Of a stretch of 41,265 nucleotides of DNA, positions 1 through 41,265 are shown one piece after another. The translations under genes and the position numbers were made by a program. This stretch comes from Candidatus Magasanikbacteria bacterium CG10_big_fil_rev_8_21_14_0_10_47_10 (lineage in GTDB: Bacteria; Patescibacteriota; Patescibacteriia; Magasanikbacterales; UBA922): the NCBI GenBank assembly GCA_002773135.1, contig PFCB01000030.1, forward strand, positions 1-41,265, given 5' to 3'. The notes below the pieces were generated by a model. That model had not been told where the DNA came from, did no database searches, and was given only the letters and a program-made list of their open reading frames with translations. Each line of letters opens with the position of its first letter. Within the stretch, counting starts at the first letter, position 1.

Positions 1-1
1 A

Positions 2-217
2 GGTTTAACCGTTAATACGGTTGGAAATACCAATGAGCGTCCATACTTGACCGGCGGCATGTACCTCTTGACAGATGGCCTGGATAATGACAAGGTGACG
101 GCAATTCAGGAAGAATTGCATATCAGTCAAAGAAATACCCCTCCCAGCGGAGAATCAGCTTCCACGAGCACTGACATTCTCATTATTCTCGGCGAAGACT
201 TTATTGAACCCAACTAG
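2..217 (+). CDS. LCP/LytR_C-type cell-envelope protein, C-terminal fragment
   Basis: An open frame enters from the left edge and stops at a TAG at 215-217, leaving 71 residues. The visible part ends in the motif DILIILGEDF, typical of the LytR_C domain (the envelope-attenuator C-terminal domain that often follows LCP phosphotransferase domains). Upstream is an alternating pattern (GLTVNTVGN, then TGGMYLLTDG, then a helix with EEL) that fits the same fold. The catalytic LCP part, if present, lies outside the window. der begins one base after this stop, so the two are probably co-transcribed. The domain call rests on a short motif only; a different extracytoplasmic protein is possible. Confidence 0.6.
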   Translation, partial: GLTVNTVGNTNERPYLTGGMYLLTDGLDNDKVTAIQEELHISQRNTPPSGESASTSTDILIILGEDFIEPN

Positions 218-218
218 T

Positions 219-1592
219 ATGAATCCCCTCGTGACTCCAAGCATTCCCAAGATTCCAACCATTGCCCTGGTCGGTCGTGTTAATGTTGGCAAATCAACGC
301 TGTTTAATAAATGTATTGAAAAACAGCGCGCGATTGTTTCCGATATTCCCGGCACAACCCGCACCAGCAATATCGACGTTTTATTGTGGCGCGGCCGACA
401 GGTTCGTGTCATTGATACGGGCGGACTCACGTTTGAAGACAATGTTCCACTTGAAAATGATATTCTTGCGCAATCCGAAAAAGCCATGAAAATGGCCGAT
501 TGTATCATATTTGTCACGGATGCCAGAGACGGCGTCCTGCCGCAAGAAAAAGAGTTGGCAAAAAGGCTCCGTCGCGTCAAAGTGAAACCCGTCATTCTTG
601 TCGCAAACAAGGCTGACACCGGTCGCTTGGAGAAATCACTCACAGAGCCGGAGTGGTATAAACTCGGACTGGGCGAACCCTTTCCCCTGTCCGCGTCCAG
701 CGGCCGGAATATCGGCAATTTTTTGGATCATGTATTTACTGTTTTGACAGAGCATGGACATACTCCCCAACTTATCGCGCCGGAAGCGCCTGCTATTCTT
801 GTCAGCTTGATCGGCAAGCCAAACGTTGGCAAATCGTCTCTCTTCAATAAACTTGTCGGGGAGGAAGATGTGATCGTCAGTGACATGCCGCACACGACAC
901 GAGAACCACACGACACCCTTGTTTCATATGACGACACGCTCATAAACTTTGTCGATACGGCCGGTATCCGAAGAAAAGCAAAGGTTGCAGGAAAATTGGA
1001 ACGCGAAGGAATTTCAAAAAGTATTGACGCGCTCCAGCGTTCTGACATCATATTATTTGTTCTTGACGGATCCGAAACCATTTCATCCCAGGACATGCAG
1101 CTGGGCGGCCTGATAGAACGCCATTCAAAAAGCGTCATTATTTTAATTAATAAATGGGACTTGGCAGAAGAAAATACCGAAACAGCTCAAATAGACGCAA
1201 AAAAACTCGTCCTTGCCCATTTCCCTCACCTTGATTTTGCTGAAATATTGCTTGTCAGCGGTAAAACAGGCTATAGTGTTCATAAGATTTTCCCAGTCCT
1301 CATTAAAGTGTGGAACGCGCGCCACACAAAAGTTGCGAATCGAGCGCTCGAGCAATTTTTGGAGCGTGTGACCAAAGAGCACCGCCCGGCGCGCGGCAAA
1401 GGGACACGGCATCCCAAGCTGCTTGGCATGCGTCAAGTGCATACGGCTCCGCCCATTTTTGAGCTATTTATCAAATACAAAACATCCCTGCATCGTTCGT
1501 ACGTTAAATTTTTGGAAAACCGTCTGCGCGAGCAATTTGATTTTTTTGGAACACCCATTGTGATCAAAATGACAAAGACGAGACGAGACTAA
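219..1592 (+). CDS. der: Ribosome-associated GTPase Der (EngA)
   Basis: Tandem-GTPase factor for 50S subunit maturation, 457 residues. The first G domain has the P-loop GRVNVGKS, a DTGG switch II and NKAD. The second has GKPNVGKS, DTAG and NKWD. A KH-like domain closes the protein (about residues 350-457, ending FFGTPIVIKM). Length and order match the family. An in-frame TTG at 204 would add five residues and overlap the previous stop. I prefer ATG 219, which falls just after that stop and leaves nine residues before the G domain begins. No clear Shine-Dalgarno precedes it. It probably belongs to a rightward operon with pth and dprA. Confidence 0.97.
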   Translation: MNPLVTPSIPKIPTIALVGRVNVGKSTLFNKCIEKQRAIVSDIPGTTRTSNIDVLLWRGRQVRVIDTGGLTFEDNVPLENDILAQSEKAMKMADCIIFVTDARDGVLPQEKELAKRLRRVKVKPVILVANKADTGRLEKSLTEPEWYKLGLGEPFPLSASSGRNIGNFLDHVFTVLTEHGHTPQLIAPEAPAILVSLIGKPNVGKSSLFNKLVGEEDVIVSDMPHTTREPHDTLVSYDDTLINFVDTAGIRRKAKVAGKLEREGISKSIDALQRSDIILFVLDGSETISSQDMQLGGLIERHSKSVIILINKWDLAEENTETAQIDAKKLVLAHFPHLDFAEILLVSGKTGYSVHKIFPVLIKVWNARHTKVANRALEQFLERVTKEHRPARGKGTRHPKLLGMRQVHTAPPIFELFIKYKTSLHRSYVKFLENRLREQFDFFGTPIVIKMTKTRRD

Positions 1593-1645
1593 CAGTTCGC
1601 GTTAGACAGCCCTCGCGCTCGCGATGATGAACCACGAACACGACT

Positions 1646-2185
1646 ATGAAACTTATTGTTGGCCTGGGAAACCCCGGAAAACGGTATGAAAAAACCCGAC
1701 ACAACATTGGTTTTTTTGTGGTTGACGCGTTGCAGACCGCACACGGCACCACCCTTACTCCCTGGCAAATTTCAAAAAAATTTAATGCGCAAATCTCAGG
1801 TGGGATGCTCGGCGGGCAAAAGATTATCCTGGCCAAACCAATGACGTACATGAACCGATCAGGCGAAGCCGTAGGTCTCATCGGTCAGTATTACAAACTT
1901 GCGCCAAAGGATATTATCGTGGTGCATGATGAAAAAGATCTTCCTCTTGGAGAATTGCGCGTGCAAACCGGCCGTGGAGATGCCGGTCACAATGGCGTTA
2001 AATCCATTATTGAGCATGTTGGCAAAGATGAAATAACCAGAATTCGAGTCGGGATTGCATCCGACAACATGAAAAAAATGAAGCACACGGAAAAATTCGT
2101 TCTTGGAAAATTCGGTATTCTGGAAAGAAAGACCGTTGAACAATCGGTGGAGCACGCGATGCAAGAAATTCTTGCACTCTTATAA
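1646..2185 (+). CDS. pth: Peptidyl-tRNA hydrolase
   Basis: Cleaves peptidyl-tRNA released by drop-off and recycles tRNA. The 179 residues open with the family signature MKLIVGLGNPGKRYEKTRHN, which includes the catalytic His-20. They continue with KPMTYMNRSGEAV, the DEKDLPLG block with its conserved Asp, and GGxxGHNG-like GDAGHNGVKSI. Length is close to the usual 180-195. The gene lies 53 nt after der and 21 nt before dprA, in the same direction. ATG 1646 gives the canonical N-terminus. Confidence 0.97.
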   Translation: MKLIVGLGNPGKRYEKTRHNIGFFVVDALQTAHGTTLTPWQISKKFNAQISGGMLGGQKIILAKPMTYMNRSGEAVGLIGQYYKLAPKDIIVVHDEKDLPLGELRVQTGRGDAGHNGVKSIIEHVGKDEITRIRVGIASDNMKKMKHTEKFVLGKFGILERKTVEQSVEHAMQEILALL

Positions 2186-2206
2186 TTTATCTCTATAGGG
2201 GGGAAT

Positions 2207-3262
2207 ATGACACATCATCATTATTTGGCTTTTTTTTCAAAGCTGACAGCGCAAAGGTACTCGCGATTGAAACAGGCGATGCCGGACATACACGACATTT
2301 TTTCCATTTCGCCGACAGTACTAAAAAAAGCAAAGTGGAATGCGCAAAGCATTGATGCCTTTGTTGCCTGGCAAAAAAATTTTTCCGTGGATTGGGCGGA
2401 CGGGATACTCCGTCAATTACAGGCACACATCATTTGCCGCGAGGACACATCATACCCTCTACTTCTGCAAACAATCTATGATCCTCCGCCTTTTTTGTTT
2501 GTACAAGGAACAATGCCGAAAGCGGATGTCTTCATTTCCATTGTCGGTCCACGAAGGTGCAGCATATACGGGCGCCAAGTGACACGCCGACTCATTGAAA
2601 ATATTGCCCCATCCAGTGTCTGCATCGTTTCCGGAATGGCCAGAGGCATTGATGAGACCGCGCACCAGACTGCGCTTGATGTTTCTTTGCCGACGGTTGC
2701 CGTTCTGGGGACAGGATTACAAGAGCACTATCCCGGACTTGGCGAACAGATACGTTCCACCGGAGCCATTGTGTCGGAATTCCCGCCGGACGTGCGGGGA
2801 TCAAAATTCACATTCCCAAAACGAAACAGGATCATCGCGGGAATGTGCGCGGGAACCGTTGTGGTGGAAGCCGGCGCCTCTTCCGGGGCACTAATAACCG
2901 CGCAATGCGCTGTTGACAATGCGCGCGATGTATTCGCCATTCCTCAAAATATTACCTCCATAACCAGCGTGGGAGTGAATGAACTCATGAAACAAGGCGC
3001 GCATATACTGACAGACGTATCGGATCTCACGCGCGTACTCGGCCTGACAAAACATACAGGACTTGACAGACGCTCTCAAATCAATTTAACTACTGATGAA
3101 AAAACAGTCCTCACCGGCTTGAGTCAAACTCCCCTGCATATTGACCTTCTCACTGCCAGTCTCCCCTTCCAAGCACTTCAAGTGAGCCAAATTATTACCT
3201 TTTTGGAGCTCAAAGGGTGTATACAGGACGTCGGCGGTAAATCATACATTCTATCTAAATAA
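2207..3262 (+). CDS. dprA: DNA-processing protein DprA (Smf)
   Basis: Loads RecA onto incoming single-stranded DNA during natural transformation; 351 residues. The Rossmann-like core (about residues 90-290) shows GPRRCSIYGRQVTRRL (in place of the usual GSR), VSGMARGIDETAH, VLGTGLQEHYP, SEFPP, FPKRNRIIAGM and EAGASSGALITAQ. An N-terminal helical region of about 85 residues precedes it. The last ~60 residues resemble a small winged-helix (DML1-like) domain. The start ATG at 2207 is preceded by AGGGGGG, one of the few good Shine-Dalgarno sequences here. Its presence agrees with the DNA-uptake lifestyle proposed for CPR bacteria, but no other competence gene lies in the window. Confidence 0.94.
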   Translation: MTHHHYLAFFSKLTAQRYSRLKQAMPDIHDIFSISPTVLKKAKWNAQSIDAFVAWQKNFSVDWADGILRQLQAHIICREDTSYPLLLQTIYDPPPFLFVQGTMPKADVFISIVGPRRCSIYGRQVTRRLIENIAPSSVCIVSGMARGIDETAHQTALDVSLPTVAVLGTGLQEHYPGLGEQIRSTGAIVSEFPPDVRGSKFTFPKRNRIIAGMCAGTVVVEAGASSGALITAQCAVDNARDVFAIPQNITSITSVGVNELMKQGAHILTDVSDLTRVLGLTKHTGLDRRSQINLTTDEKTVLTGLSQTPLHIDLLTASLPFQALQVSQIITFLELKGCIQDVGGKSYILSK

Positions 3263-3269
3263 TTTTTGT

Positions 3270-3935
3270 ATGTCCCAGCACTTTAAATTAACCATTCTCT
3301 CGGCGTTGTTCGTTGCCGGTTTGCTCGCGGCGAATATGCTCGGGTCCAAAGTAACCGTCCTCTTTGGCGTATCAGTATCAGTGGGTATCTTCTCATACCC
3401 AATCACCTTCATGATCACGGATGCTATTGCGGAAGTATACGGAGCAAAAAAAACACGGCAGCTTGTATGGGCGGCGCTCATCGCCCAAATTTTCATTCTC
3501 GCGCTCACACTTATTTCAATCGGCCTCCCGGCCTCGCCACGGTACGAACTAAATGATGAATACGGCAAAGTATTCTCAAACGGCGCACGCATTGTCTTTG
3601 CCAGCCTTGTCGCATTTGTTGTAAGTCAGACACATGACATTTGGGCCTTTGAATTCTGGAAACAAAAAACAAAAGGAAAATTTCTGTGGCTGAGAAATAA
3701 CGCCTCCACTATCGTGAGCCAAGGCATCGACTCGCTTATTTTTCTTTTTTTGGCGTTTTATAAAATCAGTGACAAATTCACTGCCGGGTTTATCATGCAT
3801 TTGTTCTTCTCGTACTGGCTGTTCAAAATAGCGTTTGCCGTGTTGGATACTCCGTTTGTCTATGGACTGGTAAAATGGCTGAAAACTCCGGGAAAAGAAG
3901 ATAAAATGTCCGACCCTGTTCCACTGCACGGATGA
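3270..3935 (+). CDS. Queuosine-precursor transporter, VUT/YhhQ family
   Basis: Integral membrane protein of 221 residues with about six hydrophobic segments. It carries family hallmarks: an early N-M-L-G-S-K run after the first helix, the FSYPITFMITDAIAEVYG block, and a later QGIDSLIF with the conserved Asp. YhhQ-type proteins import preQ0/preQ1 for tRNA queuosine synthesis. Uptake would suit a host-dependent cell, though no queuosine enzyme lies in the window. The stop overlaps the folC start as ATGA at 3932-3935, implying translational coupling. The family call is firm; the exact substrate is inferred. Confidence 0.87.
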   Translation: MSQHFKLTILSALFVAGLLAANMLGSKVTVLFGVSVSVGIFSYPITFMITDAIAEVYGAKKTRQLVWAALIAQIFILALTLISIGLPASPRYELNDEYGKVFSNGARIVFASLVAFVVSQTHDIWAFEFWKQKTKGKFLWLRNNASTIVSQGIDSLIFLFLAFYKISDKFTAGFIMHLFFSYWLFKIAFAVLDTPFVYGLVKWLKTPGKEDKMSDPVPLHG

Positions 3936-5245
3936 CATTCCAAGACGCCCACAATTTTCTGCTCACGCTCTCGAATCTTCCCAGAAAAGAGTACATGGCA
4001 GACCCAAAAAAATGCGATGTCTATATGAAAAGGCTCGCGTTTTTTCTTGATATACTCGGCAACCCGCAGCAACACATCCCCCACATTATTCATGTGGCGG
4101 GGACCAGCGGCAAAGGCTCAGTCACGGCCTTTCTCCACTCCATCTTGCACGCGTCCGGCGCACGCGTGGGATCGACGCAGTCACCGGCTCCGAGTACTGT
4201 GTTGGAGCGATGGAAGGTAGGTACTTCCCACATGGATGAAAAAACATTCATACGACTCTTTGCAATCATAAAAAAAGCATTAGACACGTACGCGCGTACA
4301 TCCCCCTTTGACATGCCATCTTATTTTGAAGTCATGGAAGCCATCGGATTACTTTGGTTCAGCGAGCAGCGGGTGGAATGGCTTGTCCTGGAGACGGGCT
4401 GTGGCGGGCGATTTGATACAGGAAACATTGTCCCGCGAAAGGACGCGGCTGTCATTACAAATATAGGACTTGACCACACGGAAATACTGGGAGAAACAAA
4501 GGAGGAAATAGCCTGGGAAAAAGCAGGCATTATCTCTGTGCAAACCATGGCGTTCACCACAGAGTCAGACCCGGCGCTCATCCGCGTGTTTCAAGCGGAA
4601 GCGGACAAAACAAACAGTTCACTCGAGGTGGTGTCAAATGATACGAGCGACGTGCGTGTATCTCTCAGCGGTACCGCATTTACGTATGACAATCAACGCT
4701 GGCATATTCCCGCCCCGGGGGCTCATCAAGCGTTGAACGCTCGGCTTTGCATAGCCGTGTGCCGCGCGCTGTCTATCTCTGAAAATGCTATCAGGTCAGG
4801 ATTGGAGCAGGCAACGCAGCCGCTTCGCATGGAAATTGTAGGGAAAAATCCAATGATTATTTTGGACGCCGCGCATAACTTGGATAAGATGAAAACGACT
4901 GTAGCCGCCCTCACGGCGCTCGCCAAAGACGCTCGCGTCCACCTTCTTCTTGGATTTAGCGCGGACAAACACGTCGATGAAATGCTTGAACAGCTGTCAG
5001 GTCTGCAGCCCGTCAAGATCGCGTGCACGAGAAACACGGTTCATGCGCTCAGAAAGGTGGCCGACCCTGCGCTGATGGCCGCGAGCCTGCGCAAGCGGTT
5101 ACCGCAATCTCACATTGAAATTTTTATTGACCTGGCAGACGCATTTGACTGGGCAAAAAATGACCTTTCTGACAACGATATTTTGCTGGTGACGGGGTCA
5201 GTCTTTTTGAGCGGGCAGATTCGTGCTATAGTACGTCAAACTTGA
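3932..5245 (+). CDS. folC: Folylpolyglutamate synthase / Mur-ligase family FolC
   Basis: ATP-dependent ligase of 437 residues that adds glutamate to (dihydro)folate. The Mur-ligase P-loop GTSGKGS is at residues 57-63, followed by the folate-loop region with TQSPAPSTVLERWKV, ETGCGGRFD, TNIGLDHTEILG and the C-terminal-domain motif ILDAAHN. In FolC-type proteins the invariant lysine and metal ligands sit in these blocks. Whether it also has dihydrofolate synthase activity cannot be told from sequence by eye. It starts inside the stop of the transporter gene (ATGA). Confidence 0.93.
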   Translation: MTFQDAHNFLLTLSNLPRKEYMADPKKCDVYMKRLAFFLDILGNPQQHIPHIIHVAGTSGKGSVTAFLHSILHASGARVGSTQSPAPSTVLERWKVGTSHMDEKTFIRLFAIIKKALDTYARTSPFDMPSYFEVMEAIGLLWFSEQRVEWLVLETGCGGRFDTGNIVPRKDAAVITNIGLDHTEILGETKEEIAWEKAGIISVQTMAFTTESDPALIRVFQAEADKTNSSLEVVSNDTSDVRVSLSGTAFTYDNQRWHIPAPGAHQALNARLCIAVCRALSISENAIRSGLEQATQPLRMEIVGKNPMIILDAAHNLDKMKTTVAALTALAKDARVHLLLGFSADKHVDEMLEQLSGLQPVKIACTRNTVHALRKVADPALMAASLRKRLPQSHIEIFIDLADAFDWAKNDLSDNDILLVTGSVFLSGQIRAIVRQT

Positions 5246-5270
5246 CAAAAATAAAATAATCTCTTAAGGT
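5242..5270 (+). promoter_or_regulatory. Possible topA promoter
   Basis: TTGACA at 5242-5247 is a perfect -35 element and overlaps the folC stop. After a 17-nt A/T-rich spacer comes TAAGGT, a weak -10. Spacing is ideal but the -10 matches only 3 of 6 positions, so topA may also be read from upstream. Confidence 0.4.
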
Positions 5271-5288
5271 GCCCCGACATCTCCGCGT

Positions 5289-7607
5289 ATGAGCAAACAG
5301 CTTGTTATTGTTGAATCGCCAACAAAAGCAAAAACCATTTCAAAATTCTTAGGACCGTCATTTATTGTCGAGTCTTCTTTTGGTCATGTCCGTGACCTTC
5401 CCAAAAGTAAAATGGGGGTTGATATTGAAGGTGGTACGTTTGAACCGACATATCGCGTCCCCAAAGAGAAAACCGCTCAGGTAAAAAAATTAAAATCCCT
5501 CGCGGCCAAAGCGGATAGTATCATATTCGCGACAGATGAGGATCGCGAAGGAGAAGCCATATCATGGCACCTGGCGGAGTTGCTTGGCATTGACCCGGAC
5601 AAAGCAAAAAGGATGGTATTTCATGAAATTACAAAACATGCCATAGAAGAGGCGCTTGCCCACCCCCGGAGTCTGGATATGAAGCTGGTAGACGCGCAGC
5701 AGGCGCGGCGTGTATTGGATCGGCTCGTAGGATATGAATTATCTCCTTTTTTGTGGAAAAAAGTTGCGCGTGGTTTATCAGCCGGCCGCGTACAGTCGGT
5801 GGCAGTCCGCATGATTGTAGAGAGAGAACGAGAGCGGAACGCATTTATCACCGAAGAATACTGGACTCTGGACGGAATATTTTTGCCAAAAAAAGACAAT
5901 GACGGGCAACATATTTCAGCGTCGCTCCACAGCATCAATGGCAAAAAAATCGATAAGCTCGCCCTCAAATCAAAAGAGCAGATAGACACTATTCTTGCTG
6001 AACTAAAGGACGCTTCGTATCGTGTCACAGACATAGACAAAAAACAAACAAAACGCAATCCGCCGCCACCATTCCGTACATCAACGCTCCAACAGCAAGC
6101 CAACCAGCGCTTTGGATATTCTTCCAAGCAAACGATGCGTCTGGCGCAGCAACTCTATGAGGGAATAGAACTTGGCAGTGACCAAGTAGGTCTTATTACC
6201 TACATGCGTACGGACTCAACCAACTTGTCAGAAAAATTTTCAGCAGAATCGAAAACATTTATCAATACTGCCTTCGGGGAAAAGTACGCGCTCGATAAAC
6301 CACGCGTCTATGCCAAACAGTCAAAAGGCGCGCAAGAGGCGCATGAAGCTATTCGTCCAACCGATCCGTCTCGTACACCGGAATCTATCAAAGAGTATCT
6401 GGACGGCCAACAATACAAACTATATGAACTCGTCTGGCGAAGAGCTGTCGCGACACAGATGGAACAAGCGCTTTTGGACAAAACGACAATTGATATTGAT
6501 GATGCATCAAAAAAATATCAATTCCGGGCAAACGGACAAGGTATTGCCTTTGATGGATGGCTGCGGCTCTATCCGGAATTGGTAAAGGAGGAGATGCTCC
6601 CGGACGTGGAAAAAGACGATGATCTCAAGTGCGTGGAACTTAAACCGGAGCAGCACTTTACCAAACCGCCGGCACGATATTCCGATGCTACCCTTATTAA
6701 GGCGCTGGAGCAGTATGGAATTGGACGGCCATCCACCTATTCCCCAACCATTGCCACGATTGAGGCACGAAATTATGTTATCCGTGATGATGACAAACGC
6801 TTTCAACCAAATGATGTCGCGATGATTGTTACTGACCTTCTGACAGAGCACTTTGCGGACATTGTGGACTATAATTTTACCGCACAGATGGAGGATAATC
6901 TGGATGCGATAGCGGCGGGAGAAAAAGATTGGAAACCGATTATTTCAACTTTTTATCACCCGTTTCACGAAAACATCGTAAAGAAAACAGATGAAATTAC
7001 ACGCGAGGAAGTATCCCAAGCAAGAGAACTGGGAACCGATCCTGTAACAGGAAAACCCGTCAGCGCGCGCATTGGAAGATATGGACCGTTTGTACAGCTT
7101 GGCTCAAAGGAGGACGAAGATAAACCGCGCTTCGCGTCGCTTCAAGAAGGGCAGCTTATCCAAACAATTACGATCGAAGAAGCCCTGGTTTTGCTGTCAT
7201 TGCCAAAAATACTTGGACAGGAAGAGAATGAAAATGATATTAGCGTTGACATTGGACGTTTTGGTCCGTATGTCAAAGTAGGAAAAGAATATTTTTCATT
7301 GAAGGGAACCACGTATAACCCCTATACCATTTCGCTACAAGAAGCACGCGATGTCATCGCACTGGGGCGTGACGCAAAGGCAAAAAAAATAATTAAAGAA
7401 TTTGAAGAGGACGGCATCAAAATTTTGAACGGCCCATATGGACCATATGTGACGGATGGAAAAAAGAATGCCCGCATTCCAAAAGAAAGAAAAGAAGACG
7501 CGCAAACACTTACGTTGGAAGAATGTCAAGAATTGATAAAAAAAGCCAAGCCATCCCGGCGCCGCAGAGGACAGGCCATGCCCCCAAATAAAAGACCCAG
7601 CCAATAG
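5289..7607 (+). CDS. topA: DNA topoisomerase I (type IA)
   Basis: Relaxes negative supercoils; 772 residues. The TOPRIM domain opens with QLVIVESPTKAKTISKFLG (acidic Glu-9) and holds the metal-binding ATDEDREGEAISWHL. The catalytic tyrosine lies in GLITYMRTDSTNLS at about residue 305. EQYGIGRPSTYSPTIATIE marks the core. The C-terminus carries three repeats with RIGRYGPFVQLG, DIGRFGPYVKVG and NGPYGPYVTDG (topoisomerase C-terminal repeats), then a basic tail (about residues 755-772). No CxxC zinc ribbons of the E. coli type are present. A leftward terminator overlaps its last codons. Confidence 0.97.
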   Translation: MSKQLVIVESPTKAKTISKFLGPSFIVESSFGHVRDLPKSKMGVDIEGGTFEPTYRVPKEKTAQVKKLKSLAAKADSIIFATDEDREGEAISWHLAELLGIDPDKAKRMVFHEITKHAIEEALAHPRSLDMKLVDAQQARRVLDRLVGYELSPFLWKKVARGLSAGRVQSVAVRMIVERERERNAFITEEYWTLDGIFLPKKDNDGQHISASLHSINGKKIDKLALKSKEQIDTILAELKDASYRVTDIDKKQTKRNPPPPFRTSTLQQQANQRFGYSSKQTMRLAQQLYEGIELGSDQVGLITYMRTDSTNLSEKFSAESKTFINTAFGEKYALDKPRVYAKQSKGAQEAHEAIRPTDPSRTPESIKEYLDGQQYKLYELVWRRAVATQMEQALLDKTTIDIDDASKKYQFRANGQGIAFDGWLRLYPELVKEEMLPDVEKDDDLKCVELKPEQHFTKPPARYSDATLIKALEQYGIGRPSTYSPTIATIEARNYVIRDDDKRFQPNDVAMIVTDLLTEHFADIVDYNFTAQMEDNLDAIAAGEKDWKPIISTFYHPFHENIVKKTDEITREEVSQARELGTDPVTGKPVSARIGRYGPFVQLGSKEDEDKPRFASLQEGQLIQTITIEEALVLLSLPKILGQEENENDISVDIGRFGPYVKVGKEYFSLKGTTYNPYTISLQEARDVIALGRDAKAKKIIKEFEEDGIKILNGPYGPYVTDGKKNARIPKERKEDAQTLTLEECQELIKKAKPSRRRRGQAMPPNKRPSQ

Positions 7608-7681
7608 GCTGAGTCGCTTATGCAGCGGGGAGGATCTACCCCAATGCCAAAAGGTAATACAAGGGCCCTCATACCCGCTAC
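7586..7681 (-). ncRNA. Candidate small RNA 1 (about 96 nt), antisense to the end of topA
   Basis: A leftward unit with a promoter (7688-7715) and an intrinsic terminator: GACTCAGCC / GGCTGGGTC with a 4-nt loop (7594-7615), followed by TTTTATTT. The body folds as a hairpin. GTAGCGGG pairs with CCCGCTGC (8 bp with one G-U), then GAGG pairs with CCTC, enclosing a loop of about 33 nt. It lacks the GGAAGCAGCC-type signature of SRP RNA and does not look like tRNA, tmRNA or 6S RNA. It overlaps the last 22 nt of topA. The structure was worked out by hand; expression is unproven. Confidence 0.5.
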
Positions 7682-7687
7682 GCCAGA

Positions 7688-7715
7688 ATTATAGCATATA
7701 TTTGCGGTTCAGCAA
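7688..7715 (-). promoter_or_regulatory. Sigma70-like promoter of candidate small RNA 1
   Basis: On the minus strand, TTGCTG (7710-7715) is followed by 16 nt and a perfect TATAAT (7688-7693). A start near 7681 would give a transcript of about 96 nt ending at the T-tract at 7586. Confidence 0.6.
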
Positions 7716-7727
7716 GTTGAGAAATAA

Positions 7728-7762
7728 GAAAAATCCCACGTGAACGTGGGATTTTCCTTTTA
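7728..7762 (+). terminator. Terminator downstream of topA
   Basis: Stem AAATCCCACGT / ACGTGGGATTT with a 2-nt loop, followed by TTTCCTTTT on the plus strand. The minus strand also has a T-rich tail, so it may act both ways. Confidence 0.75.
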
Positions 7763-7837
7763 GCGTTTGGGTTTCTACCTTGTATTACCATTGCTATGGT
7801 AGCACAACTCACTCCCCCTCGTCAAGACATAAACCCG

Positions 7838-7866
7838 TTGAAAAAAGAGGCTGCCAGTGGTATAAC
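7838..7866 (+). promoter_or_regulatory. relA/spoT-homologue promoter
   Basis: TTGAAA (7838-7843), a 17-nt spacer and TATAAC (7861-7866). The predicted start near 7873 leaves a leader of only about 14 nt before ATG 7887. Confidence 0.75.
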
Positions 7867-7886
7867 TATACTACGATATACTCCCT

Positions 7887-9374
7887 ATGTCAGCGGCAAG
7901 AAAACGGCAAACAATCGATGGCCTTTTGGAAAAAGTAGCCCTGTACGACACGGCCGCCAATTTTGATATGATGCGACTGGCCTATGAATTCGCGGCAAAA
8001 GCTCATGAAGGCCAAGTACGAAAGTCAGGCGAGCCATATATCGTTCATCCCCTCGCTGCCGCGCATATGCTTGCGGATATGAGAATTGACCCGGTCATCA
8101 TCACCGCGACCCTCCTGCATGATGTGCCGGAGGACACAGATGTCACTCTGGAAGAAGTGGAAAAAAATTTCGGTCCTGAAATAGGATCACTGGTTCGGGG
8201 CATCACAAAACTGGGAAAATTAAAATATAGAGGCGTCGAGCGCTATATTGAAAATCTTCGAAAAATGTTTGTGGCCATGGCCGAGGACATTCGGGTTATG
8301 ATTATGAAATTTGCCGACCGCATGCACAATTTACAAACCCTTGACGCCCTGCCCCCACAAAAAGCCTACCGGGTCGCGCTTGAAAGTCTCGAAATTTACG
8401 CGCCTATTGCCGGACGGCTTGGCATGGATGAAATCAAAGGAGAATTGGAAGACCTTTCGTTTAAATACGTTTATCCAAAAGAATACCAGAGGATAAAAAA
8501 AATTCGTGATGACAGAATTCGAGGCAAAGAAAAAATTTACCAATTGGTCATGTCTACCGCAAAAGAAGAACTGGAAAAAGCAGGCATTCCCATTCAAAGT
8601 ATCCAAGGACGAAATAAACGACTCTACAGCTTTTATCTCAAGCTGCAACGCAAAGACAACGATGTCAGTAAAGTATATGACTTAATTGCCATTCGTATTT
8701 TGGTTCCAACCGTTGCCGACTGCTATGCCACGCTTGGAATTTTGCACAAGCTGTGGAAGCCCATGAAAGGCCGGATAAAGGACTATATTTCTCAGCCCAA
8801 ACCAAATGATTATCGATCGCTGCACACGACTGTTTTTGCGGGTGACGGCCAGGTGGTTGAATTTCAAATCAGAACTCCAAAAATGGACGAAGAGGCACAA
8901 TACGGTATTGCGGCACACTGGCATTATGATGAAAAAAATGGAAAAAGAAAAAGTAAACGAGAAGTCGCATGGGCAAAAGAATTGGCTGAAATTCAAAAAG
9001 AAGTTCTTACAAAACTTTCTGATCTTGAGGAAATTAAGGTTGATTTTCTTCAAGCGAGAATTTTTGTCTTTACTCCCAAAGGAGATGTCATTGACTTGCC
9101 GGAGGGCGCCACATCTGTTGATTTCGCGTACCACATTCACTCGGAAATTGGAAACAAATGCAGTGGCGCAATCGTCAACGATAAAATGGTCAGTCTTGAT
9201 ACCGAACTCAAAAATGGTGATGTGGTGGAAGTACTAACCGATAAAAATAGAAAAGGCCCGAACGAGGCGTGGATCACCTTTGTTAAAACGCACACTGCCA
9301 AAAGTCACATCAAATCTTTTCAAAAAAAGAGAAAAATCCCCAGTTGGCTCAAATCAGTCCTGCCGGATAAGTGA
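7887..9374 (+). CDS. Bifunctional (p)ppGpp synthetase/hydrolase, Rel-type
   Basis: Stringent-response enzyme, 495 residues. The N-terminal HD hydrolase domain keeps His-54 and the HD/ED motif HDVPEDT at residues 78-84, so hydrolysis is probably intact. The synthetase domain has GRNKRLYSFYLKLQRK, YDLIAIRI, KPNDYRSLHT and EFQIRT. The RIKD motif is of the RxKD type seen in bifunctional Rel/SpoT proteins, not the ExDD type of RelA. A TGS domain follows (IFVFTPKGDVIDLPEGAT). The protein ends about 40 residues after TGS, so the helical, zinc-finger and ACT regions of the usual ~740-residue enzyme are missing. Its own promoter gives a very short leader. Confidence 0.93.
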   Translation: MSAARKRQTIDGLLEKVALYDTAANFDMMRLAYEFAAKAHEGQVRKSGEPYIVHPLAAAHMLADMRIDPVIITATLLHDVPEDTDVTLEEVEKNFGPEIGSLVRGITKLGKLKYRGVERYIENLRKMFVAMAEDIRVMIMKFADRMHNLQTLDALPPQKAYRVALESLEIYAPIAGRLGMDEIKGELEDLSFKYVYPKEYQRIKKIRDDRIRGKEKIYQLVMSTAKEELEKAGIPIQSIQGRNKRLYSFYLKLQRKDNDVSKVYDLIAIRILVPTVADCYATLGILHKLWKPMKGRIKDYISQPKPNDYRSLHTTVFAGDGQVVEFQIRTPKMDEEAQYGIAAHWHYDEKNGKRKSKREVAWAKELAEIQKEVLTKLSDLEEIKVDFLQARIFVFTPKGDVIDLPEGATSVDFAYHIHSEIGNKCSGAIVNDKMVSLDTELKNGDVVEVLTDKNRKGPNEAWITFVKTHTAKSHIKSFQKKRKIPSWLKSVLPDK

Positions 9375-9407
9375 CCCGCGTGTTGCTGCGGATCGTCCCA
9401 AGACGAC

Positions 9408-9430
9408 AAAAGAGGCTTATGGCCTCTTTT
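9408..9430. terminator. Bidirectional terminator between relA homologue and parB
   Basis: AAAAGAGGC / GCCTCTTTT hairpin with A and T tracts on both sides, suited to stopping transcription from both convergent genes. It marks the window's strand switch. Confidence 0.85.
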
Positions 9431-9454
9431 ATCATATTATTCGCTTGCTTCTCA

Positions 9455-10306
9455 TCAGGTAAGTTCGCCGAGCAAACGCTTGAGCTCCTCTCTTGAATGG
9501 TATTCAATAGTAATGGTCCCCCTATCACCTTTTTGTGTGATGCGAACTTTTGTTCCAAACCGCTGTTCAAGCATCTCCTCCTGCGCGATAACATTTGGAT
9601 CGCGCCTCACAGACCCTTTTCGTGATGCACGAGAACGTTGGACCGCGTGCTCCACATCCCGAACTGTTATATCACTTCCGGTAAGGCGTTGAAACATGGC
9701 CATTTGTTCCTTTTCAGTATTTAAACTGAGCAATGCCCGAGCTTTACCCATACTGATTTTCCCGTCAATAAGAGCCCGCTGAATATCGTCCGGAAGCCCC
9801 AGCAGACGCACGGTATTGGCAATGACAGACCGACTCTTGCCAACCTGTTCAGCAACTTCTTGTTGTGTCAGGCCAAATTCCTCCATCAACCGCTGAAAGG
9901 CAAAGGCCTCTTCAATAGCATTAAGTTGCTGCCGCTGAATATTTTCTATAAGCGCTAACTCCAGTTTTTCTTGTTCATTCACCTGCCTGACAATCGCCGG
10001 AATAGTGGGCATCTCCGCAATCTGCGACGCCCTGAATCGACGTTCGCCGGCAACAATTTCATATCCGCCGTCATCCCGTTCACTCACAGTAATGGGCTGC
10101 ATGATACCATGCTTCTTGATAGAAACGACAAGATCCTCCAAATCAGCATGATTAAATTGCTTGCGGGGCTGAGCCGGGTTTGGAGCTATTTCAGATAGTG
10201 GAATGTGCCAAAGTCGCTCACTGTCCCCATGGCCTGTTTCCAAACGAATCTTCTTGCGTGTTTTCTGCTGTGGAATAAGTGAATTGAGTCCTTTACCTAA
10301 AGCCAT
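9455..10306 (-). CDS. parB: Chromosome-partitioning protein ParB
   Basis: CTP-dependent clamp that loads at parS sites; 283 residues. The N-terminus ALGKGLNSLIP is the short ParA-stimulating segment usual in chromosomal ParB. The ParB/Srx domain follows, with the CTP-binding box GERRFRAS at residues 87-94 and ENIQRQQLNAIEEA. A helix-turn-helix with LTQQEVAEQVGKSRSVIANT comes next, then a C-terminal dimerisation segment. It lies 59 nt downstream of parA. No clear parS site was found in the window. Confidence 0.95.
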   Translation of the reverse strand: MALGKGLNSLIPQQKTRKKIRLETGHGDSERLWHIPLSEIAPNPAQPRKQFNHADLEDLVVSIKKHGIMQPITVSERDDGGYEIVAGERRFRASQIAEMPTIPAIVRQVNEQEKLELALIENIQRQQLNAIEEAFAFQRLMEEFGLTQQEVAEQVGKSRSVIANTVRLLGLPDDIQRALIDGKISMGKARALLSLNTEKEQMAMFQRLTGSDITVRDVEHAVQRSRASRKGSVRRDPNVIAQEEMLEQRFGTKVRITQKGDRGTITIEYHSREELKRLLGELT

Positions 10307-10365
10307 ACGGGAATATGAAATAACATAATTCGAATAACAAATGACAAAAAAATATGAACGCCGTA

Positions 10366-11130
10366 TTACCTCTCCTGTTCCAATATCTCTTGGGCAAGAC
10401 GTTCGTACGCCCGAGCACCCTTGCCCCGCGGTTCATAGTGAAAAATCGATTTGCCAAAACTTGGCGCCTCAGCCAGACGAACAGTCCGCGGAATAACCGA
10501 TCGAAAGATGTTGTTGGGAAAATACTTATACAGCTCCTCCATCACATCGGATGAGAGACGCGTTCTTTTATCAAACATGGTAATGACAGCACCCAGCACG
10601 TTAATCTCGGGTTTAATGTGTTCACGGATCAAATTGATTGTCTCCAGCAGCTGCCCTAACCCCTCTAGAGCGTAATATTCCGCCTGAACCGGAATCAATA
10701 TATGATCAGATGCCGTAAGACTATTCACGGTTAACAATCCCAACGAAGGAGGACAATCAATAATAATGTAGTCATACGCGTGACCCGCCTCTGCCAATAA
10801 GTCAGCCAGCTGGAATTCTCTGCGTTCCACGTCAACCAATTCTATATTGGCGCCGGCCAAGTTGGGCGTACTCGGAAGCAGCCGAAGCCCCTCGTGTGCC
10901 GTATTATAGATAACATCGTGCAGACGCCTCTGCTTGGCAAGTGCTTCATACACGCCCTGCCCGGCATCGGCACGGCTCAGTCCCAAACCACTCGACGCAT
11001 TCCCTTGTGGATCCATATCCACCAACAAGACAAACTTGCCCATTTCGGCAAGCCCGGCAGCAAGATTTACAGCAGTGGTCGTTTTACCGACACCGCCTTT
11101 TTGATTTACTACAGCTATTATTTGTGACAT
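10366..11130 (-). CDS. parA: Chromosome-partitioning ATPase ParA
   Basis: ParA/MinD-family ATPase of 254 residues that drives origin segregation with ParB. The deviant Walker A is KGGVGKTT at residues 11-18, followed by LLVDMDPQGNASSGLG (Walker A') and IIIDCPPSLGLLT (Walker B). It has no N-terminal DNA-binding extension, so it is of the chromosomal (type Ib-like/Soj) size. It is transcribed leftward with parB from a promoter that overlaps that of the divergent tRNA-Leu gene. Confidence 0.95.
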   Translation of the reverse strand: MSQIIAVVNQKGGVGKTTTAVNLAAGLAEMGKFVLLVDMDPQGNASSGLGLSRADAGQGVYEALAKQRRLHDVIYNTAHEGLRLLPSTPNLAGANIELVDVERREFQLADLLAEAGHAYDYIIIDCPPSLGLLTVNSLTASDHILIPVQAEYYALEGLGQLLETINLIREHIKPEINVLGAVITMFDKRTRLSSDVMEELYKYFPNNIFRSVIPRTVRLAEAPSFGKSIFHYEPRGKGARAYERLAQEILEQER

Positions 11131-11183
11131 AAAAACGCTCGTGGTCTATCGTTTGCACGTCATGAGATGCTATGAACGAGGGT

Positions 11184-11212
11184 AGTATACCCCATATTGA
11201 CAGGAAGCTCAA
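11184..11212 (-). promoter_or_regulatory. parA-parB promoter
   Basis: Minus-strand TTGAGC (11207-11212), 17-nt spacer, TATACT (11184-11189). It lies on top of the rightward tRNA promoter: its -35 sits inside the tRNA promoter's spacer. Confidence 0.7.
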
Positions 11213-11225
11213 TTCTACCTATACT
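11197..11225 (+). promoter_or_regulatory. tRNA-Leu promoter
   Basis: TTGACA (11197-11202), 17-nt spacer, TATACT (11220-11225), a near-consensus sigma70-type promoter 24 nt before the mature tRNA 5' end. Confidence 0.8.
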
Positions 11226-11249
11226 GAGGCAACAAACAATTGCAATCAG

Positions 11250-11333
11250 GCCCAGATGGCGGAACTGGTAGACGCGCTGGACTCAAAATCCAGTGGTGGC
11301 AACACCGTGAGAGTTCGATTCTCTCTTTGGGCA
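11250..11333 (+). tRNA. tRNA-Leu (anticodon CAA)
   Basis: An 84-nt class II tRNA. The acceptor stem GCCCAGA / TTTGGGC is followed by discriminator A. The anticodon stem CTGGA / TCCAG holds the loop CTCAAAA, which places CAA at positions 34-36, reading TTG codons. A long variable arm (GGTGGCAACACC) is typical of tRNA-Leu. The T arm GAGAG-TTCGATT-CTCTC is canonical. CCA is not encoded (CACAGAG follows), so it must be added enzymatically. Confidence 0.96.
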
Positions 11334-11344
11334 CACAGAGAATG

Positions 11345-11369
11345 CCCGCCAAACCGAAACGGTGGCGGG
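11345..11369 (+). terminator. Hairpin downstream of tRNA-Leu
   Basis: CCCGCC..ACCG-AAA-CGGTGGCGGG forms a strong 10-bp stem with a 2-nt bulge, but only ATTC follows, so termination would be imperfect. It also lies just past the stop of the leftward small-export gene at 11384. Confidence 0.5.
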
Positions 11370-11383
11370 ATTCAAATCAGACA

Positions 11384-11890
11384 CTACAACAACCACCGTA
11401 CGGCCCCGCCGGCAGATAGTGTAATGATCGTCACAATTGTTGCGGCCAGGCACACGCCGGCGGCAATAAGTGGAAAGGCTTTTTTAAAGGGTATCTTAAA
11501 AACGAATGAAGCCAGGGAGCCGGTCCATGCTCCTGTCATTGGGAGCGGAATCCCGACAAACACTACCAGTGCAATGGCGCCGTATTTGGCATATCGGCCG
11601 GAAAATTTTTTTTCAGCGCGCTCCAAAAGATGACGCACTTTGGAGCCAAAAAATGGTTGCCTTATGACCCAATCATGCAGCCGAGGCATCAAAAGGAGTA
11701 TAAAAATGGTAGGAAACAAATTCCCCGCCACTGCGAAGAAGAAAGTATGCGCAGCACTCAAACGATATACTTCAATCCCAATCGGGATAGACGCTCGCAA
11801 TTCTGTAATAGGGAGCATGGACAACAGAAAGACAGCCCACTGATGCGGGACACCGGCAAACCATTCAATTGGATTCAAAAAGCTTCCCAT
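11384..11890 (-). CDS. Small multidrug export (Sm_multidrug_ex) family membrane protein
   Basis: 168 residues with about four or five hydrophobic segments. Family marks include LLSMLPITELRASIPIGI near the N-terminus and GIPLPMTGAWTGSLASF in the second half; the repeated P-x-x-x-x-R/G pattern is characteristic. The family name reflects an old annotation; the transported substrate is not established. It is the last gene of a leftward run, 3 nt after the stop of the VTT-like gene. Confidence 0.82.
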   Translation of the reverse strand: MGSFLNPIEWFAGVPHQWAVFLLSMLPITELRASIPIGIEVYRLSAAHTFFFAVAGNLFPTIFILLLMPRLHDWVIRQPFFGSKVRHLLERAEKKFSGRYAKYGAIALVVFVGIPLPMTGAWTGSLASFVFKIPFKKAFPLIAAGVCLAATIVTIITLSAGGAVRWLL

Positions 11891-11893
11891 AGA

Positions 11894-12445
11894 CTAAAAA
11901 AAATGAAATAAACCAAATGCCACGCTGGCATTAAAAAATATATTACCCGCAAGCACGGGCAAAATAACTCTTCGCATGGACGTTTGAACAAATGCAGCCG
12001 GTATAACCACAATTTCATTTGGGAGCGGCATTACAGCCGCATAGATAAAAAGAAAGATTGAAATATAATACGGATTTTTCTCCTGCCAATTTTTCATTCT
12101 TTCAATCGTTTTGCTGTTTTCTATCACCGCAGAGCTGGTTCCCATCCCAATGATATACCCAAAAAAATCTCCTACCGTCATCCCCACTCCTATAATCACG
12201 ACTGTCAGTGGAGCAGAGAGCCCTAGCTCAACAAAAAAAGGAAAAAATGAGACAATCGGAACCGGGATGATGATGTTAAATCCGGACAATACCGCCCCAA
12301 AAAAAATACCAATATACCCGTACCTTTGGGCTGACATGCTGATCACATCTCCTTGCAGTTCCAGGCCATTGATCCAAAAAATAAGCCCAATGAAACCGGC
12401 GACCATGACCGCATTCCGTATCCTTTTAGCTGTCTTCTTTTTCAT
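11894..12445 (-). CDS. VTT/DedA-like membrane protein
   Basis: 183 residues from ATG 12445, which gives a basic start (MKKKTAKRIRNA) before the first helix. A longer frame reaches 12586 but would lie wholly within the carboxypeptidase gene, so I reject it. The body has a hydrophobic re-entrant-like region with IIIPVPIVSFFPFF, then GVGMTVGDFFGYIIGMGTS, then AVMPLPNEIVVIPAA. This glycine/proline layout resembles DedA/VTT proteins, which flip or transport phospholipids and related lipids. The match is by pattern and moderate. It overlaps the end of the upstream gene by 20 nt. Confidence 0.6.
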   Translation of the reverse strand: MKKKTAKRIRNAVMVAGFIGLIFWINGLELQGDVISMSAQRYGYIGIFFGAVLSGFNIIIPVPIVSFFPFFVELGLSAPLTVVIIGVGMTVGDFFGYIIGMGTSSAVIENSKTIERMKNWQEKNPYYISIFLFIYAAVMPLPNEIVVIPAAFVQTSMRRVILPVLAGNIFFNASVAFGLFHFF

Positions 12446-13508
12446 TATTGTCTGTATATTGTGAGTCAAGTATTTTTGATTCATAGTCCGGATCATCGGG
12501 CCAGACCACATTTTCAAACACGGTCTGCGCAATATCGCGTGCCTCTGTAAACCTGGCCTCATGGGAATCTGCCCCCAAAACGACAACGGATACTACATGA
12601 CCTGCTTCGTCCTGTGCTTGCATCATAAAGTTATATCCTGACGCGCCAATATATCCGGTTTTCCCGCCAATAATATCAAACAAACGGTTTGGCACCCAGC
12701 CAAGCAACAGCCAGTTGGTATTCCATAGGTGGTGGGCTTGATCGCGCTCCTCTGAGTACAAATTATACTCATGTGTCAAAAGCCCTTGCCGAATAGACGG
12801 ATGCAGAAGCGCTTCATCCAACAGAAGGCTCAAATCAGATGCTGTGGAGACATCCCCTTGATCCAATCCGGTCGGCTCAAAAAAAATGGAATCACCCATC
12901 CCCAATTCCTGTGCTTTGGTATTCATCCTACTCACAAATGCCTCTCTACTCCACCCGACAGCATCGGATACTGTCATGATCGCTTTATTTGATGAACCAA
13001 TCAATGCCGCGTTCCACAAATCTCTCAAGGTATAGGTATCACCCGCATACATATGCGTATCAATCAAGTCATCCGCAACAACTTGTGTGCTTGTGGCCCA
13101 GTCCGGATTTCGCTCAAGCACTACAAGCGCGCTCATCAACTTGGTGAGACTGGCAATAGGTCGCTGCTCGTATGCGTTTTTACTGTATAGCACAGTCCCG
13201 CTTGAAACATCTTTGACAAGCATTGCTTGCGCTGTAAAGATTTCTCCGCCAGGCAAGTCAGCAATTTGCACAGGCAATTTGGGCGGCTCCGGCACGGGTG
13301 CCGCGGCGTGTATATCACCCCCATATATTGTATCGAGTTTTGTCAATGCATGTGAAAATGTTTGCAAAGGCGAATCCTGCCTCAAAATGACAACCCTCCC
13401 TATTTCATACATTGCCAACCCAAAAAAAACGATAATAACAACAAAAAAACCAGACAAATATTGCCGCTTTTTTGTCGCTTTATACTGTTCTATTTCAAGA
13501 AAGTTCAT
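12426..13508 (-). CDS. Membrane-anchored D-alanyl-D-alanine carboxypeptidase (peptidase S11)
   Basis: Serine peptidase that trims peptidoglycan stem peptides outside the cell; 360 residues from ATG 13508. A GTG at 13526 is an alternative start, deeper in scpB. A single hydrophobic segment (about residues 18-42) anchors the N-terminus. All three penicillin-binding motifs are present: SLTK at 120-123, SSN at 172-174 and KTG at 283-285. It lacks an obvious C-terminal amphipathic anchor, consistent with N-terminal anchoring. The start overlaps the scpB end by 14 nt. Confidence 0.92.
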   Translation of the reverse strand: MNFLEIEQYKATKKRQYLSGFFVVIIVFFGLAMYEIGRVVILRQDSPLQTFSHALTKLDTIYGGDIHAAAPVPEPPKLPVQIADLPGGEIFTAQAMLVKDVSSGTVLYSKNAYEQRPIASLTKLMSALVVLERNPDWATSTQVVADDLIDTHMYAGDTYTLRDLWNAALIGSSNKAIMTVSDAVGWSREAFVSRMNTKAQELGMGDSIFFEPTGLDQGDVSTASDLSLLLDEALLHPSIRQGLLTHEYNLYSEERDQAHHLWNTNWLLLGWVPNRLFDIIGGKTGYIGASGYNFMMQAQDEAGHVVSVVVLGADSHEARFTEARDIAQTVFENVVWPDDPDYESKILDSQYTDNNEKEDS

Positions 13509-14040
13509 CGTCTGAGGTTTCCGCACTTATGTGAGCGTGATTGTGAAGGTCTTCATAGCCCGATAATTCCTGAACGTGTGACACACCCAAATGAGACAGC
13601 GCCTGCGCTGAAAGCCTATACTCAGGCATCAATTTATCCGTTTCAGACTCCTCTTGAATCAAACCGCGAATAAGCAAATTGCGCAAAATAACAGCACAAT
13701 TGACCCCACGAATATTTTCCAACTCAGGACGCGTCATGGGTCCTGCGTACGCAACCACCGTCAGCGTCTCAAGCTGCGCGCGCGTAAGCTCCCCCCCCAC
13801 TTCATCTTTAATGAAACCATCTATCGCATCGGAATTCTGCGGATTGGTTGCCATTTGGTATTCACTCCCTGTGTCCAAAATATGAATACCTGAATCCTCT
13901 CCATTATATTTCAATTGTAGTTCATCAAGAGCGAGCGCGACATCAGTATCAGCCACGTCAAGCGCTGCAGCTATTTTTTTTTGTGACAGTGGCTTTGATG
14001 CCACAAACAAAATTGATTCAATGCGGCCGGTGAGAGACAT
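13495..14040 (-). CDS. scpB: Segregation and condensation protein B
   Basis: Winged-helix partner of ScpA in the SMC condensin complex; 181 residues. SLTGRIESILFVASKPLS is the conserved first block, and LTRAQLETLTVVAYAGPMTR with IRGVN marks the second winged helix. I chose ATG 14040, immediately after the scpA stop, giving the standard start MSLTGRIESI. A longer frame to 14070 would overlap scpA. The acidic C-terminal tail (SAETSDDELS) is typical. Confidence 0.94.
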   Translation of the reverse strand: MSLTGRIESILFVASKPLSQKKIAAALDVADTDVALALDELQLKYNGEDSGIHILDTGSEYQMATNPQNSDAIDGFIKDEVGGELTRAQLETLTVVAYAGPMTRPELENIRGVNCAVILRNLLIRGLIQEESETDKLMPEYRLSAQALSHLGVSHVQELSGYEDLHNHAHISAETSDDELS

Positions 14041-14041
14041 A

Positions 14042-14725
14042 TTATTGTTTTGTGACTGTAATGTCGGCAAAGGCCGAGGTTTGCTTTAATAATACATGTC
14101 GCTGTTTAACCAATTCAAGCAAGGCCAGAAAACCGACAATAAGATCACTCTTATTTTTTTTATCGAGAACATCACTGAGCCGGAATGATTTTTTTGAAGC
14201 AAGAAGCGCTCTCAACTGCTGAATTCTCTCTTTCACCGACACTGTTTTTTCAATTCGTATTTGCGGTAATGCCTTAGCAGGCGCCAATCGCTTGATTAAG
14301 TGTACCATACTCTCGTAGAGAGTACCTTTCACAAAATTATCAGGCGGAGAGAAACCCTCTGCCTGGCGTGGTGGTTCATGACGGAAAGACGCGTGCAGCC
14401 CGGACTCCCACGCAGTATTCACGTGCTTGCTGACTTCTACAAACGCCTTATACACCCTCAACTGTTCCTCCAGACTCGGTCCATCGTCTTCGTCCGGCAT
14501 GAGCAGTGGCAATAGGGCTCTTGATTTCATCAATAGCAATCGCGTCGCAATAACCAAAAAATCCGCCATTTCCTCAGGATCCCCTTCATCCAATTGTTCG
14601 ACGTAATTCAAAAATTGATCCGTCACTTCTGAAATAGCTATTTCACTGATCGCTAATTTTTTTTCTTGAAGTAAGGACAGCAACAAATCAAGCGGCCCGT
14701 CGAATTGTGTCAGATGGACTTTCAT
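14042..14725 (-). CDS. scpA: Segregation and condensation protein A
   Basis: Kleisin subunit of the bacterial condensin, 227 residues. The N-terminus FDGPLDLLLSLLQEKKL and the block EMADFLVIATRLLLMKSRALLP are diagnostic. The C-terminal winged helix (about residues 160-220) includes SFLALLELVKQRHV-like FLALLELVKQRHVLL. It sits directly before scpB (one base between stop and start) and 6 nt after the aspS stop. No smc gene lies in the window. Confidence 0.95.
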   Translation of the reverse strand: MKVHLTQFDGPLDLLLSLLQEKKLAISEIAISEVTDQFLNYVEQLDEGDPEEMADFLVIATRLLLMKSRALLPLLMPDEDDGPSLEEQLRVYKAFVEVSKHVNTAWESGLHASFRHEPPRQAEGFSPPDNFVKGTLYESMVHLIKRLAPAKALPQIRIEKTVSVKERIQQLRALLASKKSFRLSDVLDKKNKSDLIVGFLALLELVKQRHVLLKQTSAFADITVTKQ

Positions 14726-14731
14726 GCCACA

Positions 14732-16495
14732 CTATTTTTCTTTTCTTAGTTCAATCCCCAGCTCCTTCAGCTGAGCATCATCCACCTCTCCCGGACTTCC
14801 CATCATTGGCTCTTCGGCTTTTTGATTTTTTGGAAATGCCATCACAGCGCGAATATTCGGCTCATTGCGCAACAGCATGACAAGACGCTCTATACCCGGT
14901 GCAAAACCGCAGTGAGGCGGGGCGCCAAACTCGAACGCGTCAATCATGTGACCAAATTTTTCATCAACCTGCTTTTTGCCATATCCGGCCAAGTCAAAAG
15001 CCTTATACATAACCTCTGGGTCTTTATTTCTCACAGCTCCGGAGCTCAGTTCAAGCCCATTGGCAATAATGTCATATTGGTGCGCCAATATATCAAGCGG
15101 ATTCTTTGTTTCAAGGGCGTCCATACCGCCTTGCGGCAGAGAAAACGGATTATGGCCGAAATCAATCTTGCCGGTTTGTTCATTTTTTTCATACATGGGA
15201 AAATCCACAATCCACGCCCACGCAATCATATCCGGATTTTTTAACCCCTGCTTATCACCCACCACGTCTCGCACAGCACCAAGCGCCTTGAGAGAGATTT
15301 CCCAAGTATCCGCCGCAAAGAAAATAATGCATGGCTCTTTCACATCAAGTACCTGTTGTAATGAATTCAATTGCTCATCTGTAAAAAACTTTTTAATAGT
15401 GCCATCAAACGCACCGCCTGCAAATTTGAGCCATGCTAAGCCCTTCGCACGAGCGCGTACGGCAACAGCCGTAAACTCATCATCAATTTCTTTTCGGCTA
15501 AATGTCTCGCCACCCGGGATAACCAGCGCCTGAACATGCTCGGCAGCGTTGAACACCTTAAAATCCGTTGCCGTACCCCATTCACTCACATCTTGTATCT
15601 CCAAATCAAAACGTAAATCCGGCCTATCAGAACCATATCGCTCCATACATTCTTTAAATGGAATTCGTGGAAATGGACGTTGTTTAACCCGTTTCCCTGC
15701 CACGTGTTCGGTAAGCTCCACGAACAATGGCTCCATAAGGTCAAAAAATTCCCCGGGCTCCATAAAACTCACTTCGCAATCCAGTTGATAAAATTCCCCG
15801 GGACTTCTGTCTGCACGAGGGTCCTCATCGCGCATGCACGGTGCGATTTGATAATACCGATCAAATCCGGCGACCATTAAAAGCTGCTTATACTGCTGCG
15901 GTGCTTGCGGCAACGCATAAAATTTTCCGGGATGAATACGGGATGGTACTAAAAAATCTCGCGCCCCTTCGGGGGAACTGACCGTTAAAATGGGGGTTGC
16001 AATATCCAAAAAATCTCGATCCTCCATATACGTGCGAATATGACTGATCATTTTATTCCGAAAGATCATATTGTCTTTCAATCGCTCGCGACGAAGTTCC
16101 AAAAAGCGGTACTTTAAACGCAATTCTTCCTCTTCCTGCCCTTTTGTCGTTTCAAAAATCTCAAACGGCATTGGTTTGGCCTGGCTCAATATTTCTATAT
16201 CAGTTGCTGACAATTCAACCTCACCTGTTTCAATATCAGCATTCACTGTTTCAGCTGTCCGAGCCACAACATGGCCTGTAACTTTCACAATATATTCGTA
16301 CTTCAAAAGCTCGGCTATACCAAAATTTGAAACCTCTTCAGGATGAAACACGACTTGCGTAAGCCCATAGCGATCTCGAAGGTCTATAAAAATAAGACCC
16401 CCCAAATCGCGGCGTCTGTGAACCCAGCCGGATAGGGTTACAGGCTGTCCAACATCGGCCTTTCGAAGCGCTCCACAGGTGTGAGTTCTATACAT
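14732..16495 (-). CDS. aspS: Aspartyl-tRNA synthetase
   Basis: Class IIb synthetase of 587 residues with the bacterial layout: OB anticodon-binding domain (1-110), catalytic domain and a GAD insertion (about 280-400). Motif 2 shows CMRDEDPRADRSPGEFYQLD. Motif 3 shows GFAPGIERLVMLL. In the OB domain the sequence RRRDLGG places Leu at residue 31, where tRNA-Asn-charging (nondiscriminating) enzymes usually have His. This suggests a discriminating enzyme and agrees with asnS nearby. ATG 16495 is preferred over a TTG at 16501. The gene has its own promoter, giving a leader of roughly 17 nt. Confidence 0.97.
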   Translation of the reverse strand: MYRTHTCGALRKADVGQPVTLSGWVHRRRDLGGLIFIDLRDRYGLTQVVFHPEEVSNFGIAELLKYEYIVKVTGHVVARTAETVNADIETGEVELSATDIEILSQAKPMPFEIFETTKGQEEEELRLKYRFLELRRERLKDNMIFRNKMISHIRTYMEDRDFLDIATPILTVSSPEGARDFLVPSRIHPGKFYALPQAPQQYKQLLMVAGFDRYYQIAPCMRDEDPRADRSPGEFYQLDCEVSFMEPGEFFDLMEPLFVELTEHVAGKRVKQRPFPRIPFKECMERYGSDRPDLRFDLEIQDVSEWGTATDFKVFNAAEHVQALVIPGGETFSRKEIDDEFTAVAVRARAKGLAWLKFAGGAFDGTIKKFFTDEQLNSLQQVLDVKEPCIIFFAADTWEISLKALGAVRDVVGDKQGLKNPDMIAWAWIVDFPMYEKNEQTGKIDFGHNPFSLPQGGMDALETKNPLDILAHQYDIIANGLELSSGAVRNKDPEVMYKAFDLAGYGKKQVDEKFGHMIDAFEFGAPPHCGFAPGIERLVMLLRNEPNIRAVMAFPKNQKAEEPMMGSPGEVDDAQLKELGIELRKEK

Positions 16496-16519
16496 ATACA
16501 AAACTTAAACAATAGCTCT

Positions 16520-16548
16520 AGAGTATCAATTCTTTGCTAACTTTGCAA
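16520..16548 (-). promoter_or_regulatory. aspS promoter
   Basis: Minus-strand TTGCAA (16543-16548), 17-nt spacer, TACTCT (16520-16525). Because it lies downstream of the terminator at 16570, aspS need not depend on the small RNA unit before it. Confidence 0.6.
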
Positions 16549-16569
16549 GAAAAAAAACACAGTATGAAC

Positions 16570-16664
16570 AAAAAAACCCCCAAAGTGTTCGACACGAGAC
16601 AGGAGGTAAAGGAGGGGGTACCTCCGCTCTGCATCGAACACCCCAAGGGTTTATGGCTCAATAA
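16570..16664 (-). ncRNA. Candidate small RNA 2 (about 95 nt) between the methyltransferase gene and aspS
   Basis: A leftward unit with a consensus promoter (16671-16699) and a U7 tract (16570-16576). Nearly all of it folds into one long hairpin: AACCC/GGGTT at the base, then GTGTTCGA/TCGAACAC (8 bp), GAG/CTC, and GGAGGTA/TACCTCC (7 bp) around a C/T-rich loop. The stem ends in GGGGG followed by the U-tract, so it doubles as a terminator. It has no SRP, tRNA or T-box signature. It could be an independent RNA or a terminated leader. A 63-codon plus-strand frame here looks spurious. Confidence 0.6.
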
Positions 16665-16670
16665 TGCCGT

Positions 16671-16699
16671 ACTATATCAAAAAATGAAGATTGTGTCAA
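16671..16699 (-). promoter_or_regulatory. Promoter of candidate small RNA 2
   Basis: Minus-strand TTGACA (16694-16699), exactly 17 nt, TATAGT (16671-16676). The expected start near 16664 precedes the hairpin. Confidence 0.75.
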
Positions 16700-16711
16700 G
16701 CCATTGTAAAT

Positions 16712-17695
16712 CTATTTCTTTTTAAGCTGCGCTACAAAAAAACCTTCAATCTCCTTTGTTGGCAATATACGTAGGGTCTTGCTGACATCCGGATGATACA
16801 GCTTTCCCTTCCACTCTTTTACCGCAGAAATTGTTTTCAGGCCTGACAATGATGGCTGGACAACTTCAAGACTATCACCAAATCGTTCTTTTATCTTGCT
16901 CACTCTGGCTTCATTCTCTTCAGGAGCTATGGTACAGGTAGAATATACCAGTGTTCCACCCGGTTTCAAGGCTGATAGAGCCGCCATAATAAGTTTATGC
17001 TGCCGGTAACTCACCTGCTTAATTTTGTGCTCGCTCCAATATCCATATGTTTTAGGATATCCCTCAATGAAGCGAGATTCACCACTGCATGGCGCGTCAA
17101 CCAAAATTTTGTCAAAATATTCCGGGTATTCCAATGAAAGAACAGACCCATCTTCCATTCGCAGTGTAAATATCCAATCATCCTTCTCGGCAATGACTCC
17201 CAAGCCTTCCATGTTATGTTTAAGACGAAAAAATCGGACTTTGTTTAATTCATTCGCAACCAATTCTCCTTTTTGCTCCATACGCGCTGCCATTTGAGAC
17301 GTTTTGCTCCCAGGTGCGGCTGTTAAATCAAGCACTTTTTCTCCGGGTTTTGGATCTAGCACAAGCGGCGGCACCATGCTGGCCAAACTTTGGCAATACA
17401 ACTTTCCTTCCACATACAATGGATGATCAGTCAGTTCGCGCTTTGACTTATTTTGCAAAATGAAGGCGTCCAGATACCACGGGACTTGCTGAATCTTGAA
17501 ACCGTCACGGACCAATATTTGTTTCACATCGTCCCTGCTGGCCTTGATAGTATTCACACGAAACGTCGTTGGCTTGTCCACAAACGTCTTGCGAACTTCG
17601 GTAAATAAAGACGGACCGACAATAGTCGTGAGTCTTTCTAAAAATTTCTCCGGGAGATCTTTTTTTAGCTTTTTCCCTTTTCTCTTTTTTGCCAT
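16712..17695 (-). CDS. RNA m5C methyltransferase, NOL1/NOP2/Sun (RsmF-like) family
   Basis: S-adenosylmethionine-dependent cytosine-C5 RNA methyltransferase, 327 residues. The SAM loop is VLDLTAAPGSKTSQMAA. Motif IV is DAPCSGE, holding the Cys that releases product. Motif VI is YSTCTIAPEENE, holding the nucleophile Cys. The FRVNTIKA block is the family's N-terminal mark. There is no NusB-like domain as in RsmB and no PUA tail as in full RsmF, so whether the target is rRNA or tRNA is open. A strongly basic N-terminus (MAKKRKGKKLKK) may bind RNA. It sits 19 nt after asnS. Confidence 0.88.
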   Translation of the reverse strand: MAKKRKGKKLKKDLPEKFLERLTTIVGPSLFTEVRKTFVDKPTTFRVNTIKASRDDVKQILVRDGFKIQQVPWYLDAFILQNKSKRELTDHPLYVEGKLYCQSLASMVPPLVLDPKPGEKVLDLTAAPGSKTSQMAARMEQKGELVANELNKVRFFRLKHNMEGLGVIAEKDDWIFTLRMEDGSVLSLEYPEYFDKILVDAPCSGESRFIEGYPKTYGYWSEHKIKQVSYRQHKLIMAALSALKPGGTLVYSTCTIAPEENEARVSKIKERFGDSLEVVQPSLSGLKTISAVKEWKGKLYHPDVSKTLRILPTKEIEGFFVAQLKKK

Positions 17696-17714
17696 ATTGG
17701 TTCGGATTTTCGGA

Positions 17715-19007
17715 TCACGGCCGCACGCGATTGATCATCCTTGGAAACGGTATGGTTTCACGAATATGTTCTACACCGGACACCCAACGTACCATGCGCT
17801 CCAGCCCTAACCCATAGCCCGAGTGAGGAACAGAACCATATCGCCGTAAATCCAAATACCACTCATACTCAGGCCCCTCCAGACCATGTGATTCAATGGC
17901 CGTTTTGAGAGTTTCGTAATCGTCCTCGCGCTGCGATCCACCGATTATTTCGCCTGCGTTTTCAATGCCGATCAAATCATTATTCAAAACAAGTTCCGGA
18001 TTTCCCGGATCCACTTTCATGTAAAACGGTTTAATGCTCTTTGGCCATTTGTGAATAAATACCGGTACCGCTGAATCTTTAGTCAACAGCTCTTCATCAT
18101 CTGCACCAAGGTCATCGCCAAATTGAATATCTGAACCAAGCGCCTGCAATTTTGGAATTGCCTCAGAATATTCCAATCGTTCAAACGGAAGGTCTTGCAG
18201 ACCGTGCAGCTTAGTCGTGTCACGCTCGAGAATATCAAGTTCCACTTTGCAATTTTCCAAGCATCGTGAAACAACATATTTTACAAGCGCCTCCTGCATG
18301 TTCATATTTTCATCATGCTCCACGAACGCAGCTTCGGCATCCATCATCCAAAACTCGGTTAGATGTTTGCGTGTTTTACTTTTTTCCGCGCGAAACACAG
18401 GACCAAAATCAAATCCACGACCAACAGACATAATAGCGGCTTCCAAATATAGCTGCCCAGATTGAGACAAATGGAGTATTCCCTCATCAAAATATTCTAT
18501 ATCAAATAATTCCGTCGCCCCTTCACACGCATTTGGCGTCAAAATAGGTGTGTCCACTTTCACATACCCGTGTTCATGATAAAAATCATACACAGAACGA
18601 ATAATAACATCTCGAATACGTTGCACAGCCCACTGCCGTTTGCTGCGGAGCCACAGATGTCTGTGATCGAGCAAAAAATCCGGCCCATGTTCTTTTGGCG
18701 TGATAGGATATTCTTGTGCAATCTGAACAATTTCAATATGCGTCACCTGCAATTCAAAAACGTTTTCCTTTTTTGGATGCGCTGTAACAGTTCCGGTCAC
18801 TTTCAATGACGACTCTTGCGTCATATCACCGACGGCCTTCCACGTGGCTTCATCTACAACATCTTCACTCACCACGGCCTGCATGAATCCGGATCCATCT
18901 CTCAATTCCAAAAAAACAATCTTGCCTGATGATCGCTTGTTGTACAACCAGCCGGCTATGGTGATTTCTTTTCCAACTTCTGATGCGATGTTTGATATAT
19001 GGTGCAT
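17715..19007 (-). CDS. asnS: Asparaginyl-tRNA synthetase
   Basis: Class IIb synthetase of 430 residues that charges tRNA-Asn directly. An OB domain opens the protein (ITIAGWLYNKRSSGKIVFLE). Motif 2 is FRAEKSKTRKHLTEFWMMD, whose HLTEFWM block is the asparaginyl/archaeal-aspartyl signature. Motif 3 is GYGLGLERMVRWVSG, and the protein ends IPFPRMINRVRP. ATG 19007 is preferred to a TTG at 19031 that would add eight residues. Motif 2 favours AsnRS, and a separate bacterial-type AspRS is present nearby. Confidence 0.93.
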   Translation of the reverse strand: MHHISNIASEVGKEITIAGWLYNKRSSGKIVFLELRDGSGFMQAVVSEDVVDEATWKAVGDMTQESSLKVTGTVTAHPKKENVFELQVTHIEIVQIAQEYPITPKEHGPDFLLDHRHLWLRSKRQWAVQRIRDVIIRSVYDFYHEHGYVKVDTPILTPNACEGATELFDIEYFDEGILHLSQSGQLYLEAAIMSVGRGFDFGPVFRAEKSKTRKHLTEFWMMDAEAAFVEHDENMNMQEALVKYVVSRCLENCKVELDILERDTTKLHGLQDLPFERLEYSEAIPKLQALGSDIQFGDDLGADDEELLTKDSAVPVFIHKWPKSIKPFYMKVDPGNPELVLNNDLIGIENAGEIIGGSQREDDYETLKTAIESHGLEGPEYEWYLDLRRYGSVPHSGYGLGLERMVRWVSGVEHIRETIPFPRMINRVRP

Positions 19008-19038
19008 ATAATAAAATAAATGATGCGTCAAAACCCTA

Positions 19039-20196
19039 TCATTTTTGACTTATTTTGGCAATATTTGCGCCTTTTTGTGCCCTCCCAAAATAATACGCGG
19101 CCAGAAGGGTTGTAATTGGAACAGCAACAATAAGCGTCATGCTGCCAACAATCATTCGTACTACTTCTTCCATGATAAGCTCACTATTGAGTGTGACCCA
19201 AATAGGCTTTTCGTATAGCTGAAACAAAATAAGAAGCGGCAATGATGCTCCGGTATACGCCAATACCAGTGTATTGACAAGAGAAATAATATGCTCACGC
19301 CCCACTGATATTCCCCGTTCGTATAAATCCCTAATTGATAGGGCGGCATCTGCCCGATGGATTTCCTCGACCGTTGCCGCTTGCGCTGTGGTCACGTCAT
19401 CCAATACACCCAGTGTTCCAATGATAATACCCCCCAAAAGTAATCCCTGTAAGTTTATTGTAATATCATTTGAAAATTGAAGAAAAAAAGCCTCCTCACT
19501 TCCAACACCAAACAAGTGAAGCCCTTTTACTGATACGTACGAAAAAATAAGCGCCAGCAAAAGCGATGCGATAGTACTGACAAATGCAATAACGGTTCGA
19601 CGCTTGAAACCATGCGCTAAAAATAATGCCGTTGACGCGATGACGACGCTGCCACTAAAGCTCACCCACAATGGACTGCCTCCCCCCACTATGCCCGGAA
19701 CAACATACCAAATGATAACGACAAAACTCAGGATTAACCCCAGAAACGCCCGTGCCCCGTAACGGCCGGCAAAGAGCAATGTCACACCCACGAACGCGGC
19801 AAGCAGCCACCACAGCCCACGCAGACGGTTGACATCGGTTATGACATATTCGCGGTCTGATTCCGAGCCATCGGGCTGCACAATGGTGCTCTGCGATACA
19901 ATCACCCGATCCCCCACCTGCAATGCCTGTGACTCACGTTGAGCCGCATCCACTTCGTACACAATTGAAGCGGGGTTCGCGCCACTAAAATCCTTGTCCG
20001 CAATTTCAATGGAAAGGACCTGGCGAAATATTGCAATACCAAAATCTTCCACAGCATCTTCCTTTATCACCTGAATCACGTTTCCTTTATAAAAAACTTC
20101 TTCCAAATGAGGATCTTGCGGCTCCACCGCTTGCGCAAAGGTTATGCCGGGAAGGGCCATGAGTGCCACAAAACAAAAAAGAATGCGTTTCTTCAT
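19039..20196 (-). CDS. YibE/F-family membrane protein
   Basis: 385 residues. A cleavable signal-like start (MKKRILFCFVALMALPGITF, then AQA) leads to an extracytoplasmic region of about 100 residues, then seven or eight transmembrane segments. The membrane part carries the family blocks LSFVVIIWYVVPGIV, GTLGVLDDVTTAQAATVEE and GREHIISLVNTLVLAYTGAS. The molecular function of the family is unknown. A promoter at 20205-20232 would start transcription only a few bases before the ATG. asnS follows after a 31-nt gap. Confidence 0.88.
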   Translation of the reverse strand: MKKRILFCFVALMALPGITFAQAVEPQDPHLEEVFYKGNVIQVIKEDAVEDFGIAIFRQVLSIEIADKDFSGANPASIVYEVDAAQRESQALQVGDRVIVSQSTIVQPDGSESDREYVITDVNRLRGLWWLLAAFVGVTLLFAGRYGARAFLGLILSFVVIIWYVVPGIVGGGSPLWVSFSGSVVIASTALFLAHGFKRRTVIAFVSTIASLLLALIFSYVSVKGLHLFGVGSEEAFFLQFSNDITINLQGLLLGGIIIGTLGVLDDVTTAQAATVEEIHRADAALSIRDLYERGISVGREHIISLVNTLVLAYTGASLPLLILFQLYEKPIWVTLNSELIMEEVVRMIVGSMTLIVAVPITTLLAAYYFGRAQKGANIAKISQK

Positions 20197-20204
20197 ATAT
20201 TCCT

Positions 20205-20232
20205 ATAGTACGCTATTCCCATAAAAAAACAA
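20205..20232 (-). promoter_or_regulatory. Possible yibE-homologue promoter inside a terminator tail
   Basis: Minus-strand TTGTTT (20227-20232), 16-nt spacer, TACTAT (20205-20210). The -35 overlaps the T-tract of the preceding terminator. The predicted start almost meets the ATG at 20196, so the mRNA may be nearly leaderless. Confidence 0.45.
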
Positions 20233-20254
20233 TCCCGGTACGGCGGGACTGTTT
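20223..20254 (-). terminator. Terminator downstream of the 4-TM protein gene
   Basis: Minus-strand stem AACAGTCCCG / CGGGATTGTT (one mismatch) followed by seven T. Confidence 0.8.
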
Positions 20255-20275
20255 CCAATAAAACGCCTGATCAGT

Positions 20276-20662
20276 TTAAGCAAAAAAACCCTGATAGGTT
20301 AGATATGCTCCTGCAACAATCCACACAAGACCGCCGATTGTGTACCACTGAAGCATGAAATTTTTATTCTTAAACATGTCCAAAAGATCCGGGACAAGAA
20401 TCACCAAAGCGCCTTTGACAAACATAATCCAACCCAGCAACGTCACTAACCAGGCGCCACCGGTGGCGGTCCAAATATTGTGTTTCAAAATAATCAACAA
20501 ACCTATTCCCATCACAAATAAAGCAACCACCAAAATTATAGATGGCATTTTCAATAAATCTATGTCTGCATCATGATACTTCTTGCGATTGAGCAATACC
20601 CCGAGTCCCCCGACCAAAAAGAAAATCCCAAAGAGTTGCGCGAGCAATATGGTAAGTTCCAT
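20276..20662 (-). CDS. Small four-helix membrane protein of unknown function
   Basis: 128 residues with four hydrophobic segments (about 5-22, 40-60, 68-92 and 108-126) separated by short polar loops. The first loop is the most charged (NRKKYHDADIDLLK). I do not recognise a named family. The helix pattern resembles small uncharacterised integral membrane proteins common in CPR genomes. It lies 21 nt downstream of tspO and ends at a good terminator, so the two probably form a short unit. Confidence 0.75.
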   Translation of the reverse strand: MELTILLAQLFGIFFLVGGLGVLLNRKKYHDADIDLLKMPSIILVVALFVMGIGLLIILKHNIWTATGGAWLVTLLGWIMFVKGALVILVPDLLDMFKNKNFMLQWYTIGGLVWIVAGAYLTYQGFFA

Positions 20663-20683
20663 ATGTTATAGGTTAGTGACTAA

Positions 20684-21160
20684 TTAATTTATAAGCCAAA
20701 TCACGGCATTCAAATATGTGGCAAAGGCAACCCAGGCCATATATGGAAGCAAGAGTGCGGCCGCACGTTTGTCCACTCTATCAAACGTTATGGTGGTAAA
20801 ACCAATGAGGGGAAGGAAAAAAATAATAACAATAAGGGCAAAGCCGGGACTCTTGAATCCAAAAAAAACAATAGACCACAAGGAATTCACTGCCAACTGA
20901 ATGAGAAATAAAAAGCTGGCGCTACGAACTCTTTCGCGGTGCCAGCCTTTTTGTAATATCAAATACCACGCGATCCCCATGAGTATGAAAAGAAAAAACC
21001 ATGCCGGCCCAAAAATCCAGTTGGGCGGATTCAATGCGGGCTTATTGAGTGATGCATACCAGTAGTCAATTGCCGGTGCGGTCGCTATGGATCCAATAAT
21101 ACCTGCCAGCTGCGGCAACGCGAGTGCCCCAATAAGGGCGAATGGATGTCTAATTTTCAT
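20684..21160 (-). CDS. tspO: TspO/MBR family protein (tryptophan-rich sensory protein)
   Basis: Five-helix membrane protein of 158 residues. It has the family's WYASLNKPALNPPNWIFGPAW block, LMGIAWYLI, the QLAVNSLWS...FFG segment and PYMAWVAFATYLNAVIW near the end. TspO proteins bind porphyrins and related ligands and link to stress responses. The role in a reduced genome that may lack haem synthesis is unclear. Start ATG 21160 lies just after a terminator hairpin. Confidence 0.93.
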   Translation of the reverse strand: MKIRHPFALIGALALPQLAGIIGSIATAPAIDYWYASLNKPALNPPNWIFGPAWFFLFILMGIAWYLILQKGWHRERVRSASFLFLIQLAVNSLWSIVFFGFKSPGFALIVIIFFLPLIGFTTITFDRVDKRAAALLLPYMAWVAFATYLNAVIWLIN

Positions 21161-21181
21161 ATCGCTGTATAGTATACAACA

Positions 21182-21216
21182 AAAAAGAGACCGGAGCGAA
21201 CCCCAGTCTCTTTTTA
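21182..21216. terminator. Terminator between the 60-residue ORF and tspO
   Basis: AAAAAGAGAC / GTCTCTTTTT hairpin with A/T tracts on both sides. On the minus strand it follows the small ORF stop by about 10 nt, which supports that ORF being a real gene. Confidence 0.85.
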
Positions 21217-21225
21217 ACAGTACAA

Positions 21226-21408
21226 TTACATGGCAGCCGGTGCATCGCCAGCCGGCATTGCTTCGTCCGCGGCTGGTGTCTCCGGTGCTGCCGGTGCCTC
21301 TGGCATTGGCATATCTGAGCCGCCTGCTGGCATTTGTGCGTCGCCAGCCGGTGCTGCCATTGTTGAGTCATCTGACGGCATCGCGCCGTCTCCGTCAAAG
21401 TGGAACAT
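21226..21408 (-). CDS. Small acidic Met/Ala/Pro-rich protein of unknown function
   Basis: 60 residues of low complexity built from Ala, Pro, Met, Gly and Asp, with recurring pieces such as MPAG, PAGDA and APAA. It has no Cys, no membrane segment and a net negative charge. A strong terminator lies directly after its stop and it has the same direction as its neighbours. An opposite-strand frame also spans this region, because repetitive GC-rich codons open several frames. I favour the minus strand for the terminator and orientation. The function is unknown; methionine/aspartate-rich disordered tails can bind metal, but that is speculation. Confidence 0.55.
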   Translation of the reverse strand: MFHFDGDGAMPSDDSTMAAPAGDAQMPAGGSDMPMPEAPAAPETPAADEAMPAGDAPAAM

Positions 21409-21536
21409 ACTCTGTGTGTGTTAAGAATAAACAGTGTATCTATTTAGTATAAAGAAAAATCTTGGATTGAGATACCCGTATGCGCTAAAACTCTGTGGAA
21501 GAACCTAAATACTTTCCTACACGCAGGTAAATATGC

Positions 21537-22241
21537 CTACGTGCGTATGGATACATCATCTACAAATAATGAAAATTTTTTTTGTAACTGTACCATCTCA
21601 TCGTTCGTAAAGGGATGATACAACCCATACGCAGGATTCAATGTTATACCCGGACGAAACGTTTGCAAAAACAATTTTGTAGCTCCGCGAATGTCCTGTG
21701 CCATAGACTCAATCACATCCGGTGTATGAAATTCTCGTACAAGGGTTGATCGAAATTCATACGGCAGCGTCCCATTCATAAGAATCATAACGCTTTCCCG
21801 AAGCTTGTCCGTATCAACGCGTGGCCCCACAAGCCGTGGGTAATCAGCAAGTGCTGTCTTCAAGTCCATTGCCACATAGTCTACCACGTCCTGCTCAATG
21901 AGAGTTGAAAGCACATCCGGATTATTCCCATTGGTGTCCAATTTTACCAAAAATCCTTTATCTTTGATTGTCTGCAAAAACAGGGGAAGATCTTTGTGAA
22001 TGGTTGGTTCTCCTCCGCTGACAACCACGCCGTCGAGTTTGCCTTTTCGTTCATCCAAAAAAGAAAAAAAAGATTCCTCAGGAATAAAGCTGGATTTCAG
22101 ATTTTTCAATTTTTCGGGTAATACAAATTCCGGATTGTGACAGTATCCACACCGAAACTGGCATCCCGGTGTAAACGCTATGCACGCAACATGCTCGGGA
22201 TAATCCAAAATAGTAAATCTTTGAACAGCACTTAGGCGCAT
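21537..22241 (-). CDS. nrdG: Anaerobic ribonucleotide reductase activating enzyme (radical SAM)
   Basis: Radical-SAM activase of 234 residues that makes the glycyl radical on NrdD. The 4Fe-4S site is CQFRCGYCHNP (CX3CX2C). VSGGEPT is the SAM-binding GGE motif, and KLDTNGNNP and DYVAMDLKT follow as in the NrdG/pyruvate formate-lyase-activase group. Its start codon overlaps the last codons of the 59-residue glycyl-radical ORF by 10 nt, which couples activase and radical segment in translation. Confidence 0.93.
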   Translation of the reverse strand: MRLSAVQRFTILDYPEHVACIAFTPGCQFRCGYCHNPEFVLPEKLKNLKSSFIPEESFFSFLDERKGKLDGVVVSGGEPTIHKDLPLFLQTIKDKGFLVKLDTNGNNPDVLSTLIEQDVVDYVAMDLKTALADYPRLVGPRVDTDKLRESVMILMNGTLPYEFRSTLVREFHTPDVIESMAQDIRGATKLFLQTFRPGITLNPAYGLYHPFTNDEMVQLQKKFSLFVDDVSIRT

Positions 22242-22411
22242 GTTTCTGAATATTGTGCCACGAATGCCTTATTTGCCGCGGCACATTCGGTAAAGTGCTT
22301 CCTTGAATAGTGTTCGCTTTTCTTTCCAATATTGAAGTGCGATACGGGCCGATGATACCCCATAACCCGTGTCCACACTTCACAACGCGTCCGCTCTTTT
22401 GGTGCTGTCAT
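22232..22411 (-). CDS. Detached glycyl-radical segment of class III ribonucleotide reductase
   Basis: A 59-residue protein from ATG 22411 to TAA 22232. It contains ERTRCEVWTRVMGY followed by RPVSHFNIGKKSEHYSRK. This aligns with the extreme C-terminus of complete NrdD proteins, where RVCGY holds the radical glycine (Gly-681 in E. coli) and RPFNAGKQEE follows. The candidate radical residue is Gly-18. The upstream nrdD ends after its zinc site and has no RVxGY motif. This ORF is in the same frame as nrdD but separated by 12 codons and two in-frame TAA stops. It has its own ATG, and its stop overlaps the nrdG start. It therefore looks like a real split gene, able to work only by docking onto NrdD. 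Confidence 0.85.
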   Translation of the reverse strand: MTAPKERTRCEVWTRVMGYHRPVSHFNIGKKSEHYSRKHFTECAAANKAFVAQYSETCA

Positions 22412-22447
22412 ATATGATATATTTACGCATTAAATATTATGTGTTGT

Positions 22448-24562
22448 TTACGCCTGTTTCACTATCTCCATATGTGGAACTCGGATTGCCATTTCAAATC
22501 GCTCGCCGCTTGTCCCATTTTCTTCATCACACCGAGGGCAATAATCAAATTCACCGGCTAAATATCCGTGCTTGGGACAAATGGAAAATGTTGGCGTAAT
22601 GGTGATGTAGGGCAGACGATAGCGACTTAATACTTTTCGAACCAAATCACGACACATTTCCGGGCTGCTGATACGCTCACTCATATAGCAGTGAAAAACC
22701 GTCCCTCCGGTATACTTTGTTTGCAAACTATCTTGCAGATCAAGCGCTTCAAACAAATCATCGGTGTAACCAACAGGAATTTGAGATGAGTTGGTGTAAT
22801 AGGGTGACTCATCTGTCCCCGCCTGCAAAATATCGGCAAATCGTTTTTTATCTTCTTTGGCAAAACGATACGTGGTTCCCTCGGCGGGAGTCGCCTCCAA
22901 ATTGTACATATTCCCTGTTTCTTCCTGAAACTGTTGCAATTTGTCACGCATCATGTCCAAAATTTCTTCGGCGAACGCATGCCCCCACTCACTCGTAATA
23001 TCGTGTTTGTCAGCGGTAAAATTGCGAATGGCTTCATTCAACCCATTGACCCCAACAGTTGAAAAGTGATTTCTCAAATATCCCAAATATCGTTTGGTAT
23101 ATGGAAAGAGTCCCCGATCGATCCATTTTTGAATTTCTTTTCGTTTTATTTCAAGTGATGTTTTGGCCAATTCCATCAAATATGACACGCGTTCAATAAA
23201 CTGTTCTTTGTCCCCCCTGTACAAATACCCTATGCGTGCCATGTTGATGGTAACCACACCGAGTGATCCGGTCATTTCAGCCGAACCAAACAAACCACCT
23301 CCACGTTTTTTTAGCTCTTTAAGATCAAGCTGTAAACGACAGCACATAGAACGCACATCACCGGGATTCAGGTCTGAATTCAAGAAATTCTGAAAGTACG
23401 GCGTCCCGTATTTGGCGGTCATCTCGAATAACGGTATTGTTTTTGGATCGTTCCAGTCAAAATCTTTTGTAATATTGTATGTTGGAATTGGGAACGTGAA
23501 TGTACGACCTTTCGCGTCGCCTTTTGTCATGACCTCTATGAACGCTTTATTGACCATGTCCATCTCTTTTTGCAATTCTCCAAAAGAATACTCAAATTCT
23601 TTACCGCCCAATATCAAACGTTTTGCTTTTAAATCTTCCGGACATATCCAATCAAGTGTGATATTGGTAAATGGCGTCTGTGTCCCCCATCGAGACGGGA
23701 TGTTCATGTTAAAGACGAACGACTGAATGTTTTGGTGAACATATTCGTACACCTGATTGTGCACATACGTCTCCAGGGCATCTGGCGTAGCAAACCGAAT
23801 GCCATCATCCGCCAAACTATTGCGCAGCTCCATTTCAAACTTTTTCACAAAAGGCGCCATGTAGGTGTCAAAACTGGAAAATGCTTGTGCGCCGGCCCAT
23901 TCATTTTGAAGCGTTCCTAAAAAATTGACCATCTGCGCAACCGCTGAGCTCAAATGCTTCGGTGGCCCTGATTCTATCTTGTTGCTCACGCCATTAAACC
24001 CTTCTTCAAGAAGGGCGCGGAGACTCCAGCCGGCACAATAGCCGGACAACATATCCAAATCATGAATATGCACATCAGCATTACGATGCGCATCACCAAT
24101 CCCTTGCGGATACACATGCGACAACCAATAGTTCGCGGTGACCTTGCCGGCCGTATTCAAAATCATACCGCCCAAGGAATATCCCTGGTTGGAATTTGCG
24201 TTTACGCGCCAGTCCAATTTTTGCAGATACTCATCAATCGTCTTTTCCACGTCAACCACGACATTTCTATCCTGCCGTCTTTCTTCTCGCTTTGCCCTGT
24301 ACAAAATGTATGCTTTGGCTGTCGTGGCATAGCCGGCCTGAATAAGAACCTGCTCCACTAAATCCTGAATTTCTTCTACAGAGGGAATACGATCCGGAAA
24401 CATGTCATTTCCCTGAACCAACACGTCCTGTGTCAGTACAAACGCAGCAGAGTGGTCTCCGCTATGTGTCGCCTTGAGCGCGGCATGCAATGCCCGTTCT
24501 ATCTTTCTGCTATCAAAGTCAACCACTTCACCGTTTCTCTTTTGTATCTTGTACAATGGCAT
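22448..24562 (-). CDS. nrdD: Anaerobic (class III) ribonucleoside-triphosphate reductase, large part lacking its glycyl-radical end
   Basis: Reduces NTPs to dNTPs without oxygen; 704 residues from ATG 24562 (a GTG at 24568 is possible). An ATP-cone regulatory domain fills about residues 2-95. The catalytic barrel follows, with SGYCAGWSLRALLEEGFNG, VRSMCCRLQLDLKELKKRG (the likely thiyl-radical cysteine region) and GGLFGSAEMTGSLGVVTIN. Near the C-terminus a zinc site reads SICPKHGYLAGE...YCPRC. The frame then runs 26 more residues and stops. The expected RVxGY radical motif is absent and is encoded by the next ORF. Confidence 0.94.
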   Translation of the reverse strand: MPLYKIQKRNGEVVDFDSRKIERALHAALKATHSGDHSAAFVLTQDVLVQGNDMFPDRIPSVEEIQDLVEQVLIQAGYATTAKAYILYRAKREERRQDRNVVVDVEKTIDEYLQKLDWRVNANSNQGYSLGGMILNTAGKVTANYWLSHVYPQGIGDAHRNADVHIHDLDMLSGYCAGWSLRALLEEGFNGVSNKIESGPPKHLSSAVAQMVNFLGTLQNEWAGAQAFSSFDTYMAPFVKKFEMELRNSLADDGIRFATPDALETYVHNQVYEYVHQNIQSFVFNMNIPSRWGTQTPFTNITLDWICPEDLKAKRLILGGKEFEYSFGELQKEMDMVNKAFIEVMTKGDAKGRTFTFPIPTYNITKDFDWNDPKTIPLFEMTAKYGTPYFQNFLNSDLNPGDVRSMCCRLQLDLKELKKRGGGLFGSAEMTGSLGVVTINMARIGYLYRGDKEQFIERVSYLMELAKTSLEIKRKEIQKWIDRGLFPYTKRYLGYLRNHFSTVGVNGLNEAIRNFTADKHDITSEWGHAFAEEILDMMRDKLQQFQEETGNMYNLEATPAEGTTYRFAKEDKKRFADILQAGTDESPYYTNSSQIPVGYTDDLFEALDLQDSLQTKYTGGTVFHCYMSERISSPEMCRDLVRKVLSRYRLPYITITPTFSICPKHGYLAGEFDYCPRCDEENGTSGERFEMAIRVPHMEIVKQA

Positions 24563-24579
24563 AGGCACGGGTTATCAAT

Positions 24580-24606
24580 AAAAAAAGACTCCTTGTATAA
24601 GGAGTA
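24580..24606 (-). terminator. Terminator after the PAS-sigma gene
   Basis: Minus-strand ACTCCTT / AAGGAGT stem with a 4-nt loop followed by seven T. It separates the sigma factor gene from nrdD. Confidence 0.85.
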
Positions 24607-24635
24607 AACACACCAACACGGTAAAAGGTGTCACG

Positions 24636-25694
24636 CTAGTCGTGCAACAAATCTCGGAGTTTTTTCCTGGAACGTGATAAATGTAACTTTATGGCATTTT
24701 CTGTTTTATTCAAGTGGCCGGCAATTTCTTGGACACTCCAATCCTTTTTATATTTTAGCTCAAGAACAGTCTGTTCGGTCTCGGATAACGTCCCTATTTG
24801 ATTCCAAAGTAAGCATATCTGCCCATAGGATTCAGATGTAGGATCAACGAAGAGACAATCGTCCTCCAAAGGAACTGTCCCCTTTTTTCTATAAAAATTC
24901 ACCAACACATTGTGTGCTATTCGTAACAAATACGTCTTGTAACTGGCATTTCCCACCACAAACGTCTGAAGCGCCTCATACGCCCGAATAAAGACATCCT
25001 GCGCCAGATCAGACGCCACCTCACCACTGCTTACCCGTCGAAAGAAAAATCGCTGTATGTCCTCATGGTATTTTTCAAAAATTTTACCAAAATCCGCAGA
25101 ATCTCGCTGTGCCATTACAACAAGAACAGCGTCGTCGTGACGATCTGAAAAATCTTCCCGGGTAGGAGCAATTAAAAGATGCTGAAGCACCCTATCGAGG
25201 GTATCAGGTATATCATGCGGCAGCTGTGCCCCCAACCAACCGCCCAAAACCGACAGAGTTAAAGCCTTAGGGTCACCCGCAACAGCCGCTTTCACCCGAC
25301 AATAAAAATTATCAGAAAACGACGCGGACTGCTCTACGGGATGTACCTCCATAAAATAGGCAATGCTTTTGTCCGGCCGAACAATGGGCGCAATATGAGC
25401 GGTATCGTAGATGATAGTCCCATTCTTTTTTTTATTCTCTATGGCGCTCACAAATGGCTGCCGTTCCCTTTCGATAGTGCCCCACAAATCTCTGTAGTAC
25501 TGCCTTGGCATATGCCCTCCCCACACATTACCCGGTTTAAGACCAATAGCCTGAGCTGGCATAAAGCCGGTACGCTTCTCTATGGCCCCGTTTACATACA
25601 AAATGACCCCATGGGGATCTGTTATGCACAGGGTGCCAGGAGCAGTGTCTAGGGAGTGTTTGAGCGCGGTATCCATACATATATATGGTACCAT
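24636..25694 (-). CDS. PAS domain - ECF-type sigma factor fusion
   Basis: About 352 residues. A PAS domain comes first (TAPGTLCITDPHGVILYVNG, RTGFMPAQAIG, and a PAC-like KKNGTIIYDTAHIAPI). A middle stretch of about 75 residues is unassigned. Then comes sigma region 2 (FEKYHEDIQRFFFRR, DLAQDVFIRAYEALQTF, YKTYLLRIAHNVLVNFYRK) and region 4 (LSETEQTVLELKYKKDWS, QEIAGHLNKTENAIKLHLSR). PAS sensing fused directly to a sigma factor suggests control by a ligand or redox cue without an anti-sigma factor; that is inference. The start is uncertain: ATG 25694 follows GAGGGG, but TTG 25706 or ATG 25676 are possible. Confidence 0.85.
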   Translation of the reverse strand: MVPYICMDTALKHSLDTAPGTLCITDPHGVILYVNGAIEKRTGFMPAQAIGLKPGNVWGGHMPRQYYRDLWGTIERERQPFVSAIENKKKNGTIIYDTAHIAPIVRPDKSIAYFMEVHPVEQSASFSDNFYCRVKAAVAGDPKALTLSVLGGWLGAQLPHDIPDTLDRVLQHLLIAPTREDFSDRHDDAVLVVMAQRDSADFGKIFEKYHEDIQRFFFRRVSSGEVASDLAQDVFIRAYEALQTFVVGNASYKTYLLRIAHNVLVNFYRKKGTVPLEDDCLFVDPTSESYGQICLLWNQIGTLSETEQTVLELKYKKDWSVQEIAGHLNKTENAIKLHLSRSRKKLRDLLHD

Positions 25695-25704
25695 ATTTCC
25701 CCTC

Positions 25705-25731
25705 AAAAAACCCCGTGTGAACGGGGTTTTT
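25705..25731 (-). terminator. Terminator of the RND efflux operon
   Basis: Minus-strand ACCCCG / CGGGGT stem with flanking A and T tracts (six T), beginning just past the pump gene's stop at 25734. Confidence 0.88.
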
Positions 25732-25733
25732 GT

Positions 25734-28700
25734 CTAGTCCTGTATCCACCGTTTGTAGAGCATGGGGACAAAAAAGAGTGTCAAAAATGTTGAAAAAATA
25801 AGTCCGAAAATAATGGCAAATCCCAAAGATCGCCATACTTCTTCTGTCAGCGCCAAAGGAAGGATTCCCAAGACTGTGGTAATAGTCGTCATGATAATCG
25901 GTTTGAGTCGCGATTCTCCGGCATCGGCAATCGCAGCATCAGTGCTCATGCCTTCTTGTTTGGCCGCATTAATTCTATCAATAAGAATAATGGCGTTATT
26001 CACCACAATGCCCACAAGCGCAACAATACCGATAATCCCCGGAAAACTCAGCGGCAAATTCAACAACGTAAGCCCCGGGAACACGCCAATCATAGCAAGT
26101 GGAATGGTGGTCAAAATAATCAAACTTTGTTTAAACGAATTGAATTGAAGCACAAGCAGTGCGGCAATCAAGAAGACAGACAAAATCATGGCACGAAACA
26201 TGTCTGTAAATGACTGATTAATATCTTCATTTTCTCCACCAAGCTGAATAGTGTATCCGTCAGGAATATCAATTTCATCCATTCTGGAATCTATGCCAGC
26301 AAAAATATCAATGGCGGTTGCTTTTCCTTCGGTAAAACCGGTCACCTTTGCAATCCGTTCACTATCTTGATGTTCAATACGCGCTCGGCTATTGTCCAGT
26401 GTAATGTCCGCAATGCTTGATAGTGGAACTTCTCCCGTTGGCGTTGTGATAGTTAACCCACGGATTGTTTCAATATCTGTTTTGGCAGCTTTTTGCTGCT
26501 TACTATTGAGTGCTGTTCGAACCACAATGTCAACATCATCGCCGCCCTGGTTCACCGATGTGGCAACAGTACCTGCAATGGCATTGCGAAGTGACAGAGC
26601 AACATCAATTGTAGACAATCCATACCGCGCAGCTCTGACACGATCAACATGCAGCACAAACTCTCCATTTGTTTGTTCAACCGTACTCTGTACATTTCGA
26701 GTGCCATCAATTGTTTTAAGCAACTGTTCAAAATCACGCGCCAACCGATCAAGTGTATCCAAATCCTCTCCCAATATTGTTACCACAACTGGGGCTTCAC
26801 TTGGTGGACCAAAATTCCCTTGGCTTACTCGAACAATACCGGGCTGCAGCTGATCAAGTTTTTTTTGATAGGTATCAACGAACTCGCTGCTTGTCGGACG
26901 ATCTTTTTCCACCAGCTTCACTGTAATATACCCTTGATGCCCGTTTCCAGTGCTGGCAGTACTTCCGGCTCCGGATGCCTGTCCAACATTAACAACATAC
27001 GATGTAATACGCGGATCTTGCTGTAATTGCTGCTCAATACGCTCAATCAATTCGCTTGTGCGCTCAACCGGTGTTCCAATCGGCATTTCAAAATCAATGG
27101 CAAACTGTGGCTCATTTGAATTTGGAAACATGTTGACCTTGAGCGCGCCAAGGGCCGGTAACGAATAACTGATAATCATCATCAACACAGTCCAACGGAT
27201 AATTCGTTTATGCATTTTTCTATCTAAAAGCATGCCTTCCACAAAAACGCGATATCTTTTTTGCAACCCTTCCACATACACATCAATGCGAGCGAGCCGA
27301 GCCGGCCGTGCATAGTCCACAGCTCTTTTTTTACGCTGATAGGTAGCCACCACAGCCGAGAGAGTCGTTACCAAGCCAAGAGCAACAAACAATGACGAAA
27401 TGAGAACACCACTGACAGTGAGTGGAATACTTTTGATATATTGACCAATAATACCACTGGTTAACAACATTGGGACAAAGGCAAAGACCGTGGTTAATGT
27501 ACCTGCAATAAGGGGCCACTGGTATTCGCGCACCACTTTTTTTGCCGCGTCAAATGGATTGAGACCGCTTTTGAGTTCTCTATTCATCCCCTCATTAATC
27601 ACAATAGCACTGTCGACCAAAATTCCGAGCGATAAAATGAGAGAAAAAAGTGTCATAAAATTGATCGTTAAATCAATATATGACAAGTACGCAAACGTCA
27701 TTAAAAATGAAAACGGTATGGCAATAGCCGCCATAATGGCTTCACGAAAGCCCAAAATTACAAACAAAATAAGAAAGACAATGACAACCGTCGCAATGCC
27801 GTTTCTCGATAGTGACGTCAAATCACTTTTCACATATTCCGCAAGATCGATGATTTCGAGGGTCTTTACACCATCTGGCAATTCTTCATCAACAATTTGC
27901 TGCATTGTTTTTTTTACTGCAGCCGATGTCTTCACAATGTCTCCTCCTGATTGTTTATACATCAAAAGGGTAACAGCAGGTTCTGCTGTTTTATTATCTA
28001 TGGTCATGCGAGAGATGCTCGTCTGCTCGCTCACACCTTGCACAACAGTCGCAATATCTGAAATACGGACAGGCACACCGCTTACGCTGGCAACGGGCAC
28101 CCGTTCAATATCTTGCAAATTTTCAAGGCGTCCGGCCAACCGGATATTAAACGCTTCACCGGCAGTTTCAATCGCACCAATCGGAATATCACTGTTTGCA
28201 GAAGATACAGCGCGCGTAACTTGCGCAATTGAAATACCAAATGTATCAAGCTGCGCTTTATTTACGACAATTTGAATTTGCTTTTCGTGCCCACCAATGA
28301 CTTGCACCTTTGACACGCCACTCACACGCTCAATTTCATCCTTGATTTGATTGGCGAATTCAGTCAATTCCGCTGTCCGAAATGGTCCACCAAGTGACAT
28401 TTGCAAAAAAGCAGAATCGCTTACAGTTATTTCTTGAATAATCGGATCTTTTGCCTCTTCTGGTAAGTCAACAACCGCTTCATCTACAGCATCCTTGAGG
28501 TCTGCGATAACTTGCTCTCTGTCTGCCTTTGCTTCAAATTCAACCACCACGGAAGATACACCCCCACGAGAAGTTGAATCAATACTTTTTATATCCGAAA
28601 GACCGCTTATTTTATCTTCCAACGGATTGGTCACAAGCTCTTCCACGTCAATTGGGCTGGCACCGGGAAATGGTGTTGCCACAACCACAATAGGGATATT

Positions 28701-28835
28701 CACTTCCGGATCTGATTCTTTTGGTAGCTGCACAATGGCAAACAAGCCAAATAAAAGAATTGCGGTAGACAAAATAAACGTAAACCGATAATGGTCAATA
28801 AAAAAATCCCAAATTGTTTTGCCTTGCATGTCCAT
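25734..28835 (-). CDS. RND-family efflux pump (AcrB/HAE1-like)
   Basis: 1033 residues with the standard twelve-helix RND layout: one N-terminal helix, a large porter loop, six helices, a second loop and five helices. FPGASPIDVEELVTNPLED is the porter-entry signature. GILVDSAIVINEGMNRELKSG in helix 4 holds the proton-relay Asp. VGIVVNNAIILIDRIN and SRLKPIIMTTITTVLGILPL mark the second half. The gene is coupled to the adaptor gene upstream, with one base between stop and start. The substrate cannot be inferred. No outer-membrane TolC-type gene is in the window, consistent with a cell lacking a typical outer membrane. Confidence 0.95.
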   Translation of the reverse strand: MDMQGKTIWDFFIDHYRFTFILSTAILLFGLFAIVQLPKESDPEVNIPIVVVATPFPGASPIDVEELVTNPLEDKISGLSDIKSIDSTSRGGVSSVVVEFEAKADREQVIADLKDAVDEAVVDLPEEAKDPIIQEITVSDSAFLQMSLGGPFRTAELTEFANQIKDEIERVSGVSKVQVIGGHEKQIQIVVNKAQLDTFGISIAQVTRAVSSANSDIPIGAIETAGEAFNIRLAGRLENLQDIERVPVASVSGVPVRISDIATVVQGVSEQTSISRMTIDNKTAEPAVTLLMYKQSGGDIVKTSAAVKKTMQQIVDEELPDGVKTLEIIDLAEYVKSDLTSLSRNGIATVVIVFLILFVILGFREAIMAAIAIPFSFLMTFAYLSYIDLTINFMTLFSLILSLGILVDSAIVINEGMNRELKSGLNPFDAAKKVVREYQWPLIAGTLTTVFAFVPMLLTSGIIGQYIKSIPLTVSGVLISSLFVALGLVTTLSAVVATYQRKKRAVDYARPARLARIDVYVEGLQKRYRVFVEGMLLDRKMHKRIIRWTVLMMIISYSLPALGALKVNMFPNSNEPQFAIDFEMPIGTPVERTSELIERIEQQLQQDPRITSYVVNVGQASGAGSTASTGNGHQGYITVKLVEKDRPTSSEFVDTYQKKLDQLQPGIVRVSQGNFGPPSEAPVVVTILGEDLDTLDRLARDFEQLLKTIDGTRNVQSTVEQTNGEFVLHVDRVRAARYGLSTIDVALSLRNAIAGTVATSVNQGGDDVDIVVRTALNSKQQKAAKTDIETIRGLTITTPTGEVPLSSIADITLDNSRARIEHQDSERIAKVTGFTEGKATAIDIFAGIDSRMDEIDIPDGYTIQLGGENEDINQSFTDMFRAMILSVFLIAALLVLQFNSFKQSLIILTTIPLAMIGVFPGLTLLNLPLSFPGIIGIVALVGIVVNNAIILIDRINAAKQEGMSTDAAIADAGESRLKPIIMTTITTVLGILPLALTEEVWRSLGFAIIFGLIFSTFLTLFFVPMLYKRWIQD

Positions 28836-28836
28836 G

Positions 28837-30624
28837 TTACAAAATATTCACTGTTTGCCCCTCTTCAATACCACGGACTGACGCAACAATAAATTCAATA
28901 TCCTCAAGCCCACTGGTAATTTCGACTTTATCCCCTGAAATTCTGGCAACCTCCACTGATCTTGCTTCAACAACACCACTTTCATTTACAATAAATACAG
29001 CTTTTCGATCAGCGCCAATTTGAACAGCGGCAAGCGGAATATATATACTTTCTTGAGGTGAAAGATCTACTGTCGGTTCAATGGACACGTCAACAAAATC
29101 ACCAACAACGATTGGGGCATCGGTCTCCGTCACAATAACAATCACTTCCACTTTACGCGTTGCCGGATCAATACTTGGTGCAACATGTGACACAACGGCA
29201 TCAAATCGATTGTCAACGCGGACACTGCCGTTCACCGAAATCCCGTTTATCTCGTCAGCACCTAAATAGGCACGAATCTGCAATCCTTTGGTATTTACAA
29301 CCGATGCGACAACAGAACCGGAATTCACCAACTCACCGACGCGAACAGGCAAAACTCCGATAGTTCCGCTGATAGGCGTCCGAATGCTTGTTTTACCAAG
29401 TGAGGCGTTTATACTACGAACCTGCGCCCGTGCGCCAGCAATCAGCGCATCTTGCGATGCGATAGCCGCCCGTGCTTGCGCCAGCTGCGCTTCCGCAGTG
29501 GCCACCTCCGCTTTGGCCTGTGCTTCCACGGCCTGAAGATTTCGCACTGCCTGATTGTATGTCACTTCTGTATTATCAGCTGCATTTTTTGCGTTGGCAA
29601 TGGCCTGCTGCTGCGCGATGACCGCGCTATATTGACCGGTCACGATACCGCGAGCGCCTTGGATGTTCCCAACCAATCCATCATACACCGCCTGACTCAT
29701 TGCTCCTTCAGGCGAGGGAGCTGTGTTAGCCAATACATCCGAGACGTCGGACATCAGACGTTGATATTCCAAAAGAAGATCCGCTGTTTGCCCCAATGCA
29801 TCTTCAATATTTTGATCCGGAGCAATCCCATTGGTGAATGTCACATCAAAGGATCTTTTTTGAGCACGTATTTGACGATACGTTCGCTTTGCGCGGCTGA
29901 GCGTATTGAGGTCATACCCGGCCAGCTTCGCTTCATACGAATCATTGATACCTTCATTATCAATTCCAACAATTGAGTCCGCCGTCATCAATACGGTGGT
30001 CATCGCGCTTTGCGCACTCACAAACGTACCACGCGCGTTATCAAACGCATCTTGAACAATACGACTGTTTAGTGTGTCATGATTCAGTAACAAATTATTT
30101 TGAGCAAGCGCAAGCGCACTTTTCGCTGCAGCCACAGCATTTTCAGTGGCACTCTTTGTTCTATCCAGTGATGCCTCGGCAACCGAAACCTGCGCCTGCA
30201 ATTGTGCCTTCGCCGCAATGGCTCTATCTACTTCGGCAGCCGCTTGATCACGCTGTGCAGCCAAATTTCCTGCGTCAAAATTCATAAGCAACTGACCGGC
30301 TGAAACTCGTTGACCCAAGGTCACATGCACGCGCGTTATTTTTGCGAATACTTCACTTTTTAACTCCACCTGTTGCAACGCTTCCACCTCTCCCGTGGTC
30401 TGTACAGCGGATAATTCCTGGTTTATATCACTCACGCGCATCAATTCAACAGATTTTATTTGCTCTGCCCGCTCAGGAACTGCTTCCGGACGAAGGGCGG
30501 CAAGCACCCGGCCGGCGAGAAAAATTAAAAAGATAAGGGCAATGGCCGTCAATAACGGATGTTTTTTTATAAAACGAATGCTTGGACGATCTCTGTGAAA
30601 CAATTTTTTGGCTCTATTTAGCAT
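28837..30624 (-). CDS. Membrane-fusion (HlyD/AcrA-type) adaptor with extended coiled coil
   Basis: 595 residues from ATG 30624; an upstream frame to 30669 is less likely. One transmembrane helix (about 25-42) precedes the lipoyl half-motif VELKSEVFAKITRVHVTLGQ. A very long alanine-rich coiled-coil hairpin (about 110-400) follows, then the second lipoyl half IRTPISGTIGVLPVRVGELV and beta-barrel and membrane-proximal domains. Typical adaptors have 350-420 residues, so the hairpin is unusually long, with an insert around residues 195-310. It partners the RND pump downstream. Confidence 0.92.
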   Translation of the reverse strand: MLNRAKKLFHRDRPSIRFIKKHPLLTAIALIFLIFLAGRVLAALRPEAVPERAEQIKSVELMRVSDINQELSAVQTTGEVEALQQVELKSEVFAKITRVHVTLGQRVSAGQLLMNFDAGNLAAQRDQAAAEVDRAIAAKAQLQAQVSVAEASLDRTKSATENAVAAAKSALALAQNNLLLNHDTLNSRIVQDAFDNARGTFVSAQSAMTTVLMTADSIVGIDNEGINDSYEAKLAGYDLNTLSRAKRTYRQIRAQKRSFDVTFTNGIAPDQNIEDALGQTADLLLEYQRLMSDVSDVLANTAPSPEGAMSQAVYDGLVGNIQGARGIVTGQYSAVIAQQQAIANAKNAADNTEVTYNQAVRNLQAVEAQAKAEVATAEAQLAQARAAIASQDALIAGARAQVRSINASLGKTSIRTPISGTIGVLPVRVGELVNSGSVVASVVNTKGLQIRAYLGADEINGISVNGSVRVDNRFDAVVSHVAPSIDPATRKVEVIVIVTETDAPIVVGDFVDVSIEPTVDLSPQESIYIPLAAVQIGADRKAVFIVNESGVVEARSVEVARISGDKVEITSGLEDIEFIVASVRGIEEGQTVNIL

Positions 30625-30659
30625 AATAATTTTGTTAACCCGTAAAAAGAGATTATCGG

Positions 30660-30688
30660 ATCGTATCAAAAAACGCCCATCATGTCAA
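30660..30688 (-). promoter_or_regulatory. Promoter of the efflux operon, placed within the typA terminator
   Basis: Minus-strand TTGACA (30683-30688), 17-nt spacer, TACGAT (30660-30665). The -35 lies in the loop and closing base pair of the typA terminator hairpin. Confidence 0.7.
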
Positions 30689-30700
30689 TGGGCGTTTTTT
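30668..30700 (-). terminator. typA terminator
   Basis: CGCCCAT / ATGGGCG stem with a 7-nt loop and A/T tracts of six on each side, beginning at the typA stop. Confidence 0.88.
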
Positions 30701-32508
30701 TACTTTTTTCGCGTCGCGCGAACCCGCTCGACTTCTTTAAGATGCTGTTTCCGAAGCCGGACACTATTGGGCGTTACTTCCAAATATTCATCTTCCGACA
30801 TGATTTCAAGCCCCGATTCCAGTGTTAGTTCTTTGGGCGGTGTCAGATTCAACGCATCGTCCGAGCCGCTCGCGCGCATGTTGGTCAGCTGCTTGCCCTT
30901 GATCGGATTCACGGTCATATCAAGTCCTTTGGCGGTATTGCCGATCACCTGTCCTTCATAGACGTCGACATTCGGTTCCACATACAGCGTGCCGCGTTGC
31001 TGCAAATTTGCCAATGAATATCCCAATACTTTACCGGTCTCGCCCGAAATCATGGAACCGACATCGCGCTTTTCTATGTCACCAACATGTGGACGAAACC
31101 CAATCACTTCACTGCACAAAATGCCTTCACCACGCGTATCCACCACAAACTCACTTTTGTATCCCAAAAGTCCGCGTGTCGCAATTTCAAAAATCATGCG
31201 CGTGTGCGACTGCTCCGGCAGCATGCTGGTCATTTGTCCTTTGCGCTTTGCCATTTTTTCTATAACCACGCCCGAATACGCTTCCGGAACATCAATCGTA
31301 ACCGCTTCAAACGGCTCATTCTTTACACCGTCTATATCTTTGATAATAACCTGTGGTTGAGACACTTGGACTTCAAATCCCTCACGGCGCATATTTTCCA
31401 AAAGCACGGCAATATGCAGCTCGCCTCGGCCATACACCGTACTATACTCACCGGCGCCAAAATCAATTTTTAATCCAACATTCACTTCCAACTCTTTTTC
31501 AAGTCGTTCCTTCAACTGTTGCCCTGTCACATATTTCCCTTCACGCCCCGCAAACGGAGAATTGTTCACCAAAAAACGAAGCGAAATCGTTGGCTCGTCA
31601 ATGCGAATCGCCGGCAGCAATTCTGTATTTTGTTCAACGCAGACTGTGTCACCGATATAAATATCAGGCAGCCCGGCAATCATAACAATATCTCCTGCCA
31701 CCGCTTCCGTGGTTTCTTTTCGGCTCATGCCTTCAAAGGTAAAAAGCTTGGTAATGGTGCCCGGAATTACCTCTCCGGAATGTTTTTTTACAAACACTTT
31801 ATCGCCCTGATTTAACACGCCTTGATACACGCGCCCAATACCCATGCGTCCCAAATAATTATCGTATGCCAAGTTGAATGGCTGAAACGCAAATGGTTTT
31901 GCCACATCAGATGGAGCCGGTGGCACATGTTGCAAAATCATATCAAGAAGCGGTGTCAAATCTTTTGACTCATCTTCCAGCTTATATTTGGCAACACCCT
32001 CTTTTGCAATGGCATAAATTGTTGGAAAATTGAGCTGCTCATCGTTCGCACCCAAATCCATAAACAATTCAAGTACTTTGTCATGCGCCCACTCGGGTCT
32101 GGCAGCTGGTTTGTCGATTTTGTTTAGCACAACAATAGGCTGTAACCCAAGCTCAAGTGACTTGCGAAGCACAAATTTTGTCTGCGGCATTGGTCCTTCT
32201 TGCGCGTCTACGACCAGCAATACGGAATCAATGGAGCGCAGTACCCGTTCCACTTCTGAGCCAAAATCCGCATGGCCCGGCGTGTCCACAATGTTGATCT
32301 TGGTAGGCTCTTTTCCGGAGCCTGCCGATGGATAAAAAACTGATGTATTTTTTGAATAAATCGTAATGCCACGCTCTTTTTCAAGATCGTTGGAGTCCAT
32401 GCTCACAGAATCATCCGTAATCATGCCTGTCTGACGCATCAACGCGTCCGTCAACCGTGTTTTCCCATGGTCCACGTGCGCGATAATCGCAATATTTCGT
32501 ATTTGCAT
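30700..32508 (-). CDS. typA: Ribosome-associated translational GTPase TypA/BipA
   Basis: EF-G-like GTPase of 602 residues acting in 50S assembly and stress. The G domain has [26 protein letters not shown] (switch I), DTPGHADFG and VLNKIDKP. Domain II, the EF-G III-like domain and the BipA-specific C-terminal domain follow in normal order ([35 protein letters not shown]). ATG 32508 gives the canonical [17 protein letters not shown] start. A promoter at 32580-32608 predicts a leader of about 64 nt with a small TCACC/GGTGA hairpin just before the start region. Confidence 0.96.
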
Positions 32509-32579
32509 ATAAAAGAAAATGACTCCCATGTATCATTGCTCACCAGCGGTGAAACAGTGACAACATCGAGAGCCACCAG

Positions 32580-32608
32580 AGTATAGACGAAACATAGCGA
32601 TCTGTCAA
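32580..32608 (-). promoter_or_regulatory. typA promoter
   Basis: Minus-strand TTGACA (32603-32608), 17-nt spacer, TATACT (32580-32585), near-consensus. It overlaps the last codon of the upstream LCP gene. Confidence 0.85.
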
Positions 32609-33819
32609 GGCGACGGAGTCGTCGTCGCCTCAACGGTCAGTTCATCACGCAAAAGAAGGAGCGCTTGCTGCTGCCATGATACAAGACCCCGATACTCCAT
32701 TTCCAATATATAATCACCCAAAATACGATCTCTTTCTTCTTTATTTTCAAGTGATGCCAGATAGCGCGTCGTGATATCGTACTGCATTTCATCACGTGTT
32801 TGTTCATCTTCAACTTGGAGCCAAATATGATTGTCAAACGCCCACACAACAAATTCTGAATCATTTTTATGCTCTGCCACTGTTGCAAGAAGCACGTCTT
32901 GAACCGTCTCCACATCGGCTCCTGAATAGTCGTTGGGAGATAACCTTTTTTTAATGGGTTCAATCATGCCGGCTACATATTCACTCACCTGTTCCGGATC
33001 ATAGGCAATGTCTTGCACACTGTACGCCGGCCGCATAGAGAGCGCAATACGCTCCGGATGGTCGGTAAGTTGCATAGACGAAAGCGCGTCAACAATCCGC
33101 TCTGCGCCTGAAAAAGAAAGATCTGTCTTTACTGTTTTGTATACTATATATTGCAAGGCCGTATCAAACGTCGAGGTCTCATCCGGTGTATACCGAACCA
33201 ACATTTCTTTCAAAAACGTGGAATGATTGCGCGCTCGCTGCGGCTCACCAATGGCATACCCCTGCCTATGACGAAGCCATTGCAGTGTTTCGGTGGTTGG
33301 CAATTTAAGATACCGTAATATTCCCAAGGTTTCTGAAAAACCGACAATAACCAAATGATCGGCTTTTTTCCCAAGTATTCGTTCTATTTGGCCGATACCA
33401 TATTTCAAACCGCCAAGACCGCACGCATTGGACACATAATAATCCGTCGATGTAGTGCCCGTACCCGGCGGCAGCGGTGAATACGTCCCGCGCGGAACCG
33501 CGGTGATGTTCACTGTCTGCGATTCTCTATTTATTTCAAACAGTTGAATGGCATCACAGTGTCCCGCGCTGTCACCTGCGCGCGAGTCAAGCCCCACAAG
33601 CAACACACGTACCAAATCATCATCTCCAAACGGATCAACATCCGTTCCCTCGAGCTGCGACGCACGCCGCTGCTCCAAAAAATCATCAATAGCTTGCTGC
33701 TCGGCTTGTTCACGCAATTGATCTTCTGTTGGCTCCACTGTTTTTGCACGTAAAAAATAGGCCGCGCAGAGCCCAACGATCAAACACATGACTACAATAA
33801 AATACCACCTTTTTTTCAT
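32605..33819 (-). CDS. LCP (LytR-CpsA-Psr) family protein, divergent
   Basis: 404 residues. An N-terminal signal anchor (MKKRWYFIVVMCLIVGLCAA) leads to an acidic, Gln/Glu-rich stretch. The LCP core follows with VRVLLVGLDSRAGDSAGHCDA and NITAVPRGTYSPLP. In typical LCP enzymes, which attach glycopolymers to peptidoglycan, the corresponding motif is IPRDT. Here it is VPRGT, and an unusual Cys sits at the metal-site region (GHCDAI). It might be a modified or inactive LCP protein. Region 330-400 is helical. Its start codon sits in the loop of a perfect hairpin (33801-33828). Confidence 0.8.
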   Translation of the reverse strand: MKKRWYFIVVMCLIVGLCAAYFLRAKTVEPTEDQLREQAEQQAIDDFLEQRRASQLEGTDVDPFGDDDLVRVLLVGLDSRAGDSAGHCDAIQLFEINRESQTVNITAVPRGTYSPLPPGTGTTSTDYYVSNACGLGGLKYGIGQIERILGKKADHLVIVGFSETLGILRYLKLPTTETLQWLRHRQGYAIGEPQRARNHSTFLKEMLVRYTPDETSTFDTALQYIVYKTVKTDLSFSGAERIVDALSSMQLTDHPERIALSMRPAYSVQDIAYDPEQVSEYVAGMIEPIKKRLSPNDYSGADVETVQDVLLATVAEHKNDSEFVVWAFDNHIWLQVEDEQTRDEMQYDITTRYLASLENKEERDRILGDYILEMEYRGLVSWQQQALLLLRDELTVEATTTPSP

Positions 33820-33828
33820 GGTGGTATT
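33801..33828 (-). promoter_or_regulatory. Hairpin enclosing the LCP gene start codon
   Basis: In the mRNA, AATACCACC and GGTGGTATT form a perfect 9-bp stem around a 10-nt loop, ATGAAAAAAA, whose first three bases are the start codon. No Shine-Dalgarno is visible. It may control or position initiation. Confidence 0.55.
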
Positions 33829-33877
33829 CTACAATATTTCAGCTCATTGGCAAGAGGGACTCATTCAGCACATTCCA

Positions 33878-35293
33878 CTATATAACACGGACAACCACCG
33901 GTGCCACCATACCCATAGTGCAAGAAATTTTATATGTCCCTTTTTTTGGTTTGCCCAAGTCTATGGTGTTCATGCCCGGGGTCAATGCAACAGACCCAGG
34001 AATAAGCCCACGTGATGCCATATACAGGCCGCATCCCACCATCCCCTGATTATCCACAAGCAATGTGGTAGGGATCCCGGATTGAATGCTTGCCCCGCTT
34101 GTCAGGGTATATTCAAATCCTTTCGCGGTAATGCTAAGAATCTGCGTTCCCTTTGGGGAGTCTGGTGATTTCGAAACTGCCGCGCGAGATTCGGTGTTCC
34201 CTCGAGCCAACACGTCACTGACACTTGGCCACCCCAGCACATTGAACTGCGCGTTTGTGTTATACAGTGCAAACAACACAAGAACCACACCGGCGTAAAA
34301 AGAAAACATCCTTTTTCGTTTGGGTTGTTCTGTTCCTTTAATGCTTGCCAATCCAATCAAAAATAATGGAATGGCTGTCCCCAACACAAACAGGATCATC
34401 ATACTTGCACCACGAGCCGCGCTACCACTTGACAGGGCGATGGCTTCTGCCGCCAACGTAAACCCGCATGGCAGCAATATGGTGCCGGCACCAACAGCAA
34501 AGGGCATGTGCCTATGGAGGGCATGGTCGGAGACACTAATGCGACGAGTGATACTTTTTGGCAGTCGAATTTGAAATCGTTCTGCCCACTCGACACCTGC
34601 CATTTGTAATCCAATCAACAGCATTATAAGCGACACGCTCATGGTTACTATGGCATAAAATATAGCAGAATCAAACGAGAATATCTGACCAATACCACCC
34701 AATATCGCGCCAAACACTGCGTACGAAAACAAACGCCCACCGTGAAAATACAGGTGCGGAACCAATTTTACGGGGAGCGATGCCTCTTTTGGTAAAGCCT
34801 CATTCCACGCTTTTGTCATGGAAAGCAGCACCCCTCCCACCAAAGCGGCACAACTTGAGAGCCCCGCCACCACGCCAAACACAAAAAACAATCCAAGCGC
34901 GGAGCTGTTTCCAAGATTGACATATTGAGACAACCCCAGCCGTGACACCAACCACAGCACAGCAATAACAATGGCCACCCGACCAAGCATATGAAATCGA
35001 CGCGAAAGCTCCCGCCTGTCCAGCTGAATGCCTTGCTTGCCTTCGACAACATACAATAATGGCTCTCGCTTTTTTCGTATTGGTGTTCTGCCAAAGGTAT
35101 ACCCGTCTTCTTTAAACCAAGCATTCAGTTGATCAACCGACGGTACCCAATTTTTGCCAATAATCGTGACCGTCTTATTTCCTATGGACGCATCCGCGGC
35201 CGTCACGCCTTTTTCTTCCAATATCCGCTGCTCAATCAAAAGCTCGCACGACGCGCAATGCATGCCATCGATACAATAGGTTACTTGTTTCAT
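33878..35293 (-). CDS. HMA - TauE/SafE (DsbD_2-like) membrane - cupredoxin fusion
   Basis: 471 residues. The HMA metal-binding domain carries CASC at residues 13-16 in GMHCASCELL. A membrane domain of about six helices follows (VVAGLSSCAALVGGVLLSM, HLYFHGGRLFSYAVFGAILG, ILLPCGFTLAAEAIAL) and resembles the sulfite-exporter/DsbD_2 group. A final domain (about 380-471) looks like a cupredoxin, with MVGCGLYM and ISCTMGM as likely Cu ligands (Cys-458, Met-460/462). It probably takes Cu+ across or out of the membrane and hands it to the cupredoxin. The ATG lies one base after the copA stop (TAGTATG). A longer frame upstream lies inside copA and is rejected. Confidence 0.85.
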   Translation of the reverse strand: MKQVTYCIDGMHCASCELLIEQRILEEKGVTAADASIGNKTVTIIGKNWVPSVDQLNAWFKEDGYTFGRTPIRKKREPLLYVVEGKQGIQLDRRELSRRFHMLGRVAIVIAVLWLVSRLGLSQYVNLGNSSALGLFFVFGVVAGLSSCAALVGGVLLSMTKAWNEALPKEASLPVKLVPHLYFHGGRLFSYAVFGAILGGIGQIFSFDSAIFYAIVTMSVSLIMLLIGLQMAGVEWAERFQIRLPKSITRRISVSDHALHRHMPFAVGAGTILLPCGFTLAAEAIALSSGSAARGASMMILFVLGTAIPLFLIGLASIKGTEQPKRKRMFSFYAGVVLVLFALYNTNAQFNVLGWPSVSDVLARGNTESRAAVSKSPDSPKGTQILSITAKGFEYTLTSGASIQSGIPTTLLVDNQGMVGCGLYMASRGLIPGSVALTPGMNTIDLGKPKKGTYKISCTMGMVAPVVVRVI

Positions 35294-35294
35294 A

Positions 35295-37670
35295 CTATGA
35301 TCGGTATTTGATTCGAATACTGTTGAGCACCACCGAGACAGAACTGAGCGCCATGGCCGCGCTGGCGACAATAGGTGAGAGTAGCAGCCCGAATGCCGGA
35401 TACAACAGTCCGGCGGCAAGAGGGACAGCAATGATGTTATATCCAAAGGCCCAAAACAAATTTTGCTTGATAATAGTCAGCGTGCGCTTGGATATTTTGA
35501 CTGTTTCAATAACCTTATCCAGTGTCCCTTTTACCAAAACAATATCCCCGGCCTCTATGGCGACGTCGGTTCCCGTCCCCATGGCAATGCCGATATCGGC
35601 CTGTGCCAAAGCCGGCGCGTCATTGATGCCATCACCCACCATCGCCACAATGCCATCTGTTCTTTTCTGAAGTTCTTCCAGGTTTCGCGCCTTGTCTTGC
35701 GGCAACACGTCAGCCATGATTTCATCTATCCCCAATTGTTTGGCAATGGCATTGGCCGTTGCGCTGTTATCCCCTGTCATCATCACCACGCGAATCCCCA
35801 GCCCGCGCAGTGCCTGAATGGCTTCTTTTGACTCGTTTTTTATTGTGTCAGCAAGCGCAAAGACTGCTACATGCGCTCCATCAACACTCATGTAAATCGG
35901 TGTTTGCCCTTTTTGAACGAATTCATCCGCTCGTTTCTTCAGATCCTCGCTCAAAGAAATATCGTGTTCACTCATGAGCCGAGCGTTTCCGATCAATACC
36001 TTTTTACCGCCGGCCACACCGGAGACACCACGGCCTTCCACTGCCAAAAAATCCTTAACAGGCAGGCCTTTGTCACCACTTCCCTTAGATGCCGCATGCT
36101 TCTCAATCGCATCCGAGAGTGGATGCTCGGACAAATGCTCAAGCGCGTATGCCATGCCAAGCAGCGTGTTCGCTTCCTTCTCATCTGTGTACGCAGAGCC
36201 GACCACTTCCGGCTTGCCTTGTGTCAATGTTCCGGTTTTGTCAAACACAATCGCTTTTATTTTATGCGCGCGCTCCAATGCTTCCGCGTCCTTTATCAAA
36301 ATACCATGACGCGCGGCCTTGCCGGTTCCCACCATGACGGCCGTGGGCGTTGCCAACCCCAACGCGCATGGGCAAGCGATAATAAGCACGGTTGTAGCTA
36401 TGTACACGGCCAACTGGAGCATGCCGGTATCTACAGCGACAAGACCAAGCGACGGGGCGGCATACAACCAAAACAAAAACGCAAGCGCGGCAATCGCAAT
36501 CACAATCGGGACAAACACACCGGACACTTGATCCGCAAGCTTTTGAATCGGCGCAGTGCTCCCCTGCGCTTCCTGCACCATTTTTATGATCTGTGAAAGC
36601 ATGGTCTCACTGCCCACATGCTCTGCGCGAAACCGAAACGCGCTCGTTTTATTGATAGTCGCGCCAACCACCGCGTCTCCGACTTTTTTTTCCGAAGGAA
36701 TAGACTCGCCCGTCACCATGGATTCATCAATCGTACTGGCACCCTCTATAATGACACCATCCACCGGCACCTTTTCACCCGGACGAACCAATATAGTGTC
36801 GCCTTTCACCACGTCTTCAATCGGTACCTTCATTTCTTTTCCATCACGAATGACTGTTGCTTCTTTTGCCTGCAGCTCAAGCAGTTTCTTTATAGCCTCG
36901 CCCGCCTGTCCCTTTGCCCTGGCTTCAAGCAGACGGCCAAGCAAAATGAAAAACGTAATAAAAACGGCTGCTTCAAAAAAAGTGTCACCGCCATGTTCCC
37001 CCAAAAGTCCCGGCGCAAAAGTGACAATGCTTGAAAAAAACCAGGCGGTAAAGGTGCCAAGTGCGATCAAGGTGTCCATGTTCGCGCTCTTTACCTTCAG
37101 CGCGCGCCACGCGCTGACGAAAATTTGTGATCCGCCCCAAAACAAAATCGGAGTTGTCAGCAAAAATTGCATCAAAAACAACGTACTGAGTGCGAAACCG
37201 CCGGAAAAAAGTACAGTGCCAAACGCATCCGATATATCTTTGCCCGCAAGATCCAGTATCATGAGCGCCAAAAAAGGCAACGCCCCAATCCCCACAAACA
37301 GTACCGTCTTTTTCAACTTTTGATATTGTTCTTTTTTGAGCATGGATGCGTGGTCGTGGTGTCCTTTTTTCATCCCGCCTTTCATGCCGGCCATATCATG
37401 CTGATCTGTCTGCATTTTTTTTGCCTCCGGCATTGATGCTACCACCAACCCGGCATCACTCATCACCATGGTGTATCCACCGGCTTTTTTGACCGCGGCG
37501 GCAATTCCCTCCAATGTGTCTACCGATCCGTCGTACTCCACAGTCATGACTTCGGTACCGTAATTCACGTTCACACTCTGTACACCATCAAGTTTCCCAA
37601 CCATGCGCTCTATATTTTTTTTGCACGATGCGCAGTGCATGCCGACTATTGGATATAGTTCTTTTTTCAT
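35295..37670 (-). CDS. copA: Copper(I)-translocating P1B-type ATPase
   Basis: Exports Cu+ from the cytoplasm; 791 residues from ATG 37670. One HMA domain with CASC (13-16) is followed by a Met/His-rich linker (about 80-110, with HHDHASM). The ATPase core shows TGES (320-323), the intramembrane CPC (433-435), DKTGT with the phosphorylated Asp-477, and HP (516-517). Late helices carry YN (in GYNIIAVP) and [12 protein letters not shown], the P1B-1 (Cu+) signature. It is translationally coupled to the HMA/TauE-SafE/cupredoxin gene. Confidence 0.96.
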
Positions 37671-37713
37671 ACACAGTAATTTTGATATAAAGTAATTCAC
37701 TTCTTTTACACAC

Positions 37714-37768
37714 AATAAGAACGCGGATAGAGGCAAAACGTATTTTGCCTCTGATCTGCGTTCTTATT
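37714..37768 (-). other. Long inverted repeat (about 25-bp hairpin) between the DUF5676-like gene and copA
   Basis: AATAAGAACGC..GAT..AGAGGCAAAA pairs with TTTTGCCTCT..TC..GCGTTCTTATT around a 4-nt loop, with only small mismatches. In the leftward mRNA it covers the stop of the upstream gene and ends 43 nt before the copA ATG. The tail lacks a clean U-tract on that strand; on the plus strand T8 follows. It could be an RNA-stability element, an attenuator or a plus-strand terminator. Confidence 0.7.
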
Positions 37769-38039
37769 TTTTTTCGCACGATCCGCTCTTAAGGCAGCAA
37801 CCGGTCACATGCCAAATCCCAACTCCGATATATGCCCAAATGTACGTCTGAATCGCGCCGGCAATAAAGCTGACAATATTCATACCGTCAAATCCAAAGT
37901 ACGAGAGCCGCAACAATCGCAGATGCAAATCTGGTTCAACCGGATGAACAAAAAACCAGGCAAAACAGATAACGTACAATGCGACAAGGAAGAGTCCAAC
38001 CCGGTTGGAACACTTCCACATGTTACAATGTTCTTTCAT
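37764..38039 (-). CDS. Small Cys-rich two-helix membrane protein (DUF5676-like)
   Basis: 91 residues. ATG 38039 is preceded by AAGGGGGTGA, the best Shine-Dalgarno in the window, so I reject the longer frame to 38084. The N-terminus has Cys-5 and Cys-10 (EHCNMWKC), then two hydrophobic helices (about 13-33 and 52-78), then a Cys-rich tail GCCLKSGSC. The size and helix placement recall DUF5676 proteins, which often accompany heavy-metal transport genes. That match is by general shape. The cysteines suggest metal or thiol chemistry. Confidence 0.6.
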   Translation of the reverse strand: MKEHCNMWKCSNRVGLFLVALYVICFAWFFVHPVEPDLHLRLLRLSYFGFDGMNIVSFIAGAIQTYIWAYIGVGIWHVTGCCLKSGSCEKK

Positions 38040-38062
38040 AATGTCACCCCCTTTCTCAGGTG

Positions 38063-38518
38063 TTATATTACTTTTTTTAACCATGTTATTTTTTTAAGCC
38101 GTACATCCGCGCCACACACATGACCCGATTTGGTCGCGTAAAGAACCAACAGGGCGGCTGCATAAATAACATGCTCGTCAACAATGTAGCCATGCGCGCC
38201 GACCGTCGGGAAATCGAGAATAGGAAGATAGTACAGCACCATGAGCACGACTCCAAGCACGCTGGAGACACGGACAAACGCACCGACGATAAGCGAAACA
38301 CCAATCAGTGTCAGCCCCCATTCGTTGAGTACGTTTACCACATCTATGACGCCGGGCGTGGTGAACCATGAATACAACCCACCAAATGTCTTGGCTGCTG
38401 ATATGTACGGCGCGGCGCTCCACGCGGGGTTGACCAATTTGGTGATGCCTGCATAGAAAAAAAGCCAGCCCAATGCCATACGAAGAGCGACAATGTAGAT
38501 GCGCGCCTGTTTATCCAT
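38063..38518 (-). CDS. DoxX-family membrane protein
   Basis: 151 residues with four transmembrane helices. The N-terminal RMALGWLFFYAGITKLVNP is the DoxX signature. A late GAHGYIVDEHVIYAAALLVLY helix and a cytosol-like tail with one Cys (HVCGAD) follow. ATG 38518 is chosen over a longer frame that would overlap the neighbouring gene. DoxX proteins act in thiol/quinone redox complexes, for example with SodA and SseA in Mycobacterium. Here the adjacent thioredoxin-like protein makes a thiol-redox role plausible. Confidence 0.85.
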   Translation of the reverse strand: MDKQARIYIVALRMALGWLFFYAGITKLVNPAWSAAPYISAAKTFGGLYSWFTTPGVIDVVNVLNEWGLTLIGVSLIVGAFVRVSSVLGVVLMVLYYLPILDFPTVGAHGYIVDEHVIYAAALLVLYATKSGHVCGADVRLKKITWLKKVI

Positions 38519-38573
38519 ATGATTCAAATTATTTAGTGTAGTATACAGCACCGACAAAGCACTTCCAAGCGCT

Positions 38574-39509
38574 CTATGCCCCGCTGTCAGGAGCAACCGT
38601 TTTACCTATTTCCAGGTCTTTATAGGTAGCGCCAACTCGGGCGGGATCCCGAAAGACAAAGACCCCGTCTTGTTCAACCGTCCCGACCTGCCCCCATACT
38701 TGTTCCAGCGCGCTATACGCACTCGCTTGCGACGAAAGGAGCAGAGCCGGGACGCGTGTCATTGTGTACTTCTCAACCAATTCCTTTCCACGCGCGTCTG
38801 ATACATCAACAATATCCTCGGACACAATCACCACGCCAAACTGTTGCAGTATGGGTCGCATGATTTTTTGCACATCATAACACTCTATGCAGTCTTTATC
38901 CGTTAGATACGTGGCTCCCACAAGTCCTGTCACTTCTGTTGATTGAGCATCCATGTACGGAGGCTGCTCCTGTTCCCAAAGAAGTGTGTTCTCTCCAACC
39001 GGGCGCGCCCCCTGCTCAAGCGCGCGAGCAAGCCGGTCTTTTATTTTCTCATCCGTCACAAATACCAGCGCCGGAAGCTTTCTGATACCAAATTTCTCAA
39101 TGACAGTCTTCCCTTCGGTACTGTCGGCGGAAACCACCCGATCGTCGAGCAGTTCGATATTTTGAGAAGACACCATCTTTTTTTGAGCGGACAAATCTCC
39201 GCACACCGGACAGTTTGATGGAAGAACAAGTGTCAGTGTTCCTTCCTGCGGCCGTACCAACTCAACCGCGTCACTCAGCTTGCTGTTTACGGTAACCGTA
39301 AAGAAGGTCATTGCCGCTATATTGGCCACAAGCACGACCACAAGAATCACCCACAGCGCCTTGATTGGATTTTTTTTAGCAAGAGCGGAAAACCGACTGT
39401 TTTTTTGAACCTGTTCTCCATGATCTTTACCACAACAATCATCCGAAACCGATTCTCTCATCTCCTCGTCGGCATCAATGTGATTCATTTCTTTTTCTTC
39501 TGTTTTCAT
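38574..39509 (-). CDS. Membrane-anchored tandem thioredoxin-like protein
   Basis: 311 residues. The cytosolic N-terminus is acidic with CC at 25-26 and His-30. One transmembrane helix spans about 51-71, and its flanking lysines predict an external C-terminus. Two thioredoxin-like domains follow. Domain 1 has CPVC (100-103) and a cis-Pro motif KLPALVF (Pro-146). Domain 2 has CIEC (207-210) and RVPALLL (Pro-254). Both keep a redox CxxC, so this looks like a two-step disulfide relay outside the cell. No close family name comes to mind. It probably serves the Cys-rich products encoded around it. Confidence 0.75.
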   Translation of the reverse strand: MKTEEKEMNHIDADEEMRESVSDDCCGKDHGEQVQKNSRFSALAKKNPIKALWVILVVVLVANIAAMTFFTVTVNSKLSDAVELVRPQEGTLTLVLPSNCPVCGDLSAQKKMVSSQNIELLDDRVVSADSTEGKTVIEKFGIRKLPALVFVTDEKIKDRLARALEQGARPVGENTLLWEQEQPPYMDAQSTEVTGLVGATYLTDKDCIECYDVQKIMRPILQQFGVVIVSEDIVDVSDARGKELVEKYTMTRVPALLLSSQASAYSALEQVWGQVGTVEQDGVFVFRDPARVGATYKDLEIGKTVAPDSGA

Positions 39510-39541
39510 ACATCAAAATTAAATAAAAAATGTATATTCGT

Positions 39542-39727
39542 TTAGCAGCCGCCAACCATGGCCGGAGAGGATCCATCATCCGTAAAACTGACAGTCGCGG
39601 GAGAACCACCCACCCCAATTTGCGCGTCTTCCAATTGACGGCTCATGCCGGCAAGCGCCGCTGTCTGATACGACAAGACACCAATAGTGATTGCCAGCAT
39701 AATTGTTAGGTTTTTTTGTGAAAACAT
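39542..39727 (-). CDS. Small exported peptide ending in MVGGC
   Basis: 61 residues from ATG 39727 (longer frames start at non-ATG codons inside the neighbouring gene). Residues 1-26 form a signal peptide with a hydrophobic core and a typical ALA cleavage site. The predicted mature part is 35 residues, rich in Gly, Ser and Asp, with one cysteine at the very C-terminus. The last five residues, MVGGC, are identical to those of the membrane protein encoded just upstream. The function is unknown. The gene lies between a CxxC-rich membrane protein and the tandem thioredoxin, so a thiol-linked or metal-binding role is plausible. Confidence 0.65.
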   Translation of the reverse strand: MFSQKNLTIMLAITIGVLSYQTAALAGMSRQLEDAQIGVGGSPATVSFTDDGSSPAMVGGC

Positions 39728-39767
39728 ACAAGAAATAATTATGAAACTCGGTAAAAATAAATATCTT

Positions 39768-40925
39768 TTAACATCCCCCCACCATACCGGGATTTTCTTC
39801 CGGCTCAAACCCGGACGTCTTGGCTTTTTTTTGCAAATCCGTCAATTCAGACTCTGTCAAATTCATGGTTAAATATTTAATATCCGGCTTGAATTCAGCA
39901 CGGTCACCCGCAAGCGAACTTGCCATGCGCTGCTGTAGCTGTACGGGAAAGTACAGCCCCTTCTGCCGGACAATCTCGTACGCGATCTGTGCGTCCGTCA
40001 TTTCAGGATATGTCCGTATAAGATACGCGGCTGTTCCGCGCATCGCAATTGAATGAGCGCAACCACAGGTTGGCGATCCGTCTTCTCGTACTAAAGTCGT
40101 AACACCGCAACAAAACTCACATGTCACATACGGCTCAGTGCCTATTTTAATGTACCGCTTCATTTCCTCTTCACTCAGCTGAATTGGATTTGATCCCTGC
40201 ATTGGAGCCATAATGCCGAGTTTTCGAATGGACGCATTGATCGCGTTCAAATTCGACATATCAAGACCAAGCTCGCTTCCGTAAAATGGAAGCGTTGTTG
40301 GGGTAACAAGCGCGGCAATATCCCGCGCAAATTCTCCTGTAAGGACGACACCGTCAGCCATATCCATGCCGATCATTTTTTTCCCCACCTGCATGGCAAG
40401 CGCCTGATTGGACACAAACAAAATACCAACGACGATAACCGCCACTTTCTGAAATATCAGATGTCCACTTTTGGTGGGCACGTCTTTTGGTTCAAATCGA
40501 CGCGCCAGTAACGCGATACCCGCAATAAGAACGACAAACGCTATCACACGCATCCACCAAAAATATGGTGAAAAGGCCATCACCGTTGCCGACAGGCCAA
40601 AATACGTGAGAAAGAATACAGGGCACACAGGACAAAGCATGGTAAAAAACGCAAGCAGTCCTGACCCGCCACCAACCGCGCACGACGCGGCTTTACCCTT
40701 TCGCGCAAGCGCAAAAAGTGACACACCAAATCCAAAGGCAACCGCAAACGACCCCGCAAACAGCAGGTCGAACGTGGTGACCTCATTCATATAGGGGATG
40801 CGGTACCCGATAATCGGAATCGTCCACAGACCCAAAAGCAATGTCTCAATGGCAAAGACAAGAAGACCACCGCCAATGAACCAAAGCCAAAACGTTTCCG
40901 TTTTTAACAGTGATACTGTTTTCAT
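39768..40925 (-). CDS. Polytopic membrane protein with CEFCCG...CGCAHS metal-site domain, C-terminal MVGGC
   Basis: 385 residues from ATG 40925 (GTG 40964 is less likely). Five or six helices fill residues 1-180; one carries CPVCPVFF (Cys-98, Cys-101). The soluble domain (about 185-385), predicted outside, has CEFCCG (269-273) and GSPTCGCAHSIAMRG (Cys-287, Cys-289, His-291), a likely metal or Fe-S type cluster site. A helical segment with PEMTDAQIAYEIVRQK and LYFPVQ follows. The final residues are MVGGC. I have the impression of similar CGCAHS domains in CPR and archaeal proteins of unknown function, but cannot name a family. Confidence 0.7.
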   Translation of the reverse strand: MKTVSLLKTETFWLWFIGGGLLVFAIETLLLGLWTIPIIGYRIPYMNEVTTFDLLFAGSFAVAFGFGVSLFALARKGKAASCAVGGGSGLLAFFTMLCPVCPVFFLTYFGLSATVMAFSPYFWWMRVIAFVVLIAGIALLARRFEPKDVPTKSGHLIFQKVAVIVVGILFVSNQALAMQVGKKMIGMDMADGVVLTGEFARDIAALVTPTTLPFYGSELGLDMSNLNAINASIRKLGIMAPMQGSNPIQLSEEEMKRYIKIGTEPYVTCEFCCGVTTLVREDGSPTCGCAHSIAMRGTAAYLIRTYPEMTDAQIAYEIVRQKGLYFPVQLQQRMASSLAGDRAEFKPDIKYLTMNLTESELTDLQKKAKTSGFEPEENPGMVGGC

Positions 40926-40950
40926 AGGCACTCTATTACACATTAAATAA

Positions 40951-41265
40951 TCACACCGATACACCCTCCGCGCATCCCGTACGCCGCTGTTTATTCACCC
41001 TACGCCACATATACGCGACACCAATGACATTCACCAACACACCAATGGCAAGGAACACATCCTGATATTTTGTGATTGCGGCGGCACCGGCAAAACCTAC
41101 AAATGGTAGCCAATCAGCGACGTGGTGCGCGCAGCAAGCAGCCATGGCAAAACCGCTTGTACCGGCAGAGACACCGGCCATTGCGGCTTGATGTTCATGA
41201 ATCAAGAATCGTAATTGCTGAAACAAAAACATCTGGTATGTAAATCCGGCAAACAAGGGGGCAAG
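40951..41265 (-). CDS. Membrane protein with CCAHH motif, N-terminally cut by the window edge
   Basis: 104 residues up to the stop at 40951. The frame is open through 41265, so the start probably lies outside the window. Visible parts are a His-containing segment (RFLIHEHQAAMAG), a small-residue helix with FAMAACCAHHVADWLPFVG, another helix (DVFLAIGVLVNVIGVAYMW) and a basic tail with a late Cys. The CCAHH cluster next to a helix suggests metal binding within or near the membrane. It is the first visible gene of the leftward metal/redox cassette, 25 nt before the CGCAHS gene. Confidence 0.65.
   Translation of the reverse strand, partial: LAPLFAGFTYQMFLFQQLRFLIHEHQAAMAGVSAGTSGFAMAACCAHHVADWLPFVGFAGAAAITKYQDVFLAIGVLVNVIGVAYMWRRVNKQRRTGCAEGVSV

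Follow-up and report, generated by a model that had tools for sequence, protein, structure and literature searches.

Two neighbouring membrane proteins encoded in the window (the whole 41,265-nucleotide stretch of DNA that was analysed) end in the same five residues, MVGGC, and comparison of their homologues shows that this ending, in the general form [M/Q]VGGC, has the properties of a selected, sequence-specific tail with a cysteine as its last residue. The tail is genetically linked, in an obligate manner, to the CGCAHS protein family, a member of which was encoded beside it in 56 of 56 loci. The reading that we favour, as plausible if short of probable, is that the tail serves as a membrane-tethered, single-cysteine mobile thiol arm for the extracytoplasmic Cys/His site of the CGCAHS protein, acting in cis, in trans or both.

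Results

Organisation of the window locus

Four genes lie in series on the minus strand, encoding a MerT-like CCxH membrane protein (40951–41265, extending beyond the end of the window to C26:41454), a 385-residue CGCAHS protein (39768–40925), a 61-residue short protein (39542–39727) and a 311-residue tandem thioredoxin-fold protein (38574–39509). The CGCAHS protein consists of an N-terminal multi-transmembrane (TM) domain followed by a TM segment and an extracytoplasmic CGCAHS domain, which carries the Cys/His motif CEFCCG...CGCAH (C269, C272, C273, C287, C289 and H291; minus strand, 40053–40121) and ends in PGMVGGC. Its MVGGC is encoded by ATG GTG GGG GGA TGT (minus strand, 39771–39785), followed by TAA at 39768–39770. 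The short protein has one TM segment and a linker and ends in PAMVGGC, of which MVGGC is encoded by ATG GTT GGC GGC TGC (minus strand, 39545–39559) before TAA at 39542–39544; its last residue is its sole extracytoplasmic cysteine. We infer that the C-termini of both proteins lie outside (C-out topology), which charge bias supports weakly. The multi-TM part of the 385-residue protein (40416–40925) occurs elsewhere as a separate gene (GCPTCGAPLLALxGAP), which makes the 385-residue form a fusion.

Both endings are as the original prediction described them. The coordinates given with it, 39542–39808, are those of an 88-residue ORF beginning at an upstream TTG; homologues of the short protein conserve the ATG at 39727 as the start codon.

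Conservation and specificity of the tail

The genomes compared were MAGs, with genes taken from simple ORF calls. A protein search across 192 related genomes detected a homologue in 30, and in nearly all of those loci the homologue, its short single-TM neighbour or both ended in [MQ]VGGC; after other classes were added, the final sets comprised 31 tailed CGCAHS homologues and 53 tailed short proteins. V-G-G-C followed by a stop was invariant in 53/53 short proteins (homologues from ∼50 further genomes of the phylum), and (V/I)GGC-stop was kept in the 31 CGCAHS homologues, where one V-to-I change was the sole departure. The residue preceding VGGC was always Met or Gln in both sets, and LP was frequent at positions −8/−7 of the tail.

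All four Val codons, all four Gly codons and both Cys codons were used in the tail. Mean column identity over the remainder of the short protein was 17%, with a linker free to vary, which bears out the expectation that the tail would be conserved above the rest of the peptide. The sequence stayed strict while synonymous codons and linker changed, a pattern from which we conclude that VGGC is under purifying selection.

Other ORFs of ≥80 residues in the same loci provided a comparison: among 798, 14 ended in C and none in GC. In a VGGC-stop pattern scan of 286 genomes of the class, which covered TAA and TGA stops with matches read in frame (some members use TAG), all ORFs with credible length and a hydrophobic segment belonged to these two families. 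The remaining matches were very short or out-of-frame, in frames of ≤73 residues, most of them <45. Bacteria outside the phylum were sampled by one peptide-pattern scan using the window's own sequence. The original interpretation is supported in part, namely in its core claim of a functional C-terminal tail with a terminal cysteine. Neither of the outcomes that it had named as contrary, a tail not conserved in homologues or a motif equally frequent in unrelated proteins, was seen: homologues conserve the tail, and across the 286 genomes the motif was not found in unrelated proteins. Because sequence comparison otherwise finds the short protein poorly, its last four residues are also useful as a specific signature in searches.

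Resemblance between the two proteins

The residue before VGGC agreed between partners in 29/29 loci (18 Met/Met, 11 Gln/Gln). On the tree this agreement requires no more than two changes, of which one falls on well-supported branches, and it was therefore rejected as proof of coevolution; it supports a reader common to both tails without proving it, and is suggestive only. Over the last 15 residues, resemblance was higher within loci than between them (0.276 vs. 0.205), a value reached in 0 of 2000 shuffles, which is to be taken as a guide and not a probability since related loci are not independent. Within-locus resemblance was not raised in the stretch just upstream of the tail.

In some genomes, the ∼15 residues before MVGGC are also similar in both proteins, as at L080 (SAPLPSDLNNLPNMVGGC and SAPLPDNLQNLPDMVGGC). 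At L091:1035–2023 the short and CGCAHS proteins have an almost identical TM segment (IGNAVATxIILxVVLxG) in addition to the tail, and this short protein looks as if it derived from a CGCAHS copy after domain loss. The two proteins had been called otherwise unlike, which is mostly correct but, given these cases, slightly too strong.

The L091 segment, similar in its TM as well as its tail, means that part of the likeness may stem from duplication, and would suit a tail that arose by chance, common ancestry or gene conversion and has no function. V-G-G-C, however, is strict in the face of free synonymous change across many families of the class, the linker diverges and the tail is absent from unrelated proteins. 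From these comparisons the shared tail is not a product of chance, and a functionless origin seems to us scarcely credible.

Cysteine content and the distribution of tails

In 55/55 short proteins there was exactly one cysteine after the TM segment, the last residue, at a median TM-to-end distance of 39 residues; the tail was disordered in the structure model (pLDDT <50). Tailed CGCAHS domains contained exactly 6 cysteines (5 core plus the tail) in 30/30 cases, and tail-less domains of the HGGAG type contained 5 in 15/15. Within the CGCAHS domain, the CC, the CGC/CAC and the His are invariant. A weak AF2 model of this domain, made with 4 sequences as input (the window's and those of homologues from related loci), reached pLDDT 68, and a Foldseek search with it gave no fold match.

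Tail-less CGCAHS homologues form two lineages, ending either like HGGAGxDGMHG, a His/Met-containing end found in the majority, or like RKMRAALG. The RKMR lineage is also without one core cysteine of the CGCAHS domain, so the site is not uniform. Beside tail-less CGCAHS lineages the short neighbour keeps its VGGC; at L184 a VGGC match lies ∼1.9 kb upstream. At L193 the arrangement is the converse, a tailed CGCAHS protein beside which no short protein was seen, and the same apparently holds at L192, which is cut by a contig end. Each CGCAHS site therefore has at least one tailed arm, except at L194 and L196 (G641 and G445). The distant CGCAHS homologues at these two loci end in PGGCGA and AGCGV, with a near-terminal cysteine and two residues beyond it.

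At L164:1516–1974 (G105) a CGCAHS homologue shows a deletion of the Cys motif, with DPGYG running straight into TEYSDDEIL, and its C-terminus is altered; an intact VGGC short protein adjoins it, and this homologue is either a pseudogene or an assembly fault.

With one cysteine per tail, tails concordant between partners and polar QT/NQ motifs in the TM segments of both proteins that could pair, the tails might instead form an intermolecular disulphide with each other, a structural staple that locks the CGCAHS and short proteins into a hetero- or homodimer. Where the tail is on one protein only (the tail-less CGCAHS lineages, L193 and apparently L192), just homodimers are left, and the staple leaves V-G-G unexplained; we judge it very improbable.

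Relation to described families and sorting signals

Within the reach of our Pfam and NCBIfam scans, neither protein fell into a family; neither matched a solved structure in the PDB, and searches of plasmids and IMG/VR gave no relatives. A literature search with the word VGGC returned no relevant paper, and PCYCGC returned papers on other subjects only. The PCYCGC family (PF13798) has a CGC plus His motif in an exported protein, as does the CGCAHS family, no member of which matched PF13798 in Pfam scans. CcmH (PF03918), a three-helix bundle with an LRCxxC motif, resembles the CGCAHS family in a CxxC-type motif before a helix and an SDEQI-like second helix, and two CGCAHS members gave weak Pfam matches to it (E 8e-4 to 2e-3). 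An hhalign comparison with E. coli CcmH, at a probability of 1%, did not support membership, and Foldseek and the PDB gave no match. These are two undescribed families with a common tail, conserved across many families of one class of Patescibacteria and present in some further classes of that phylum.

A short, sequence-specific motif at the extreme C-terminus, common to two mostly unlike proteins and with frequent LP at −8/−7, would suit a recognition or processing tag: an enzyme would read [M/Q]VGGC, and would cleave after GG, lipidate the C-terminal cysteine or attach it in some other way, anchoring both proteins. MYXO-CTERM, GlyGly-CTERM and LPXTG are likewise short motifs near the C-terminus of exported proteins and contain Cys or Gly-Gly. 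In these tripartite sorting signals a TM helix and a basic cluster come after the signature motif (PMC11980579). VGGC proteins, in contrast, end at the cysteine, with the stop directly after it in the 31 CGCAHS and 53 short proteins, which rules out a sortase-type CTERM signal, and both are already anchored by an N-terminal TM segment. Per genome, moreover, the tag is confined to proteins of this one locus, whereas sorting tags usually mark many.

A dedicated processing enzyme was looked for beside the tail genes, and no candidate was constant across loci. An M56 (BlaR1-like) metallopeptidase adjoins the operon in 20 of 56 loci, which favours processing where it occurs but rules this enzyme out as a universal one; in the clade of the window no M56 gene adjoins the operon. 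We consider it improbable that the tail is the target of a processing enzyme.

A BlaI/CopY-type repressor was present in 16 of 56 loci. In ∼20 genomes (L078, L080–L084, L087, L090, L102 and L108 among them), BlaI/CopY-type repressor and M56 genes precede the operon for the CGCAHS protein, short protein and PDO-like protein, an arrangement that suggests an inducible, proteolysis-sensed operon.

Thiol and metal genes near the tail

The tandem thioredoxin was the commonest extra neighbour, lying beside the tail in 47 of 56 loci; co-occurrence of short GGC-ending proteins with both it and the CGCAHS protein had been proposed as a check, and was complete for the CGCAHS family but not for the thioredoxin. 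It has two thioredoxin-fold units, each with a CxxC (CPVC and CIEC in the window), as in PDO (PDB 1a8l, 1j08, 2ywm and 2ayt), and both CxxC pairs were invariant in 30 sequences. Profile matches covered nearly its whole length for 2ywm/2ayt (E ∼3e-5) and unit 1 for 1a8l/1j08. It differs from PDO in having an N-terminal TM segment and is likely extracytoplasmic. At L138, L139, L177 and L178 a CcdA/DsbD-like membrane domain is fused to its N-terminus, and the L138 protein also has a cupredoxin-like C-terminal stretch.

No tandem thioredoxin was found anywhere in seven tail-bearing genomes that are 94–100% complete (G109, G176, G160, G161, G105, G460 and G468), nor in G338, which is only 78% complete. 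The seven rule it out as an obligate partner, and the tail cannot be explained in general as a substrate of the thioredoxin encoded next to it.

Genes in the neighbourhood of tail loci encode PDO-like, CcdA/DsbD, HMA/CopA, DUF411-like and CsoR or BlaI/M56 proteins; the loci are linked to thiol oxidoreductases and metal genes. In the window, a 522-residue protein with HMA, DsbD_2 and possible cupredoxin domains (33878–35446) adjoins a CopA-type ATPase. At several Gln-type loci the short VGGC protein is followed by a small anchored domain, CxTPxGYTxxxWxxHMxHHPDxYxxC (L088:10548–10805, L093:10613–11206 and L103:9500–9823), whose conserved Cys and His residues suggest metal binding.

The metal genes bring in the main rival to a thiol arm, Cu(I) relay. 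Here the terminal cysteine, through its thiolate and carboxylate, would act with the CGCAHS cysteines to bind and relay Cu(I) or another soft metal, and the tails would be metal-handling, not redox, arms. Eukaryotic Ctr1, for comparison, has a C-terminal HCH. Such a role is favoured by the neighbouring Cu-type P-ATPase with HMA, HMA-DsbD_2 protein, DUF411-like protein, MerT-like CCxH protein (a neighbour in 21/56 loci) and CsoR-like repressors, and by the His/Met-containing HGGAGxDGMHG end that replaces the tail in most tail-less CGCAHS homologues. On the other hand, Met at −5 exchanges freely with Gln, so that a thioether is not a conserved ligand and Met is ruled out as a required one; the commonest extra neighbour is a PDO-like thiol oxidoreductase, and the RKMR-type tail-less end is without ligands. 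We regard a metal ligand as unlikely, though a serious contender.

Discussion

The nearest working analogy to the thiol arm is offered by redox enzymes with cysteine tails. C-terminal redox arms include the GCUG/GCCG tail of thioredoxin reductase, the C-terminal CC of mercuric reductase and the C-terminal cysteines of ribonucleotide reductase R1. In these enzymes a flexible Gly/Cys segment extends to a Cys active site, either within its own chain or from a partner subunit, a reach that we infer for VGGC. They differ in having a vicinal or spaced Cys pair (or Cys-Sec) in the arm, whereas the VGGC tail terminates in its single cysteine and is carried by one or both members of a membrane-anchored pair of proteins, and the VGGC system has no FAD or nucleotide enzyme.

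As a mobile thiol arm, the tail might work as follows. The short and CGCAHS proteins would be neighbours within the membrane, the C-terminus of each facing outward, and the flexible arm would carry its one thiol to the CxxCC...CGCxH site of the CGCAHS protein. There the thiol could enter a short-lived mixed disulphide, or it could pass on or help to ligate a soft metal, for example Cu(I). The PDO-like tandem thioredoxin, where present, would keep the thiols reduced, and would itself be fed by the CcdA/DsbD-type proteins encoded in many loci. VGG and the preceding Met or Gln would form the docking part of the arm, with the same pocket reading the tails of both partners. If the arm is able to work either in cis or in trans, a tail on the short protein only, on the CGCAHS protein only or on both is to be expected. 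The present evidence does not distinguish redox transfer from Cu(I) transfer.

Taken more broadly, [M/Q]VGGC could represent a functional C-terminal tag of a new type, a single-thiol arm offered in cis or in trans to an undescribed extracytoplasmic CC..CGCxH centre, in a Patescibacteria-specific thiol or copper relay that has no sequence relationship to the Dsb, Ccm or Cus systems; this wider claim is possible but doubtful. The tail can be assayed as a synthetic peptide. Should the arm model be true, the tail would be a trans-acting version of a cysteine swinging arm, and these very small cells would carry out extracytoplasmic thiol or copper chemistry with a minimal kit.
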